A stretch of DNA of 64,000 nt from a virus. Under the pieces are notes generated by a model. It had not been told where the DNA came from. It saw only the letters and a list, made by a program, of their open reading frames with translations, and ran no database searches. Location of the stretch: positions 124,001 through 188,000 of the IMG/VR virus record IMGVR_UViG_3300020810_001156. The stretch is one strand, 5' to 3'. The position numbers and the translations under genes are program-made. The stretch's first letter is position 1, and every line of letters starts with the position of its first letter. Shown piece after piece: positions 1 through 64,000 of the stretch.

Positions 1-1
1 A

Positions 2-1297
2 GCATCTACCGAAGTATCCGCATCGTTTGACTTGTTGAGAAAGAACAAACCATTTATCGCTGAAGAAACAATTCAGTATGTATCTTCTTCTTGGAGTGGT
101 GTTTACTATGATGAAGCTAAATGTAGAAGAGATACTGGATTCATAGTAGATGCAGCAGCAACCGATTTATTGTATGGTGGTAACGAAAGAAGTGTTATCG
201 CTGGTAATTACTACTTCAAATACCCATCATCGGCAACTGAAAGAGGTGTACCTTCGGTGGTATCTCAATTAGACCCAACAACTACTGGTATCAAATATGC
301 TAGTGGATTGGCTCAAAATGTGATTCAAAATATTGAATGGAACGAACCATCAGCATCGGTATTAGTTGCGGCTGATTTATTGGTGAATAACAAAACATTT
401 ATTCAAAAAGAAACTATCGCATTTTTATCTTCATCTTGGAGTGAGTTCGCTTACAATGATGTAAGTTGTAGTAGAGATTTGGGTTACATCATAGATGCGG
501 TTAGAACTGATTTGGTATATGGTGGTAACGAAAGAAGTATCCAAGCGGCTACATTCTATTACTATATTCCTTCAGTAGCAATTACTGAACAAAAACCCCA
601 AACAATCGATGGTATTGATTTCGCAAAAGGAATGGCTGAAAAAGTTATTAAGCAAGACCAATTAACATTCGCTAGTTTGAATAGAAGAAATGGTTACAAT
701 GAATTAAGAGCAGCGAAGAAATATTTACAATCATCGGCAATTTCATATACTGAAGCAGCATTCCCAGGTTTTGAATATAACGAAGAAAAATGTTATAGAG
801 ATACTGGATTTATTTTAGATGCTATTTCAACTGATTTACTATATGGTGGTAATGAGAGAAGTATTGAAGCTGCAAAATCTTACTACAATGGTGTTTATGG
901 TGATGCTAGTGTAGTGATAAACGAACAAAAGAAAGAAACGGCAGAAACAAATAGATATTTAAGAACTTTATTCCAAAAAGTTGCTAGAAATGCACCATTG
1001 GAATTATTTGGTTCACTAATTATTACTACTGGACATGATTTCTCATATGCTGGTTCTGGTGTAACTTATAAAGCATTACCTCCTAACCAAGGTGGTAATG
1101 GAGTTCCAGACCCAGATAAAGAAATTGTTGAATTGGGTGGAGGTAGAGTATTCTTCACTGCGGGTAACGAACTTGGTGACTTTAAGATTGGTACGGGACT
1201 TGTAATTAATCAGGCAACTGGTACATTACAGGGTAGAACATTCTCTCGTTCATTATTCTCATTAGTTACACCATTCTCTCTCGCTCTGGAAGGGTAA
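2..1297 (+). CDS. Virion structural repeat protein, 5' end cut by window
   Basis: The reading frame is open from base 2, so the protein starts before the window; the TTG at 32 is not a convincing start. About 430 residues are visible. They contain three copies of a module whose core is C-x-RD-x-G-x-I-x-DA-x3-DL-x-YGGNERS (counting from the TTG, near residues 31-54, 146-169 and 254-277). The first two copies are preceded by an ETI-x-SSSWS segment; the third is shorter. From general knowledge, similar C-x-RD-x-G modules recur in virion proteins of marine T4-like phages. The C-terminal part (about residues 330-421) is Gly-rich and non-repetitive and may be a fibre-attachment or trimerisation domain. 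It heads a run of fibre genes, so a role in the tail or fibre is inferred. The precise function is unknown. Confidence 0.6.
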   Translation, partial: ASTEVSASFDLLRKNKPFIAEETIQYVSSSWSGVYYDEAKCRRDTGFIVDAAATDLLYGGNERSVIAGNYYFKYPSSATERGVPSVVSQLDPTTTGIKYASGLAQNVIQNIEWNEPSASVLVAADLLVNNKTFIQKETIAFLSSSWSEFAYNDVSCSRDLGYIIDAVRTDLVYGGNERSIQAATFYYYIPSVAITEQKPQTIDGIDFAKGMAEKVIKQDQLTFASLNRRNGYNELRAAKKYLQSSAISYTEAAFPGFEYNEEKCYRDTGFILDAISTDLLYGGNERSIEAAKSYYNGVYGDASVVINEQKKETAETNRYLRTLFQKVARNAPLELFGSLIITTGHDFSYAGSGVTYKALPPNQGGNGVPDPDKEIVELGGGRVFFTAGNELGDFKIGTGLVINQATGTLQGRTFSRSLFSLVTPFSLALEG

Positions 1298-1310
1298 TAA
1301 ATTAAAGTTG

Positions 1311-1320
1311 AATATTTATA
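1311..1320 (+). promoter_or_regulatory. Putative phage late promoter element (WATATTTATA)
   Basis: AATATTTATA lies 19 nt before the ATG at 1340. The same element recurs upstream of most structural genes in the window. Confidence 0.55.
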
Positions 1321-1339
1321 TAAGATAAAGTGAAAAAAC

Positions 1340-2203
1340 ATGGCAGATGAATTAATTCCATTAAACGCATTTAAATCAGTAGTTGCAACTTTGACTGGTG
1401 AGGAAGACCAGGTGTATAAAGCACCTACTGGTGTTTCTACTATTATATTATCGGCTCAAATTACAAACAATGGTACACAAACCCAAGAAGTTGTAATTAA
1501 GTTAGCACCAAACAGAATTTTACCAGTTCCACAAGTTGCTGGAATTGCAAATTCAGGAAGTTTCTTCTCATCATCAGCATTAATAGTTGAAAATAAAAAT
1601 TTCCTTAAAAAAGAAGTAGCTGCTTACACTAGATTCAATAATAATCTTCAAGAAATTCCATTTGGATTTTCATCATCAAGATATGAAGAATATGTTGAAA
1701 CCGCTGTAAACGCTGTAACATTTGATATAATTAATAGTGGTAGTACAATTAGAACCAATAAAGCGGCACTATCTTTTTATGATAAAGATGGTGTATTATT
1801 GATTCCATCAAATCAAATTACAGCATCAATAAATGCAATATCGTACACAAATACACTTGCTCAGAAAATTATTCTAAATGAATCAGTAACGGGTTCTGAT
1901 GATGTAGATAGATTATATCAATCAAGCGTAACACAATCAATTAATACTAATTTAATAGCTGAAAGTGGTTCATCAAATATTATAAGAGAACTATTTACTG
2001 TAATATCTGGAGCAATTCAAGACCCAGTAACGGAAACACAAACTCCAGTAGAGTTTGTAACTAATTTTCCGATACCAACAGGTGATTCATTTTCCCCTGT
2101 TGTGGCTGGTAAATTAGTATTGGAGGAAGATTATGGACTGGTTTTTTCTGGTTCTACTGATTTAAGTGTGGTTCTATCTATATTAGAAACCGCTAATGAA
2201 TAA
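1340..2203 (+). CDS. Virion beta-domain protein with inserted repeat module
   Basis: This is a 287-residue protein without a named family that I recognise. Its two ends resemble the small 110-residue protein encoded at 17738. Residues about 20-60 (APTGVSTIILSAQITNNG onward) match the front of that beta-rich domain. The last 45 residues (PIPTGDSFSP... LSVVLSILET) match its back half (VIPQGSSTIL... VVVSVLEIT). Between them sits an insertion (about residues 70-230) containing FLKKEVAAYTRFNNN and a following DII-x-SGSTIRTNKAALSFY stretch. These align with the ETIAFLSSSWS and YGGNERS module of the preceding gene, but the C-x-RD core is lost. It probably belongs to the fibre or collar apparatus. 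The ATG follows a late-type promoter element by 19 nt. Confidence 0.55.
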   Translation: MADELIPLNAFKSVVATLTGEEDQVYKAPTGVSTIILSAQITNNGTQTQEVVIKLAPNRILPVPQVAGIANSGSFFSSSALIVENKNFLKKEVAAYTRFNNNLQEIPFGFSSSRYEEYVETAVNAVTFDIINSGSTIRTNKAALSFYDKDGVLLIPSNQITASINAISYTNTLAQKIILNESVTGSDDVDRLYQSSVTQSINTNLIAESGSSNIIRELFTVISGAIQDPVTETQTPVEFVTNFPIPTGDSFSPVVAGKLVLEEDYGLVFSGSTDLSVVLSILETANE

Positions 2204-2218
2204 AAATAAGAGTTGTAA

Positions 2219-5200
2219 ATGGGTCAATTACTAAGTGGTAAAGTAAAAGTAACTCGTCCGCAGGACGTATCGCTGGATAGGTATCAGTATTTATCCCTTT
2301 CAGAAGCCGAGCCTAATTTGGGGGTTCCTGAAAGTGGTAGTATTAGTTCTGGTTCTTTTGCATTAGTTGCATCGGATGATGCTGGTAATAGACTATTTGT
2401 TACTAAAATTCAATTAGAAGAGTTTAGTGGTTCATTTAGTGGTTCATTTCAAGGTGATGGTTCACAATTAACAAATTTACCCTTAGTAGAAGATGCTAGT
2501 AGATTAATATCAGGTTCTGCATCGGCATCAATTTCTCCACAAACTGGATTCTTAGTTAACACATCTGGTTCATTTGATGGTGGATTGACTGTTGATGGTA
2601 ATGGTAGATTTACTGGTGATTTAGTTGTTGATAATAAAATTGTAGCAAGAGAAATTTTAGTTGAATTTATTTCTTCATCTATATTTTTCTCATCTGGTTC
2701 AAATAAATTTGGTGATGAACTAACCGATAGACAAGAATTTACAGGTTCGGTTGAAATAACTGGTTCACTAACTACCGATGGTGTTGTTGAAATACCATTT
2801 GATAGCGCGGGATTCTTTAGTGGTAGTGGTGAGGGATTAACTAACATTCCTCGTTCAGCACTTACAGAAGATGCATTAGTAACCAATAAAATTACTTCAG
2901 GTTCAGTAACCGCTTCGGTTGACCCACAAAGAGGATTTATATTAGAAGATACTGAAGGTGATGTTAAAGCAGAATTTAGTGGTTCTGTATTTGTAAGTAG
3001 TTCAGTATCTGCATCTATCTTTAGTGGTAGTGGTGCTGGATTATTTGATATACCTCGTTCTGCTCTTACTGAAGATGCATTAGTAACAAATAAAATAACA
3101 AGTGGTAGTGTAACCGCATCTGTTTCACCCGATGAAGGATTTAAAGTAGAATCATTAGAAAGTGGTTCTCAGATAACTGGTTCAATTAAAGTTAGTGGTA
3201 GTATAACCTTAGCAGATGGTGAATCTTATTCTGGTAGTGGTGCTAATTTATTCGATATTCCATTATCTGCATTATCAACAGAAACATTAATAGCAACATC
3301 TTTAGAAAGTGGTAGTGTAACCGCATCGGTTTCACCCGATGAAGGATTTAAAGTAGAATCATTAGAAAGTGGTTCTCAAATCACGGGTTCAATTAGAATT
3401 AGTGGTAGTATTACATTATCCGATGGAGAAACATATTCTGGTAGTGGTGCTGATTTATTTGATATACCTCGTTCTGCTCTTACTGAAGATGCATTAGTAA
3501 CAAATCAAATTACATCTGGTTCTGTAACCGCATCTGTTTCACCTCAAGGATTCTTTAAAGTGGAATCAACTGGTTCGGTAAAAACTGAATTAAGTGGTTC
3601 ACTTTTTGTAAGTGGTGGTATTTCTGGTTCGTTCTTTTCTGGTAGTGGTGCTGGTTTATTTGATATTCCATTATCTGCATTAGCTGAAGAGGTTGTAGCT
3701 GCAACAAAAATACAAGATGGTAATGTAACAGCCTCAGTTGATGAACAAAATGGTTTTATAGTAATATCTGAAGCAAGTGGTTCACAATTTACAGGTTCTT
3801 TATTTGTAAGTGGTGGAGTTACATTAGAAGATGGAATATACACTGGTGATGGTAGTGGATTATTTAATATTCCGATATCTAACTTAGCTGGTGATTCACC
3901 AAGAATTGCTAGTGGTTCAGCAACAGCATCAGTTGACCCAGAGGATGGTTTTAAATTCTTTGGAGCAGATAGAGCAGAATTTAGTTCTTCATTATTTGTA
4001 TCTGAATCAATTGAAGCAAAGGAAATTAGTGGTTCGTTTAGTGGTAGTGGTGCTAACTTATTCGATATTCCAGAATCAGCACTTTCTTTTGAAATAAGTA
4101 AAATTACTTCTGGTTCAGTAACCGCATCCGTTGATGCTGAAGATGGTTTTGTTGTAACTTCAATCGCTAGTGGTTCAACATTCTTTGGAGAGGTTAGAGT
4201 AGAAAGCGGTTCATCATATAGTGGTAGTGGTGCTAAACTATTTGATATTCCAGTAGCTGCTATTGTAGATTTAGATACTTCATTAATATTTAGTGGTTCA
4301 ATTACCGCATCTACAAACCCAGAAGATGGATTTGTAGTAACTTCGATAGAAAGTGGTTCAACATTCTTCGGTGATGTAAAACTATCTTCAGGTTCAGTAT
4401 TTAGTGGTAGTGGTAGGGATTTATTTGATATACCAAGAAGTGCACTAACAGAAGATGCATTACTTTCATCATTTATAGCTAGTGGTTCGGTAACGGCATC
4501 AGTATCCCCAGTATTTGGATTTAGATTAGAAGGTACTAATAGAGCAGAATTTAGTTCTTCGGTGTTTGTAGAAAGTGGAGTTTCTGCATCGGTATTTAGT
4601 GGTAGTGGTGCTGGGTTAACTGATATACCGGAATCAGCTTTAGCATTTGATATTAATAAAATTAGTAGTGGTTCTGCAACTGCATCAATTTCACCAAATG
4701 AAGGATTTGTAGTTAATACATTCTCAAAATTTGAATTCCCAGTATCAGCATCTATGTTTAGTGGTAGTGGTGCTGGATTATTTGATATTCCACAATCAGC
4801 ATTAACTGAAGAAGCATTTAGAATTGCAAGTGGTTCAGCAACTGCATCCGTTTCTCCAAACTTAGGATTTGTAGTTAATACATCTTCATTATTTGAGCAA
4901 GATGTTAGAATAGATAGTGATTTGGTTGTAACGGGTAGAATTACAACAAACGAATTATATACAAACTTTATTTCATCATCGATTGTTTATTCATCTGGTT
5001 CAAATATATTTGGTGATTCAGCTGAAGATAAACAAACATTAATTGGTGAAACTGAGATTGTTGGTAATGTAACCGCAAGTGGAATTATAAGTTCATCATT
5101 TGAAGGTGATGGTAGTAGATTATTCAATATACCATTAAACGCATTATCAGAAGAAGCATTTAGAATTGCTAGTGGTTCAGTATCGGCTTCATTATTATAC

Positions 5201-8200
5201 AAATCAGGTTCAGATGAACCAAGTCTTTTTAGAGTAGAAGATACAACTAGAAAAGAAATACGAACTGAATTAAGTGGTTCTCTTGGAGTAAGTGGTAGTT
5301 TATCCGCATCTATGTTTAGTGGTAGTGGTGAAGGTTTATTTGATATTCCTCGTTCAGCATTAGCACCAGATGCATTATTATCAAATTTAATAGCAACTGG
5401 TTCAATTACTGCTTCTCTTAATCCAAATGGTGGAATGAATGTAAATACATTCACAACAATCACTGGTGGATTATTTGTAAAAGCAGAACAAACTCCAGGT
5501 CAAGCTGAAGTATCACTTATAGAATTGGGTGATACTACTAGAATTAGTGGGTCATTATTTATTTCAGAATCAGTAACCGCATCACTATTTCAGGGTGATG
5601 GTAGTGGTTTATTTAATATTCCGGCCGCACAACTTTCTGGTGATTCACCAAGAATAGCATCTGGTTCGGCAACCGCATCGATTTCACCTAACTTAGGATT
5701 CCAAGTAAATGTACCAGCAACATTTGATAGTAGTATTTCTGCATCAACTACGATATTTGCTAAAGATGTTGAAGTTACTGATGATGTAACCGCTGATAGA
5801 TTCATTGGTAATGAAGTTAGTGGCGCATTTAGTGGTAGTGGTAGAGATTTATTTGATATTCCTCGTTCAGCATTAACTGAAGATGCATTACTTACAAATA
5901 ATATTACAAGTGGTTCTATTACTGCATCGGTGATAGTAGTACCGCCTGAATCTGGTAGTAACATATTTAGAGTAGAAGATTCTACTGGAACTACCAAATC
6001 AGAATTTAGTGGTTCTGTATTTGTTTCAGAATCAATTACTTCTAAATTTTTCATTGGTGATGGTTCTCAATTAACAAATGTACAAGCTGAAGAATCTCCT
6101 GTAATTGCTAGTGGTTCTGCTACGGCATCGGTTGAAAGTGGAGAGTTCTTTATCGTAAATGCTGGTAGTGGTTCTCAATTTACAAGTAGTATTGATATAA
6201 CTGGTTCTGTAGTAATTTCAAATGATTTAACTGCTAGTAAGATTAATGTAGATGAGTTAGATGCTACGATTATCACTTCAGAAGAATTTACTGGTTCATT
6301 TTCTGGTTCATTTGCTGGTGATGGTTCACAACTTAATAATATTCCATTTACATCTCTTAGTGGGGATGCACCTAGAATCGGTAGTGGTTCGGTAACCGCA
6401 TCAACTGACCCAGATAGAGGATTTGTTGTAGAATCTTTAGATAGTGGTTCATTATTCACTGGTTCACTTTTCGTAAGTGGAAATGTTCAAATAAACGATG
6501 GTATTTTTAAAGGTGATGGTGCTGGATTATTTAATATTCCTCAATCGGCATTAGCAGAAGATTCTCCAAGAATTGCTAGTGGTTCTGTAACTGCGTCTGT
6601 ATCACCTAATTTAGGATTTGTAGTTAATACTTCTGGTTCGATTCAAGGTGATTTAACAATTGATAATGATTTATATGTAAGTGGGGCTATAAATGCTAGA
6701 GAGTTAAATGTAACATTTATAGATTCGGTTGTAATTACATCTTCTGGTTCAAATACATTTGGAAATAGTTTAGATAATAGACAAGAATTTACAGGTTCAG
6801 TATTTGTAACTAATTCATTAGATGTAGATGGTGTTATAACTGGTGATGGTAGTGGTTTATTCAACATTCCACAATCGGCACTTACTGAAGAAGCATTTAG
6901 AATTGCTAGTGGTAGCGTTTCTGCTTCAGTAACACCTGAAAGAGGATTCTTTGTAGAATCTACTGAAAGTGGTTCTGAATTTACGGGTTCAGTTAAAATT
7001 AGTGGAAGTTTAGATGTAAATGAAGGATTTAAAGTTGGTACTGATATTACTGCAAGTGAAGGTACGGTATCGGCATCATTCTTTGTGGGTGATGGTTCTC
7101 AATTAACCAACTTACCTGCGGCTGAGTTCGCTGAGGAAGCTAAGAGAATAGCTAGTGGTTCTGCTACTGCATCCATTTCACCCAACTTAGGGTTTGTAGT
7201 CAATACAACAACTAACTTAGAGGATGATGTAAGAATAACAGGTAGTTTCATAGTATCATCATCAAACGGATTTGTTGATACTGGTTCAATAAATACAACA
7301 TTTAATGTTATCAATGAGGGTTCATCCGCATATAGATTTAGTGGTGGTGTAGTTGGTGATAACCCAACAATTACAATTGTAAGAGGATTAACTTATACAT
7401 TCAATGTAAATGCACCTTCACATCCATTCTATATAAAAACTCAAAATTCCGATGGAACTGAATTTGAATATAGTGGTAGTGTAATAACAAATAATGGTAC
7501 TGAAAATGGTACTATAACTTGGATAGTTTCTGGTTCCGCTCCAAATACACTTTATTATAATTGTGAAAATCACCTTGCAATGGCTGGTGAATTCAATATA
7601 GTTGATGAAATACCACTATACGGACAAATTGATTTAATTGGTGATACTGAGGTAGTTGGTAATCTAAATATAACAGGTAGTACATTTGTAACTGGTAATT
7701 TAGATGTATCCAACACTATAACAGCTAATGAGGTAAGTGCTAGTAAATTCTTAGGAGACTTTAGTGGTTCATTTAGTGGAAGTGGTAGAGATTTATTTAA
7801 TATTCCACTTTCAGCACTTGCTGAGGATGTACTTCCTCGTTCATTTATCGCAAGTGGTTCAGTAACCGCATCGGTTTCACCAAATAATGGATTTGAAGTA
7901 AACTCATCAGCATCAATTGAAGGTAACTTAAAAGTTATTGGTGATACTTTCGTAACTGGTGGATTGGTGATTTCATCATCAATTACTGAAGTAGAGGCTG
8001 TATCTCAATCATTCTATATAACATTTAACGCTGATAGTTCATCATACTTGGTGGATAGTGTAGAAGAACCAACTTTAACGCTGGTAAGAGGTATTGAATA
8101 CACATTCAATGTAAATACACCAAATTACAACTTCTACTTAAAAACAAACAATACAACTGGTAGTGGTGATTTATTCTCAACTGGTGTAACCAATAATGGT

Positions 8201-11200
8201 GAGGATAGTGGTTCAATCGTATTTACAGTTCCTCAATCAGCTCCTGGTACACTTTACTATATTTCTGAAGAATCTTCTTCATTAAGTGGTAGTATTAGAG
8301 TTGCTGATAATCTTAATATAAATGAAAGAATTGCATTTGAAGGTAAGACTGAAGTTAGTGGTAATTTAGATGTATCACAAACTATTATCGCAAATGATGG
8401 TTCTATAACAAACGATTTAATTGTTGGTGATACAACAACTACTGAAAAATTAGTAGCAAATCATATCACAGCATCTTCAATTACCGCATCTTATTTAGAT
8501 TTCATTAATTTTGATAATGGAATTCAGAGTGTAGCTGGTAGATTGAAGTGGAACGAAACCGATGGTACTCTTGATTTAGGAATGAAGGGCAATGAAGCTA
8601 CACTTCAATTAGGACAAGAATTATATTATCCGCCTGTTGTAAACAAAGATGGTAATAATCTAATCAATGGTACTTTAGTAATGGTTGACCCAGCTCAACC
8701 AGCACAAGGTAATAGAATTAGAGTAATAAAATCAGTAACCGATGGAACTTACGCTGAGGATTTATTAGTTGGTATTCTTACCGAACCTATCGATAATAAT
8801 CAAGAAGGATTTGTAACTTGGTTTGGATATGTAAGAGGAGTTCAGATAAACGCATTAGAATCGGGTTCTTTAAAAGATAGTGGTTCAGTTTGGGCAGAGG
8901 GTGATATTCTTTATGGAGACCCTCAAAGACCAGGTGGTTTAACAAATGTTCAACCTGAAGCTCCAAACTTAAAATCATCTATCGCTGTAGTTACTGCTAA
9001 GAATGGTAACAATGTAACATTATTGGTAAGACCTCATTTGGGAGACCACTTATATGATTTACATGATGTACAAATTACTACATCTGATGCTATATTGGTT
9101 GATAGTGGTTCAATTAAATCCGATGATGGTGATTTATTAGTTTGGAATAGTGGTTCTCAAAGATGGGAAAATACAAGAGAAAATTTAGAACTTAGTGGTT
9201 CATTCTCTGGTTCATTTGCTGGTGATGGTTCTCAATTAACCAACATTTCATTAGCAAACTTATCATTTGATGTAAATAGATTAGTAACCGGTTCAGTAAC
9301 GGCATCGGTATCTAACGATGGTAAATTTGTAGTAGAATCTACTGGTTCTGTTAGAACCGAACTTAGTGGTTCGTTATTTGTTTCTGAATCAATAGAAATT
9401 GGTGGTATCTATACTGGTGATGGTTCCGGTCTTACAAATATCTCACTTGCTAACTTAGCATTTGATGTAGCACAAATCGTAACTGGTTCGGTAACTGCAT
9501 CTACAAATGAAGATGGTAGATTCATTGTTGAGGACCCGTTTGGTGGAGTTAAATCTGAGTTTAGTGGTTCGGTTGAAATATCGCAATCCCTAAATGTAGG
9601 TGGTGTAATTAGTGGTGATGGTAGTGGTTTAACAAATATTTCAATCGCTAACTTAGCATTTGATGCTGATAGAATTGCTACGGGTTCTGTAACTGCATCT
9701 ATTGATGAAAGTGGGTTCTTTAGAGTATTCTCTACATCATCTGTAAAATCAGAATTTAGTGGTTCGGTATTTATATCAGAATCAATATCAGCATCTCTAT
9801 TTGTAGGTGATGGTGGTGGATTATTTAACATTCCAGCGGAAGCACTTCAAGACTTAGAATTGGATAGAATCAAATCTGGTTCTGGTGAAGCTGTGATTGA
9901 CCCAAATCAATTAACTGTAAATGTTCCATTATCGGCATCTCTATTCAGAGGTGATGGTGGTGGATTATTCAATATCCCAGCGGAATCGTTGACAGATTTA
10001 GAATTAGATTTAATTACTTCTGGTTCAACATTCGCACAAGTAAGTGATAACAACGGATTTGTAGTATTTGCACCTGAGAGTGGTTCACAATTAACTGGTT
10101 CATTATTCGTAAGTGGGGCAATCTCACTAATTAGTGGTTCATCATTTAGTGGTAGTGGTAGAAATCTATTTGATATTCCAGCGGATGCAATCTTTGATTT
10201 AGACCAAACTAGAATTACTTCTGGTTCGGTAACGGCATCTGTATCACCTGTTCAAGGTTTCGTAGTAAACACTTCGGCATCTATTGAGGGTGATTTGACA
10301 GTTCAAAATGATATTACAGTAAACGATATTACTGCAAACGATATTACCGCAAGTGTATTTAGAGGTGGTTTACTTTCTGGTTCATTTGAGGGAGCATATA
10401 GAGGTGAGGGTGATGCTGAAGATAGAGAAATTCTAATATTTGATGCGGCATCAAACAAATTTGTACCTGTACCTGAATCTACTCCAACTACAACCGAACC
10501 ATTCTCAAATGCTACTGAAGTAACTATTGTTCATAACTTTGATGTAGCATATCCAATAGTACAGGTTTATGAAACTGGTTCAAATGGAATGATTATTCCT
10601 TTAGCTATTGAATCTATTGATAATAATACTGTTAAAGTTAAGTTTAGTGGATTAACAAGTGGACAAATCGTTGTTGGTAGTGGTGGTTCTAAAATTAGTG
10701 GAGCAATAAGTGGTGATAATGTAATAGGAACAGTTAGTTCAGCATCATATGCTATATTCGCTGAAACTGCTGGAACTGCATCTTCGGTAGCTGGATTAGA
10801 TTCAGCATCATTAGCAGCACTACAAGATTTAGAAAACTTTGTAAGAAACGAACAAACGGCATCAATGACCGTTCTTTCTTCTTCATTCGCAATTACAGCA
10901 TCTTACGCTGAAAATGCTGAAGTTAGTGTTGATTTAAGTGAATACATACAAAATAGCCAAACCTCTTCAATGAGTGTGGCTACATCATCATATTCATTAT
11001 TTGCAGTAACCGCTTCATACGCATTAAATGCTGGTGCTGGTGGTGGTGGAACTGATTTATACATATTTGAAACTGGTTCAGTAGTAAATGGATTAGTAGG
11101 AAATATGAACTTTACTGGTTCTGGTGTTAGTGTAACACCTTCTGGTTCAGATGGAGTATTGGTAGAAGTATTAAGTAACTCTACTGGTGATGGATTCCCA

Positions 11201-14200
11201 TTCTCAGGAAAAGCTGAATTAAGTGGTAGTTTAAATGTAACTGGAAGTTTAGTTGTAACTGGTAGTGTATTCTTAGATTTAGAAACTGGTAGTTCCAATG
11301 ATTTAGTAATCTATGATACAACTAATAAAAAATTACAAACTAAGAGTATAGCTGAAGTAGCTGGTACTTCTGGTACAACAGGTACTGCTGGTACATCTGG
11401 TACTGCTGGAACAACTGGTTCATCAGGTACAACTGGTTCTTCTGGTACATCTGGTATAGATGGTACTTCTGGAACATCAGGTACTGATGGAACTTCAGGT
11501 AGTTCTGGTACAACTGGTTCTTCTGGTACAACTGGTTCAGCGGGGACATCTGGTTCTTCTGGAACCTCAGGTTCAGATGGTACTTCTGGTTCTTCTGGAA
11601 CTTCGGGTTCATCTGGTTCAAGTGGAAGTAGTGGTACTACTGGTAGTAGTGGTACAACTGGTTCAGCGGGGACATCTGGTTCTTCTGGAACTTCTGGGAC
11701 AAGTGGAAGTAGTGGTACTTCTGGTTCAACTGGTACTGCTGGAACATCGGGTACTTCTGGGACAAGTGGAAGTAGTGGTTCAAGTGGAACATCTGGTATC
11801 GAAGGTGGTGGAATGTTTGTGGTTAGAAGTAATGGGTTTGTATATAATATAGATGGTACTTCTGGAGATTTCCCAACCCTAACAGTGGTAAGAGGGGAAT
11901 TATTCTACTTTGATGTAAGTAATGTAAGTTCATCGCATCCATTCGCATTGAGATTGGCAGATGGTAATACATCAGCAGTTCCGGGTACTACAAACAATGA
12001 CCCAACAAACGGAAATCATAGTACAAATGTATTAATAAAATATAGAGTACCTGAAAATGCACCTGATAGTATAGTTTATCAATGTGCTATTCATTCATCA
12101 ATGATTGGTACTATTGAGATAGTAGATAAAAATGGTTCTTCTGGTACATCGGCAACTTCTGGTACTTCTGGAACAAGCGGAACATCAGGAACATCAGGTA
12201 CTTCTGGTACTGATGGTTCGACCGGGTCTGCTGGTACATCTGGTACTGCTGGAACAACTGGTTCATCAGGTACAACTGGTTCATTTGGTACATCGGGTAG
12301 TAGTGGAACACGTGGTACATCGGGAACATCTGGTACTGATGGTTCTACTGGTTCAGCGGGTTCTACTGGTTCAGCTGGTTCATCGGGTACAACTGGTTCA
12401 ACAGGTACTTCGGGCTCTTCTGGTTCAAGTGGTACTTCTGGAACTTCAGGTACCGATGGTTCAACTGGTAGTGGGGGTACATCTGGTTCTTCTGGTTCAG
12501 CTGGAACTTCTGGAACAAGTGGTACATCCGGCTCAGCTGGTACATCAGGTACTTCTGGTTCTGCTGGTACATCGGGTAGTAGTGGAAGTAGTGGTTCAAC
12601 TGGTTCAAGTGGTACAACTGGTTCAGAGGGAACTTCAGGTTCTTCGGGTACATCTGGAACTTCTGGTTCATCGGGCTCAAGTGGAAGTAGTGGAAGTAGT
12701 GGTTCGACAGGTTCGGCTGGTACAAGTGGTATAGGTACTGATGGAACTTCGGGTTCTTCTGGTACAAATGGAACATCAGGTAGTAGTGGTACATCTTCAA
12801 CTTCTGGAACTTCGGGTTCAACGGGTTCAAGTGGTACAACTGGTTCTGAAGGAACAAGTGGAACTTCGGGCACATCAGGCACTGCTGGTACTTCTGGTTC
12901 TTCTTCAACTTCTGGTACAAGCGGAAGTAGTGGAACTTCAGCAACTTCTGGAACAAGCGGTACAAGTGGTACAAGTGGAACATCTGGTAGTGATGGTTCG
13001 ACAGGTTCTGCTGGTTCTGCTGGTTCATCGGGTTCATCTGGAACAAGCGGTAGTAGTGGTACAAGTGGGGCACAAGGTACAAGCGGTTCTGCTGGTACAA
13101 GTGGTTCAAGTGGTACATCTGGTGAGCAAGGAACTTCGGGTTCAGCTGGTACGTCTGGTTCTACTGGTTCAGCTGGTACAACAGGTTCTGCTGGTAGTAC
13201 TGGTTCAGCTGGTACTTCTGGAACAAGTGGTACTTCTGGTTCTGATGGTACATCTGGAACGAGTGGCTTAGATGGAACTGCTGGTACAAGTGGTAGTAGT
13301 GGAACTTCAGGTTCAACTGGTTCTGCTGGTACATCTGGAACTTCAGGAACAAATGGAACATCAGGTACTTCTGGTACTGATGGTACATCGGGAACTTCTG
13401 GAACAACAGGTTCAGCTGGTTCATCGGGTACATCAGGTTCATCTGGTGAGAGTGGAAGTAGTGGAACATCTGGTACTGATGGAAGTAGTGGAACTTCCGG
13501 CTCCGATGGAACATCGGGTACAACCGGAACTGCGGGTACGTCTGGTAGTGGAGGAACAACAGGTTCAGCTGGAACTTCTGGAACAAGCGCAACTTCAGGA
13601 ACTTCTGGAACAAGTGGTACATCTGGCTCATCAGGTTCAGCTGGTTCAGCTGGTTCAACTGGAACTGCTGGTAGTGGAGGTACATCAGGTACATCAGCTG
13701 AAGGTAGTAGTGGAACAAGTGGTACAACTGGAACTGGCGGAACAAGTGGTACAACAGGTAGTGGAGGAACTTCTGGAACTTCGGGTTCAGCAGGTTCAAC
13801 TGGAACGGGTGGTACATCAGGTACATCAGCTGAGGGGACTTCAGGTTCAGCGGGTACATCTGGTACAAATGGAACAAGTGGAACTTCAGGTACGGATGGA
13901 ACTTCTGGTTCAACTGGAACTGCTGGTAGTGGTGGTTCTTCTGGTACATCAGCTGAAGGAAGTAGTGGTACATCTGGAACATCTGGAATCAATGGAACAA
14001 GTGGTAGTGCTGGTACATCAGGTTCTTCATCAACTTCTGGAACATCTGGAACGAGTGGTTTAGATGGAACATTCTTTGGTAGTAGTGGAACAAGTGGTAC
14101 GGGCGGTTCAGCTGGTACATCAGGAGCTGGTACTGATGGTTCAGCGGGTACATCAGGTTCTTCTGGAACGAGTGGTTTAGATGGTACTTTCTTTGGTAGT

Positions 14201-15991
14201 AGTGGAACAAGCGGAACTTCAGCAACATCTGGCTCATCTGGTTCATCAGGAACATCTGGTTTAACTGGAACTTCTGGTAGTACAGGTTCATCGGGTACAT
14301 CAGCTGAAGGTACTTCAGGTTCTTCTGGTACAAGTGGTGCTGGGACATCTGGAACATCTGGAATCAATGGAACAAGCGGTTCAACTGGAACTGCTGGTAC
14401 TTCTGGATTAGATGGTACTTTCTTTGGTAGTAGTGGAACAACAGGTACTGGGGGTACTTCTGGTACTTCTGGAGCTGGTACTTCTGGTACTTCTGGTTTT
14501 GATGGTATAAATGGTACAGCTGGCACAAGCGGTGTTGATGGTACATTTTTTGGTACTAGTGGTACAACTGGTACATCAGGTTCTTCTGGTTCGACTGGTA
14601 CATCAGGTACAAGTGGTTTAGGTTCATCGGGTACTTCTGGTTTAGATGGCACTTTCTTCGGTTCAGCAGGTACTTCTGGTACATCTGGTGCTGGTACAAG
14701 CGGAAGTAGTGGTACAACTGGTACTTCGGGTTCTTCTGGTTTAGATGGAACTAACTTTGGTTCAGCTGGTACATCAGGTACTTCTGGTTCAACTGGAACT
14801 TCAGGTTCGGCTGGTACTTCTGGTTCGACTGGTACATCAGGTACAAGTGGTTTAGATGGAACTAACTTTGGTTCATCAGGTACTTCTGGTGTAACTGGTA
14901 CTTCTGGAACAACAGGTACTGATGGTTCATCTGGAACTTCTGGTTCTTCTGGTTTAGATGGTACAAATTTTGGTTCGGCAGGTTCATCAGGTACTTCTGG
15001 TATAACTGGTTCTTCAGGAACATCTGGTTCTGGTACTTCGGGTACTTCTGGATTGGGTACTAATGGTACATCAGGTACATCAGCTGAAGGTAGTAGTGGT
15101 TCTTCGGGTACATCAGGAGCTGGTACAGATGGTTCTGCTGGTAGTACTGGTTCAGCTGGTACTTCTGGAACAAGTGGTACTTCTGGTTTAAATGGAACAT
15201 TCTTCGGAAGTAGTGGTACATCGGCAACTTCTGGAACAACAGGTACTGATGGTTCATCTGGAACTGCTGGTTCTTCTGGTACAAGTGGATTAAATGGAAC
15301 ATTCTTCGGAAGTAGTGGTTCATCGGGTACAACTGGAACTGGTGGTACTTCGGGTGTAAGTGGTTCAGATGGAACATCTGGACTTGGTAGCAGTGGTACA
15401 TCGGGTACTTCTGCGATAGGTTCATCTGGAACTGGTGGTACATCGGGTACTTCTGGAGTTGATGCAACCGGAACCGCTGGTACATCGGGTACTTCTGGAG
15501 CTGGTACTTCTGGTACTTCTGGATTACTTGAGTTAAATGGTGTAACACCAAATGGTGTAATTACCTATAATGGTACTGGAAATGAAGCAACTGTTGAGAG
15601 TAATCTTATTTATGATGGAGTTACATTAGAAGTACCACAAATATCAGGTTCAGTTTATATTGAATCAAAAATCTTTATTGAACTTTATAAAGATTTAGGA
15701 GCTGGTGCCAATGTAACAATCGATTTAGAACAAGGAAATAACTTCGAATATGAAGTAAATAATAACTGTACATTTACATTCTCAAACCCACCAGGAAATC
15801 CAAAAGCATTTGGATTCACATTGGTGATAGAAAATGGTGGAGCATTTACAGTAAGTTGGCCAACTGGAGTATTGTGGGCAAATGGTAACGCACCAACGCT
15901 AACAACATCTGGTAAAGATATCTTAGTATTCTATACTTATGATACGGGAACAACTTATTATGGTTTCCTAAGTGCAGCAAATATGAGTTAA
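2219..15991 (+). CDS. Giant modular tail fibre / adhesin (4590 aa)
   Basis: This is a single open frame of 4590 residues. The N-terminal two thirds carry 28 copies (my count) of a fibre module with G-S/D-G-x2-L-F/T-D/N-I-P followed by ITSGSVTASVSP-x2-GF. Three cupredoxin-like domains are embedded (nt about 7289-7615, 7987-8310 and 11806-12130). A conserved phage fibre domain beginning KWNETDGTLDLGMKG covers about 8535-9190. A beta domain (VTIVHNFDVAYPIVQVYETG) lies at about 10480-10690. Two proline-free Gly-X-Y regions follow (11359-11800 and 12134-15520). The C-terminal 150 residues hold a compact domain (SWPTGVLWANG, TSGKDILVFYTYDTGTTYYG) found at the ends of other phage fibres. The overall picture is a long trimeric receptor-binding fibre. 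It starts 15 nt after the previous stop and is probably cotranscribed. Confidence 0.85.
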   Translation: MGQLLSGKVKVTRPQDVSLDRYQYLSLSEAEPNLGVPESGSISSGSFALVASDDAGNRLFVTKIQLEEFSGSFSGSFQGDGSQLTNLPLVEDASRLISGSASASISPQTGFLVNTSGSFDGGLTVDGNGRFTGDLVVDNKIVAREILVEFISSSIFFSSGSNKFGDELTDRQEFTGSVEITGSLTTDGVVEIPFDSAGFFSGSGEGLTNIPRSALTEDALVTNKITSGSVTASVDPQRGFILEDTEGDVKAEFSGSVFVSSSVSASIFSGSGAGLFDIPRSALTEDALVTNKITSGSVTASVSPDEGFKVESLESGSQITGSIKVSGSITLADGESYSGSGANLFDIPLSALSTETLIATSLESGSVTASVSPDEGFKVESLESGSQITGSIRISGSITLSDGETYSGSGADLFDIPRSALTEDALVTNQITSGSVTASVSPQGFFKVESTGSVKTELSGSLFVSGGISGSFFSGSGAGLFDIPLSALAEEVVAATKIQDGNVTASVDEQNGFIVISEASGSQFTGSLFVSGGVTLEDGIYTGDGSGLFNIPISNLAGDSPRIASGSATASVDPEDGFKFFGADRAEFSSSLFVSESIEAKEISGSFSGSGANLFDIPESALSFEISKITSGSVTASVDAEDGFVVTSIASGSTFFGEVRVESGSSYSGSGAKLFDIPVAAIVDLDTSLIFSGSITASTNPEDGFVVTSIESGSTFFGDVKLSSGSVFSGSGRDLFDIPRSALTEDALLSSFIASGSVTASVSPVFGFRLEGTNRAEFSSSVFVESGVSASVFSGSGAGLTDIPESALAFDINKISSGSATASISPNEGFVVNTFSKFEFPVSASMFSGSGAGLFDIPQSALTEEAFRIASGSATASVSPNLGFVVNTSSLFEQDVRIDSDLVVTGRITTNELYTNFISSSIVYSSGSNIFGDSAEDKQTLIGETEIVGNVTASGIISSSFEGDGSRLFNIPLNALSEEAFRIASGSVSASLLYKSGSDEPSLFRVEDTTRKEIRTELSGSLGVSGSLSASMFSGSGEGLFDIPRSALAPDALLSNLIATGSITASLNPNGGMNVNTFTTITGGLFVKAEQTPGQAEVSLIELGDTTRISGSLFISESVTASLFQGDGSGLFNIPAAQLSGDSPRIASGSATASISPNLGFQVNVPATFDSSISASTTIFAKDVEVTDDVTADRFIGNEVSGAFSGSGRDLFDIPRSALTEDALLTNNITSGSITASVIVVPPESGSNIFRVEDSTGTTKSEFSGSVFVSESITSKFFIGDGSQLTNVQAEESPVIASGSATASVESGEFFIVNAGSGSQFTSSIDITGSVVISNDLTASKINVDELDATIITSEEFTGSFSGSFAGDGSQLNNIPFTSLSGDAPRIGSGSVTASTDPDRGFVVESLDSGSLFTGSLFVSGNVQINDGIFKGDGAGLFNIPQSALAEDSPRIASGSVTASVSPNLGFVVNTSGSIQGDLTIDNDLYVSGAINARELNVTFIDSVVITSSGSNTFGNSLDNRQEFTGSVFVTNSLDVDGVITGDGSGLFNIPQSALTEEAFRIASGSVSASVTPERGFFVESTESGSEFTGSVKISGSLDVNEGFKVGTDITASEGTVSASFFVGDGSQLTNLPAAEFAEEAKRIASGSATASISPNLGFVVNTTTNLEDDVRITGSFIVSSSNGFVDTGSINTTFNVINEGSSAYRFSGGVVGDNPTITIVRGLTYTFNVNAPSHPFYIKTQNSDGTEFEYSGSVITNNGTENGTITWIVSGSAPNTLYYNCENHLAMAGEFNIVDEIPLYGQIDLIGDTEVVGNLNITGSTFVTGNLDVSNTITANEVSASKFLGDFSGSFSGSGRDLFNIPLSALAEDVLPRSFIASGSVTASVSPNNGFEVNSSASIEGNLKVIGDTFVTGGLVISSSITEVEAVSQSFYITFNADSSSYLVDSVEEPTLTLVRGIEYTFNVNTPNYNFYLKTNNTTGSGDLFSTGVTNNGEDSGSIVFTVPQSAPGTLYYISEESSSLSGSIRVADNLNINERIAFEGKTEVSGNLDVSQTIIANDGSITNDLIVGDTTTTEKLVANHITASSITASYLDFINFDNGIQSVAGRLKWNETDGTLDLGMKGNEATLQLGQELYYPPVVNKDGNNLINGTLVMVDPAQPAQGNRIRVIKSVTDGTYAEDLLVGILTEPIDNNQEGFVTWFGYVRGVQINALESGSLKDSGSVWAEGDILYGDPQRPGGLTNVQPEAPNLKSSIAVVTAKNGNNVTLLVRPHLGDHLYDLHDVQITTSDAILVDSGSIKSDDGDLLVWNSGSQRWENTRENLELSGSFSGSFAGDGSQLTNISLANLSFDVNRLVTGSVTASVSNDGKFVVESTGSVRTELSGSLFVSESIEIGGIYTGDGSGLTNISLANLAFDVAQIVTGSVTASTNEDGRFIVEDPFGGVKSEFSGSVEISQSLNVGGVISGDGSGLTNISIANLAFDADRIATGSVTASIDESGFFRVFSTSSVKSEFSGSVFISESISASLFVGDGGGLFNIPAEALQDLELDRIKSGSGEAVIDPNQLTVNVPLSASLFRGDGGGLFNIPAESLTDLELDLITSGSTFAQVSDNNGFVVFAPESGSQLTGSLFVSGAISLISGSSFSGSGRNLFDIPADAIFDLDQTRITSGSVTASVSPVQGFVVNTSASIEGDLTVQNDITVNDITANDITASVFRGGLLSGSFEGAYRGEGDAEDREILIFDAASNKFVPVPESTPTTTEPFSNATEVTIVHNFDVAYPIVQVYETGSNGMIIPLAIESIDNNTVKVKFSGLTSGQIVVGSGGSKISGAISGDNVIGTVSSASYAIFAETAGTASSVAGLDSASLAALQDLENFVRNEQTASMTVLSSSFAITASYAENAEVSVDLSEYIQNSQTSSMSVATSSYSLFAVTASYALNAGAGGGGTDLYIFETGSVVNGLVGNMNFTGSGVSVTPSGSDGVLVEVLSNSTGDGFPFSGKAELSGSLNVTGSLVVTGSVFLDLETGSSNDLVIYDTTNKKLQTKSIAEVAGTSGTTGTAGTSGTAGTTGSSGTTGSSGTSGIDGTSGTSGTDGTSGSSGTTGSSGTTGSAGTSGSSGTSGSDGTSGSSGTSGSSGSSGSSGTTGSSGTTGSAGTSGSSGTSGTSGSSGTSGSTGTAGTSGTSGTSGSSGSSGTSGIEGGGMFVVRSNGFVYNIDGTSGDFPTLTVVRGELFYFDVSNVSSSHPFALRLADGNTSAVPGTTNNDPTNGNHSTNVLIKYRVPENAPDSIVYQCAIHSSMIGTIEIVDKNGSSGTSATSGTSGTSGTSGTSGTSGTDGSTGSAGTSGTAGTTGSSGTTGSFGTSGSSGTRGTSGTSGTDGSTGSAGSTGSAGSSGTTGSTGTSGSSGSSGTSGTSGTDGSTGSGGTSGSSGSAGTSGTSGTSGSAGTSGTSGSAGTSGSSGSSGSTGSSGTTGSEGTSGSSGTSGTSGSSGSSGSSGSSGSTGSAGTSGIGTDGTSGSSGTNGTSGSSGTSSTSGTSGSTGSSGTTGSEGTSGTSGTSGTAGTSGSSSTSGTSGSSGTSATSGTSGTSGTSGTSGSDGSTGSAGSAGSSGSSGTSGSSGTSGAQGTSGSAGTSGSSGTSGEQGTSGSAGTSGSTGSAGTTGSAGSTGSAGTSGTSGTSGSDGTSGTSGLDGTAGTSGSSGTSGSTGSAGTSGTSGTNGTSGTSGTDGTSGTSGTTGSAGSSGTSGSSGESGSSGTSGTDGSSGTSGSDGTSGTTGTAGTSGSGGTTGSAGTSGTSATSGTSGTSGTSGSSGSAGSAGSTGTAGSGGTSGTSAEGSSGTSGTTGTGGTSGTTGSGGTSGTSGSAGSTGTGGTSGTSAEGTSGSAGTSGTNGTSGTSGTDGTSGSTGTAGSGGSSGTSAEGSSGTSGTSGINGTSGSAGTSGSSSTSGTSGTSGLDGTFFGSSGTSGTGGSAGTSGAGTDGSAGTSGSSGTSGLDGTFFGSSGTSGTSATSGSSGSSGTSGLTGTSGSTGSSGTSAEGTSGSSGTSGAGTSGTSGINGTSGSTGTAGTSGLDGTFFGSSGTTGTGGTSGTSGAGTSGTSGFDGINGTAGTSGVDGTFFGTSGTTGTSGSSGSTGTSGTSGLGSSGTSGLDGTFFGSAGTSGTSGAGTSGSSGTTGTSGSSGLDGTNFGSAGTSGTSGSTGTSGSAGTSGSTGTSGTSGLDGTNFGSSGTSGVTGTSGTTGTDGSSGTSGSSGLDGTNFGSAGSSGTSGITGSSGTSGSGTSGTSGLGTNGTSGTSAEGSSGSSGTSGAGTDGSAGSTGSAGTSGTSGTSGLNGTFFGSSGTSATSGTTGTDGSSGTAGSSGTSGLNGTFFGSSGSSGTTGTGGTSGVSGSDGTSGLGSSGTSGTSAIGSSGTGGTSGTSGVDATGTAGTSGTSGAGTSGTSGLLELNGVTPNGVITYNGTGNEATVESNLIYDGVTLEVPQISGSVYIESKIFIELYKDLGAGANVTIDLEQGNNFEYEVNNNCTFTFSNPPGNPKAFGFTLVIENGGAFTVSWPTGVLWANGNAPTLTTSGKDILVFYTYDTGTTYYGFLSAANMS
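7289..7615 (+). other. Cupredoxin-like domain 1 in giant fibre (ligands intact)
   Basis: Within the 4590-residue fibre, a plastocyanin-like beta domain contains SHPFYIKT and YYNCENHLAMAGEF. The candidate type 1 copper ligands are H1735, C1782, H1785 and M1788 (fibre numbering). The Cys-x2-His-x2-Met spacing is one residue shorter than I expect for classical plastocyanin, so metal binding is inferred rather than shown. Confidence 0.55.
7987..8310 (+). other. Degenerate cupredoxin-like domain 2 in giant fibre
   Basis: The fold framework repeats domain 1 (PTLTLVRGIEYTFNVNTP, then SAPGTLYYISEESSSLSG). However, the His of SHPF is replaced by Asn-Tyr-Asn-Phe, and the C-x2-H-x2-M segment has become SEESSSL. 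It is therefore very unlikely to bind copper and is probably kept as a structural spacer. Confidence 0.5.
8535..9190 (+). other. Conserved phage fibre domain (KWNETDGTLDLGMKG type)
   Basis: A non-repetitive 220-residue block separates the first 22 GSG modules from the last six. It includes GTLDLGMKGNEATLQLGQE, GFVTWFGYVRGVQ, GDILYGDPQRPGGLT and LHDVQI. I recognise this as a domain shared by many large phage fibres; its biochemical role is unknown to me. Confidence 0.55.
11359..11800 (+). repeat. Collagen-like Gly-X-Y region 1
   Basis: Glycine occurs every third residue, with X and Y almost always Thr, Ser or Ala (GTSGTTGTAGTSG style). No proline is present. DNA repeats are built on GGTACATCTGGT and GGTTCTTCTGGT variants. 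Confidence 0.8.
11806..12130 (+). other. Cupredoxin-like domain 3 in giant fibre (ligands intact)
   Basis: This domain is inserted between the two Gly-X-Y regions. It contains SSHPFALRL and VYQCAIHSSMIGTIEI, with candidate copper ligands H3240, C3289, H3292 and M3295. The order and spacing of ligands are the same as in domain 1. Confidence 0.55.
12134..15520 (+). repeat. Collagen-like Gly-X-Y region 2 (about 1130 residues)
   Basis: An uninterrupted Gly-X-Y register rich in Gly-Thr-Ser, Gly-Ser-Ser and Gly-Thr-Ala, with no proline. About ten short interruptions of the type LDGTFFG or LDGTNFG occur in the 3' half. Because the repeats lack stops on other frames, long spurious ORFs appear opposite this region. 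Confidence 0.8.
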
Positions 15992-16007
15992 CAAATAGTT
16001 ATATAAA

Positions 16008-16889
16008 ATGGGAATAGCAAGAAGATTAACAAGTGTAACAGGAGGAGAATTGGAATCATTTATTTTTAGAATAGTAACAACTTCGGCAAATCAAACATAT
16101 GAATTGCCTATCGCCGATTATGGGAGTAATACACCTAATTTTACAGTAAATTGGGATGATGGTACTGATAATGTAATACAATCTTCATCTGATGTGAATA
16201 AATTACATACTTTTAGTTCAGCCGGTACTTATGATATTGAATTAAATGGAACTGTACCTTCTTTTAAGGTAGATAACAATTCCTTATATAGAAGTTTATA
16301 TACAGCGGTTATTTCTTGGGGTCAATGCTCATTTAGAACTATAAACTTTCATGGTTGTAATAATTTAACATCATTACCAACTACTGATTTTGAAGGATTA
16401 AGTACTATATTTAATTTGGATAACTTTTTAAGAAGTAGTGGTATAACAACACTACCAACTGGTTTATTAGATTATATGGTAAATGTAACATCTTTGGTAG
16501 ATAGTTTTTCGTTTATGCAAATATCATCAATTCCAAGTGGATTTTTTGATAGTTGTACTCAAATAACATCATTCAACTCCACATTTAACCAATGTTTTAG
16601 TTTAAGTGCTATTCCATCTGGGTTATTTGATAATAATACAAATGTAACCAACTTTTCATCAACATTTAAAAGTTGTACATCAATTGGTTCAATCCCAACG
16701 GGATTATTCGATAATTGCACATCAGTTACAACATTTTTCTCAGTATTTAGAATGCCAACAACTTCTAATTCATTAGTTGGAAATGCTCCAGAACTTTGGA
16801 CTAGAAATCCAGTTCCGTTGGGATTATATGCATTTAGAAATGCAACGGGATTAAGTAATTACGCATCAATACCAGCAAATTGGAAATAA
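16008..16889 (+). CDS. PKD-like plus leucine-rich-repeat (BspA/DUF285-like) fibre-tip protein
   Basis: This 293-residue protein starts with a PKD/Ig-like domain (about residues 20-90: FTVNWDDGT ... HTFSSAGTYDIELNG). It is followed by leucine-rich-like repeats of about 23 residues with the pattern IP-x-GLFD-x-CT-x-V-x-F-x-STF-x-C (about residues 115-255). Such BspA/DUF285-type repeats are common on surface proteins that contact other cells. Directly downstream of the giant fibre, 16 nt after its stop, it is a good candidate for a distal receptor-binding subunit, which is an inference. There is no signal peptide, consistent with a virion protein. It could instead be a baseplate decoration. Confidence 0.65.
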   Translation: MGIARRLTSVTGGELESFIFRIVTTSANQTYELPIADYGSNTPNFTVNWDDGTDNVIQSSSDVNKLHTFSSAGTYDIELNGTVPSFKVDNNSLYRSLYTAVISWGQCSFRTINFHGCNNLTSLPTTDFEGLSTIFNLDNFLRSSGITTLPTGLLDYMVNVTSLVDSFSFMQISSIPSGFFDSCTQITSFNSTFNQCFSLSAIPSGLFDNNTNVTNFSSTFKSCTSIGSIPTGLFDNCTSVTTFFSVFRMPTTSNSLVGNAPELWTRNPVPLGLYAFRNATGLSNYASIPANWK

Positions 16890-16901
16890 AAATATAAAGT
16901 T

Positions 16902-17360
16902 ATGTATATAAAAGTAAGCGGTTCAGAAATAACATATCCATACACCTTAGATAATTTAAGGAATGATAATACTAATGTTAGTTTTCCAAAAAACTTAACA
17001 AATGATATATTGGCATCTTTTCACACATATCCAATAATATATGTGGCTGTTGATATTGATTCCGATTATGAAAAAAATTATGTTGAAGGTACTCCAATTC
17101 AAAGCGGTTCTGTTTATGTTCAGAATTGGATAACTTCTTCGGCATCTGTTGAAGAAATTGCACAAAGAAAAGAAGAAAAGTGGACAGAAATTAGAGAAAT
17201 ACGAAATAATTTATTAAGTGAATGTGATTGGACACAAATGAATGATACTCCAATTAGTGGTTCTAAATTAACTGAATGGCAAACATACAGACAATCATTA
17301 AGAGATATTACATCCCAATCAAATCCATTTGAAATAACTTGGCCCACTAAGCCGGAGTAG
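16902..17360 (+). CDS. Phage tail (fibre) assembly chaperone-like protein
   Basis: 152 residues. The C-terminal half matches the phage tail assembly chaperone family: EKWTEIREIRNNLLSECDWT, then EWQTYRQSLRDI and a final WPTKPE. In that family the conserved signature is R-x2-R-x2-L-L-x3-D-W-T ... W-x2-YR-x2-LRDI ... WP. The N-terminal part (about residues 1-90) is not recognised and may bind the fibre. Family members lie beside fibre genes and help fold or attach them, and the position between two fibre blocks fits. It starts 12 nt after the upstream stop with an A-rich leader. Confidence 0.7.
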   Translation: MYIKVSGSEITYPYTLDNLRNDNTNVSFPKNLTNDILASFHTYPIIYVAVDIDSDYEKNYVEGTPIQSGSVYVQNWITSSASVEEIAQRKEEKWTEIREIRNNLLSECDWTQMNDTPISGSKLTEWQTYRQSLRDITSQSNPFEITWPTKPE

Positions 17361-17375
17361 TAAACAAAAATTAGT

Positions 17376-17385
17376 TATATTTATA
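17376..17385 (+). promoter_or_regulatory. Putative phage late promoter element
   Basis: TATATTTATA (preceded by T) lies 23 nt before the ATG at 17409, in the gap after the assembly chaperone gene. Confidence 0.55.
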
Positions 17386-17408
17386 CCTATAACCAATGGA
17401 TTAGATAA

Positions 17409-17726
17409 ATGAGAATAGATTCACCCATTTTTTCAGGTTCGATTGAACAATCGTTATCAGCATACGCTGATTTAAGTGGTTCGTTTACTGGTTCCTTTAC
17501 TGGTTCCTTTACTGGAGATATATCGGTAACTGAAGCAGAGTTTGATAGATTGATTGTAAACGATACAATTACAATTGGTGAAGAAAATACAAGTGGTACG
17601 TCTGTAATTGTTTCTCAATCCATTCAAGTTAGTGGTTCTGTTAACATTGGACCTGATGATTCGTTCAATGTTGATGGAGTAAATGTTTTAGATTCAGCAA
17701 TCGCTTTTGCAATTGCTTTGGGATAA
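17409..17726 (+). CDS. Small fibre-module structural protein
   Basis: 105 residues. It contains three tandem GSFTGSFTGSFTGD-type units near residues 23-37 and an ITIGEENTSG... VSGSVNIGPDDSFNVDG stretch resembling single units of the giant fibres. The last 12 residues are hydrophobic (SAIAFAIALG). It is the first gene after a late-type promoter and leads the cluster that includes the second giant fibre. It is probably a short virion protein or fibre adaptor; the specific role is unknown. Confidence 0.5.
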   Translation: MRIDSPIFSGSIEQSLSAYADLSGSFTGSFTGSFTGDISVTEAEFDRLIVNDTITIGEENTSGTSVIVSQSIQVSGSVNIGPDDSFNVDGVNVLDSAIAFAIALG

Positions 17727-17737
17727 AGGAATAAAAT

Positions 17738-18070
17738 ATGGCAAATACATTTAAAAATAGTATTAAAGGACCCGCTGGAACAGGCGGTTTATCAGTTTAT
17801 ACCTGTCCTGCTGCAACTTCGGCAACTGTGATTGGTGTAAATGTGGCAAATATAGTATCACAAAATATTAATGTAGATGTTCAGATAACTGATAACTCTG
17901 CATCGGTAACTAAATATTTATTAAAAGGTGCTGTAATTCCACAAGGTTCTTCAACAATATTGGTTGGTGGGGAGCAAAAAGTAGTATTAGAAGCAAACGA
18001 TTCAATAACTGTAACATCTTCGGTGAATTCATCGGCAGATGTTGTAGTATCAGTATTAGAAATTACATAA
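17738..18070 (+). CDS. Small beta-domain virion protein
   Basis: 110 residues, probably an all-beta domain: TSATVIGVNVANI, VDVQITDNSAS, KGAVIPQGSSTILV, KVVLEANDSITVTS, VVVSVLEIT. Similar small beta-domain proteins occur near fibres in other phages. The same fold appears split around an insertion in the protein encoded at 1340. It starts 11 nt after the preceding gene and ends 11 nt before the second giant fibre, so it is likely translated from the same transcript. A role as a fibre or collar subunit is inferred. Confidence 0.55.
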   Translation: MANTFKNSIKGPAGTGGLSVYTCPAATSATVIGVNVANIVSQNINVDVQITDNSASVTKYLLKGAVIPQGSSTILVGGEQKVVLEANDSITVTSSVNSSADVVVSVLEIT

Positions 18071-18081
18071 AGTAATAATGT

Positions 18082-21000
18082 ATGAGCTATAAAGGTATAG
18101 ACCCAAATGGTATAAATCAGATTTCACAATCCTTAGTTTCACTTTATGTGAATGGGGAAAGGCAAATTGATATATCTACTGAAAATGTTGATATAATCAA
18201 TGACCTTAATGTTCAAGGTAGTGTATCTGCATCCATATTTAGTGGTAGTGGTGAGGAATTATTTAACATACCACCAACGGCTCTTACAACCGATGCTCAA
18301 AATCAAATATTTAGTGGTTCCGCAACAGCATCAATTTCACCTAATAAGGGATTTAAAGTAAATGTAGATACATCTATTAGTGGTGCATTAAATGTATCCG
18401 AATCTTTAACTGTTGGTGGAGTAATTAGTGGTGATGGTAGTGGAATTACAAATATTAATGCGGATTCCATTGGTGATATTGATAAATTAAAATCAGGTTC
18501 AGCTGAAGCTGTGATTTCACCAAATTTAGGATTTGAAATTAATGTAGATACTGAAATAAGTGGTACATTAGATATTAGTGGTTCGTTAAGAACAGATGAT
18601 ACTTTAAAAGTAGATAAATCTGCGGATATTGGTACTGATTTAGATGTTGGTAACAATGTAACAATAGGAAATGATTTAACGGTAGCAGGTAAAATTACTT
18701 CTACCGAACTTCATACAACATACTTATCATCTTCAGTAGTTTATGCTACTGGTTCAAACAAATTTGGTGATGGTGCTTCTGATAAGCAAGAGTTCACTGG
18801 TTCGGTTGGTATAAAGGGTGATTTAAGTGTTGATGGTAATATAGATTTTAGTGGAAACTTAACTGCAGATGATTTACCAACAGGTACTTCTTCTGAAGTT
18901 GTAGTTTTCGATACAACAACAGGTACATTCCAAAGAAAGTTTAACGCATCATCTTCTGGTACATCAGGTACCTCTGGTTCATCAGGTTCATCTGGTTCTG
19001 GTGGTACATCTGGTTCTGGTGGTACTTCGGGAACTTCGGGTTCTGGTGGTTCTTCTGGAACAAGCGGAAGTGGTGGTTCATCTGGAACATCTGGTTCTGG
19101 TGGTTCAAGTGGTACAAGCGGAAGTGGAGGTTCTTCTGGTACATCTGGTAGTGGAGGAACATCTGGTAGTGGAGGTTCATCTGGAACATCTGGTTCTGGT
19201 GGAACAAGTGGAACTTCTGGAAGTGGAGGTAGTTCAGGTACATCCGGCTCTGGTGGCTCAAGCGGTACATCAGGTAGTGGTGGTTCATCTGGAACAACTG
19301 GTTCATCAGGTACATCTGGTAGTGGTGGAACAAGTGGAGAAGATGGTACAAGTGGTACGGGAGGTTCTTCTGGTACAGGAGGTTCTTCTGGTACGGGAGG
19401 TTCAGCTGGTACATCGGGTAGTGCTGGTACTTCAGCAACTGCTGGAACGGCTGGTACATCGGGTTCAAGTGGTTCGAGTGGTACAACTGGTTCTGCTGGT
19501 ACATCAGGTTCTGGTGGAACAAGTGGTACATCAGGTAGTGGTGGTTCATCAGGAACTTCAGCATCTTCTGGTACGGGTGGTACATCGGGTAGTGGAGGAA
19601 CAAGTGGAACTTCTGGAAGTGGAGGTTCATCTGGAACAAGTGGTAGTGCAGGTTCAACGGGTTCAGCTGGTTCAAGTGGAACTGGTGGTTCTTCTGGTAG
19701 TGGTGGAAGTTCTGGGACAGCAGGAAGTGGAGGTTCGTCTGGAACAAGTGGTTCTGGTGGTACTTCTGGTACAACAGGTTCATCTGGGACAGGAGGTTCA
19801 GCAGGTACATCTGGAAGTGGGGGAACATCCGGCTCTGGTGGAACAAGTGGTAGTGGAGGTTCATCTGGAACATCAGGTAGTGGTGGTTCGAGTGGTATAA
19901 CTGGAGCAGGTGGTTCAGCTGGTACAAGTGGTAGTGGAGGAACTTCAGGTTCTTCGGGTACATCTGGTGATGATGGTACAAGTGGTAGTGGGGGAACATC
20001 TGGTTCGGGTGGTTCGTCTGGTACTTCAGCATCTTCTGGTACTGGTGGTACAGCTGGTACTTCTGGTAGTGGTGGTTCATCTGGTACAAGCGGTTCGGGT
20101 GGTACATCAGGTACTTCTGCAACCTCTGGTAGTGGTGGTTCTGCTGGTACTTCTGGCAGTGGTGGTTCTTCTGGAACATCTGGTAGTGGTGGTTCATCTG
20201 GTACAAGTGGTGAACAAGGAACTTCAGGTAGTGATGGTACATCTGGTAGTGGAGGAACATCTGGTAGTGGTGGAACTTCGGGCTCTGGTGGTTCAAGTGG
20301 TACAAGCGGTTCGGGTGGTACATCTGCAACTGCTGGTAGTGGGGGTACTTCTGGTAGCGGAGGTAGTTCGGGTACATCTGGTAGTGGAGGTTCTTCGGGA
20401 ACTGCTGGTAGCGGAGGTAGTTCGGGTACATCTGGTAGTGGAGGTTCTTCGGGAACTGCTGGTAGTGGAGGAACTTCGGGTTCTGGGGGTTCATCTGGAA
20501 CAAGCGGAAGTGGAGGAACTTCAGGTTCTGCTGGTTCTTCTGGAACACTTTCTCTAACTGGCAATACTGATAATGGTGTAATTACACTTAATGGTTCAGC
20601 ACCAAATGCAACTGTTGAATCAAATCTTACTTTTGATGGTACAACTCTTAATGTACAAGGTAACTTAACAGTAACAGGTACAACAACAACTGTTAATACT
20701 GAAACCATTAATTTAGCAGATAATATTATACTTCTTAACTCAAATGAGACTGGTACTCCTTCACAAAATGCTGGTATTGAGATTGAAAGAGGAACTGCTT
20801 CTAACAAACAATTTATTTGGAACGAATCTTCTGATAGATGGGTAGCCGATTCAAACTTACAAACTTCTGGTAATTTATATTCAACAGGTGGACAATTATT
20901 CTTAAATGAAACTGCTGGTGCAATAACCAAAATTACTAATGAAAATAATCTATCAATTTATTCAGACCACTTAGTAAACTTCTTAGAGAGTGATGCGAGT

Positions 21001-24000
21001 AGTACTAAAGCAGTATTTGGATTAAATGGTGGTAACTTTAGTTTTAATACGGGAACATTAAATACATCATATACGATGTATGTAAATGGTACATTCTTTG
21101 CAAATACAGTAAATACTGGACAAGGGAATACTGAGGTTTATTTAATGAACCAAAATGTTCGTACAACTGATACTCCTAAATTTGCTAACTTACAATTATC
21201 ATCAAACAATACACCTACAATTTACTTTAATGGTACATCTGATGGTGGTGATGGTGCAAGTTCTGATATGGCTATCCAAGCTACACCAGAAGGTTTAAAC
21301 TTTATTGAGCCGGAGCAAAGTAATAGAATTCAGTTCCAAATTTTAGATGATACAGGTGTAAATGCACCATATGGTTATCAATTAAATGGTACAACTGTAA
21401 TTGATACATCTCGTAACTTAGTAAACATTGGTACAATTAATACTGGACAGGGTGCAACTGAGGTTTATTTAATGAACCAAAATGTTAGAAGTTCAGATTC
21501 ACCCACATTTAACAGATTAACTTTATCACAAGCAACTGGAACGGCTCCTTTGACCGTTTCATCTACAACATTAGTATCAAACCTTAATGCTGATTTATTG
21601 GATGGACAACATGGTTCTTACTACGCTATATATGACCACATTCGTTCATTAGGAACAAGAGCATTTACTAATGGTTCAAATCCAAATATAACAACTGCTC
21701 AAGTAATTTCCGAAATGGAAAGTGATGGGGCATTTGATTCATATACTTCGGTATTCAAAACTTCTTGGAGTTATGCTGGAAATTACAACTTAACTGATGC
21801 TGGTAGGTTTACCGAAACGGCAGGTTCTTCTTGGATAACTTGGACTGATAACTCATCAGATTCTACAAGAGGTAATATTACAGCATTAGCAATTGCACCA
21901 AATACAGGTGGTTCTGCTGGTAGAGTATTCATTTACAACGACCAAGGTAGTAGTTATGCACCCGGTTGGAGAGAAGTTTGGACTTCACTTTCTGATGGTG
22001 CTGGTTCTGGATTGGATGCTGACCTTTGGGATGGGTATCAATTCTCAGATTATTTAAACCAAGCGGTAAAAACAAATAGTACTCCAACATTTAGTGGTGT
22101 TTATACTTCTAACATTGGTATCAATGATAGTGGATTTGATGTTTACATTAACTTTAGTGATGCTAATCCAACATTCAGAGGACAAGGACATGGTGGGCAG
22201 TTTACCTTCTATGGTGATAAAGACCAAAACGCTTCGATTCTTTACTTAGGTTCGATTGATGCAGCTAAAATCGTAGATGCTGGTGTAGCAATGTATGCAC
22301 CAATTTACTATGATTCGAATGATGATAATTATTATGTAAATCCTGCAGGAACTTCGAACTTAAATGGATTGACTGTTAATGGTGAAATCAATGGTTCTAT
22401 TGATGCAGCAACAAGATTATCATCAAATACTGGTACTGAATCAGATAGTTTCCAATATTGGAACACAATCAATAACTCAACTCTTAATCCTGATACCAAT
22501 TGGTGGTATGGGATGAGATTAGGACACGGAAACGCATCAACTTATTATAGTGCAACACTAGCAATCAGTTTCTTCTCAGATGATATGAGATTTAGAAGAT
22601 TGCAAGCTGGGACATATCAAACTTGGAGAACAATCGGACACGATGGAAATATTCCATATGCGTTCAGAATGAATCAAGATGTTCGTACAACCGATTCACC
22701 AACATTTGCTGGGTTAAACTTAGGAAATGGTAATTTAAATACTGTTGAAAACATTTATTTAGATAATGCTATTATTAGTCAAGGTGATACTAATACTTAC
22801 ATCCAATTCCACGCTGGAGACCAATTTAGAGTTGTAACTGGTGGTTCGGAACGGTTAGAAGTAAACAATAGTACTACTACATTAGCTACTAACCTACAAA
22901 TCAATAGTCATGCTATTGATATGGATTTAAATAATGTAGCTGATAACGCTATTTCTCTTAGAGAAGTTCGGAATAGTACATGGCCATTTGTCTTTGTAAC
23001 GAATGGTGTTGGTAACGATAACTCATCTGGATTCTGGGTAGGTAGTAATGGTTACCCTGATATGAGATTGAGAAGAAATGATGGTACGGTAAGAGCATTA
23101 ATCTCATCTTGGGAAAGAAGTTATGTAAGTAATGGATTCAGTATATCAGGTGGTACACTTGATATGAACAACAATGATATAGTTGGTGTAGACCAAATCA
23201 TTCATGAAGGTGATTCCGATACTTACATTCAATTCCATGCATCCAACGAATGGAGAGTTGTAACTGGCGGTGGCGAAAGATTAGAAGTAAATAATACAAA
23301 TACAACAATTCAAAATAACTTAATTGTTAATGGTAATGTTACCTATAATGGTGGGGTTAATTTGGGTGATGATTACACTATTGGTAAGTTTACTTATGTT
23401 TCAATTGGTGATTTAGGTGCTAGTGGAACGCAAGCTCGTACATTTGAAATTGCTAGATTAGCAATGGATTACAACGATTGGAACGATGCTGGTACATTCG
23501 AAGTAGAATTACATGAAGATTACTATGGTAGAGGTGATAGAAAAACTTATACTGTTTGGTGGGGATACTATAATGCTTGGCAAGTATATCTAACCGATAG
23601 TAGAGTTTGGGCTGATAATAGAATGCAGGTGAGAATCGGTTCACCAGTAACTATTAGTGGTGATATCAGATATGTTCCTGTTTATGTAGATGTTAGATAC
23701 TACGGACAGGTTGATGTAATGATTAAAACCAATAAGACAGTACAATATACCGATAATACTCCATCAGGCGGACAAGCTTACATTAACAAATCACCTGGCG
23801 CAACTAATATCTCAGATTTCACACCGGATTCTGAAGTATTCCCAACCGCAAATAGTGGACAGATTGCAGTACCGAGAGTTAGATTCACATCTACTTCGGT
23901 TGGTGCTTGGAATGTATTTAACTATGGTGGTGCAGTAGGTAGTGGTAATTTCCAAGATTGGACAAACTCTGCTGGTGAGATGAATTATATTCAGGTCAAT

Positions 24001-27000
24001 AACTTGGCCTCTGGATTCTCAAATCATCCAACTGGTGTGTACACTTATGGTGGTGTTCTTAGTTTGAGAGGTGCAAATCATTCATTCCAATTATACGCAG
24101 CACATACTGGTGATTTAGCATACAAAACTCAATGGAATAACGATAACTATTCTGGTTGGAGAAGAATTTTAGATTCTACAAACTATCCATACGCTGCAAA
24201 TATGAACCAATATGTTCGTACAACGGATAGTGTAACATTTAACGAAATTTATAACAATGGTTGGTTTAGAAACAACCAAAGTGGTGAAGGTTTATATAAC
24301 CAAGCAACTGGAGCACATTGGGTTTCAGATGCAGATGCATCTTGGACTGCTAGAGATTCAGCATCTTCTATAAGAATTAGAATGAAAACTAATGGAAGTT
24401 CCGAAAGAGGTTCTTTCTACGCAAATAGTTCTAATCAAATTGGTATTTTAGATGCTGGTGGAAGTTGGGCAATCAGACACCAAAATGATTATGGTACTCA
24501 GTTCTATACCGATGGTACAACTGAAGAATTTAGAATTGGTAGAGATACTGTAAGTGGTAACTATGGTACTGTCCAAACTCGGACTACTAGAGGTGGTTGG
24601 GGTGGATACTCAATCAATGGTGGTTGGGTGTTTATGCACGACCATTCAAATGCAGCTGGTATCTACAACGATTACGAAAATGAGTGGGCTATCTTAATGT
24701 ATAGAAACTCATATGTTCGATTACATTTTAATGGTGCTGGTAAATTAGAAACTACCAATACGGGTATTAGTGTAACTGGTAATGTTGTTGGTACGGGTAC
24801 ATTAGATATGGATTCAAAATACCACATCTTAGGTGTATCAAACAATTGGGATGCAGTTGGACAATATGCACAAACAAACCTACACTTCCAAGGACATCAA
24901 ATGTTCTGGATTGGAGCGGGTAATGGTACTTGGTTTACTGGAACGGCTAACCAAAAATCACAAGCATCTGGTTTAGCAGCTGATGCGAATTACGCACATG
25001 ACCTTTTAATTACAACTATGTATTCTGATGCTAGTTATGATAGGGGTATTACTTTTGCGGTATCAAATAACAATGATGAGAATAGTGGTTGGAGATTAGG
25101 TAAATGGCATAGTGGTGATGCACGGGATGCATCGAAATTAGTAGTTGATGGTGGTTTATTTGTTAAAGGTGGTTACACCGATGAATACGATTACTACGCA
25201 AATGATTACTCATCATATTATTCAGCTCCAGCTGGACAACCGCATTGGGGTGGAGATAGTGGATACTTTAATAGACCTTCTGCAACATTCTCAACTGCAA
25301 TTCAAATTCAAAGTGGTAATGGTGGTACAAATTCACGTCATCCACAAATTCAATTCCACCAATATGGTTATGGTGGACCTGTAATCGAATATGATGGGCC
25401 AGAAGATATACTTAAATTTAGAGGAAATAGTAGTAGATTAGATTGGGTACAGTTTGATACTTCTGGTGTAAGTGATGGTTTAAGAATTAACTATGACCAG
25501 ATTTACTCTTATAATAGACCACTTCACTTAAACCACTCAGCAAATCAAAACATTTATATGGTTTGTGCTAGTGGCGGTAATGTGGGTATTGGGCATGATA
25601 CTGCTTCACAACGATTAGATGTAAATGGTTCGGTTATTATCCGTACTGATTTATATATGGATAATGGTAGAATCTACGATGTAGAGGATATCTTCTTAAA
25701 TGACCGGATTTACCACGATTCAGATACCAATACTTACATCCAATTCCATGCAAATGACCAATGGAGAGTTGTAACTGGTGGTGGTGAAAGATTAGAAGTA
25801 AACAATGGTACAACTACTGTACAAAACAACTTATATGTAAATGGTAACCGAAACCGAATAGGTAATGGTAACGATGATAGAACTCACATCAACGATATGT
25901 TATATGTGGGTGCTACTGATAGTGGTGATTCTCACTTATACTTTGGTGAGGGTGGTTATCATGCTATTTCATATGGTGCACATTGGTATTGGGATAGTGG
26001 ATACACTTTCTCTTGGTATATGAGAAACAACAACTCAGATACCTTAATGATGAGATACATTACCAATAACAATGGATATGTTTATTGGTATCGTCATTTC
26101 CATATGAACAACTATGATATCAACTATGTAAACCAATTACACTTTAACGCTGGTGTTAGATTCTATGATGATTCTAATAACAATTACCTAAATTTCCAAG
26201 CCGATGATACAAACGGACCAACTGGTATTCGATTCAGAGATGGAAATGGTACACAATATGGATATGTGTATGGTGATGGTGATGGTGCAAACTTCGGTTT
26301 ATTAAATCGGGATGGACAATGGGCAGTTAGAACAACTAATGTACAAACATCAATGTATTACGATGGTGCTGAGAAAATCTACACTCGTTCAGATGGTGTT
26401 TATGTAAATGGAAATATTTTTGCATCAAGATTCTATGATACCAATACATCTTACTACTTAGACCCTGCTTCTACTTCTTACTTAAATGATGTTAGAGTAA
26501 ACATTCTTTATGATAGAGGAGCAACTGGATATTATTGGCATGGTGGTTCTACTTCTCGTATGTACGCAGCTGAATTCATCAATAGAGTTGTAATTGGTGG
26601 TAGATTTGACTACAACGCATATAACTCAGTAGGTTCTACGAGATTACATTTTGGTGGTGGTAACTCAGATGCAAATGCTAACTACTATATTGGTACAAAT
26701 TTAGAAAACTATGGTGGTAACTACACTAAGTTAGATTTAAGATGGCATACTGGTATCCGTATGGGTGCACAACCTGGTTATGGTGGTATCAGAATGTACA
26801 ACAATGAAGATTTATCAACAATGTTATTCTCAGTTGGTAGAAGTTCTCAAGACGTTGAAGTTACTTACAACCTAAGAGTTGGTGGACAGAAAGCAATTAA
26901 CTCTCGTAACCATCATGTTGGTTCATTTACTAACTTAGCAACCGCTGAAGATTGGGCAGTAAGTTCAACTGGTAATGGTGCAGCTGCATTGGGTGGAACA

Positions 27001-29682
27001 TTCTCAAACAATGGAGCATCCAATGAAAACTCAATCATACAAGATTATGACCCTTGGGGTAGACCGGCTATTGTTTGGAGAGCATTAAATAATGATGCTG
27101 GTTCGAACTCCGATGGTGGTTGGAACAAAACTGTATCAAACTTAGATGGTAACAAATCATATATGTGGGTAACATATGTGAAGCGTGTTGGTTCAAATAC
27201 ATCTGGTACATTCTATTTAGGTTGTAGTGGTGGAGAAACACTTAATATGAGTGGTTCAGCTAATGGTAACCCATATTTTACGGCATTTGGAATTAGTGGA
27301 TTACCACAAGATGTTTGGTGTTTAGTAGTTGGTATAGTACATGCAAACAATCACCCATCTACTAGTAGTAGTGGAAAAGGTGGTGTTTGGAGATTGGATA
27401 CTGGTGAAAAAATTCGGGGTTGTACTGATTATAAAATGAGGTACACTGGTACGAGAAACCAAACTCATAGAACTTATTTATATTATTCAACAAATCCTGC
27501 TGCACAATTAAAATGGTGGGGACCTGGTGTATATGAAATTAATGGTAACGAACCATCTATTGAAACATTAACTGGTAATAGAGCAAATGATGGTAATGGT
27601 TTAACATTTAATAACGCATCTCAAATTATAATGCCCGCATATGGTGGAGGTACGGTAAGATTTAGAACCAACACACATTGGGATAGTAGAACTGGTATTG
27701 ACTTTATCGGAACGGGTACTGATGAATTCAGAATGAGTTCGGATAGTGGTAACTTGAATTTGAGAGTGGATGGTTGGATGTACAACTATGATGTAACTTA
27801 CTCTCCTCGTTACTATGACCAAAACAGTACATCATATTACGCAGACCCTGCTTCTACATCGTACTTCAACGATATGAGGGCAAATATCTACTATGATAGA
27901 GATAATACCTCATATTACGCTAACCCTGGTCAAACATCGTACTTCAACGATATTAGAACTAATATCATTTACGATAGAGAGAATACTGCATACTACTTCG
28001 GTAGTGGACAGGGTGATGCTCGTATGAATACTGCTAGAGCGTGGAACTTCTACGCTGATGATTGGTTCAGAAACTATAATCAATATGAAGGTTTATACAA
28101 CCAAGCAACTGCTAACCATTGGTATGCAGATGGTACATATTGGAGTATTGGTGAAAGTGATAACGCTAAAGGTATTAGAATTAGAGATGGACACCAAGGT
28201 ACTATTAGAGGTTATTTCTACGCAGAAGATAACAATACTATTGGTATCTTAGATTCTGATGGAAACTGGGCAGTAAGAGTAGTTAGAGATTCGTATGTAG
28301 AACTTAGAGACAATAATGAAGTTACCTTCAGAGCTGGGCAAGGTGGTGTAGATGGAAACTATGGTACTGTTCAAACTCATGGTGGAGGTAAAGGTGGTTG
28401 GGAAGGATACTCAATCAATGGTAGATATGTATTCATGTCTGCTGATTCTTCTGGTGCTGGTATCTTCAACGATATTGATAACGAGTGGATGGCTTATTTC
28501 AATAGAAATGGTAGTACCGAACTAATGTGGAATGGTGCTAGACAAATGAATACCGATTCTTATGGTATCTATGTAAGAGACCAAGTAAGAGCACAAGTTT
28601 ACTATGACCACGATACTGGATACTATGGTAACTTTAATTCTACTTCTAGATTTAATGCAACCGTAACCAATACTTCATACTTTGGTTCAGATACAAATAA
28701 GGGTAGAGCACAGGGTTATGGGACTTATTCATCGTCTATGCATAAAATTGCATATATGTCCTTTGACTGGAACGCTCAATACGATTACTACTACTATCAC
28801 GGATTAGCATCTACTGATATCAATGGTAACTTTAGTGATTCAATGTCATTAAACTCATTTAATGATGTTAATATTAGATTAGATAGTAACAATAATAATA
28901 CTAACTCTTATCTAAGAATACATGATAATGGTGCTGGTAATTCTATGAACGTAGCATATATTGGACGGGAAAATGGAAATGCAATAGCATACTTCTACAA
29001 TAGAGTATATGGTGCTATCTACTATGATAGAAATGATGGTAATTACTATGTAGACCCGAATGGGACATCTCAACTGAATCGGATTGATATCAATTCGCAA
29101 ATTAGGCATAGAGGTGATACCAATACATATATGCAGTTCCATGCATCTGACCAATGGAGAGTTGTAACTGGTGGTTCGGAAAGATTAGAGGTAAACAACT
29201 CACAAATCTACGCTACTCGAGTATTTAGATGTACGCAAGATATTATAGCATACTACTCAGATGAAAGATTAAAAGATAAGAAAGGTAAAATTGGAAATGC
29301 ACTTTCTAAGATTCTTTCATTAGATGGTTTCTACTACGAAACTAATGATTTAGCAAAAAAAGTTGGATTTACCGAAGAAGGATTACAAGTAGGTTTATCA
29401 GCACAACAGGTTAGAGATGTTGTACCTGAGGTTGTTCACTTAGCACCATTTGATTCCGATTACGATGAAAATGGAAATCTATATTCTAAATCTGGTGAAG
29501 ATTACTTAACAATAAAATACGATAGATTAATTCCTTTAGTAATTGAAGGTATTAAAGACCAGCATAAGATTGTAAGTTGGAACAACACCAAAATGAAAGA
29601 ATTAGAAGGTATTATTGAAAAACAACAATCTGAAATTGAAGAATTAAAAAAATTAGTAAAACAATTAATTAATAAAGGTTAA
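18082..29682 (+). CDS. Second giant tail fibre with C-terminal S74 intramolecular chaperone (3866 aa)
   Basis: Domain order: GSG/LFNIP modules (about nt 18200-18930); a Gly-X-Y collagen-like region (about 18950-20550); a phage fibre domain with TVNTETINLADNIILLNSN; then about 2800 residues of repeated modules. Those include NVRTTDSPTF, four copies of TYIQFHA-x-D-x-WRVVTGG-x-ERLEVNN, and several YYD-x-N-x2-YY-x2-P-x2-TS-x-LN units. The C-terminal 141 residues are a Peptidase S74 chaperone with the SDERLK motif (S3726 and K3731 as the Ser-Lys dyad), SAQQVRDVVPEVV and a terminal heptad coiled coil. In this family the domain trimerises the fibre, then cuts itself off just before the Ser. The start ATG at 18082 is 11 nt after the previous stop. 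Confidence 0.88.
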   Translation: MSYKGIDPNGINQISQSLVSLYVNGERQIDISTENVDIINDLNVQGSVSASIFSGSGEELFNIPPTALTTDAQNQIFSGSATASISPNKGFKVNVDTSISGALNVSESLTVGGVISGDGSGITNINADSIGDIDKLKSGSAEAVISPNLGFEINVDTEISGTLDISGSLRTDDTLKVDKSADIGTDLDVGNNVTIGNDLTVAGKITSTELHTTYLSSSVVYATGSNKFGDGASDKQEFTGSVGIKGDLSVDGNIDFSGNLTADDLPTGTSSEVVVFDTTTGTFQRKFNASSSGTSGTSGSSGSSGSGGTSGSGGTSGTSGSGGSSGTSGSGGSSGTSGSGGSSGTSGSGGSSGTSGSGGTSGSGGSSGTSGSGGTSGTSGSGGSSGTSGSGGSSGTSGSGGSSGTTGSSGTSGSGGTSGEDGTSGTGGSSGTGGSSGTGGSAGTSGSAGTSATAGTAGTSGSSGSSGTTGSAGTSGSGGTSGTSGSGGSSGTSASSGTGGTSGSGGTSGTSGSGGSSGTSGSAGSTGSAGSSGTGGSSGSGGSSGTAGSGGSSGTSGSGGTSGTTGSSGTGGSAGTSGSGGTSGSGGTSGSGGSSGTSGSGGSSGITGAGGSAGTSGSGGTSGSSGTSGDDGTSGSGGTSGSGGSSGTSASSGTGGTAGTSGSGGSSGTSGSGGTSGTSATSGSGGSAGTSGSGGSSGTSGSGGSSGTSGEQGTSGSDGTSGSGGTSGSGGTSGSGGSSGTSGSGGTSATAGSGGTSGSGGSSGTSGSGGSSGTAGSGGSSGTSGSGGSSGTAGSGGTSGSGGSSGTSGSGGTSGSAGSSGTLSLTGNTDNGVITLNGSAPNATVESNLTFDGTTLNVQGNLTVTGTTTTVNTETINLADNIILLNSNETGTPSQNAGIEIERGTASNKQFIWNESSDRWVADSNLQTSGNLYSTGGQLFLNETAGAITKITNENNLSIYSDHLVNFLESDASSTKAVFGLNGGNFSFNTGTLNTSYTMYVNGTFFANTVNTGQGNTEVYLMNQNVRTTDTPKFANLQLSSNNTPTIYFNGTSDGGDGASSDMAIQATPEGLNFIEPEQSNRIQFQILDDTGVNAPYGYQLNGTTVIDTSRNLVNIGTINTGQGATEVYLMNQNVRSSDSPTFNRLTLSQATGTAPLTVSSTTLVSNLNADLLDGQHGSYYAIYDHIRSLGTRAFTNGSNPNITTAQVISEMESDGAFDSYTSVFKTSWSYAGNYNLTDAGRFTETAGSSWITWTDNSSDSTRGNITALAIAPNTGGSAGRVFIYNDQGSSYAPGWREVWTSLSDGAGSGLDADLWDGYQFSDYLNQAVKTNSTPTFSGVYTSNIGINDSGFDVYINFSDANPTFRGQGHGGQFTFYGDKDQNASILYLGSIDAAKIVDAGVAMYAPIYYDSNDDNYYVNPAGTSNLNGLTVNGEINGSIDAATRLSSNTGTESDSFQYWNTINNSTLNPDTNWWYGMRLGHGNASTYYSATLAISFFSDDMRFRRLQAGTYQTWRTIGHDGNIPYAFRMNQDVRTTDSPTFAGLNLGNGNLNTVENIYLDNAIISQGDTNTYIQFHAGDQFRVVTGGSERLEVNNSTTTLATNLQINSHAIDMDLNNVADNAISLREVRNSTWPFVFVTNGVGNDNSSGFWVGSNGYPDMRLRRNDGTVRALISSWERSYVSNGFSISGGTLDMNNNDIVGVDQIIHEGDSDTYIQFHASNEWRVVTGGGERLEVNNTNTTIQNNLIVNGNVTYNGGVNLGDDYTIGKFTYVSIGDLGASGTQARTFEIARLAMDYNDWNDAGTFEVELHEDYYGRGDRKTYTVWWGYYNAWQVYLTDSRVWADNRMQVRIGSPVTISGDIRYVPVYVDVRYYGQVDVMIKTNKTVQYTDNTPSGGQAYINKSPGATNISDFTPDSEVFPTANSGQIAVPRVRFTSTSVGAWNVFNYGGAVGSGNFQDWTNSAGEMNYIQVNNLASGFSNHPTGVYTYGGVLSLRGANHSFQLYAAHTGDLAYKTQWNNDNYSGWRRILDSTNYPYAANMNQYVRTTDSVTFNEIYNNGWFRNNQSGEGLYNQATGAHWVSDADASWTARDSASSIRIRMKTNGSSERGSFYANSSNQIGILDAGGSWAIRHQNDYGTQFYTDGTTEEFRIGRDTVSGNYGTVQTRTTRGGWGGYSINGGWVFMHDHSNAAGIYNDYENEWAILMYRNSYVRLHFNGAGKLETTNTGISVTGNVVGTGTLDMDSKYHILGVSNNWDAVGQYAQTNLHFQGHQMFWIGAGNGTWFTGTANQKSQASGLAADANYAHDLLITTMYSDASYDRGITFAVSNNNDENSGWRLGKWHSGDARDASKLVVDGGLFVKGGYTDEYDYYANDYSSYYSAPAGQPHWGGDSGYFNRPSATFSTAIQIQSGNGGTNSRHPQIQFHQYGYGGPVIEYDGPEDILKFRGNSSRLDWVQFDTSGVSDGLRINYDQIYSYNRPLHLNHSANQNIYMVCASGGNVGIGHDTASQRLDVNGSVIIRTDLYMDNGRIYDVEDIFLNDRIYHDSDTNTYIQFHANDQWRVVTGGGERLEVNNGTTTVQNNLYVNGNRNRIGNGNDDRTHINDMLYVGATDSGDSHLYFGEGGYHAISYGAHWYWDSGYTFSWYMRNNNSDTLMMRYITNNNGYVYWYRHFHMNNYDINYVNQLHFNAGVRFYDDSNNNYLNFQADDTNGPTGIRFRDGNGTQYGYVYGDGDGANFGLLNRDGQWAVRTTNVQTSMYYDGAEKIYTRSDGVYVNGNIFASRFYDTNTSYYLDPASTSYLNDVRVNILYDRGATGYYWHGGSTSRMYAAEFINRVVIGGRFDYNAYNSVGSTRLHFGGGNSDANANYYIGTNLENYGGNYTKLDLRWHTGIRMGAQPGYGGIRMYNNEDLSTMLFSVGRSSQDVEVTYNLRVGGQKAINSRNHHVGSFTNLATAEDWAVSSTGNGAAALGGTFSNNGASNENSIIQDYDPWGRPAIVWRALNNDAGSNSDGGWNKTVSNLDGNKSYMWVTYVKRVGSNTSGTFYLGCSGGETLNMSGSANGNPYFTAFGISGLPQDVWCLVVGIVHANNHPSTSSSGKGGVWRLDTGEKIRGCTDYKMRYTGTRNQTHRTYLYYSTNPAAQLKWWGPGVYEINGNEPSIETLTGNRANDGNGLTFNNASQIIMPAYGGGTVRFRTNTHWDSRTGIDFIGTGTDEFRMSSDSGNLNLRVDGWMYNYDVTYSPRYYDQNSTSYYADPASTSYFNDMRANIYYDRDNTSYYANPGQTSYFNDIRTNIIYDRENTAYYFGSGQGDARMNTARAWNFYADDWFRNYNQYEGLYNQATANHWYADGTYWSIGESDNAKGIRIRDGHQGTIRGYFYAEDNNTIGILDSDGNWAVRVVRDSYVELRDNNEVTFRAGQGGVDGNYGTVQTHGGGKGGWEGYSINGRYVFMSADSSGAGIFNDIDNEWMAYFNRNGSTELMWNGARQMNTDSYGIYVRDQVRAQVYYDHDTGYYGNFNSTSRFNATVTNTSYFGSDTNKGRAQGYGTYSSSMHKIAYMSFDWNAQYDYYYYHGLASTDINGNFSDSMSLNSFNDVNIRLDSNNNNTNSYLRIHDNGAGNSMNVAYIGRENGNAIAYFYNRVYGAIYYDRNDGNYYVDPNGTSQLNRIDINSQIRHRGDTNTYMQFHASDQWRVVTGGSERLEVNNSQIYATRVFRCTQDIIAYYSDERLKDKKGKIGNALSKILSLDGFYYETNDLAKKVGFTEEGLQVGLSAQQVRDVVPEVVHLAPFDSDYDENGNLYSKSGEDYLTIKYDRLIPLVIEGIKDQHKIVSWNNTKMKELEGIIEKQQSEIEELKKLVKQLINKG
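18950..20550 (+). repeat. Collagen-like Gly-X-Y region in second giant fibre
   Basis: About 530 residues with glycine every third position, dominated by GSGGSSGTSGSGGTSG units. Proline is absent. It has more Gly-Ser-Gly triplets than the regions in the first giant fibre, so the two are related in style but not simple copies. Confidence 0.8.
29251..29679 (+). other. Peptidase S74 self-cleaving chaperone domain
   Basis: Residues 3726-3866 of the second giant fibre. SDERLKDKKGKIG supplies the catalytic Ser and Lys; GLSAQQV and VPEVV are conserved family blocks. The last 29 residues form a heptad coiled coil (IEKQQSEIEELKKLVKQL). Cleavage is expected between Y3725 and S3726. Confidence 0.85.
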
Positions 29683-29700
29683 TCTTTTTACTAATATAGT

Positions 29701-29710
29701 TATATTTATA
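29701..29710 (+). promoter_or_regulatory. Putative phage late promoter element
   Basis: TATATTTATA lies 22 nt before the ATG at 29733, just after the second giant fibre. Confidence 0.55.
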
Positions 29711-29732
29711 AACATAAAGTAAAAAAAACAAA

Positions 29733-30254
29733 ATGGCTTTAGAAATACAAAAACAAATAGGTACAAGTAGAGGTATCACTTCTGAAGGATATGTAAGAAT
29801 AGAATCTTTTGAATTTAGAAAATCAAATGGTACATTAAGAGTATATCCCACATTATATCTAAATGAAGGAGCTGCTTCTAGTGCTTCTAGAGATTTATTT
29901 GATGAACATTCACCTGCTATGTTAGTTGAAGAATGGGAAGCAAAGAGTTATGAGGTAAAAGAGGTGTATAGTTTTCATTTAACAGAATCTCAAGTTAGAA
30001 GTAGAGAATTTTTAAGAGTAGAAACTGTATCTTCATCTGTAGAACAAATGGTTCCAGACCCAGAAGACCCTGAGAATATGATTACTCAATCTTCTTGGAC
30101 ATACGATACTGTAAATGTTAGTGGTAGTGAAGAATATACAGCAGATGTAATCACAACTAATGCATTAACCGGCTCATCTATTTATGATTTTGCATATCCA
30201 TTATTAAAAACAGAACTAAAAGAAGTTTTTGGTGATGTTATTGTGAATGTGTAG
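29733..30254 (+). CDS. Hypothetical virion-associated protein
   Basis: 173 residues, not recognised. It opens with a segment rich in beta strands (GYVRIESFEFRKSNGTLRVYPTLYL) and has an acidic Pro-rich loop (PDPEDPENM). There is no membrane segment or signal peptide. It has its own late-type promoter element 22 nt upstream and sits between the second giant fibre and the tail sheath gene, so a virion or tail-fibre connector role is inferred from position only. Confidence 0.5.
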   Translation: MALEIQKQIGTSRGITSEGYVRIESFEFRKSNGTLRVYPTLYLNEGAASSASRDLFDEHSPAMLVEEWEAKSYEVKEVYSFHLTESQVRSREFLRVETVSSSVEQMVPDPEDPENMITQSSWTYDTVNVSGSEEYTADVITTNALTGSSIYDFAYPLLKTELKEVFGDVIVNV

Positions 30255-30346
30255 TTAAAATCTTAAATTCATAATAACCTATGTACAATTTAAGTTTGAT
30301 TGTATGTGGTTAATAGAAATGAAATTTATCTTTTGGAGATTTTCGT

Positions 30347-30356
30347 TATATTTATA
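30347..30356 (+). promoter_or_regulatory. Putative phage late promoter element upstream of tail sheath
   Basis: TATATTTATA lies 49 nt before the sheath ATG, in a 151-nt gap otherwise without recognisable features. The longer leader ends TTGGAGAAATAAAATT before the ATG; GGAG is one of the few Shine-Dalgarno-like sequences in the window. Confidence 0.5.
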
Positions 30357-30405
30357 TGTGTATTTGATTTATTTATCAAAATAAACTTATTGGAGAAATA
30401 AAATT

Positions 30406-32715
30406 ATGGCAGAAAGAATAGTATCACCTGGAGTATTTACGAGAGAAAATGACCTTTCGTTCTTAGCGCAGGGAGTAGGAGAAATCGGAGCAGCGTTTGT
30501 AGGACCTTTTAAACAAGGACCAGCGTTTGTTCCAACGATTGTAAGAACACAATCAGAATTTGAAGATAAGTTCGGAACACCTGATGGAACTTATTATACA
30601 GAGTACGCAGTACAAAACTATCTTAGAGAAGCTGGAACAGCAACAGTTGTTAGAGTTTTGGGTAAAACTGGCGCTGATGCTGGTTATTCTCAAGTAACAC
30701 CTGTTGGTTTAGTAGCTAGTGGTTCTGATGGTAGTCAAACACTTATTGCAACATTACATAATACTGTAAATGGTGATGACGAAGTAGGATTTGGTCCTTT
30801 TACTGTATCCCCATCATTAACTACATCTGGTTCATTTGTGGTAAGTGGTAGTGGATTAAGTAACATATCATCTTCACTATTATCATCAGCTGGTAATGAT
30901 GTAACTGATGTATTTGGTTCTGACCCATTAGGTTCTAAAGAAGCTTATGTGTATTCTTACTTTAAAAATGCAGTAAATAGTATTAACTTAGAAGTTGCTA
31001 ATGGTGAGGCAGTTACTGCTGAAGTACTTCCAACTCAAAACTTTACTTATGAAGCAAGTTGGGCATCTACACCATTTGTTAAATCACAACTAATCTCAGG
31101 TGTAAGAAGTGATTTATTTAAATTCCATACATTAGGATATGGAACAAATGAAAACTCCAGATTCAAAATTTCAATCTCCAATGTGAAAGCTGCCGGTGAA
31201 GATGGAGGTACTGATTATTCAGTATTCACAGTAATTATTCGTTCATTCTCTGATACGGATAAAAGACCTGTTGTATTAGAAACATTTAGTAATGTAAACT
31301 TAGACCCAGCATCACCAAACTTTATCGCTAGAAGAATCGGTGATAGATATTTAACTATCGATTCAAATGGTAAGATTACTGAAAATGGTGATTGGGTAAA
31401 CAATTCAAAATATATTAGAGTACAAGTAGCAGCTCAGGGTTCATATCCTGTATCTGCTGCACCATTCGGACATGGAGCATACTCTAACCCAATTAAAGCA
31501 ACCGATGAAACTATCGTTCCAGCAGTTGTTTACCAAACCGGTTCAGTAGTAAATACTGCTGGTAACCCAACATATTTTGCTGGTTTCGATTTCGAAACAG
31601 TTGGTGTAAAATATGATAACAACAATTATATCAAACCTTTACCTGAAAGTGTAGGAGTTGGTTCGAATGTTGATTTCGGATTCGATTCTCAACTTTCTTA
31701 TGTAATGAGTGGTTCTGATTCATCTGATATGGTGAAGAGACAATTTTCAATTGCATTCCAAGGTGGATTTGATGGACAATCACCTGCAACTAATATCAAC
31801 TTAGGTTCTGATATGAGTGCTGGTAATTCGCAAGGACTTGATTTATCATCAACTACGGCTGGTGGTTACCTATCATACTCTAAAGGTTTGAACGCAATTT
31901 CAAACGCTGATGAGTGGGATATCAATATGTTAGTAACTCCTGGTGTTGTAAGAACATTACACCCAGCAGTTGTTAGTAAGGCAATTGATGTTGTTGAAGC
32001 TAGAGCAGATGCATTTTACATCGCTGATTTCGCTGATGCTAGTTCAACAATTTCTGATGTAACAACTCAGGCAAACGCAGTAGATTCTAACTATGTTGGA
32101 ACTTACTATCCTTGGGTTAAGACAGTAGATACAAACACTAATAAATTAGTAAGTGTTCCACCTTCAGTATTATTACCTGCTGTGTACGCAGCAAATGACG
32201 CTATCGCAGCTGAATGGTTCGCACCTGCTGGTTTAAATAGAGGTGGTATCATAGGAGCAGCATCAGTATTGAATAGATTAACTCATTCTGAAAGAGATAC
32301 TTTATATGAAAACAAAGTAAACCCAATCGCAGCATTCCCTGGACAAGGTATTGTGGCATTCGGACAGAAAACATTGCAAGATAGAGCATCAGCATTAGAT
32401 AGAATCAATGTTAGAAGATTATTAATCAATGTTAAGAAATTTGTAGCATCTACATCTCGATTCTTAGTATTCGAACAAAATACGGCATCGACTAGAGGTA
32501 GATTTATCAACACTGTACAACCTTACTTAGAAGGTATCCAACAAAGACAAGGACTGTACGCATTTAAAGTAGTTATGGATGAGACTAACAACACACCTGA
32601 TGTGGTTGATAGAAACATTTTAGCTGGACAGATATTCCTACAACCTGCTAAGACCGCTGAATTCATTGTAATTGATTTCAACATCTTACCAACGGGAGCA
32701 TCGTTCTCAGCATAA
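30406..32715 (+). CDS. 18: Contractile tail sheath protein
   Basis: 769 residues, somewhat longer than T4 gp18 (659). The N-terminus SPGVFTREND and VGPFKQGPAFVPTIV is the sheath signature of myoviruses. The C-terminal domain contains WFAPAGLNRGGI, ERDTLYENKVNPIAAFPG and GIVAFGQKTLQ, and ends with QPAKTAEFIVIDFNILPTGASF, all typical of gp18-type sheaths. The central region (about residues 100-450) is the variable surface part. The protein polymerises around the tail tube and contracts on infection. It is followed directly by the tube gene, the classic 18-19 order. Confidence 0.95.
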   Translation: MAERIVSPGVFTRENDLSFLAQGVGEIGAAFVGPFKQGPAFVPTIVRTQSEFEDKFGTPDGTYYTEYAVQNYLREAGTATVVRVLGKTGADAGYSQVTPVGLVASGSDGSQTLIATLHNTVNGDDEVGFGPFTVSPSLTTSGSFVVSGSGLSNISSSLLSSAGNDVTDVFGSDPLGSKEAYVYSYFKNAVNSINLEVANGEAVTAEVLPTQNFTYEASWASTPFVKSQLISGVRSDLFKFHTLGYGTNENSRFKISISNVKAAGEDGGTDYSVFTVIIRSFSDTDKRPVVLETFSNVNLDPASPNFIARRIGDRYLTIDSNGKITENGDWVNNSKYIRVQVAAQGSYPVSAAPFGHGAYSNPIKATDETIVPAVVYQTGSVVNTAGNPTYFAGFDFETVGVKYDNNNYIKPLPESVGVGSNVDFGFDSQLSYVMSGSDSSDMVKRQFSIAFQGGFDGQSPATNINLGSDMSAGNSQGLDLSSTTAGGYLSYSKGLNAISNADEWDINMLVTPGVVRTLHPAVVSKAIDVVEARADAFYIADFADASSTISDVTTQANAVDSNYVGTYYPWVKTVDTNTNKLVSVPPSVLLPAVYAANDAIAAEWFAPAGLNRGGIIGAASVLNRLTHSERDTLYENKVNPIAAFPGQGIVAFGQKTLQDRASALDRINVRRLLINVKKFVASTSRFLVFEQNTASTRGRFINTVQPYLEGIQQRQGLYAFKVVMDETNNTPDVVDRNILAGQIFLQPAKTAEFIVIDFNILPTGASFSA

Positions 32716-32734
32716 AACAAAAAAATGAATAACT

Positions 32735-32744
32735 AATATTTATT
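32735..32744 (+). promoter_or_regulatory. Putative phage late promoter element upstream of tail tube
   Basis: AATATTTATT (one mismatch to the consensus) lies 22 nt before the tube ATG, giving the tube gene a possible extra promoter separate from the sheath gene. Confidence 0.45.
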
Positions 32745-32766
32745 AGTATAAAAGGGAAATAAAAAA

Positions 32767-33255
32767 ATGGCAGAAGTATTAGAATTTAACGAAATGTTCT
32801 TCACCAACTTCGAACCGAAGATGAAGAATCGCTATATTATGGAGATTGATGGTATTCAATCATACTTAATTAAAACAGCAGCGAGACCATCTATCAATTT
32901 CGAAACTGTGAAGTTAGACCACATTAACACTTATAGAAAATTACAAGGTAAGGGTGAGTGGCAAGATATCACAATCACATTATATGACCCAATCGTTCCA
33001 AGTGGAGCACAACAAGTGATGGAATGGGTGAGATTAGGATATGAATCTTTAACTGGTAGAAAAGGATACGCAGATTTCTACAAAAAAGATATCGATTTCT
33101 ATATGTTAGGACCTGTTGGTGATAAAATTGAACAATGGAAACTAAAAGGTGCATTCATTCAAGCAGCTAATTTCAATGATTTAGATTTCTCATCTAATGA
33201 CCCTGCCGATATTGAATTAACGCTTTCGTATGATTACGCAATATTAGAATTTTAA
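32767..33255 (+). CDS. 19: Tail tube protein
   Basis: 162 residues, matching the T4 gp19 length (163). Key features are FEPKMKNRYIMEIDGI at the front, the central LQGKGEWQDITITLYDPI strand pair, QQVMEWVRLGYESLTGR, and the end ADIELTLSYDYAILEF. The protein stacks as hexameric rings to form the inner tube through which DNA passes. It follows the sheath gene and is closed by a strong hairpin terminator, so high-level late expression as a short unit is likely. Confidence 0.95.
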   Translation: MAEVLEFNEMFFTNFEPKMKNRYIMEIDGIQSYLIKTAARPSINFETVKLDHINTYRKLQGKGEWQDITITLYDPIVPSGAQQVMEWVRLGYESLTGRKGYADFYKKDIDFYMLGPVGDKIEQWKLKGAFIQAANFNDLDFSSNDPADIELTLSYDYAILEF

Positions 33256-33286
33256 GATATTATCCACTACTATCTATAAATTGAAG

Positions 33287-33313
33287 AAGGTTCTCTTAGT
33301 GAGAACCTTTTTT
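33287..33313 (+). terminator. Rho-independent terminator after tail tube gene
   Basis: A perfect 9-bp stem (AAGGTTCTC / GAGAACCTT) with a TTAGT loop is followed by a run of T. It lies 31 nt after the tube stop codon. Confidence 0.9.
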
Positions 33314-33337
33314 CGTTTTACAACTTTTTTATTTTGA

Positions 33338-33347
33338 TATACTTATA
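33338..33347 (+). promoter_or_regulatory. Putative phage late promoter element (variant)
   Basis: TATACTTATA lies 24 nt before the ATG at 33372 and directly after the terminator, where a new promoter is required. Confidence 0.45.
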
Positions 33348-33371
33348 TATACAAACAAATAAAGGTTAATT

Positions 33372-34145
33372 ATGAGCGAAAATAAATTTGATTTCCCAAC
33401 TGAGGTAGTGGATTTACCATCAAAGGGATTAGTTTATCCAGAAGGACATCCTTTAAGAAAAGGAAACATTGAGATTAAATATATGACAGCAAGAGAAGAA
33501 GATATTCTTGCATCACAATCTCTAATTAAAAAGGGGGTAGTTTTAGATAAACTATTTGAATCAGTAGTAGTAGAGCCAGATGTTGATATCAATGATATCT
33601 TTATTGGTGATAAAAACGCTATTCTTTTAGCAACCAGAGTAATGGGTTATGGTGCTGATTATAAAGTAGAAGTAACTGACCCATCTACATTAGAACCACA
33701 AACAGTAACTATTGATTTATCTAAAGTAAAAACCAAAGATTTTGATGAAAAAATCTTAAATGGTGATAATTTGTATAAATTTACTTTACCTAAAAGTGGA
33801 ACTGAATTAGAATTTAAACTTCTTACACATGGTGATGAAATTGAAATCACAAAAGAAAATCAAGCATTGGTTAGATTGTACAAAGGTAAAGGTGATACTT
33901 CATTCGATGTAACTACTCGTTTGAAATATATGATTCAATCGGTAGATGGTAATCAAGATAGAGGATATATTACTAAGTGGGTTCAAAATTCATTCTTAGC
34001 ATTAGATACAAAAGCATTCAGAAAATTTGTTAGAGAGTTAAGTCCTGATATGGATTTAACATTCAACTTTGTTTCAGAGTTGACGGGTGAAGAGGAGGCA
34101 CTCGATATCCCGTTTGGGGTATCGTTTTTTTACCCTTCCGAATGA
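33372..34145 (+). CDS. T4 gp26/gp51-type baseplate assembly protein (tail assembly chaperone position)
   Basis: 257 residues. LPSKGLVYPEGHPL, then IEIKYMTAREEDIL, LLATRVMGYGADYKVEV and a downstream THGDEIEI block match the T4 baseplate hub-assembly family that includes gp26 and gp51. In that family a Cys-containing zinc ribbon often follows the tyrosine-glycine strand; here it is replaced by DPSTLEPQTVTI with no Cys. The gene lies between the tube and the tape measure, the place usually held by tail assembly chaperones. A run of seven T at 34125-34131 near its end, and an overlapping frame continuing to 34338, suggest a programmed frameshift product of about 320 residues. Confidence 0.7.
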   Translation: MSENKFDFPTEVVDLPSKGLVYPEGHPLRKGNIEIKYMTAREEDILASQSLIKKGVVLDKLFESVVVEPDVDINDIFIGDKNAILLATRVMGYGADYKVEVTDPSTLEPQTVTIDLSKVKTKDFDEKILNGDNLYKFTLPKSGTELEFKLLTHGDEIEITKENQALVRLYKGKGDTSFDVTTRLKYMIQSVDGNQDRGYITKWVQNSFLALDTKAFRKFVRELSPDMDLTFNFVSELTGEEEALDIPFGVSFFYPSE

Positions 34146-34338
34146 TTATAGTATCCAACTTCATAACCAAATTTGGGAGTTGGTTAACTTTGGTAATGGA
34201 TTTACTTGGAGAGATGTTTACTTCATGCCAATCCAATGGAGAAAGTTTTACTTTAAGAAATTGGTCGATTTAAAAAAGAAGGAAGCAGACGAATACAAAA
34301 AAGCAGAACGTAAATCAAAAGTAAGGGTTAGGAAATAA
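34132..34338 (+). CDS. Probable frameshift extension of the preceding gene
   Basis: This frame (+1 relative to the gene starting at 33372) encodes about 68 residues: TLPNDYSIQLHNQIWELVNF, then FTWRDVYFMPIQWRKFYFKK and a Lys-rich charged tail. It has no ATG before the conserved part; the only upstream start is a GTG at 34087 whose first 15 codons look like meaningless out-of-frame sequence. Slipping +1 (or -2) on the T7 run at 34125-34131 would join it to the upstream protein, like the G/GT tail chaperone pairs of other phages. A homopolymer sequencing error splitting one gene is the main alternative. Confidence 0.6.
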   Translation, partial: TLPNDYSIQLHNQIWELVNFGNGFTWRDVYFMPIQWRKFYFKKLVDLKKKEADEYKKAERKSKVRVRK

Positions 34339-34354
34339 TCCTTACTTTTTTTTT
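34317..34354 (+). terminator. Rho-independent terminator
   Basis: AAAAGTAAGG (34317-34326) pairs with CCTTACTTTT (34340-34349), followed by nine T in total from 34346. It overlaps the stop codon of the frameshift extension. Confidence 0.75.
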
Positions 34355-34358
34355 ATCC

Positions 34359-34368
34359 AATATTTATA
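34359..34368 (+). promoter_or_regulatory. Putative phage late promoter element
   Basis: AATATTTATA lies directly after the terminator and 28 nt before the ATG at 34397. This supports the downstream ATG rather than the in-frame ATG at 34370, which would lie at or before the transcription start. Confidence 0.55.
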
Positions 34369-34396
34369 GATGTATAAAACTATAAAGAGATTACCT

Positions 34397-34606
34397 ATGT
34401 CAAAAGAAAAAACAAACGAAGGATTATTTGGGGCAGCCAAAAAATTCTCTGATGCATTTTTTGATGGTTTGAAAACTAATGCAGTTAATAAAGCATTAAA
34501 ACAAGCCGAAAAGAACAAAAAAGTTCCATCTCCTATTATTAAAAAAATGAAACAAATCGATAAACTAGCTAAAGAGCTAGAAGATGATTTAAAGTACTAT
34601 TCATAA
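34397..34606 (+). CDS. Small hypothetical protein upstream of tape measure
   Basis: 69 residues from the ATG at 34397 (MSKEKTNEGLFGAAKKF). An in-frame ATG at 34370 is possible but sits too close to the promoter element. The protein is Lys-rich and mostly helical, with a charged C-terminal helix (IKKMKQIDKLAKELEDDLKYY). It lies 12 nt before the tape measure gene on the same transcript. It is not recognised; a small tail-assembly or scaffold role is inferred from position only. Confidence 0.55.
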   Translation: MSKEKTNEGLFGAAKKFSDAFFDGLKTNAVNKALKQAEKNKKVPSPIIKKMKQIDKLAKELEDDLKYYS

Positions 34607-34618
34607 TAATATCTCAGT

Positions 34619-37225
34619 ATGGCTAGCAGAGACGAATTACAAATTTTACAACAACTAAGAAGAGAGTCAAAAGCTTATCTTGATGAACTTTTAGCGGGTA
34701 AAACTGCTGAAGGGCGCATTGATGCAAAAAAACTTCCGGAATATAAAGCCCAGCTAGCAAAATTAAAAGAGATAAATGAACAAATAAAAGAAATACAAGC
34801 CAATCACAAAATTGTAGTAGATAGTTTAATTCAACAAGAATCAAAACTAAAAGGATTAACTGGTATTCAAGCATCTTTAGTTAATTTAGATAGAGATAGG
34901 TTAAAAATACAACAAGGTCTTAAAGGGCCTACGCAAGATGCGATAAATTCAATTGCATCATTGAATCAGGATTTGTTATCAATGTCAGCTGAAGATTCTG
35001 TTGCACGAGAACTTCAAGAAAAATCTATAAATGAACAAATTGCAGCTTTAAGGAAAAAAGGAACTGTTAGTGAAGAGATTCTAAATAATTTAGAACAACA
35101 AAGAGATGTTGCCCTCAAAATGTCTGGATTGACTGAAAAACAGAAAAAATTCTTAAATAAACAATTAGAAGTATATGATGGTATAAAAGATACCATTGGT
35201 GGAATATTAGAAACTGCATCATTACTTACATCAACTGTTGGTGGAGTATTAGGTAGTGCTTTAATTGGTGCTGGTGTTGCTGGTAAAAAATTATTGAAAA
35301 CTTCATATGAATTGGGTGGTTCTCTAACTTCTACCTCTAATATAGCAACCACATTATTTGGGACAGTGTTCCCAGACGCAGTTGGTGTTACTAAATCTCT
35401 TTCAAAAGAATTTGGTGGATTAAGTGATGTATCATTAAAAACACAATTCAGAACTAACGTAATAGCTAAGAACTTAGGTATTAGTGCTGGTGAAGCGGCA
35501 TCTTTAACAGGTTCGTTTGCTCGTTTAAATGATGGTTCTGCCGAAACTGCACAAAACTTAATTCAACAAACCCAGAATTTAGCACAACAAAATGGATTAG
35601 TTCCTGCCGATGTAATGGCTGATGTAGCCGCATCTGCTGAAGAGTTTGCACTCTATGGTAAGGCTGGTGGTACGAATATAGCTGAAGCTGCTGTTGCTGC
35701 TGGTAAGTTAGGTGTTAGTATGAAAACCCTTAGTGGTATCACCGATAACCTATTAGATTTTGAATCATCGATAAACGCCGAATTAGAATTAGGTGCAATG
35801 TTAGGTAAGAATATCAACTTAGATAGAGCCAGAGCATTAGCATACGAAGGAGATATAGGTGGTTCAGTAAGAGAAACACTTTCCGCATTGGGTGGTATTG
35901 AGGAATTCAATAAAATGGATTATTTCCAAAAGAAACAAACCGCAGCACTATTAGGCGTATCGGTGGAAGAATTCCAAAAGATGGCTGATAATGCTGATAA
36001 ATTGGATAAAAACGGCCAGATAACCTTATCTACTTATGATAAATTAACAAACACTGCTAAAGCATTTGGTTCGCAAATTTTGAGTGGTGTACAAGGTTTA
36101 GGTAGTGTGGCAGTTGCTGCTGGGCAGATGGGATTCAATTTAAAGGATGGTTTAAAATCCATGAAAGGAATGGGTGGGTTAACCGGAAAACTTAAAGGAT
36201 TATTGGGTAAAGATGCATTATCAAAAGCAAGAAAGAACTTATCAGATAAACAAATAGCAGCTGGATTTGGGGGTAAGAAAGCCAAAGATATGTTAGCAGC
36301 TAAAACACCAAAAGTACCAGAAACTTCAGTTAGTGATAATTTAAATAAAACCGCAGGTAGTAAAGGACCTAAAGCTAGTAATTTACTAAAAGGTGCTGCT
36401 GCTATCCTTATTCTAGCAGCTGCATTATTCGTTGCTGCTAAAGCATTCCAAGAATTCGGTTCAGTAACATGGCCTGCTGTTGGGATGGGATTAGCTAGTT
36501 TAGTTGGTTTAGCTGCAATTGCTTATGTGTTAGGAAAAGCTCAAGGTGAAATGATTAAGGGTGCAATTGCTGTGGCTATTTTAGGAGCTGCACTTATTCC
36601 ATTCGCATTCTCAATGAGTTTAATTGCTGGATTGGATATTGGTTCAGTAATGGCAGCAGCGGCAGGATTGGTAGTATTCTCAGCAGCTGTGTTCGGACTT
36701 GGTGCATTAATGATGACTGGTGTAGGGGCATTTATATTTGGTGCTGGATTAGCTGCATTAGCTGGATTGGGTGTATCTATGATGGTATTGGGTGCTGGTT
36801 TATTAGTTGCAGCAGCTGGATTCCAAGCAATTGGAGGTTCGATGGGAAGTGTGGTATCACTTATATCTCAAGTTAAAGATGTTTTAGGTGGTATGTTCCA
36901 ATATATCGCACCTATTGCCGCATTAGCATTGGCATTGGTTGGATTAGCTGGTGCATTAACACTGGTTGGTGTAGCTGGTATTGCTGCTCTACCAGGTCTG
37001 ATGGCAGTTGCTGCTGTTGGAACAATCGCAATGGGAGTTGGTTCTCTATTAGGATTTGGTGGAGATGAAGGTGGAGGTTCTGATTCTGATTTAATAACTG
37101 AAATTAGAGGATTGAGAGAAGATTTAAACAATGGTAAAGTTGCAGTTTACTTAGATGGGCAGAAAGTAACTGCTGGAGTTTCAAGAGTAGTAAGTAGAGT
37201 GGGAAGTAATTCTTACGCAACATAA
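34619..37225 (+). CDS. Tail tape measure protein
   Basis: 868 residues. The N-terminal 190 residues are charged helices with coiled-coil character (LAKLKEINEQIKEIQ). The middle (about 190-480) has Gly/Ala-rich helical repeats. From about residue 580 to 810 there are several long hydrophobic Ala/Gly/Leu segments (AAAILILAAALFVAAKAF, FSMSLIAGLDIGSVMAAAAG and others). The C-terminal 40 residues return to a soluble segment (LREDLNNGKVAVYLDGQKVT) common at tape-measure C-termini. This layout fits a protein that sets tail length and enters the host envelope on ejection. It takes the place of T4 gp29, though direct similarity is not claimed. Confidence 0.8.
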   Translation: MASRDELQILQQLRRESKAYLDELLAGKTAEGRIDAKKLPEYKAQLAKLKEINEQIKEIQANHKIVVDSLIQQESKLKGLTGIQASLVNLDRDRLKIQQGLKGPTQDAINSIASLNQDLLSMSAEDSVARELQEKSINEQIAALRKKGTVSEEILNNLEQQRDVALKMSGLTEKQKKFLNKQLEVYDGIKDTIGGILETASLLTSTVGGVLGSALIGAGVAGKKLLKTSYELGGSLTSTSNIATTLFGTVFPDAVGVTKSLSKEFGGLSDVSLKTQFRTNVIAKNLGISAGEAASLTGSFARLNDGSAETAQNLIQQTQNLAQQNGLVPADVMADVAASAEEFALYGKAGGTNIAEAAVAAGKLGVSMKTLSGITDNLLDFESSINAELELGAMLGKNINLDRARALAYEGDIGGSVRETLSALGGIEEFNKMDYFQKKQTAALLGVSVEEFQKMADNADKLDKNGQITLSTYDKLTNTAKAFGSQILSGVQGLGSVAVAAGQMGFNLKDGLKSMKGMGGLTGKLKGLLGKDALSKARKNLSDKQIAAGFGGKKAKDMLAAKTPKVPETSVSDNLNKTAGSKGPKASNLLKGAAAILILAAALFVAAKAFQEFGSVTWPAVGMGLASLVGLAAIAYVLGKAQGEMIKGAIAVAILGAALIPFAFSMSLIAGLDIGSVMAAAAGLVVFSAAVFGLGALMMTGVGAFIFGAGLAALAGLGVSMMVLGAGLLVAAAGFQAIGGSMGSVVSLISQVKDVLGGMFQYIAPIAALALALVGLAGALTLVGVAGIAALPGLMAVAAVGTIAMGVGSLLGFGGDEGGGSDSDLITEIRGLREDLNNGKVAVYLDGQKVTAGVSRVVSRVGSNSYAT

Positions 37226-37231
37226 TATATT

Positions 37232-38965
37232 ATGCCAACATTAGAAGAATTATTTAAAAGTAAACAATTACCCTCTCAGGGCGGAAAAACTGCTGAGGAA
37301 GCTTATGCTATTAGAGATAGTAAGGATATACGAATATCTTCATCAAATCCATTAGTGAATGTAACTGGTATGTTATTGGCTAGGGGTGCTAGAAAGTTGT
37401 TAGGAATTAGAACTGATGAATCTTTAGTAGAACAAGAAGTAACTGGTTTAAGAGTTATTAGATTTGGTTCGATACCTATGATATATGGTTCGGATACACC
37501 AAGAATAACTTTAAGAACAACCGATTCGATTTCAAAAATGAAAGCAGAGACATCTGGAGAAATAACAGGTGCTACTGGTTTAATGGCTAAGATAGGAAGT
37601 GCGGCATCAAGTGTAAAAAGTGCATTAGGATTACCAACCAAAGCAATTCCAACATTTGTAGTAAATGGATTGGAAAGTGAAAGAATTGGTGAAACTCAAA
37701 AAAGAATGAGCCAATTACAAAAGATTTTAAAATCAGCAGAAGGAACAGCTGCAGGAAAACTTTTAGGATTTATTGGTGAAAATGCTGGAGGTGGTACACC
37801 AGATGCTATTGGTAGAAATTTAGTGGGTGGTGCTATAAGTGCTGGTAAGCAAGAATTAGGTAAAAAACTATTTGGAAGTAGAGGTGGTAGTTCTTTGGGA
37901 TTAGCAACGGGTAGAATACCAAGTGGAATTACACCAACCCCATCTAACGAATTTCCAACTTTATATACTGATAAAAGTTTAAGAAATTGGGGTAAATTTG
38001 GATTTAATTATGGTTCGTTAGAACCAACTACTGGTGCTCAAAGATTAAAAGAAGATAAAAAGGGAAATAGGTATAGTAAAACTATCATCAAAGAAGGTAA
38101 TGATAAAAATGATTTATCTTATAAACAAGAAGTTGAAAATGTACCAACTATTAAATTTAGTGCTGAACCTGAAAGAGCAAGTAAATTTTCAAATGTAACT
38201 AAAAACCCAAATTATAAAGATGTATCTACGGAAAACTTCTTAGAAACAAAAAGAGGAATGTACACCATTAGTGATAAAGTAAATATGAGTGGTGTGTATG
38301 CTGGTGAGGGTGATGATGAATTAGATGCATTAGATTTCGTAACTCTTAAATTTACTTCATTAGGTACAGTTAGTGGAGCATTACGTTCAGCAAATTTTAG
38401 AGCAACTATTAGTGGATTAACTGAAACCTTTTCTCCCTCTTGGAGTGGACAAAAATTTATTGGAAACCCATTTAGTTATTATACATACGATGGAATAGAA
38501 CGAAGTGTTTCTTTTAATTTTAAAACATATTCTTTAAACGCAGCAGAACATAAAAAGGCTTGGGATAAACTTAACTTTTTATCTGGATTAACTTATCCAG
38601 CTGATTATTATGGAAACTCCGCTATAAAATCACCACTTATAATGTTTACATTGGGTGATATGTATAATAAAAAGGCAGGTTTTATAGAATCTCTTTCATA
38701 TACTATTGATGATACTACACCTTGGCAAGTGATGAGTGAGGAAAATACTCATTTAAATAATACAGCTCAAATTACAAGTCAACTATTATATGGTAAACCA
38801 AACGGAATACCCCAAAACCCACAAAATAATGAAATAGATATGACTGGTTATAGATTACCTACAATTGTTGATGTGGCTATTACCATTAAATTTGTTGAAA
38901 ATAGAAAAGAAACTGGTACTGAAGATGGTAATAGAAAACTTTATACATTTACATCACAAACATAA
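37232..38965 (+). CDS. Baseplate tube-initiator-like protein (gp48/gp54 position)
   Basis: 577 residues. The first 370 residues are not recognised and include low-complexity Gly/Ser/Thr-rich stretches. The C-terminal 200 residues carry VTLKFTSLGTVSGALRSANF, SGLTETFSPSWSGQKFIGNP and SVSFNFKTYSLNAAEHKKAW, followed by a predicted beta region. This is the pattern of tail-tube-fold proteins that cap the baseplate and start tube polymerisation. It directly follows the tape measure (6 nt), as gp48 and gp54 do in T4, but is larger than either (364 and 320 residues). Assignment is by pattern plus position. Confidence 0.55.
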   Translation: MPTLEELFKSKQLPSQGGKTAEEAYAIRDSKDIRISSSNPLVNVTGMLLARGARKLLGIRTDESLVEQEVTGLRVIRFGSIPMIYGSDTPRITLRTTDSISKMKAETSGEITGATGLMAKIGSAASSVKSALGLPTKAIPTFVVNGLESERIGETQKRMSQLQKILKSAEGTAAGKLLGFIGENAGGGTPDAIGRNLVGGAISAGKQELGKKLFGSRGGSSLGLATGRIPSGITPTPSNEFPTLYTDKSLRNWGKFGFNYGSLEPTTGAQRLKEDKKGNRYSKTIIKEGNDKNDLSYKQEVENVPTIKFSAEPERASKFSNVTKNPNYKDVSTENFLETKRGMYTISDKVNMSGVYAGEGDDELDALDFVTLKFTSLGTVSGALRSANFRATISGLTETFSPSWSGQKFIGNPFSYYTYDGIERSVSFNFKTYSLNAAEHKKAWDKLNFLSGLTYPADYYGNSAIKSPLIMFTLGDMYNKKAGFIESLSYTIDDTTPWQVMSEENTHLNNTAQITSQLLYGKPNGIPQNPQNNEIDMTGYRLPTIVDVAITIKFVENRKETGTEDGNRKLYTFTSQT

Positions 38966-38971
38966 TAAACT

Positions 38972-39262
38972 ATGGCAAGTAGATATCAAAATAACGAAGT
39001 TAAAAAAATAGGAGATGGTAGAATAGTATATCGTTCTAAAATATATCCTCAAATACCATTGAGAGATGATGATATTATAGTAGCATCTGAGACTGGTGAT
39101 AGATTGGATACAATTGCTTATCACTATTATGGTGATGCATCCCTTTGGTGGATTATCGCAGCTGCCAATAACATTCACAATGCACCATTTGGTTTAAAAG
39201 ATGGTACGATTTTAAGAATACCACAAAACTTTATAGAGATAAACAATCAATTTAAAAAATAA
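38972..39262 (+). CDS. LysM-like baseplate wedge protein (gp53-like)
   Basis: 96 residues. The core GDRLDTIAYHYYGDASLWW followed by IAAANNIHNAPFGLKDGTIL and RIP is a LysM-type fold, as in the baseplate wedge protein gp53 and in tail protein X of other phages. In baseplates this small domain links the hub or tube to wedge components. It starts 6 nt after the previous stop and is followed 5 nt later by the hub gene, consistent with an operon of baseplate parts. The length is half that of T4 gp53, so only the LysM core is present. Confidence 0.7.
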   Translation: MASRYQNNEVKKIGDGRIVYRSKIYPQIPLRDDDIIVASETGDRLDTIAYHYYGDASLWWIIAAANNIHNAPFGLKDGTILRIPQNFIEINNQFKK

Positions 39263-39267
39263 GTTAT

Positions 39268-41484
39268 ATGTCATTTCCGAATTTCTCAAATATTCAGGAT
39301 TTTGTTAGAAGTACTTTATTAAAAAGAGTAGGCAATACTGAATTATTATCAAAACTAAATCCATTTGTAAGATTGGTTTCTGGTGGTGGGGGTGGATTAG
39401 TTTTAGATTCAAATCCAGATAATAATTTGTTTAGAGCAGCTGGTAGAACATATGGTTCATCTACACAAGCTGGTAGAATAGGTACAACTTGGGGTGGTGC
39501 TGATATAAATCCCTCTGCTGGACAAGGTTATAGACCTTCTCCAATTGTAACCTCATTAGAAGTGGATGAGGGTTCTGGTAATTTGAGTAGAAAAGCAAGT
39601 TTTTCTATAACTTGTTTTACTAAAGAACAAATGGAAGTGTTAACTAGATACTTTTTAGAACCTGGTATGAGTGTGTTTATAGAATGGGGCTGGAATACAT
39701 CAAATGGTGTTAGTGGATTAACACCATTAAATGCATCTGCAATATCTAAATTTCAAAATTCATCAAATACTAATAATGTAAGGAGTAATACTGGTGGTGA
39801 ATATGATAATTACTTGGGATTTTCAACTGGTGGTGGTGTTTCTTTAGATGGTGATAAATGGACAATAAATGTAAATTGTACAGGATATACGGAATTACCA
39901 ACATATTTACTTACTACCGAAACCGGTGAACAAAAACTAAACGAATCAAAAAAATTAACATCAGCTGAACCATTTGGTTTAAATTTTATTGATTCTAAAA
40001 ATAGTAGTTTGGGTGATGAACGTTTTATGAAAATGTTTAATGAATTACCACAAACAAGACAAACTTTAGCAGTAAAGGGATTACGAAGTAAGTTTGCAGC
40101 AGATGATACTTATTTAATAAATTTTGATGATGAGGTTATTGAAGAATTAAATGATGAATCTGATGGATTTACTATTCCTGGTCTTGGTTGGGAAGTTACA
40201 CAAGGAAAAATGACAATTGATGGAAAAAAAGTCAAATTTCCAACGGGTACAAAAATAACTGGAGATGAAAGATTTATACGATTTGATGGTATGATGGATA
40301 TCATATATGAAATTGGTATTTCTGGTTATACTTTACCTGATGGTACTGAAATAACTTTTGAAATTGATTATAAAGATACTGCATGTTTAGCGTTTGAAAA
40401 AATATATAGTACTGACCCATCTAAATTATTTATACCAAATCCACAATCACCTAAATTTAATTTAGCTGCTATTAGTGCTGATAAAGGATTACCATCAATT
40501 GAAGAAATTAGAAATGCCGGTACAGTAAACAATTCACCACTTAATAAAATTAAATTTCCAAACCCAAACAATTATTCATTTACACCTTCGGATGGAGGAA
40601 AGGTAGTGACCAAAGACCCTAATCAATGGGGATACTTAAAAGATTTGTATGTTAACTTTGATTTTTTTAAAGGTATATTAGATACTAAACAATTTTATCT
40701 AAAAGATGCTCTTTATCAAATTTTAAATGGAATATCATCAGCTGTAAATGGTATGTGGGATTTTCAAATACAAGAATCAGAAGTAACATCTGGCAAGAAA
40801 AAAGTAAACAAATTAAAAATATTTGAAATGAATCTTATATCGAATGGAAAACAAACTCCTGCATATACATTTGAAATGATAGGAGCAGATTCGGTATTTA
40901 TTGATGCTAGTTTAGATTTGGATATTAGTGGTGCTAAAATGAATCAAGTTATAGGTTCAAAATTAGGAGCAGATTTAAATGGTGATTCTAAAAAAGTATC
41001 ATTATTTTCTAAAGGGAATGTACTTAATGACCAATTAGGTGTAAAATTAAAAAGAAAAAATACAAACAAAAACGACCCTAAGACTCAAACTGAGCAAGAT
41101 AAAAAAGATATAGCAGAAGCTAATTTAAATATTATGTTAGGTAAAGCTCGTTTTTATCCAAAGGTTGAAATAAATGATAAATCTAGTATGAGTCAAGACC
41201 TTTATGATTTGTGTTATTTGGGGGCTTATAAAGATGCTGGTATATTTACCGCACTAAAAACAGGAAATGATGAAGATGCTTCATCCGCAACTCCTTTAAT
41301 GCCAATTAACTTCACTTTTAAGGTTCATGGTGTTAGTGGTATAAGAAGAGGTGATATGTTTAAAGTAAATGGAGTACCATCTGTATATAATGATGGATTT
41401 TTTCAAGTATTAAGTGTTAAACATAGTATTGAGGGTATGATGTGGACAACCGAAGTAAGTGGTGGATATAGAAATAATAAATAA
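39268..41484 (+). CDS. Baseplate hub protein (gp27/gpD-like)
   Basis: 738 residues. The N-terminal third contains PIVTSLEVDEGSGNLSRKAS, FSITCFTKEQMEVLTRYFLE and PGMSVFIEWGWN, a combination common in hub proteins of T4-like phages. The C-terminal 80 residues include INFTFKVHGVSGIRRGDMF and KVNGVPSVYNDGFFQVLSVKH, ending WTTEVSGGYRNN, typical of the last hub barrel. The middle (about 280-640) is variable. The hub joins tube, tape measure and spike. No gp5-type lysozyme domain is visible in it or nearby. Confidence 0.65.
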   Translation: MSFPNFSNIQDFVRSTLLKRVGNTELLSKLNPFVRLVSGGGGGLVLDSNPDNNLFRAAGRTYGSSTQAGRIGTTWGGADINPSAGQGYRPSPIVTSLEVDEGSGNLSRKASFSITCFTKEQMEVLTRYFLEPGMSVFIEWGWNTSNGVSGLTPLNASAISKFQNSSNTNNVRSNTGGEYDNYLGFSTGGGVSLDGDKWTINVNCTGYTELPTYLLTTETGEQKLNESKKLTSAEPFGLNFIDSKNSSLGDERFMKMFNELPQTRQTLAVKGLRSKFAADDTYLINFDDEVIEELNDESDGFTIPGLGWEVTQGKMTIDGKKVKFPTGTKITGDERFIRFDGMMDIIYEIGISGYTLPDGTEITFEIDYKDTACLAFEKIYSTDPSKLFIPNPQSPKFNLAAISADKGLPSIEEIRNAGTVNNSPLNKIKFPNPNNYSFTPSDGGKVVTKDPNQWGYLKDLYVNFDFFKGILDTKQFYLKDALYQILNGISSAVNGMWDFQIQESEVTSGKKKVNKLKIFEMNLISNGKQTPAYTFEMIGADSVFIDASLDLDISGAKMNQVIGSKLGADLNGDSKKVSLFSKGNVLNDQLGVKLKRKNTNKNDPKTQTEQDKKDIAEANLNIMLGKARFYPKVEINDKSSMSQDLYDLCYLGAYKDAGIFTALKTGNDEDASSATPLMPINFTFKVHGVSGIRRGDMFKVNGVPSVYNDGFFQVLSVKHSIEGMMWTTEVSGGYRNNK

Positions 41485-41486
41485 TT

Positions 41487-41840
41487 ATGAATATAGATAG
41501 ATATAAGGAAATAGCTCATTTGGGTTCTGAGTTTAATCAGACAAACATAGTAGCATATATACCTAAACCAATTGATATTGATTATAATCGAGGATATATT
41601 ACTAGATACTTTATTCAAAAATCAAATGACCCATCTTCCGTAATATACGAAATTAGAAAAAAATCTACCTCTAAGTTTTCTACTAATTCATTTTATAATG
41701 TAGTTTCATTAGATTGGAGAATTAAAGGAAGTCCATCCGAAGTAAAGAAATCAAATTCGGCATCTGTAAGAATAGCATCTCAATCAATGAGAAATATTCA
41801 ACTATATCTTCCCAACCTTTTACAATTTCATAAGAAATAA
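41487..41840 (+). CDS. Hypothetical protein after hub gene
   Basis: 117 residues, not recognised. It contains a beta-rich centre (GYITRYFIQKSNDPSSVIYE, FYNVVSLDWRIKG) and a basic C-terminus. It starts 2 nt after the hub stop, so it is probably translationally coupled to the baseplate genes and may be a small baseplate or assembly factor. Confidence 0.5.
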   Translation: MNIDRYKEIAHLGSEFNQTNIVAYIPKPIDIDYNRGYITRYFIQKSNDPSSVIYEIRKKSTSKFSTNSFYNVVSLDWRIKGSPSEVKKSNSASVRIASQSMRNIQLYLPNLLQFHKK

Positions 41841-41872
41841 TTTGGATAATTAAAATATTTTTCTTATATTTG
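41841..41872 (+). promoter_or_regulatory. Bacteroidota-type promoter (TTTG-N20-TATATTTG)
   Basis: TTTG at 41841-41844 and TATATTTG at 41865-41872, spacing 20. The start codon at 41877 lies only 4 nt downstream of the -7 box, so the transcript may be leaderless. Confidence 0.8.
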
Positions 41873-41876
41873 TTGG

Positions 41877-43160
41877 ATGATTGTAGTAGAGTCTAACAAA
41901 GAGAAGGAAGAATTTATCAAAAGATGGGAATCTGAACCATCTATTGTAGTTCCCATATGGTGTGATTTAGAAAAACACCCGATGAACAATGAACTTGCGT
42001 TTTTGTTCGTTATGATTGGAAAATCCACCTTTATCCTCATATATAATCATATTGATGGGAAATCCCATCATTTAGACCTTTCCAAATCTACACAACCAAA
42101 ATGGGTGTGGAATAAAAAGGGCTTATTACAAAGTGGTACAAATATACAAAATATTTTTGATATATCCAATTATTACTTCTTTGAAAAGAATCAAACTATA
42201 CCCGATGAGGTACAAAATCAACCATTTATATCACATTATACCCGAATGGGTATAAGAGATGGTTTGGGAAAGATAGCACCTTTGATGAAGTGGGGAGAGT
42301 ACTTAAAATCATTTGTTGATAATATAAGTAGTACTATTCCTCCTCCCGATTTATCTCCTAAAAGTTGGATTGATGACACGATGATTCCTCTTTTATCTCA
42401 GATTGAACGATATGGTGTTCGGGTCGATGGGAGAAAATTTTTTGATAGATATCCACAAGCCACTAAACATTTAAACAACAATATCGTATATACCGAATAT
42501 AACCCATATACCATTACATCCCGTCCTTCCAACCGATTTGGGGGAATCAACTTCTCTGCTTTAAATAAAAAGGATGGTACGAGAGAAGTGTTTATTCCCA
42601 AAGATGGGCACATATTCCTACAAATGGATTATGATGCCTATCACCCCCGAATCATCGGTAAGTTGATTGATTACGATTTACCCAATACTTCCGTTCACCA
42701 ATGGTTAGCGGACCAATATGGAGTTCCATACGATGAATCTAAGGGAATCACATTCCAACTCCTTTATGGTGGGATACCCGAAGAGTTCGACTCTATTCCT
42801 TATTATAAGAAGGTTAGAGAGTACATCGATGTAATGTGGAGTAAGGCATCGGAAATGGGTTATGTATCGACTTACAACCGAAATATACCTCTCTCATCGA
42901 TAGAAGATTCAAATCCTCAAAAAGTATTCAACTATTTATTACAAGCAACTGAAACTGAGTTGAATATGAAAACAATCCAAAAAGTGTTGGAGTTTATTCA
43001 ACAAACCGATATTGAGTTGACCTTATATACTTATGATTCATTCTTATTCTCTTATCCATTAGATACTCCTAAAGAACACGCTCTAAAATTGAAACAAATA
43101 GTAGAGAGTAATGGTTTCCCTATAAAAGCTAGTTGGGGAACGGATTACTCAAAACTTTAA
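41877..43160 (+). CDS. Divergent family A DNA polymerase-like protein
   Basis: 427 residues. The palm motifs of family A polymerases can be read in order: SRPSNRFGGINFSALNK (about 215-231, like the TGRLSS...NLQNIP strand); motif A FLQMDYDAYHPRIIGKL with D251; motif B K289-x3-F293-x3-Y297-G298; and motif C LYTYDSFLF with D387 in place of the usual His-Asp-Glu. NYLLQATETELN (about 352) matches the Pol I Q motif. The N-terminal region has D30-L-E32 and FDISNYYFF, possibly a worn DnaQ-type exonuclease, but a full set of exonuclease acids is not visible. The phage also has a gp43-type polymerase at 61126, so this is a second polymerase or a repurposed one. Both palm aspartates are kept. Confidence 0.65.
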   Translation: MIVVESNKEKEEFIKRWESEPSIVVPIWCDLEKHPMNNELAFLFVMIGKSTFILIYNHIDGKSHHLDLSKSTQPKWVWNKKGLLQSGTNIQNIFDISNYYFFEKNQTIPDEVQNQPFISHYTRMGIRDGLGKIAPLMKWGEYLKSFVDNISSTIPPPDLSPKSWIDDTMIPLLSQIERYGVRVDGRKFFDRYPQATKHLNNNIVYTEYNPYTITSRPSNRFGGINFSALNKKDGTREVFIPKDGHIFLQMDYDAYHPRIIGKLIDYDLPNTSVHQWLADQYGVPYDESKGITFQLLYGGIPEEFDSIPYYKKVREYIDVMWSKASEMGYVSTYNRNIPLSSIEDSNPQKVFNYLLQATETELNMKTIQKVLEFIQQTDIELTLYTYDSFLFSYPLDTPKEHALKLKQIVESNGFPIKASWGTDYSKL

Positions 43161-43168
43161 TATTTATA
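43159..43168 (+). promoter_or_regulatory. Putative phage late promoter element
   Basis: AATATTTATA overlaps the stop of the polymerase-like gene and lies 20 nt before the ATG at 43189. Confidence 0.55.
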
Positions 43169-43188
43169 TGATATAGGAAGATTTAAGT

Positions 43189-45285
43189 ATGAATTACTTT
43201 AAAGAATTTATAAACGATTTATTAACGGAAGTTTCGTATAGAACGGAAGGAGGTATTGTAGACCTGAAAAAATCAGAACACCTTACTATCTTATCTGAAG
43301 TATTGGATGAGTTGGGATTATCGGAAATTAAAGGTGAATTATTCCAAACCCTTTTTGAAGCCGAAACAAAATCTGATGAAGATAAAAAATACAAAGGTAT
43401 TGGTGGACAACCACCTGCTTATGTAAAATCTGGAGATTACCAAAAATGGCAATCAAATCCAGACGGATTTACAGGTCCTAAATTTAGCAAAACTGAAACT
43501 GGTAAGTATGTTCAGATTGGTAATGGTGAAGATGGAGAAGGTGGTGAAGAATCAAAATCAAAAATCTTTCAACAAAATTATGATGCACCCGATATAGATA
43601 AAGAAGAAGATAAACCAACCGAAGAAAATAAATTAGATAAAATTTCAGAAGAAAATACAAAAACTCAAAGTGATTTCATTCAAAATGGATTCAAAGCTGG
43701 AGCAGCTCCAGGTAATGCTGGTTCTATGTATAATGAAATTATGAGTTGTAAAGTTTCTGAATTCTTTTTAAATAATCCAAATGCAACTGAAGAACAAGCA
43801 TATAATCACTTAGTCCAATTAGAAGCTGGTGGTGAGTTAGCTCAACAAAATAATAAATCAAAAAATAGACCAGGTAGAATTACTTCTAATGATACAAAAG
43901 AATATGAGGGTAGTGGTGATTCAAATGAGTTGATTTCAAAAAGATTAATAGCAGTTCGTTCAGCTAAAAGAAAAGCTAAAAAAGTTGAAATAGCAAATGA
44001 ACGATTGGGATGGGAGAATACCAAAACTTTAAACTTCTTTGGTGATACTAAAGGATTAAAAGCAATGGGTGGTGTTGTAGAAAATTCTAATGGTATTGTT
44101 GACCAACGAGGAAATCCAATATCAAAAGAGGAAGCATTGGAATTGATTGCTACATCTGGTGGTGGAGAAAATCCATCTGATACTGGAACTGTAATTGTTA
44201 ACAATAGTAATGGTGTAGTTACTTTGTTATTCCATTCTGATAAAGATTCAACCGCTGCATTGATTGCACAGTCTACATTTGGGGCAGAAATAGAGCAAGG
44301 TGAAAAAAGTATAGACAAATTAGTATCAGATAAAAAACTAACACCAGAGCAAGCAAAAACTATAAAAACAACTAGAAGTGCATATGGTAGAAGAGTTGAA
44401 GAAACTGAAAACAAATTGAATGATGTAACATCAACTCCTGCTAAATTCTTAAAAGAGGGTATTGGGAATACAATCCAATCATCACAAGCGGTAAATCTCC
44501 TAAAGAACGCATCGGCTGGAGCAGACCCAGAGAAATATTGGAAATCTCAAGTTCAAAAAAGATTCTCAAATCCAAATTTATTGTTACCACCAAAAGATGG
44601 TGAACCAAGAAAAAGAGTATCTGATTACTTACCTGAAGGTGTAACCGAACCAAATGATGAACAAATGGTGGAAGCTTATATCAATTGGTGTTCGGATGAG
44701 AGTTGGGGTAAATCTGAAGAATCACTTCCAAAGAACGACCAAAAGTTAATTAATGATTTAAACACTAACTTTGGTGGACCGGATGTATTACAAGAAATTG
44801 ATAAAATCAGAAGAGAAACTATTGAAATTCAAGAACAAATGATTGATGAGTTAGATACTCAACATCAAATTGAAATTGATGGTAAATCAATCGGATTGGG
44901 TACTTATATAGAAGCTCAAAATATTTGGGAAAAAGGACACTTTACCGCAATCAACGCCGATAACGGTGTATTTAAGTATGATGGTATGTTTGAGGTAAAT
45001 AATGGTGGTGTACCAATCGGACCAGAGGAGTTAAAAGGTTGTGCAAATATTGAAGATGAGAATGATTTCATCTCTCACTTTGAAGTGGGAACTGCTGAAG
45101 AAGTTGAAGGAAAGAGTGGTGGTGTAACTGGTTCTAAAAAGTTAGTTTACGCTATTTCTAAAAAAGGTAAACGAATTCCAATTATGGAAAAAAGACAGCG
45201 TTCTAAGAATGGTATTTTGGGAAGATTGAACTCTGTATATGGTTGGAGTAGGGAAATGCAACAATGCTTTGATTCAAAGGGATAA
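43189..45285 (+). CDS. Large hypothetical protein under a late-type promoter
   Basis: 698 residues, not recognised. Layout: a helical N-terminus (MNYFKEFINDLLTEV); an acidic low-complexity linker (about 115-155, rich in Glu, Asp and Lys); a helical centre with RSAKRKAKKVEIANERLGWE (about 260-280); a segment VTLLFHSDKDSTAALIAQS near residue 345; and a C-terminal domain (about 560-698) ending WSREMQQCFDSKG. There is no signal peptide or membrane segment. The late-type promoter and position suggest a virion-internal or packaging-related protein, but this is only inference. Confidence 0.5.
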   Translation: MNYFKEFINDLLTEVSYRTEGGIVDLKKSEHLTILSEVLDELGLSEIKGELFQTLFEAETKSDEDKKYKGIGGQPPAYVKSGDYQKWQSNPDGFTGPKFSKTETGKYVQIGNGEDGEGGEESKSKIFQQNYDAPDIDKEEDKPTEENKLDKISEENTKTQSDFIQNGFKAGAAPGNAGSMYNEIMSCKVSEFFLNNPNATEEQAYNHLVQLEAGGELAQQNNKSKNRPGRITSNDTKEYEGSGDSNELISKRLIAVRSAKRKAKKVEIANERLGWENTKTLNFFGDTKGLKAMGGVVENSNGIVDQRGNPISKEEALELIATSGGGENPSDTGTVIVNNSNGVVTLLFHSDKDSTAALIAQSTFGAEIEQGEKSIDKLVSDKKLTPEQAKTIKTTRSAYGRRVEETENKLNDVTSTPAKFLKEGIGNTIQSSQAVNLLKNASAGADPEKYWKSQVQKRFSNPNLLLPPKDGEPRKRVSDYLPEGVTEPNDEQMVEAYINWCSDESWGKSEESLPKNDQKLINDLNTNFGGPDVLQEIDKIRRETIEIQEQMIDELDTQHQIEIDGKSIGLGTYIEAQNIWEKGHFTAINADNGVFKYDGMFEVNNGGVPIGPEELKGCANIEDENDFISHFEVGTAEEVEGKSGGVTGSKKLVYAISKKGKRIPIMEKRQRSKNGILGRLNSVYGWSREMQQCFDSKG

Positions 45286-45309
45286 TAATTACCCCCAAAA
45301 AAATAATCT

Positions 45310-45319
45310 GATATTTATA
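45310..45319 (+). promoter_or_regulatory. Putative phage late promoter element
   Basis: GATATTTATA lies 28 nt before the ATG at 45348. Confidence 0.55.
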
Positions 45320-45347
45320 GGTGATTGATTAATAGAGAAAAAAATAT

Positions 45348-45749
45348 ATGAAAACACAATTATTGTGTACATTTACTTCAAAGGATGGGTTACAAAAGAC
45401 TCTGCAAGATATCAGAGAAACTTATGTGATAGTGTATAACTATATCTATATTTTACAGAATAAATCAAACTTAGATGAACTTTACGTTACCTATAATATT
45501 AATACGGAGTTCAAACCACCACAACCTTTAGAAGATACAATACTAATACACAGAAAAAAAGAATCAAATACTCTATACACCATCAACGCACTAAATCAAT
45601 TAGTGAGAGAAGAAAATGGTGGGGTATTGGATAAGACATTCGTAATAGATTGGCAAAAATTTAGAAATTCAATAATACTTACAAATACTGAGGGTACGAA
45701 ACGTATTCAGACTCGTATCTTTGAGGTTATAGAATTTAATCAAAACTAA
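45348..45749 (+). CDS. Conserved phage protein of unknown function
   Basis: 133 residues. TFTSKDGLQKTLQDIRETY, then LYVTYNINTEF, DTILIHRKKESNTLYTINAL and DWQKFRNSIIL form a pattern I recognise from uncharacterised proteins widespread in T4-like phages of marine bacteria. No catalytic motif is evident. The late-type promoter and location just before the endolysin suggest late expression. It is probably cotranscribed with the endolysin, which starts 10 nt after its stop. Confidence 0.6.
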   Translation: MKTQLLCTFTSKDGLQKTLQDIRETYVIVYNYIYILQNKSNLDELYVTYNINTEFKPPQPLEDTILIHRKKESNTLYTINALNQLVREENGGVLDKTFVIDWQKFRNSIILTNTEGTKRIQTRIFEVIEFNQN

Positions 45750-45759
45750 AATAAAAAAT

Positions 45760-46671
45760 ATGCTATTAAAAGTAGGTTCAAGAGGTGAAGATGTAAAAGC
45801 AGTTCAAGAATTCTTAGGTCTTGGTGCTGATGGAATCTTCGGAAAAGGTACGGAACAAGCCGTAAAAGATTTTCAATCCTTAAATGGATTAACTGCCGAT
45901 GGTTTAGTTGGAAAAGGAACTTGGGCAGCAATGGGATTAAACGATACTGATGCAACTGGACAAGAAGAATCAGATGCACCAGATATCTATTCAAAGAATA
46001 AAGTAACTAAGGGTGATTTAGAGTATGTAGAATACTTTATGCCCGAAGATGAGTACAAACATGGACCTGTAAACTACGAATATCTTTTCTTACACCACAC
46101 CGCTGGATGGCATAATCCTTATAAGTGTGTTGAGTATTGGGATATGGATAATGGTACTATTGCAACTGAATGGGTAATGGGTGGACCATCGGTAAAAGGA
46201 AACGATGATAAATACGATGGTGAATTACTACAATGTTTCCCAGAAGGTAACTACGCATGGCACTTAGGTAAAAATGGTTCACAACATATGCACGTGCATT
46301 CAGTAGGTATTGAAATTTGTAACTTTGGATATGTAGTAGATGGAAAAACTTATGCTGGTACTCAAGTAGCAGATTCACAAATTGTAACTCTAAAAGAAGA
46401 ATTTAGAGGACACAAAACTTGGCATAGATATTCTGATAAACAAATCGAACAATTAGAAAAGTGGATGAAGTTTATTGGAGAAAGGGATGGAATTGATATC
46501 AGAGCTGGATTACCTGCTTTAATCAAAGAAAAAGGTGCAGCTGCATTTGAGTTCAATGAAGATGCTTACTATGGTAAAGTAAAAGGTGTGTGGACTCACA
46601 CTAATACTCGTAAAGATAAATTTGATTTGTTCCCACAACAAGAGTTGTTGGATATGTTAGTATCTTTGTAA
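45760..46671 (+). CDS. Endolysin: peptidoglycan-binding domain plus N-acetylmuramoyl-L-alanine amidase
   Basis: 303 residues. Residues 1-60 are a peptidoglycan-binding domain (VGSRGEDVKAVQEFLG, ADGIFGKGTEQAVKDFQ, ADGLVGKGTWAAMG). After a linker, an Amidase_2 domain follows: YLFLHHTAGW (H112/H113), AWHLGKNGSQ, HVHSVGIEICN, and the C-terminal THTNTRKDKFD with H280 and D286/D289 as likely remaining zinc-site residues. It cleaves the amide between MurNAc and the peptide to release progeny. There is no signal peptide, so a holin should be needed, but none is recognisable nearby. An N-terminal binding domain in a phage of Gram-negative hosts is an orientation also seen in large-phage lysins. Confidence 0.9.
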   Translation: MLLKVGSRGEDVKAVQEFLGLGADGIFGKGTEQAVKDFQSLNGLTADGLVGKGTWAAMGLNDTDATGQEESDAPDIYSKNKVTKGDLEYVEYFMPEDEYKHGPVNYEYLFLHHTAGWHNPYKCVEYWDMDNGTIATEWVMGGPSVKGNDDKYDGELLQCFPEGNYAWHLGKNGSQHMHVHSVGIEICNFGYVVDGKTYAGTQVADSQIVTLKEEFRGHKTWHRYSDKQIEQLEKWMKFIGERDGIDIRAGLPALIKEKGAAAFEFNEDAYYGKVKGVWTHTNTRKDKFDLFPQQELLDMLVSL

Positions 46672-46672
46672 A

Positions 46673-46906
46673 ATGGCAAGTATAGTATATAGATTGGTAA
46701 ACACTGGTTTAGCTGGTGAACCAGAACACATAGCACTTCAATCATTGGATAACCGATTAATGTTAGAAATATCTGATATTGATAAGGTTATGGAGGATGG
46801 ACTCAGAGAATGGGATTCTGCTTTAGACTATGATAGAATGTTAAAAACTCCTAATCATCGGTTTAATATACACACCATTAATGGTGAAATTATACTAGAG
46901 CTATAA
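46673..46906 (+). CDS. Small hypothetical protein
   Basis: 77 residues beginning MASIVYRLVNTG. It starts 1 nt after the endolysin stop and so is almost certainly cotranslated with it. It is mixed helix and strand with acidic character, without membrane segments, which argues against a holin. Function unknown. Confidence 0.5.
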   Translation: MASIVYRLVNTGLAGEPEHIALQSLDNRLMLEISDIDKVMEDGLREWDSALDYDRMLKTPNHRFNIHTINGEIILEL

Positions 46907-46921
46907 AAAAATCAAAATAAA

Positions 46922-46953
46922 TTTGGTAATCTCAAAATAATTCCTTATATTTG
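46922..46953 (+). promoter_or_regulatory. Bacteroidota-type promoter, distal of a tandem pair before the SSB gene
   Basis: TTTG at 46922-46925, TATATTTG at 46946-46953, spacing 20. Confidence 0.8.
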
Positions 46954-47000
46954 TATCAACAAATGAGGAAAATTAACATTTCAAAAAAAATTAAAAAAGA

Positions 47001-47032
47001 TTTGGAATTGTTAAAAACTTTTCGTATATTTG
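47001..47032 (+). promoter_or_regulatory. Bacteroidota-type promoter, proximal of the tandem pair
   Basis: TTTG at 47001-47004, TATATTTG at 47025-47032, spacing 20. A late-type element follows at 47075, so the SSB gene may be driven throughout infection. Confidence 0.8.
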
Positions 47033-47074
47033 TATAAATATATCTTCAAAATTCCACTTAAAACCAGGTATTTT

Positions 47075-47084
47075 GATATTTATA
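47075..47084 (+). promoter_or_regulatory. Putative late promoter element upstream of SSB gene
   Basis: GATATTTATA lies 65 nt before the ATG at 47150. A small hairpin (GGTGT 47088-47092 with ACACC 47100-47104) and about 45 nt of A/T-rich, probably unstructured leader follow it. Confidence 0.45.
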
Positions 47085-47149
47085 TAAGGTGTAGGAAAGA
47101 CACCATAATAAAACCAATAAAACAATTAAAACTTTAAAATTTAAAAATT

Positions 47150-47974
47150 ATGGCACTAGATTTAAGCGCAATCAGAGGTAGACTGAACAAACTACAAAAC
47201 ACTTCAAACAGAACATCAAATCTGTGGAAACCCACACCGGGTAAACATCAAGTCAGAATCGTTCCTTACAAATTTTCTCCTGAAAATCCTTTCATTGAAC
47301 TATTCTTCCATTACAACATCAACAACAAAACGTACTTGTCTCCAAGTTCATTTGGTAGACCAGACCCAATCGTTGAGTTTGCTGAAAAGTTGAAAAGAAT
47401 GGGTGATAAAGAAGATTGGAAAGCAGCGAAGAAAATGGAGCCAAAATTAAGAACTTTTGTACCTGTACTCGTAAGAGGAGAGGAATCAGAAGGTGTTAAG
47501 TTTTGGGGATTCGGCAAAACTGTTTATCAGGAAATCTTAGGTTACATTGCTGACCCAGACTATGGTGATATTACTGACCCTAATAATGGTAGAGATATTA
47601 CTATTGAGTATGTATCAGCTGAAGATGCAGGAACTTCTTATCCTGTAACTACTATCCGTGTTAAACCAAATGTAACTCCATTGGCAGAGGGTGATACTAA
47701 CATCCAAAACTTTATGGAATCTCAAAGTAACATTACTGATATCTATTCAGAGTTATCTTATGATGAATTAAAATCAGTATTAGAAGGTTGGTTAAATCCA
47801 ACTGCTGAAGAAGGTGAAGAGAGTGTTTCTCAACAAACTCTATCAACTCCATCAGCACCTAAAACTGAAGCTACTACGGCACCAGCTGCAGCACCTTCAA
47901 ATGAGGTAACTACTGAAGAGAAAAAGAAAATGGATGATGTTGCATCAGCATTTGATGATTTATTTAACGGATAA
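47150..47974 (+). CDS. 32: Single-stranded DNA-binding protein (gp32-like)
   Basis: 274 residues. The basic N-terminus (IRGRLNKLQNTSNRTSNLWK) corresponds to the cooperativity segment. The OB core includes PGKHQVRIVPYKFSP, FIELFFHYNINNKTYLSPSS and VKFWGFGKTVYQEI. The Ala/Pro/Thr-rich linker leads to an acidic tail (MDDVASAFDDLF) that contacts other replication proteins in T4. Unlike T4 gp32 there is no cysteine in the whole protein, so the zinc ribbon is absent; its place is taken by SSFGRPDPIVEFAEKLK. It lies directly upstream of uvsX. Two host-type promoters and one late-type element precede it. Confidence 0.88.
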   Translation: MALDLSAIRGRLNKLQNTSNRTSNLWKPTPGKHQVRIVPYKFSPENPFIELFFHYNINNKTYLSPSSFGRPDPIVEFAEKLKRMGDKEDWKAAKKMEPKLRTFVPVLVRGEESEGVKFWGFGKTVYQEILGYIADPDYGDITDPNNGRDITIEYVSAEDAGTSYPVTTIRVKPNVTPLAEGDTNIQNFMESQSNITDIYSELSYDELKSVLEGWLNPTAEEGEESVSQQTLSTPSAPKTEATTAPAAAPSNEVTTEEKKKMDDVASAFDDLFNG

Positions 47975-47984
47975 TTTACACTAA

Positions 47985-49103
47985 ATGGCAAAAAAAGAAA
48001 TGGACTTAGCGGCGGAACTAGCTTCCGAGCTAAACAAAACAAACAAAGACCAGAAGGTTGCCTTCTTCTTAGGAGAGGATGATGCACCCACAAATGTGGA
48101 TGGATGGATATCAACTGGCTGTGCTATGTTAGATGTTGCCATTTCGAATCGCCCTTATGGTGGACTTCCTGTTGGTAGAATTACCGAAGTAACTGGTTTA
48201 GAACAAAGTGGAAAATCATTAGTATCTGCACACCTCCTTGCTGAAACACAAAGGCAAGGTGGTGTTGCGGTTCTAATTGATACTGAAACTGCGGTAAGTA
48301 GAGAATTCTTAGAAGCAATTGGTGTAGATGTAGCAAAACTACTTTATGTATCAGCTGATTCAGTAGAACAAATTTTCGAATTTACTGAAACAATCATTGA
48401 AAAGGTAAGAACCACACAAAAGGATAAGTTAGTAACAATCGTAGTAGATTCAGTTGCTGCAGCTTCAACTAAGAATGAGTTGGCAGCTGATTATGGTAAA
48501 GATGGATACGCTACTGATAAAGCTATTATTATCTCAAAGGCGATGAGAAAAATTACCAATTTAATTGGTAGGCAAAAAATCACCTTAGTATTCACTAATC
48601 AATTAAGACAGAAAATGAACGCTATGTTTGGTGACCCGTGGACTACTTCTGGAGGAAAAGCTCTTGCATTCCATGCATCAGTTAGACTTCGTTTGAAGAA
48701 TATGGGACAAATCAAACAAAAAGTCAATGGGCAAGATAAAACCATTGGTATGAAAGTTAGATGTCAGGTTATCAAAAACCGAATGGGACCACCACTTCGA
48801 GCAGCTGATTTCGAAATATTCTTTGATAGAGGAATCGATAACTTCGGTTCTTGGTTAGGAGTAATGAAGGAAAATAAGTTGGTGAAGCAGGCTGGTGCAT
48901 GGTACACTTACATTGATACGGAAACTGGAGAGGAAATTAAATTCCAATCCAAAGATTTCATTGATTTGATGGAAGAAAGAGAAGATGTTAAAGAACAAAT
49001 CTACAAAAAGATTTGCGAAGCAACTATCTTACAATACAAATCAGATTCTAAAGATATCGAAGCACATGAGTTAGATACTGAGGGAGCTGAGGTGGTAGAA
49101 TAA
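47985..49103 (+). CDS. uvsX: UvsX/RecA-like recombinase
   Basis: 372 residues. The RecA core has Walker A GLEQSGKS (71-78), Walker B LVTIVVDS (D155) and the loop region FTNQLRQKMNAMFGDPWTTSGG. It forms filaments on single-stranded DNA and drives recombination-dependent replication and repair together with gp32. Downstream of the core, VRCQVIKNRMGPPLRAADFE and the acidic C-terminus are typical. It is 11 nt after the SSB gene. No separate UvsY is identified; the small protein that follows could be considered but shows no clear similarity. Confidence 0.9.
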   Translation: MAKKEMDLAAELASELNKTNKDQKVAFFLGEDDAPTNVDGWISTGCAMLDVAISNRPYGGLPVGRITEVTGLEQSGKSLVSAHLLAETQRQGGVAVLIDTETAVSREFLEAIGVDVAKLLYVSADSVEQIFEFTETIIEKVRTTQKDKLVTIVVDSVAAASTKNELAADYGKDGYATDKAIIISKAMRKITNLIGRQKITLVFTNQLRQKMNAMFGDPWTTSGGKALAFHASVRLRLKNMGQIKQKVNGQDKTIGMKVRCQVIKNRMGPPLRAADFEIFFDRGIDNFGSWLGVMKENKLVKQAGAWYTYIDTETGEEIKFQSKDFIDLMEEREDVKEQIYKKICEATILQYKSDSKDIEAHELDTEGAEVVE

Positions 49104-49119
49104 AAAGTAATAATAAGTT

Positions 49120-49365
49120 ATGAGTAAATTAAAAGAAATGTTACAAGCATCTGCGAAAGCAGATAGAGCTAAAGCACTCCTTACTTTGGAGTTGTTGGAG
49201 AACAAAGCAGTGGGTATTGGAGACCACTCAACTGAGGATTTTTATAAAAACGCAGAAGAGGCATTATCCAAACTATGTGATGCAGAAGATAGATTACAAA
49301 CTATCGATAATTATTTCGGTGAAGGTATTCACAATTATTTTTCTGATTCAACAACAACTACATAA
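49120..49365 (+). CDS. Small hypothetical protein between recombinase and RNase H
   Basis: 81 residues, helical and acidic at the C-terminus (MLQASAKADRAKALLTLELL ... YFGEGIHNYFSDSTTTT). Its stop overlaps the start of the RNase H gene by one base, so the two are translationally coupled. Position between uvsX and rnh raises the idea of a UvsY-like mediator, but T4 UvsY is longer (137 residues) and no motif supports it. Confidence 0.55.
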   Translation: MSKLKEMLQASAKADRAKALLTLELLENKAVGIGDHSTEDFYKNAEEALSKLCDAEDRLQTIDNYFGEGIHNYFSDSTTTT

Positions 49366-50411
49366 TGAAAGACCTCTATAAAAACATTCTAAACGAAGTT
49401 GAGCAGGAACGAGAAACGAATCACCTTCGTGAGAGAAATAGTAGAGTTCTGATTATTGATGGACTAAACACCTTCATCCGAAGTTGGACAACCAACCCCA
49501 CAATGAATGAGGATGGTGACCATACGGGTGGGGTGATTGGCTCCCTCAAATCTATTGGATACCAAATTAGAGAATTTAATCCAACCCGATGTATCGTAAC
49601 CTTTGATGGTAAAGATGGTTCTCAATCCAGAAAGAAAATCCACGAAGGATATAAAGCTGGTAGAGAAAAGAACCGATTTAGAGTAAACCGTCAATATCAA
49701 GGTATGATGGATGAGGAAGAGGAAAGATTATCTATGAAACAACAATTCATTTGGTTAAATGATATTTTAGATTATCTACCTGTTCAGACTATGATTTATG
49801 ATGGAATTGAAGCAGATGATACAATAGCATATCTAACTAAACACAATGAATCGGATTTAGGTAATGAAGTTGTTATTGTTTCAACTGATAAAGATTTTCT
49901 TCAGTTAGTTTCTGATAAAGTAAAAGTATTTTCACCTACTAAAAAGAAATTATACGATAGACAGATGGTGTTTGATGAGTATGGAATTTGGCCTGAGAAT
50001 CTTTTATTATATAGAACATTGGATGGTGATAAATCAGATAACATACCAGGCATCAAAGGATGTGGTATTAAAACTCTTTTAAAGAGGTTTCCTGAACTTT
50101 CTGAGGATAGATTGATAACACATGAGGAGTTCTTCCAATTGTGTGAAGATAAGCAAGGTAAAATCAAATTATATGATGATATCTTAAAAGCAAAAGACCA
50201 ACTTCTTATGAATAAGAGGTTAATGGAGTTAGATGAACCCCATATCCCAACAAATCAGAAGTTAAAAATCTTAGATAGATTTAATGAAGATGATGTTGAA
50301 TTTAAGAAATTAGATTTTCTTAGAGTTGGACAAAAATACAAAATTCTCCAAAATTGGAGAGATATAAATGATTGGTTACATTCAACCTTTCAAAATATTA
50401 TTACAAAATAA
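49365..50411 (+). CDS. rnh: 5'-3' exonuclease / RNase H (T4 Rnh-like)
   Basis: 348 residues, close to T4 RNase H (305). FEN-family metal sites can be read: VLIIDGLNTF (about 28-37), IVTFDGKDGS, YDGIEADDTIAYLT, VIVSTDKDFLQL and DGDKSDNIPGIKGCG, the last two forming the second metal site and helix-hairpin-helix. It removes RNA primers and adjacent DNA from lagging-strand fragments. It is translated with the preceding small gene and precedes the helicase, a replication cassette order like that of T4-related phages. Confidence 0.88.
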   Translation: MKDLYKNILNEVEQERETNHLRERNSRVLIIDGLNTFIRSWTTNPTMNEDGDHTGGVIGSLKSIGYQIREFNPTRCIVTFDGKDGSQSRKKIHEGYKAGREKNRFRVNRQYQGMMDEEEERLSMKQQFIWLNDILDYLPVQTMIYDGIEADDTIAYLTKHNESDLGNEVVIVSTDKDFLQLVSDKVKVFSPTKKKLYDRQMVFDEYGIWPENLLLYRTLDGDKSDNIPGIKGCGIKTLLKRFPELSEDRLITHEEFFQLCEDKQGKIKLYDDILKAKDQLLMNKRLMELDEPHIPTNQKLKILDRFNEDDVEFKKLDFLRVGQKYKILQNWRDINDWLHSTFQNIITK

Positions 50412-50412
50412 T

Positions 50413-50443
50413 TTTGATATATCACAAATTTTTCTTATATTTG
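50413..50443 (+). promoter_or_regulatory. Bacteroidota-type promoter upstream of helicase
   Basis: TTTG at 50413-50416, TATATTTG at 50436-50443, spacing 19. The ATG follows at 50469. Confidence 0.8.
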
Positions 50444-50468
50444 TGAAATCAAATTAGGTTATAGGTAA

Positions 50469-51827
50469 ATGCAAAATATAGATACTCTTTCAAAATACGG
50501 ACAATCCTTTCAAACGAAGGTACTTTCTTCTTTGATTACGGATGTTCGTTTATTGGATACTCTTAGTGAGATTATACATCCAAAGTTTTTTGAAGCTGAG
50601 GCTAATAAATGGATAGCAGAGGAGATTGTTTCATATTACGATGAATTTAAGAAATCTCCAACATTAGACGTTTTTAAATCCGAAGTTTCGAAGTTAGATG
50701 ATAGAGGGTTTCAGAAAAGTGTAGTAGAGCAATTAAAATTAGTTTTTACCAAAGTTGGTGATTCTGATTTGGATTATGTAAAGAAAGAGTTTTCTTCATT
50801 TTGCATCAACCAAAACCTAAAACAAGCTATTGTTAGTTCAGTTGATTTACTAAAAGCTGGTAACTATGATAGAATCAAAGATTTAGTAGATAAAGCAATG
50901 AAGGTAGGAGTGGATTCAGATATGGGACACGATTACCTTTTAGATTTTGAAGAAAGAACTAACGAAGTTGATAGAAGTACAGTTCCAACTGGTTGGGATT
51001 GTATTAATGAATTGATGGATGGTGGTTTGGGACCTGGCGAATTAGGAGTAGCAGTAGCACCTTCTGGTGTTGGTAAAACTTGGGTACTATGTGCAATCGG
51101 AGCAGCAGCTGTTAAGAGAGGATTAAATGTAGTACATTACTCTTTGGAATTATCAGAACATTATGTGGGACAGAGATACGATACTGTATTTACACAAATC
51201 CCATCAGCAGATGTGAAAGATAAGAAAGAAGAAGTAAAAGAGAAAATCAATAGATTGAGTGGAAAACTTCTTATTAAGTATTTCCCACCAAAAGGTATAT
51301 CTGCTAAAAAATTAGAATCCCATATTGAGAAGATGACAGCAGCAGGAAATAAACCTGATTTGATAATTATTGATTATGCTGATTTGTTATTATCTCACAC
51401 TAATAAATCCGATTCAACCTATGGTGAGCAAGGTGGTGTTTACATTGAGTTGAGAGGTATTAGTGGTGAATTGGGTATTCCTATTTGGACAGCATCCCAA
51501 ACCAATCGTTCAGCAATTGATTCTGAAGTTATTGAAGCGGATAAGGTAGCAGATTCCTACGCTAAGGTAATGAACGCTGATTTCATTATGAGTATCAGTA
51601 GAAAGAGTAAGGATAAATTGAACAATACTGCAAGATTCCATATTATGAAAAACCGATTTGGACCCGATGGAATTACTTTCCCATCTAAGATGGATACCAA
51701 TACTGGATTCATTGAGGTTTATGATGGCAATTCATCAGATGGAATTATTACACAAAAAGAATCTGCAAATGGAGAACAAATGGAGAAAAAGTTACTTCAT
51801 AAAAAGTATGTTGAAAACTTTGGGTAA
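50469..51827 (+). CDS. 41: Replicative DNA helicase (gp41, DnaB family)
   Basis: 452 residues, near T4 gp41 (475). The N-terminal 150 residues are helical. The RecA-type motor has Walker A APSGVGKT (197-204), the H1a segment VHYSLELSE, Walker B PDLIIIDYADLLLS (D302), and IWTASQTNRSAID (sensor/H3). It unwinds DNA 5'-3' on the lagging strand as a hexamer. It has its own Bacteroidota-type promoter. No gp61-type primase gene is visible within the window. Confidence 0.92.
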   Translation: MQNIDTLSKYGQSFQTKVLSSLITDVRLLDTLSEIIHPKFFEAEANKWIAEEIVSYYDEFKKSPTLDVFKSEVSKLDDRGFQKSVVEQLKLVFTKVGDSDLDYVKKEFSSFCINQNLKQAIVSSVDLLKAGNYDRIKDLVDKAMKVGVDSDMGHDYLLDFEERTNEVDRSTVPTGWDCINELMDGGLGPGELGVAVAPSGVGKTWVLCAIGAAAVKRGLNVVHYSLELSEHYVGQRYDTVFTQIPSADVKDKKEEVKEKINRLSGKLLIKYFPPKGISAKKLESHIEKMTAAGNKPDLIIIDYADLLLSHTNKSDSTYGEQGGVYIELRGISGELGIPIWTASQTNRSAIDSEVIEADKVADSYAKVMNADFIMSISRKSKDKLNNTARFHIMKNRFGPDGITFPSKMDTNTGFIEVYDGNSSDGIITQKESANGEQMEKKLLHKKYVENFG

Positions 51828-51920
51828 CTATCAAAATTTGTACAAAATATCAAAAAACAAAAAAGTAAGAAATTTAATATTGGAACTTAATTTTTTTTCA
51901 ATATATACAATAGTTATAAT

Positions 51921-51953
51921 CACCGAGCAGCAATCGAAGGTGTTCGGTTTTTT
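51921..51953 (+). terminator. Probable rho-independent terminator (or attenuator) after helicase
   Basis: ACCGAGCA (51922-51929) pairs with TGTTCGGT (51941-51948), one G-U pair, 11-nt loop, followed by TTTTT. The next ATG is only 29 nt further on. Either a promoter lies inside this short gap, or some transcription passes through and the hairpin acts as an attenuator. Confidence 0.65.
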
Positions 51954-51982
51954 AATTTAATTAATTTATAAATATATTATCT

Positions 51983-52153
51983 ATGGCAACATCACAAGAA
52001 TTATTCGAACAAATCAAAGAACTCTTCGTTGAGTTTGAAGAAAATCACACTGCAACTACTAAAGCAGGTAAATCAAGAGCTAGAAAGGCAATTGGTGAAA
52101 TTAAAAAATTAGTAACCGATTACAGAAAAGCTTCTGTTGAAGAAAATAAATAA
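51983..52153 (+). CDS. Histone H1-like Hc1 family protein
   Basis: 56 residues. A leading helix (SQELFEQIKELFVEFEENH), a basic hinge (TKAGKSRARKAIGEIKKL) and the end VTDYRKASVEENK match the Hc1 family known from Chlamydia and widespread as very small proteins in Bacteroidota (pattern GNKAA-x2-R-x-R ... K-x2-K-x2-R-K-x-S). Those proteins bind and compact DNA. The gene is only 171 nt and easy to miss. The ATG is clear, and the product is followed after 5 nt by a SET-domain gene. A role in packaging or shielding phage DNA, or in remodelling the host nucleoid, is inferred. Confidence 0.75.
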   Translation: MATSQELFEQIKELFVEFEENHTATTKAGKSRARKAIGEIKKLVTDYRKASVEENK

Positions 52154-52158
52154 TCGTA

Positions 52159-52569
52159 ATGGATGTAATTGAGTATCTCCAACATTGTGTCAAAACCGAT
52201 ATAGCACCTTCTCCAATACATGGAATTGGTACATTCGCTTTAAGAGATATTGAAGTTGGTGAATCTCTTTTTGAAGTGTGGAAAGGTGATACTCGAATTT
52301 ATACCATTGAAAGGGATAAATTTGAGGAATTACCCCACTACACTAAAAAATTAATCTTAAAAGGGTATCTTAATAAACCCGAATACCCAGTTTATTGGTT
52401 TAGATTATTTAACGATTGTTATTGGAATTTGGCTAATCCAATAATGCATACAAACACAGCCGAAAAAAATGGTAACTTCGATTCAATCACTAAAAAAGTT
52501 ATCAAGCCAATCAAAGTTGGTGAAGAAATTTTAGGAACCTACAATTTAAACGATACAATATTAAAATGA
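52159..52569 (+). CDS. SET-domain protein (putative protein-lysine methyltransferase)
   Basis: 136 residues, about the size of the minimal viral enzyme vSET of chlorella virus PBCV-1 (119). N-SET: SPIHGIGTFALRDIEVGESL (18-37), with the HGIGTFA cofactor loop. The pseudoknot region is ANPIMHTNTAEKNGNFD (92-108), where H97 and N104 may stand for the usual NH-x2-x-PN. C-SET is VGEEILGTYN (120-129) with Y128 as the likely catalytic tyrosine. The canonical NH pair is partly changed, so activity is not certain. It follows the Hc1-like gene by 5 nt and overlaps the MazG gene by 4 nt (ATGA). Confidence 0.72.
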   Translation: MDVIEYLQHCVKTDIAPSPIHGIGTFALRDIEVGESLFEVWKGDTRIYTIERDKFEELPHYTKKLILKGYLNKPEYPVYWFRLFNDCYWNLANPIMHTNTAEKNGNFDSITKKVIKPIKVGEEILGTYNLNDTILK

Positions 52570-52877
52570 CATTTGATGAATTGATTGAAAACATCACCCA
52601 ATGGGCTGATGACAAGGGGATACTTGTTCCTGATAATGCTCCAAAACAATCTATGAAGATTATGGAGGAGTTAGGTGAAACAATGGGAGCAATCCTAAAA
52701 GGAAAAAAGACTGATGAAGTTATCGATGGTATCGGTGATATATTAGTTACAGTTATTATTTTAGCAAAACAATTAGGTTTAGAACCTACCGAATGTTTGG
52801 AATCAGCTTGGAATGAAATCAAAGATAGGAAGGGAAAGACCGTAAATGGTACATTTATCAAAGAAGAAGAACTATGA
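52566..52877 (+). CDS. MazG-like nucleotide pyrophosphohydrolase
   Basis: 103 residues. The MazG helical bundle is clear: MKIMEELGETMGAILKG (E-E-x2-E metal motif, about 37-41) and DEVIDGIGDILVTVIILAKQ (E-x2-D motif, about 56-68). Such enzymes hydrolyse dNTPs or (p)ppGpp-type nucleotides to monophosphates and are common in phages. ATGA overlaps with both the SET gene before and the nrdB gene after it show tight translational coupling with nucleotide metabolism. The substrate cannot be told from the sequence. Confidence 0.82.
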   Translation: MTFDELIENITQWADDKGILVPDNAPKQSMKIMEELGETMGAILKGKKTDEVIDGIGDILVTVIILAKQLGLEPTECLESAWNEIKDRKGKTVNGTFIKEEEL

Positions 52878-54154
52878 GTATATTTGTAGATACTACAGCG
52901 GAAGATGTTCACTTCGTAACTAAACGAGGTGGAGAAAAAGAGAGTTTTAAATTAGAAAAAATTCAAAATTCTATCCTAAAGGCAATGGAATCCATTGATA
53001 GGGTAGATGAGGAAGTAGCAGAAAAGGTTGCAAGAACTGTGGAAAGAAGTTTGTTTAAATACGAACACATCACTACTGTAACAGTAGATGAAATTGGTGA
53101 TGTTGTAGAAAACAAACTTATGGATGTTGGATTAAACAATGTAGCAAAAGAATACATTCTATATCGCTCAAAAAACAAACCAAACATCTTTAAGAAAAGA
53201 GTAAATCTTAAACCTTACGAATATCCACAATTAGTGGAGTATGTTGATGCTATTAGACACTCTTATTGGGTTCATACTGAGTTCAACTTCACATCAGATA
53301 TCCAAGACTTTAAAGTACATCTGAGTGAAAAGGAAAGAACCGCAGTAGAAAGAGCTATGTTAGCAATATCCCAAATTGAAATCGCTGTAAAAACCTTTTG
53401 GGGAGATATCTACAAAAAAATGCCAAAACCTGAGATTGGAAATGTTGGAGCAACTTTCGCTGAATCGGAAGTTAGACATGCTGATGCATATTCAAACCTA
53501 ATTCAGGTTTTAGGATTAAACAATGAGTTTGAAAACTTAATGGAAGTACCTGCGATTCGTAGAAGAATCAAATATTTAGAGAAATCTATTAGTGGAGCTC
53601 GTTCTATTGAAAATAGAGATTACTTTGAATCAGTAATACTTTTCTCTATGTTTATTGAGAATGTATCACTATTTTCACAATTCTTAGTGATGTTATCATT
53701 TAACAAACATAAGAATGTATTGAAAGGTATTAGTAACGCTGTTGAAGCAACATCAAAAGAAGAAAACATTCATGCTGAATTTGGATTTGATTTGGTTAAC
53801 ACAATCAAAGCTGAGAATCCTGATTGGTGGACTGATGATTTAGTTGAAGATATTATTGATGCAACTTTAGATGCATACGATGCTGAGGCTGAAATCGTAG
53901 ATTGGATGTTTGAAAAAGGAGATTTAGATTTCCTAACCAAAGAACAAACCTTAGAATTTATTAAAGATAGATTCAACAGGTCATTAAAATCAATTGGTAT
54001 CGATAGTGTTTTCAGTATTGATGAATCTTTATTAGAAACAACTGAGTGGTTTGATGATGAAATCCTTACCACAAAACATACCGATTTCTTTAACAAAAGA
54101 AGTATAAATTATAGTAAAAAACAAAAATCGATTACAGAAGACGATTTATTTTAA
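52874..54154 (+). CDS. nrdB: Ribonucleotide reductase beta subunit with N-terminal ATP-cone
   Basis: 426 residues. Residues about 10-98 form an ATP-cone (FVTKRGGEKESFKLEKIQNS, then ITTVTVDEIGDVVENKLMD, AKEYILYR), the allosteric domain normally on NrdA. The R2 core follows, with diiron ligands D142 or D145, E199 and H202 (SEVRHADAY), E262, E297 and H300 (EENIH), and radical tyrosine Y206 four residues after H202. NrdB proteins with an ATP-cone are known from some Bacteroidota, where dATP inhibits by changing R2 oligomerisation. The NrdA encoded next lacks a cone, so allosteric activity control is probably on this subunit. Confidence 0.92.
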   Translation: MSIFVDTTAEDVHFVTKRGGEKESFKLEKIQNSILKAMESIDRVDEEVAEKVARTVERSLFKYEHITTVTVDEIGDVVENKLMDVGLNNVAKEYILYRSKNKPNIFKKRVNLKPYEYPQLVEYVDAIRHSYWVHTEFNFTSDIQDFKVHLSEKERTAVERAMLAISQIEIAVKTFWGDIYKKMPKPEIGNVGATFAESEVRHADAYSNLIQVLGLNNEFENLMEVPAIRRRIKYLEKSISGARSIENRDYFESVILFSMFIENVSLFSQFLVMLSFNKHKNVLKGISNAVEATSKEENIHAEFGFDLVNTIKAENPDWWTDDLVEDIIDATLDAYDAEAEIVDWMFEKGDLDFLTKEQTLEFIKDRFNRSLKSIGIDSVFSIDESLLETTEWFDDEILTTKHTDFFNKRSINYSKKQKSITEDDLF

Positions 54155-54166
54155 GAAGTTACAATT

Positions 54167-55873
54167 ATGAGCGATAGAAAATTATTTGATTGGATTAACG
54201 AAGAATCCGTTACCTTTTTAAGAAGGGGGTATTTAAGTGAAGGTGAAGAACCTTTAGATAGAATTAAAACAATTGCAAACCATGCAGAAAAACTATTAGA
54301 AATCGAAGGATTTGCTGATAAGTTTATTGATTATATGGGTAGAGGGTGGTATTCACTTTCATCACCTGTATGGGCAAACTTTGGTAAGAAAAGAGGTTTA
54401 CCAGTTTCTTGTTTTGGTTCTAATATTGGTGATAACATTGAATCAATTCTATATACTCAAGCTGAAGTTGGTGAAATGAGTAAAATGGGAGGCGGAACTT
54501 CTGGTTACTTTGGTAACATCAGAGGTAGAGGTGCTGAAATTACTGATAATGGACATGCACCTGGCGCTGTTCACTTTATGAATCTCTTTCAAAGTGTAGT
54601 AGATAATATTTCACAAGGTTCAACTCGTAGAGGTAGATTCTCACCATACTTACCAATCGAACATCCAGATATTATGGAGTTCTTAGAAATTGGAACTGAA
54701 GGTGCAACTATCCAAGACCTTACACATGCGGTAACTGTTTCTGATGAGTTTATGGAAGAAATGATTGCTGGTGATACTGAAAAAAGAGCTGCTTGGGCAA
54801 AAGTAATCCAACGAAGAGGTGAAATCGGATATCCATATATTATGTTCTCAGATACGATGAACAAAAATACTGTGGATGTTTATAAAGATAAAAACGCTAA
54901 AATCTATAACTCTAATCTATGTTCTGAAATCGCTCTTCATAACTCAGAGGAAGAATCATTTGTTTGTGTACTTTCATCTATGAATGTTCTACACTATGAT
55001 GAGTGGAAGGATACTGATGCAGTTGAAACGATGACTTACTTCTTAGATGCGGTTGTAACCGAATTCCTTACTAAGATTGAAGCTATTAGAGATAATGGTA
55101 CAATTGAAGGTAAAAGAGCATTCTTCTACTTAGAAAAAGCATACAACTTCGCTAAAAGACAAAGAGCATTAGGTTTAGGTGTTTTAGGATGGCACTCATT
55201 TATTCAATCAAAAGGATTACCATTTGATAGTAGAGATGCGGCAAGATTAAATGTTGAAGTATTTAAACTAATCAAAGAAAAATCATATAAAGCATCCGAA
55301 GAGATGGCTGAAAAATATGGTGAACCTGAATACCTCAAAGGATATGGTAGAAGAAATGTAACTTTGAACGCTATTGCACCTACCACATCTTCAGCATTTA
55401 TCTTAGGACAGGTATCACAATCAATTGAACCAATTTGGTCAAATTGTTATGTAAAAGATGTTGCTAAAATGAAAGTAACAATCAAAAACCCAATCTTAGA
55501 AAAATTACTTGAGGAGTTGGGTAAAAATGATAAAGAAACTTGGAATAGTATTAAACAAAATGATGGTTCGGTTCAGCATTTAGAGTTCTTAACTCCTATA
55601 CAAAAAGAGGTATTCAGAACTTTTGCTGAAATCAATCAATCTACTATTATTAACCAAGCAGCAATCAGACAGGATTACATTGACCAATCACAATCTTTGA
55701 ATCTAATGATTGCACCTGATATGCCAACTAAGGATGTAAACAAACTCCTTATTGATGCATGGAAGTTAGGAGTTAAAACACTTTACTACCAACACTCAAT
55801 GAATTCAGCACAAGCTTTCGCTAGAAAGAAACTTGGATTGAATGATTTACATTGTGTTGCTTGTGAGGGATAA
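54167..55873 (+). CDS. nrdA: Ribonucleotide reductase alpha subunit (no ATP-cone)
   Basis: 568 residues, compact compared with E. coli NrdA (761) because it starts directly at the barrel (FDWINEESVTFL) without an ATP-cone. Catalytic residues are in place: C82 (PVSCFGS), N250-x-C252-x-E254 (SNLCSEI), C267 (FVCVLSS), the radical-transfer pair Y540-Y541 (TLYYQHS), and the C-terminal C563-x2-C566 that passes electrons to the active site. It converts ribonucleotides to deoxyribonucleotides for phage DNA synthesis, together with the NrdB 12 nt upstream and the thioredoxin 25 nt downstream. Confidence 0.95.
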   Translation: MSDRKLFDWINEESVTFLRRGYLSEGEEPLDRIKTIANHAEKLLEIEGFADKFIDYMGRGWYSLSSPVWANFGKKRGLPVSCFGSNIGDNIESILYTQAEVGEMSKMGGGTSGYFGNIRGRGAEITDNGHAPGAVHFMNLFQSVVDNISQGSTRRGRFSPYLPIEHPDIMEFLEIGTEGATIQDLTHAVTVSDEFMEEMIAGDTEKRAAWAKVIQRRGEIGYPYIMFSDTMNKNTVDVYKDKNAKIYNSNLCSEIALHNSEEESFVCVLSSMNVLHYDEWKDTDAVETMTYFLDAVVTEFLTKIEAIRDNGTIEGKRAFFYLEKAYNFAKRQRALGLGVLGWHSFIQSKGLPFDSRDAARLNVEVFKLIKEKSYKASEEMAEKYGEPEYLKGYGRRNVTLNAIAPTTSSAFILGQVSQSIEPIWSNCYVKDVAKMKVTIKNPILEKLLEELGKNDKETWNSIKQNDGSVQHLEFLTPIQKEVFRTFAEINQSTIINQAAIRQDYIDQSQSLNLMIAPDMPTKDVNKLLIDAWKLGVKTLYYQHSMNSAQAFARKKLGLNDLHCVACEG

Positions 55874-55898
55874 TATTAAACATTAAATTATAAAAGCT

Positions 55899-56162
55899 AT
55901 GATAGAAATTAAAAAATTCGAAGCAGATTGGTGTGGTCCTTGTAGGATGTTAAAACCAACATTTGAAAAATTAGAAGAATCATTTGGAAATTCCGTAAAA
56001 TTTTCGTATATTAACGTGGATGAAAACCAAGATGAAGCAGCTAAGTATTCAGTTCGTTCAATTCCAACCGTTGTTATTGAAAAAAACGGAGAATTGGTAG
56101 AAAGATTTACAGGTGCACAATCGGAGTTAGCATATAAGAATGCGCTAAACGAAGTTTTATAA
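55899..56162 (+). CDS. Thioredoxin-like protein
   Basis: 87 residues. The active site FEADWCGPCRMLKP (CGPC) and SIPTVVIEKNG with the cis-proline (S-I-P) are those of thioredoxin; the protein is shorter than usual (about 105), missing the first strand-helix. It is placed directly after nrdA and very likely supplies electrons to the reductase. Confidence 0.92.
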   Translation: MIEIKKFEADWCGPCRMLKPTFEKLEESFGNSVKFSYINVDENQDEAAKYSVRSIPTVVIEKNGELVERFTGAQSELAYKNALNEVL

Positions 56163-56165
56163 GGA

Positions 56166-56369
56166 ATGCCAATACTAAGAGGACAGACTCATCCTTCTGC
56201 AAAATTAACGGATGAGCAGGTTATACAAATAAGAAGGTTATGGAAAATGGGACACCGAAATGTAAGAGTGATAGCTCGAAACAATAAGGTATCCCCAGCC
56301 AATATCATTAAGATTGTCAAAAATAAAACTTGGACACACCTAAATGAATTTTGGTCTGGTAGTTTATGA
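56166..56369 (+). CDS. Small helix-turn-helix DNA-binding protein
   Basis: 67 residues. HPSAKLTDEQVIQIRRLWKM followed by NVRVIARNNKVSPANIIKIV and KNKTWTHL is the HTH module often found at the C-terminus of phage HNH endonucleases and as free small proteins. No nuclease motif remains, so it may be a regulator or a leftover of a homing endonuclease. Its stop overlaps the next start by 4 nt (ATGA), linking it to the Mom-like gene. Confidence 0.65.
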   Translation: MPILRGQTHPSAKLTDEQVIQIRRLWKMGHRNVRVIARNNKVSPANIIKIVKNKTWTHLNEFWSGSL

Positions 56370-57133
56370 AAGAGGAGAAAACATATTGTGATACTTCTAA
56401 ACTTTCCATTCGTCTTATAACCAAATCGGTAGCGAAGGATATCATTGTTAACAACCATTATAGTGGATTGTGGACAAAGGTATCTTACGCAATTGGTTTA
56501 TTTACCTCTGATGTAGAAGAACATCCTTTTTTTGATAATGTAGAAGATAAACTAATTGGAGTAGCTTGTTATGGAGACCCAATTGGTAGAAGTGCTGGAC
56601 AATCAATATCCCCTTTATTGGAAAGAACTGAAGTATTAGAACTAACTCGATTATTCGTATTCGATGGATATGGTTCTAATATAGAGAGTTGGTTCTTAGG
56701 TCAAACTTTTGATTGGTTAAGAGAGAATGTACCACAAATAAAAGCACTTATTTCATATTCAGACCCTAAAGAAGGGCATTGTGGTACAATTTACCAAGCA
56801 ACTAATTGGTTGTATCAAGGTAACAAACTAAGATTCAATGATAGTTGGGATTTCAGATGGGAAGCAGGTGGTGATTGGCACCACGGAAGAACTTCTTATG
56901 TGAAATTTGGAACAAATGACCCCAAAGAAATACAAAAAATGATATCATCTACTTTTTGGATAAAGAAAAATCCAAGAAAACATAGATATGTGTACATTTT
57001 AGCCAAAGGTGGTGAAAGAAGGAAGTTGTTAAACAATATTAAACATCCAACCTTCCCCTATCCTAAAGAAAATGAACAATTTGTGGAAGAAATTCATAGA
57101 ATGGACCCGATAAATTTGGAAATTACAAAATAA
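56366..57133 (+). CDS. Mom-like DNA modification protein, copy 1
   Basis: 255 residues. LIGVACYGDPIGR, LELTRLFVFDGYGSNIESWF, LISYSDPKEGHCGTIYQATN and NWLYQG align in order with phage Mu Mom (VVGVCIYTGFP, YELSRLCLTPD...NIASWFVSRTIK, ILSYADNDFHSGVVYAACNF). Mom is a GNAT-fold enzyme that modifies adenine in phage DNA and blocks many restriction enzymes. Here it is encoded in an operon with nucleotide metabolism genes and followed by a paralogue. Similarity is read by eye; the exact chemistry on the base is not implied. An N-terminal YCDTSKLSIRLITKSVAKDI is shared with the paralogue. Confidence 0.7.
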   Translation: MKEEKTYCDTSKLSIRLITKSVAKDIIVNNHYSGLWTKVSYAIGLFTSDVEEHPFFDNVEDKLIGVACYGDPIGRSAGQSISPLLERTEVLELTRLFVFDGYGSNIESWFLGQTFDWLRENVPQIKALISYSDPKEGHCGTIYQATNWLYQGNKLRFNDSWDFRWEAGGDWHHGRTSYVKFGTNDPKEIQKMISSTFWIKKNPRKHRYVYILAKGGERRKLLNNIKHPTFPYPKENEQFVEEIHRMDPINLEITK

Positions 57134-57146
57134 TTTAGTATATTTG
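57115..57146 (+). promoter_or_regulatory. Bacteroidota-type promoter between the two Mom-like genes
   Basis: TTTG at 57115-57118 (inside the end of Mom-like copy 1), TATATTTG at 57139-57146, spacing 20. The ATG of the 52-residue gene follows at 57164. Confidence 0.78.
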
Positions 57147-57163
57147 TAAAAATTAGTAGTATT

Positions 57164-57322
57164 ATGACTGAATCAGAAGAAATTGAAGAAATCTTAATGG
57201 AATCATCATCTTATGGATTAAGAATAGAAGTAATGAAAACTGCTTCTGAAATTATGGGAAGTAATCCCAAAATGAGAAAAGTAGATGCATACCAACAAGC
57301 TTTCAACGAATGGGTAAAGTAG
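57164..57322 (+). CDS. Small acidic hypothetical protein
   Basis: 52 residues: MTESEEIEEILMESSSYGL, then RIEVMKTASEIMGSNPKMRK and DAYQQAFNEWVK. It follows a Bacteroidota-type promoter by 17 nt and overlaps the next Mom-like gene by 13 nt. It is helical and acidic with no known domain. It is probably real because it is the first ORF after the promoter, and it has typical codon use. Confidence 0.55.
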   Translation: MTESEEIEEILMESSSYGLRIEVMKTASEIMGSNPKMRKVDAYQQAFNEWVK

Positions 57323-58116
57323 AAGGAAAGAAATATTGTGATGCTAGTAAAGTAAGTATTGCACCAATAGCTAAATCTATCGCTAAAGATATGATTATCA
57401 AAAAGCATTACACTCATGCTTGGACTGCATGTAGGTACGCTTTAGGTATCTATCATCAAATGGATGAAAAAGATATCTTTGGTAATGATAAAAAGTTGGT
57501 AGGAGTAGCTGTATATGGATTCCCAGTAGGAGCAAAAGCATCCACCTCAGTTTGTGAGGGATTAACAAAAGATAACATCTTAGAACTTACTCGATTGTAT
57601 GTTGATGATGGGTATGGTTCAAACATTGAGAGTTGTGCATTAGGTAAAACCTTCCAATGGTTAAAGGATAACGATACCAACATCAAAGTTCTTCTATCTT
57701 ATGCTAATAATGGACAAGGGCACTTAGGTGGGATTTACAAAGCAACCAATTGGATTTATCAGGGATTGAATACTGATATCGCTCTGATGCCAAATTGGGG
57801 TATTTCACTATCTAATGACCCATACGATTGGATTCACTCTCGAACTGTATTCAACAATTGGGGAAGTGGTAACTTAGAACATCTCAAAAAAGAAATCGGA
57901 AAAGAGGGATATAAAGAATTTTGGAGAAGAGAAGAACCTCCAAAACATAGATACATTCAGATTCTTGCTCAAAATAAAAAAGAGAAAAAGGATTTGATGA
58001 AAAGGTTGAAGCATGAGATTCGACCTTATCCAAAAGAGTTGAATGATTATAATACTGAAGTAGTACATCATTTAACCTATCCACCAGAGGAAAGTAACGA
58101 AATAAATTTTTGGTAA
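57310..58116 (+). CDS. Mom-like DNA modification protein, copy 2
   Basis: 268 residues, paralogous to copy 1: YCDASKVSIAPIAKSIAKDM, LVGVAVYGFPVGA, LELTRLYVDDGYGSNIESCA, LLSYANNGQGHLGGIYKATN and NWIYQG. Conserved blocks appear in the same order as in Mu Mom. Differences include Cys in place of Trp after NIES and Leu in place of Cys after GH. Both end with a PKHRY or RKHRY block and a YPKE segment. Two diverged copies may act on different sequences, use different donors, or form a heteromer. The start at 57310 overlaps the preceding small gene. Confidence 0.7.
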   Translation: MGKVEGKKYCDASKVSIAPIAKSIAKDMIIKKHYTHAWTACRYALGIYHQMDEKDIFGNDKKLVGVAVYGFPVGAKASTSVCEGLTKDNILELTRLYVDDGYGSNIESCALGKTFQWLKDNDTNIKVLLSYANNGQGHLGGIYKATNWIYQGLNTDIALMPNWGISLSNDPYDWIHSRTVFNNWGSGNLEHLKKEIGKEGYKEFWRREEPPKHRYIQILAQNKKEKKDLMKRLKHEIRPYPKELNDYNTEVVHHLTYPPEESNEINFW

Positions 58117-58133
58117 AAAAAAGTGAAAAAATA

Positions 58134-58165
58134 TTTGGATAATTAAAAAATTATTCTTATATTAG
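58134..58165 (+). promoter_or_regulatory. Bacteroidota-type promoter with inverted repeat in spacer
   Basis: TTTG at 58134-58137, TATATTAG at 58158-58165, spacing 20. The spacer holds ATAATT-AAAA-AATTAT (58139-58154), a perfect inverted repeat. A 5-bp G/C hairpin (GGGGA 58182-58186, TCCCC 58190-58194) lies in the leader. Confidence 0.7.
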
Positions 58166-58222
58166 TATCATAAAATTGAGCGGGGATGTTCCCCAAATGT
58201 TAAAACCCTAAAACAATAAGTT

Positions 58223-59983
58223 ATGGATTTTCCAAAAGTTACTAAAAAACAATTTAAAGAATTGATATCAAATATTAGAGATACCTATTTGGATTGGTGT
58301 GTTCATAATAACGAAACACACTTTGATGGTTGTACCATTACATGGGGAGATTTAAAAATGTATCCCAAAAAATATCAAGGTGAATTGGAAGTTGGTGATA
58401 TACAAAACTCTCAATCAAATAGAGACCCATCTATATTAGATACATCTAAAAAATTACCTAAAAAATTATCTTACGCACTTCGTATTATGGGTGGTAATTC
58501 ATCTTTCAACTTCTTACCATTGGGTATGTTAGATGATACTATCGCTCTACAAGCAGAAGATAGAGGGCATGAGGGTACTATATTGTTCTTTCACTATGAA
58601 AAGTCTTGGTCAAAATCAATATGGAAAAAAGTACAAAGACAATTAGATTCTGAACTACCTGAAGATGATAGAACAGCTAGCACTAAATTGATTGCAGAAA
58701 ATTTAAGTAATAAATTAAAAGATAAAAAAATAACTGAATTATCTTTATCTGAGGTAATACCATCATCGGTATGTAAGAAGCAATCAAATACCAATATTCC
58801 GATTCAAATAAAAGTATATCCAAATCGTGCAATGCATCGTAGAGAAATATTGGGCATCAATAATAGTGAGGATTCTTGGACAACTCACCAAAAGGGAATG
58901 TTATCAGCGGAGATAAAATTAGATGATAAATATGGTGTTGGTAATGATTATATGGATACTATCTATTCACTGGTAGAGGGAGATGAACTATTTCAGGGTG
59001 AAAAAACTATGTTTAGCCGCCATAACAAAGTAGGGGATAAGATGGAACGATTTGAAGAAGAAATCATTATGTTATGGAATAGTTCTAGGAAAACTAGAAC
59101 AGGTGGTATTTTGGATATTTATCGTGGATTTGATTGTTCAGCTGAAAAGAGAAGAATAAAGCAGTATGAGGATTATGTAATAGCTACTAATAAAACTGAT
59201 GCTGAAAATGAAGCTAGTGTTGGTAAAGAATTTCTTAATTGGATATCTGAATGTGTAGATATTAATACATTTGAAAATAACATAGAGCAGGTTATTAATA
59301 AGCATAATGGTTCATCAACTACCAACATCAATGATTTATCTATGACTAAAGTGGATTCTGCACTAATGATAGCTCATTTGATTGATAATTATATAAAATT
59401 ATCATCATCCAATCCAACGAAGGAAACGGTATTAAATGTAACTGGTTATGTGTTACAAATGGCTTCTGATTTAATATTGGAATCAAAAGTACAAAACGCT
59501 TTAATTAAAGCTGGTACTGGTGCCAATGGGAGATATAACAAATTCTATTCAATATTGGAAGAAGAGCTTAAAAAATTACCTTATGAAACTATTAGTGATG
59601 TAAAGAGTACTTTGATTTCTATGGCTAAACAATCATTAGATACCTCACTAAATCCAAATGGTGATATTTCTATGATTGACCGTAATAATGGTTCTAAATC
59701 TGAATTTAAAATAGTAACAATTAATATATCAAATGGTGTTGGGTTTGATAAAGGACATAAAAACTCTGGAAAAGATGGTAAAGATATTTCTAATTTCTTC
59801 CTACAATTTTCAGGTGATAATAGATTTCATTCAAACAAACGAAACTTTATTCCATCGGAATACTCTTTGGAATATCTAAACTCCATTAAACAATTTATGA
59901 ATACGCATGATTTAATGATGGATGATGATTGGCAAGAGGCATATCAAAACACTCGTAAATTTGTTAATAGTGTTTGGAAATAA
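58223..59983 (+). CDS. Large hypothetical protein with its own host-type promoter
   Basis: 586 residues, not recognised. The N-terminus (about 1-60) has an FKELISNIRDTYLDW segment and two Cys. The middle (about 200-300) has IQIKVYPNRAMHRREILGIN and FEEEIIMLWNSSRKTRTGGI. The C-terminus (about 510-586) has a Gly/Lys-rich patch (FDKGHKNSGKDGKDISNFF) and a helical end. There are no membrane segments, no clear nucleotide-binding loop, and no repeated units. It is expressed from a strong-looking promoter next to replication genes, so it may be an early host-takeover or replication-linked protein; the function is unknown. Confidence 0.6.
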   Translation: MDFPKVTKKQFKELISNIRDTYLDWCVHNNETHFDGCTITWGDLKMYPKKYQGELEVGDIQNSQSNRDPSILDTSKKLPKKLSYALRIMGGNSSFNFLPLGMLDDTIALQAEDRGHEGTILFFHYEKSWSKSIWKKVQRQLDSELPEDDRTASTKLIAENLSNKLKDKKITELSLSEVIPSSVCKKQSNTNIPIQIKVYPNRAMHRREILGINNSEDSWTTHQKGMLSAEIKLDDKYGVGNDYMDTIYSLVEGDELFQGEKTMFSRHNKVGDKMERFEEEIIMLWNSSRKTRTGGILDIYRGFDCSAEKRRIKQYEDYVIATNKTDAENEASVGKEFLNWISECVDINTFENNIEQVINKHNGSSTTNINDLSMTKVDSALMIAHLIDNYIKLSSSNPTKETVLNVTGYVLQMASDLILESKVQNALIKAGTGANGRYNKFYSILEEELKKLPYETISDVKSTLISMAKQSLDTSLNPNGDISMIDRNNGSKSEFKIVTINISNGVGFDKGHKNSGKDGKDISNFFLQFSGDNRFHSNKRNFIPSEYSLEYLNSIKQFMNTHDLMMDDDWQEAYQNTRKFVNSVWK

Positions 59984-59995
59984 TTAAAATAAAAT

Positions 59996-61126
59996 ATGAG
60001 AGTATTAGTAATACCTAATTATACAAATTTTGGACAAGTAAAGGATATCAATAGGGATTCGTTCCTATTGGTATTCAAGTCCTTTTTAGATAACACACAA
60101 ATTGGAAAGGAGTGGGAGTGGGTCTTACCATATCCAGGTGGTGGAATGCACAATCATCCAGGTATTATAAACACTTTCGAATATCCGAATGTAACGATGT
60201 TACAAATGGACCCGATAGATTGTTTTCCAGCTAAGATGAGGGTTGATTATCCTCACAAATTTTTTGAGAAGGTTATTGAGAAATATGAAGGAAAATTTAA
60301 TCTCGTTTGGAGCCATTTACCTGAGTGGACAAATTTATTTAAGATATCAAGAATCTACAATAAATTACAACCTATAATTGGCTACTGCCATTGGAGCGAA
60401 ATACCCGAAAATGGTGCTAGAACGGAAAACTCATTTTGGACAAACATTAGAGGTATTTTACAAATGGAAGTTTGTGGTGTAAACTCTGAATATCAAAAAA
60501 GTGTTATTCTTAAAAACGCAGCTTTAGATTTCCAACCACATATTGTTGAAAAGTTGGATAAGATTATTCAACCTTGGTATTTAGGATGTGATACAGCTAC
60601 TCCTTCAAATGGATATGATGATAAAACAATCGTATTCAATCATAGAGAAGGTGTTTATACTGGTTCTAAATGGTTCTTTGAAACTATGGATGAGTTGTGG
60701 AAAGAAAGGCAGGATTTCAAAGTTTATACTACTTTGAAAGAAATGGGTAAACCTTATACAAAGTATATTGGAGCAGCTGATAGAAAAGTGTACCTAAGTC
60801 AATTATCAAAAGCACATTTTGGTGTTGGTACTTTCCAAGGTTATTCAGCTTGGAGTATGAGTACAACTGATGGATTTTCAGTAGGTGTACCATATTTACT
60901 ACCAAATGGTTTTTGTTATCCTGAAATGGTAGGTGATGATTATCCACTTCTTTATAATGGTAAGAAAGAATTTAAAGAAATGGTAATAAAGTTATTAGAT
61001 GGTGATATTCCAAGACCTGATGTAACTCACCTTGCTCAATCTCTCCTATGGGAATCACAAATTGAGAAATATTGGAATGTTGAGAAAAATTTTATTGGTA
61101 ACCTAAGAAAAGAATTTAACGATTAA
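59996..61126 (+). CDS. GT-B-type glycosyltransferase-like protein
   Basis: 376 residues. The N-terminal half begins with a strand-loop typical of GT-B folds (MRVLVIPNYTNFGQ). The C-terminal half contains TIVFNHREGVYTGSKWFFET and DFKVYTTLKEMG, then FQGYSAWSMSTTDGFSVGVP, PYLLPNGFCYPEMVGDDYPL. The last two match the sugar-nucleotide site of GT4-like enzymes. Its stop overlaps the polymerase start by one base. In T4-related phages glycosyltransferases near replication genes modify DNA bases, so a DNA glucosyltransferase is a reasonable inference; modification of host surface sugars or of another substrate is the alternative. No hydroxymethylase is visible in the window. Confidence 0.62.
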   Translation: MRVLVIPNYTNFGQVKDINRDSFLLVFKSFLDNTQIGKEWEWVLPYPGGGMHNHPGIINTFEYPNVTMLQMDPIDCFPAKMRVDYPHKFFEKVIEKYEGKFNLVWSHLPEWTNLFKISRIYNKLQPIIGYCHWSEIPENGARTENSFWTNIRGILQMEVCGVNSEYQKSVILKNAALDFQPHIVEKLDKIIQPWYLGCDTATPSNGYDDKTIVFNHREGVYTGSKWFFETMDELWKERQDFKVYTTLKEMGKPYTKYIGAADRKVYLSQLSKAHFGVGTFQGYSAWSMSTTDGFSVGVPYLLPNGFCYPEMVGDDYPLLYNGKKEFKEMVIKLLDGDIPRPDVTHLAQSLLWESQIEKYWNVEKNFIGNLRKEFND

Positions 61127-63648
61127 TGTACCAAAACTGCTACTACCAAAGAGAAAAGAATCTCGTTCATATTTGGGATGATAAAAAAGGATACTTCAAT
61201 TTTCCTTATACTCGATACGCATACGAAAAGGCTGATAGAGGTGAGTTTACAACTCTTTATGGAGATAAAGTAACCAAAATCTACAAATTCACAAAAGATG
61301 ACCCAAATCTTTTCGAATCAGATGTACCTGAAACTACGAGAGTTTTGGTAGATACTTATACTGATTCGGATTTACCATCAGAAGGACACACTATTCTTAC
61401 TTATGATATTGAGTGTGAGATGGAGAGCGGTTTACCAAATCCAGAAGAAGCAGAGAATGAATTAACTTCAATCGCACTACATGATTCAGTAACCAATCAA
61501 TATTGGGTTTTGGTTATGGATAAAAGTGGTGATATGTTGGAAAGAAAAACTGATAAAGCAATTGTGATTCCATTTAAGCAGGAAGAACAAATGTTATTAA
61601 AGTTTTTAGAGTTATATGAGATGATTAATCCATCGATTGTAACTGGTTGGAATATTGATTACTTCGATACACCAATGTTATACAATCGTATCAAACGATT
61701 GTTGGGTAAAAGAGCCGCAAATCGCTTATCACCTATTGGTGAGTGTTTTTGGTCTCCTTATCGTAAAAGATTCTTTATGGCTGGTGTATCGTACTTAGAT
61801 TACTTAGCATTATACAAAAACTTCACATACTCGGAATTAGATTCTTATAGATTAGATTCCATTTCTATGAGAGAGTTGAATAGAAAAAAGATTGAATATG
61901 ATGGAAACTTAGACCAATTATTCAGAGATGATATTGAGAAGTTTATAGAGTATAACTTAGTGGATGTTGAACTTGTAGTAGAATTAGATAACAAACTTCA
62001 GTTCATTGATACCGCTCGAGGTATTTGTCACGCTGGGCATGTACCTTACGAAGATTTCGTTTATTCTTCAAAGTATTTGGAAGGAGCACTTTTATGTTAC
62101 CTAAAAAGAAAGGGTATTGTTGCACCTAACAAACCAGCTGATAGAAGAGAACGAATGGAAGCTCTTAAAGAGAATAAAGAAGAGAAGTTTATCGGAGCAT
62201 ATGTAAAAGCACCAATTGTTGGTAAATATGATTGGATATATGATTTGGATTTAACTTCCCTATATCCATCTATTATTATGACTATCAATATTTCACCTGA
62301 AACTAAGATGGGTAAAATTGAAGATTGGAGTGCTGAGGATTATGTTAAAGATAAAAGGGATAGTTGGGTTATCAATGGTGATACAATCACACAAGAAAAT
62401 CTAAAAAAGTTTTTTGAAAGAAGTAAGTTTTCAGTTGCATCAAATGGTGTTCTTTATAGAACGGATAAAGTGGGTTGTATTCCTGATATTTTGGACTTGT
62501 GGTTCTCTCAGAGGGTTGAGTTCAAAAACAAAATGAAAGAATATGGAAACAGTGGAGAAAAAGAAAAATACGAATGGTATAAGAAACGTCAGTTGGTTCA
62601 GAAAATTCTACTTAATTCTTTATATGGTGTGCTTGGCCTTCCTGCCTTTAGGTTCTATGATGTTGATAATGCTACCGCTGTTACCACAACGGGACAGACA
62701 GTTATTAAATCAACTGCGGATATGGCTAACATCAAATACAATAAGGAGCTTGGTACTCCTAATGCTGACTCTAATATATACATTGATACTGATTCTGTAT
62801 TTTTCTCAGCAGCTCCACTTTTAGACCATAGGATTCCAAATTGGAAAGATAATGAGCAAGATACTATTGCTGGATTCGTAAATGATATTGCAGGTGAAAT
62901 GCAAGATTATCTAAATGATTTTTATGATATTCTTGCTGAAAAAGTATTCAATGTAGATAAGGATAAACATCGATTTGAGATTAAGAAAGAATATGTTTCT
63001 AAATCAGGTATTTGGATTGCTAAGAAACGATATGCACAATGGATTATTTCCGATAATGGTGTACCTGTTGATAAGTTGGATGTAAAAGGATTAGATGTTG
63101 TTCGTTCATCATATCCAGCAGCATTTAGAAAGTTTATGAGTGAGGTTCTGATTGAAATCCTTAGAGGTGATACTGAAGAACAACTTACGAATAAAGTGTA
63201 TGATTTTAAAAAGAATCTACCAAATATGGATGTGGTGAAGATTGCAAAAGCTGGAGCTGTGAAAAACTTATCAAAGTATATGCCAAAGAAAAAGAATCAA
63301 ACAGCTATGTTCCAATTTCCATCTGGTTGTCCGGCGCATGTTAAAGCAGCAATTGCATATAATCAATTACTAAAACACTTTGGGGTGGAAAATCAATACG
63401 AACCCCTAAAGGATGGTGATAAGATTAAGTGGGTTTATCTAAAACAAAATCCATATGGGTTGGATGGTGTAGCTATGAATGGTTACAATGACCCACCTCA
63501 GATTATGGAACTGATTAACACTTATATCAATCACGATAAAATCTTCGAAAGAGAACTTCTAAAAAAATTAGAAGATTTCTACGGAGCATTAGATTGGGGA
63601 GAAGTTTTATCCTCAACAAAAACAGCTGAGAAATTTTTCTCATTTTAA
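61126..63648 (+). CDS. 43: DNA polymerase, family B (gp43)
   Basis: 840 residues, near T4 gp43 (898). Exonuclease motifs: ExoI TYDIECE (D94, E96), ExoII VTGWNIDYFDTP (N176, D178), ExoIII YNLVD. Polymerase motifs: A DLDLTSLYPSIIM (D375), B KILLNSLYGVLGLP, C YIDTDSVFF (D554, D556). The C-terminus should contact the sliding clamp encoded next. It is the main replicative polymerase. The ATG overlaps the stop of the glycosyltransferase-like gene. Confidence 0.97.
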   Translation: MYQNCYYQREKNLVHIWDDKKGYFNFPYTRYAYEKADRGEFTTLYGDKVTKIYKFTKDDPNLFESDVPETTRVLVDTYTDSDLPSEGHTILTYDIECEMESGLPNPEEAENELTSIALHDSVTNQYWVLVMDKSGDMLERKTDKAIVIPFKQEEQMLLKFLELYEMINPSIVTGWNIDYFDTPMLYNRIKRLLGKRAANRLSPIGECFWSPYRKRFFMAGVSYLDYLALYKNFTYSELDSYRLDSISMRELNRKKIEYDGNLDQLFRDDIEKFIEYNLVDVELVVELDNKLQFIDTARGICHAGHVPYEDFVYSSKYLEGALLCYLKRKGIVAPNKPADRRERMEALKENKEEKFIGAYVKAPIVGKYDWIYDLDLTSLYPSIIMTINISPETKMGKIEDWSAEDYVKDKRDSWVINGDTITQENLKKFFERSKFSVASNGVLYRTDKVGCIPDILDLWFSQRVEFKNKMKEYGNSGEKEKYEWYKKRQLVQKILLNSLYGVLGLPAFRFYDVDNATAVTTTGQTVIKSTADMANIKYNKELGTPNADSNIYIDTDSVFFSAAPLLDHRIPNWKDNEQDTIAGFVNDIAGEMQDYLNDFYDILAEKVFNVDKDKHRFEIKKEYVSKSGIWIAKKRYAQWIISDNGVPVDKLDVKGLDVVRSSYPAAFRKFMSEVLIEILRGDTEEQLTNKVYDFKKNLPNMDVVKIAKAGAVKNLSKYMPKKKNQTAMFQFPSGCPAHVKAAIAYNQLLKHFGVENQYEPLKDGDKIKWVYLKQNPYGLDGVAMNGYNDPPQIMELINTYINHDKIFERELLKKLEDFYGALDWGEVLSSTKTAEKFFSF

Positions 63649-63680
63649 TTTGGATAATTAAAAAATTATTCGTATATTTG
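63649..63680 (+). promoter_or_regulatory. Bacteroidota-type promoter upstream of clamp gene
   Basis: TTTG at 63649-63652 (overlapping the end of gene 43), TATATTTG at 63673-63680, spacing 20. The same ATAATT-AAAA-AATTAT inverted repeat as in the 58134 promoter lies at 63654-63669. Confidence 0.82.
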
Positions 63681-63712
63681 TAACACTTAAAAATAAATCT
63701 TAAAAGTAAATT

Positions 63713-64000
63713 ATGGAAAAAGTAAAATTCGATGGTTTCATCAATCGATACAATCTCGGTGGAGAGGTTGAATCAGTAATGGTAAAATCAGAAGGTTCTG
63801 ACCTTTCAGTTAGAATGATTTCTGATGACAAAACTCTTTTAGGGGATGTAACTTCAGCTAATACTGATTTCCCAAATGGGGAATTTGGTATTTATACTAC
63901 ATCTCAGTTGAAAGGGTTATTGAGTGTGTTAGATAACACTATTGAAGTAGAAGAAGTAACTGGAGCACTAAAGTTCTCTGATAAGGGAACAAAGATGCAG
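63713..64000 (+). CDS. 45: Sliding clamp (gp45-like), 3' end cut by window
   Basis: The first 96 residues are visible. MVKSEGSDLSVRMISDDKTL, then FPNGEFGIYTTSQLKGLLSV, DNTIEVEE and GALKFSDKGTK resemble the first domain of T4 gp45 (FDVAIYDLNGFLGILSLVND, then DGNIKIADARST). The clamp tethers gp43 to DNA and, in T4, also activates late transcription with gp33 and gp55. It has its own host-type promoter and starts 64 nt after the polymerase stop. Neither gp33 nor gp55 is in the window. Confidence 0.75.
   Translation, partial: MEKVKFDGFINRYNLGGEVESVMVKSEGSDLSVRMISDDKTLLGDVTSANTDFPNGEFGIYTTSQLKGLLSVLDNTIEVEEVTGALKFSDKGTKMQ

Follow-up and report, generated by a model that had tools for sequence, protein, structure and literature searches.

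The closest described systems come from chlamydiae, a chlorovirus and other large phages. DNA binding of chlamydial Hc1 resides in its lysine-rich tail, and the SET protein vSET of chlorovirus PBCV-1 targets the eukaryotic histone H3 of its host. According to the account given in a review (PMC3980110), the chlamydial SET protein cpnSET was reported to bind and methylate Hc1 (Murata 2007). NUE, the C. trachomatis orthologue of cpnSET, failed to methylate Hc1 under the conditions of that study (PMC2904774), and the chlamydial SET-Hc1 precedent is therefore contested. Phage Hc1 is already on record, since a histone-H1-like protein with the PF07432 domain was described in four complete genomes of moraphages, whose predicted hosts are Bacteroidota (PMC12619734, 2025). 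The literature search found one paper that unites SET domain, phage and Hc1, and its subject is a chlamydiaphage capsid protein.

The DNA analysed here (the window, 64,000 nucleotides) is part of a virus record of 252,603 bases, which represents a large phage with Bacteroidota as the probable host group. This and related phages have a variable slot of replication and ribonucleotide reductase (RNR) genes that ends at NrdA, and Hc1 is almost always present at its edge. In the window the following features were assigned:

50469..51827, + strand: replicative helicase of the DnaB type, preceding the slot (Pfam DnaB_C)
51922..51953, + strand: terminator-like hairpin and U-tract, between DnaB and Hc1 (RNA fold)
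51983..52153, + strand: Hc1 (PF07432), 56 aa (Pfam E=1.9e-9)
52159..52569, + strand: SET-domain protein (PF00856), 136 aa (Pfam E=9.6e-5)
52566..52877, + strand: MazG-like pyrophosphohydrolase (ORF list, Pfam MazG match)
52874..54154, + strand: ribonucleotide reductase small subunit (NrdB) with N-terminal ATP-cone, 426 aa (Pfam Ribonuc_red_sm and ATP-cone)
54167..55873, + strand: ribonucleotide reductase large subunit (NrdA)

The original prediction named a 56-residue Hc1-type protein followed after 5 nt by a 136-residue SET-domain protein, then coupled to MazG and RNR genes, and this layout was confirmed. Hc1 scored 37.7 bits against a Pfam cut-off of 23.5 and covered positions 2-56 of the 57 profile positions. 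The SET score of 23.2 bits lies 0.8 bit above its cut-off (22.4) and is marginal. The start codon of MazG overlaps the stop codon of SET as ATGA, and NrdB is start-stop coupled to MazG by the same overlap. Both the Hc1 and the SET ORF were found intact again in related contigs, where selection on them is purifying (median dN/dS of about 0.2; 0.205 for the SET family), so they are real genes. The hairpin upstream of Hc1 has a folding energy of −12.5 kcal/mol (z −3.65) and is followed by a run of T. A terminator consensus scan did not pick it up, probably because of its loop limit of 8 nt. Its position suggests that Hc1 is probably the first gene of the operon. The NrdB type differs between slots, 331 aa in related slots instead of the 426 aa with ATP-cone seen in the window, which suggests an exchange of RNR genes. 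The same region of the window encodes a Mom-family protein (56366-57133; PF25680, E=1e-43), whose family includes the DNA-modification enzyme of phage Mu.

In these phages Hc1 is a small core protein, predicted to form a helical hairpin and related to the Bacteroidota/chlamydial Hc1 domain. AlphaFold2 confidently predicted two helices (residues 4-21 and 27-55, pLDDT 96.6). The protein stops where the Pfam domain stops, without a lysine-rich C-terminal tail of the chlamydial type, and its net charge is +1 (range 0 to +7 over 22 aligned phage Hc1 proteins). Relatives are present in at least 424 viral stretches, many of them without SET, and in Flavobacterium phage Immuto. A PDB sequence search with Hc1 gave no usable match, and PHROGs and NCBIfam matched neither Hc1 nor the SET family.

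The first reading of this locus was that SET methylates the adjacent Hc1 and thereby marks or tunes the phage or host nucleoid. The near-neutral, tailless Hc1 speaks against it, and so do its lysines: K27, K35, K41, K42, K49 and K56 do not vary, whether or not the phage has SET (alignment A3, 22 rows), so that no lysine is linked to the presence of SET. K41 and K49 vary in two more distant Hc1 proteins that were added to the comparison.

Gene order across related phages bears on the same question. Most slots carry RecA-like, exonuclease-like and DnaB genes upstream of Hc1, the first two labels being assigned by eye from the ORFs. SET directly adjoins Hc1 in 16 of 50 complete Hc1 slots, lies 1-3 genes away in 14 and is missing from 20, where the slots are records and not independent events. 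The orders Hc1-SET-MazG-NrdB-NrdA, Hc1-NrdB-SET-MazG-NrdA and Hc1-NrdB-methyltransferase-SET-NrdA were all observed. The placement of SET straight after Hc1 is not restricted to the window: the neighbourhood survey showed that it is conserved within one clade of related viral contigs (15 rows of the DnaB tree, window included). The DnaB tree has 53 rows, over which the label for SET switches 6 times and that for adjacency twice. The window falls in a well-supported inner clade with SET in 27/27 rows, versus 13/25 in the sister clade. SET relatives were detected within 5 kb of Immuto-type Hc1 in 0 of 80 loci. Hc1 was not found in eight SET records of 13-132 kb, which are fragments and leave its absence unproven; one SET record of 219 kb has Hc1 as well, about 199 kb apart within the record. 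Co-occurrence of Hc1 and SET was thus not obligate in complete slots, Immuto-type loci or SET records. Near SET and MazG, one slot also encodes an S-adenosylmethionine lyase family protein (L159:1999-2592; PF23780).

These distributions do not support the proposal of a self-contained nucleoid-marking system. Methylation of Hc1 by its neighbour draws on the direct adjacency in one clade, on vSET as the best solved structural match and on the cpnSET report in the above review; it is opposed by the many Hc1 genes without SET, by SET genes away from Hc1 or in fragments without it, by SET fusions to other partners and by the negative result with NUE. We consider it unlikely. Beyond adjacency nothing favours a dedicated Hc1-marking pair, which is only weakly supported, and the overall interpretation in the original prediction is partly supported, namely in its family assignments and in an adjacency that is conserved within a clade.

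The reading that we prefer, with a probability of roughly 0.6, is that Hc1 and SET are functionally separable genes that share a replication/nucleotide operon, SET being an accessory, divergent enzyme whose substrate is probably not specifically Hc1. Hc1 would be the core gene and SET a phage-specific accessory, placed beside Hc1 by shared operon membership, with direct adjacency reflecting the gene order of one lineage. Against this reading, SET is never lost in the window's clade while Hc1 is present, and the spacing of 5-15 nt between the two genes in this clade is tight. The evidence that bears on the substrate is indirect throughout.

The assignment of the second protein to the SET family is backed by a profile search (MLL1 SET match, E=0.016). 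A structure model was built from an alignment of 18 viral relatives (pLDDT 87.8), and Foldseek returned vSET as the best solved match, with E=4.8e-5 and a probability of 1.00 but a TM of only 0.37. Considering vSET and MLL1 together, the probability was 1.00 and E about 5e-5, but TM was about 0.4 and the rmsd about 13 Å. Good E-value and probability combined with a poor global TM make a SET fold likely rather than proven for the modelled protein. Among viral structures, SET-named proteins of giant viruses and uncultured phages matched the model, so SET in phages is not new as such. A tblastn search of INPHARED phages found no SET relative at E<=0.01. A 'SET' match in Lak-A1 was not counted, since it was weak and its TAG=Q reading had no clear catalytic Tyr. 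Bacterial and archaeal relatives are distant (about 30% identity across most of the domain in full-length matches), and Bacteroidota was named in no record title among those returned. Hc1 was not detected within the fetched flanks of these loci (L168-L184). Two SET-family frames lie side by side in three viral loci (L190, L191, L192), and tandem SETs occur in several bacterial loci too (L170, L171, L172, L176, L179, L184).

The viral SET proteins have a common set of motifs: GxG (G22, G24), E123, G126 and Tyr128 are shared by 18 viral relatives (alignment A1). At the position of the NHS motif, 50 aligned viral SET domains have NT (45) or NS (5) and the histidine is absent throughout, versus NH in 20/20 aligned cellular relatives. 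Loss of this histidine may indicate a protein without methyltransferase activity. A domain that is catalytically inactive or repurposed, e.g., for binding of S-adenosylmethionine or a protein, is suggested by this degenerate motif and by the marginal Pfam score. We regard it as doubtful, because the catalytic-position Tyr (GEExxxxY) is kept in 48/50 viral domains, with a gap at that site in the other two, GxG is kept and selection is purifying. Furthermore, PR-domain SETs such as PRDM9 lack the NHS histidine and yet are active. If the separable-gene reading is correct, the SET protein most likely binds S-adenosylmethionine and would most likely methylate a lysine of some protein, from host or phage, in the course of infection. 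Homology, gene order, co-transcription geometry, selection and fusions are observed, and from them S-adenosylmethionine binding, catalysis and substrate are inferred. The boldest version, in which a phage lysine methyltransferase whose active site uses Asn-Thr in place of NHS modifies phage Hc1 as a bacterial virus's own chromatin-mark system, appears improbable to us.

Further information on possible partners comes from gene fusions. In L156 and L141 a single ORF joins a Rossmann methyltransferase, GAMT-like, to SET, and in L160 a separate methyltransferase upstream matches guanidinoacetate methyltransferase. A 420-aa ORF (L139:7149-8411) combines DUF6065 (E=1.7e-70) with SET at the C-terminus; L135-L138 and L140 have ORFs that match it in length and layout, the domain scan having covered L139. 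None of the fusions found joins SET to Hc1, and the partners, methyltransferase or DUF6065, point away from Hc1. At the slot position that elsewhere holds methyltransferase and SET, one locus has an ORF in which a Rossmann methyltransferase is joined with a 2OG-Fe(II) oxygenase domain (L040:6129-7241).

In most gene orders SET adjoins MazG or NrdA, and in the window its end overlaps the start of MazG; it might therefore act on products of its own operon, the RNR subunits or MazG, to tune dNTP supply. SET loci without the RNR clusters of the slot beside them (L135-L141, L144, L145, L165) argue against this, and we judge it very remote.

Of the new findings, the Asn-Thr SET family and the fusions in which it takes part tell us most. 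Our data define a phage SET family with an altered NHS motif that recurs in an RNR/replication operon and is elsewhere fused to a methyltransferase or DUF6065, and they show that large phages retain a very small gene for an Hc1-domain protein. Should SET be active, phages would have lysine methylation of proteins as a tool in bacteria, and its substrates could be tested.

Of the known systems, moraphages resemble this locus by the PF07432 histone-H1-like protein of large Bacteroidota phages, while the phrase 'SET domain' is absent from the text of that paper (PMC12619734). As in chlamydiae with cpnSET/NUE and Hc1, one genome encodes both a SET protein and a protein with the Hc1 domain, but phage Hc1 has no basic tail beyond the Pfam domain, and phage SET has no NHS histidine. 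Chlorovirus vSET is likewise a small virus-encoded SET protein; identity to it is about 19%, the TM is low, and the NHS position reads Asn-Thr in the phage family. The small bacterial and archaeal SET proteins are similar in length and, in full-length matches, about 28-32% identical across most of the domain, but the canonical Asn-His is present in every one that was aligned.
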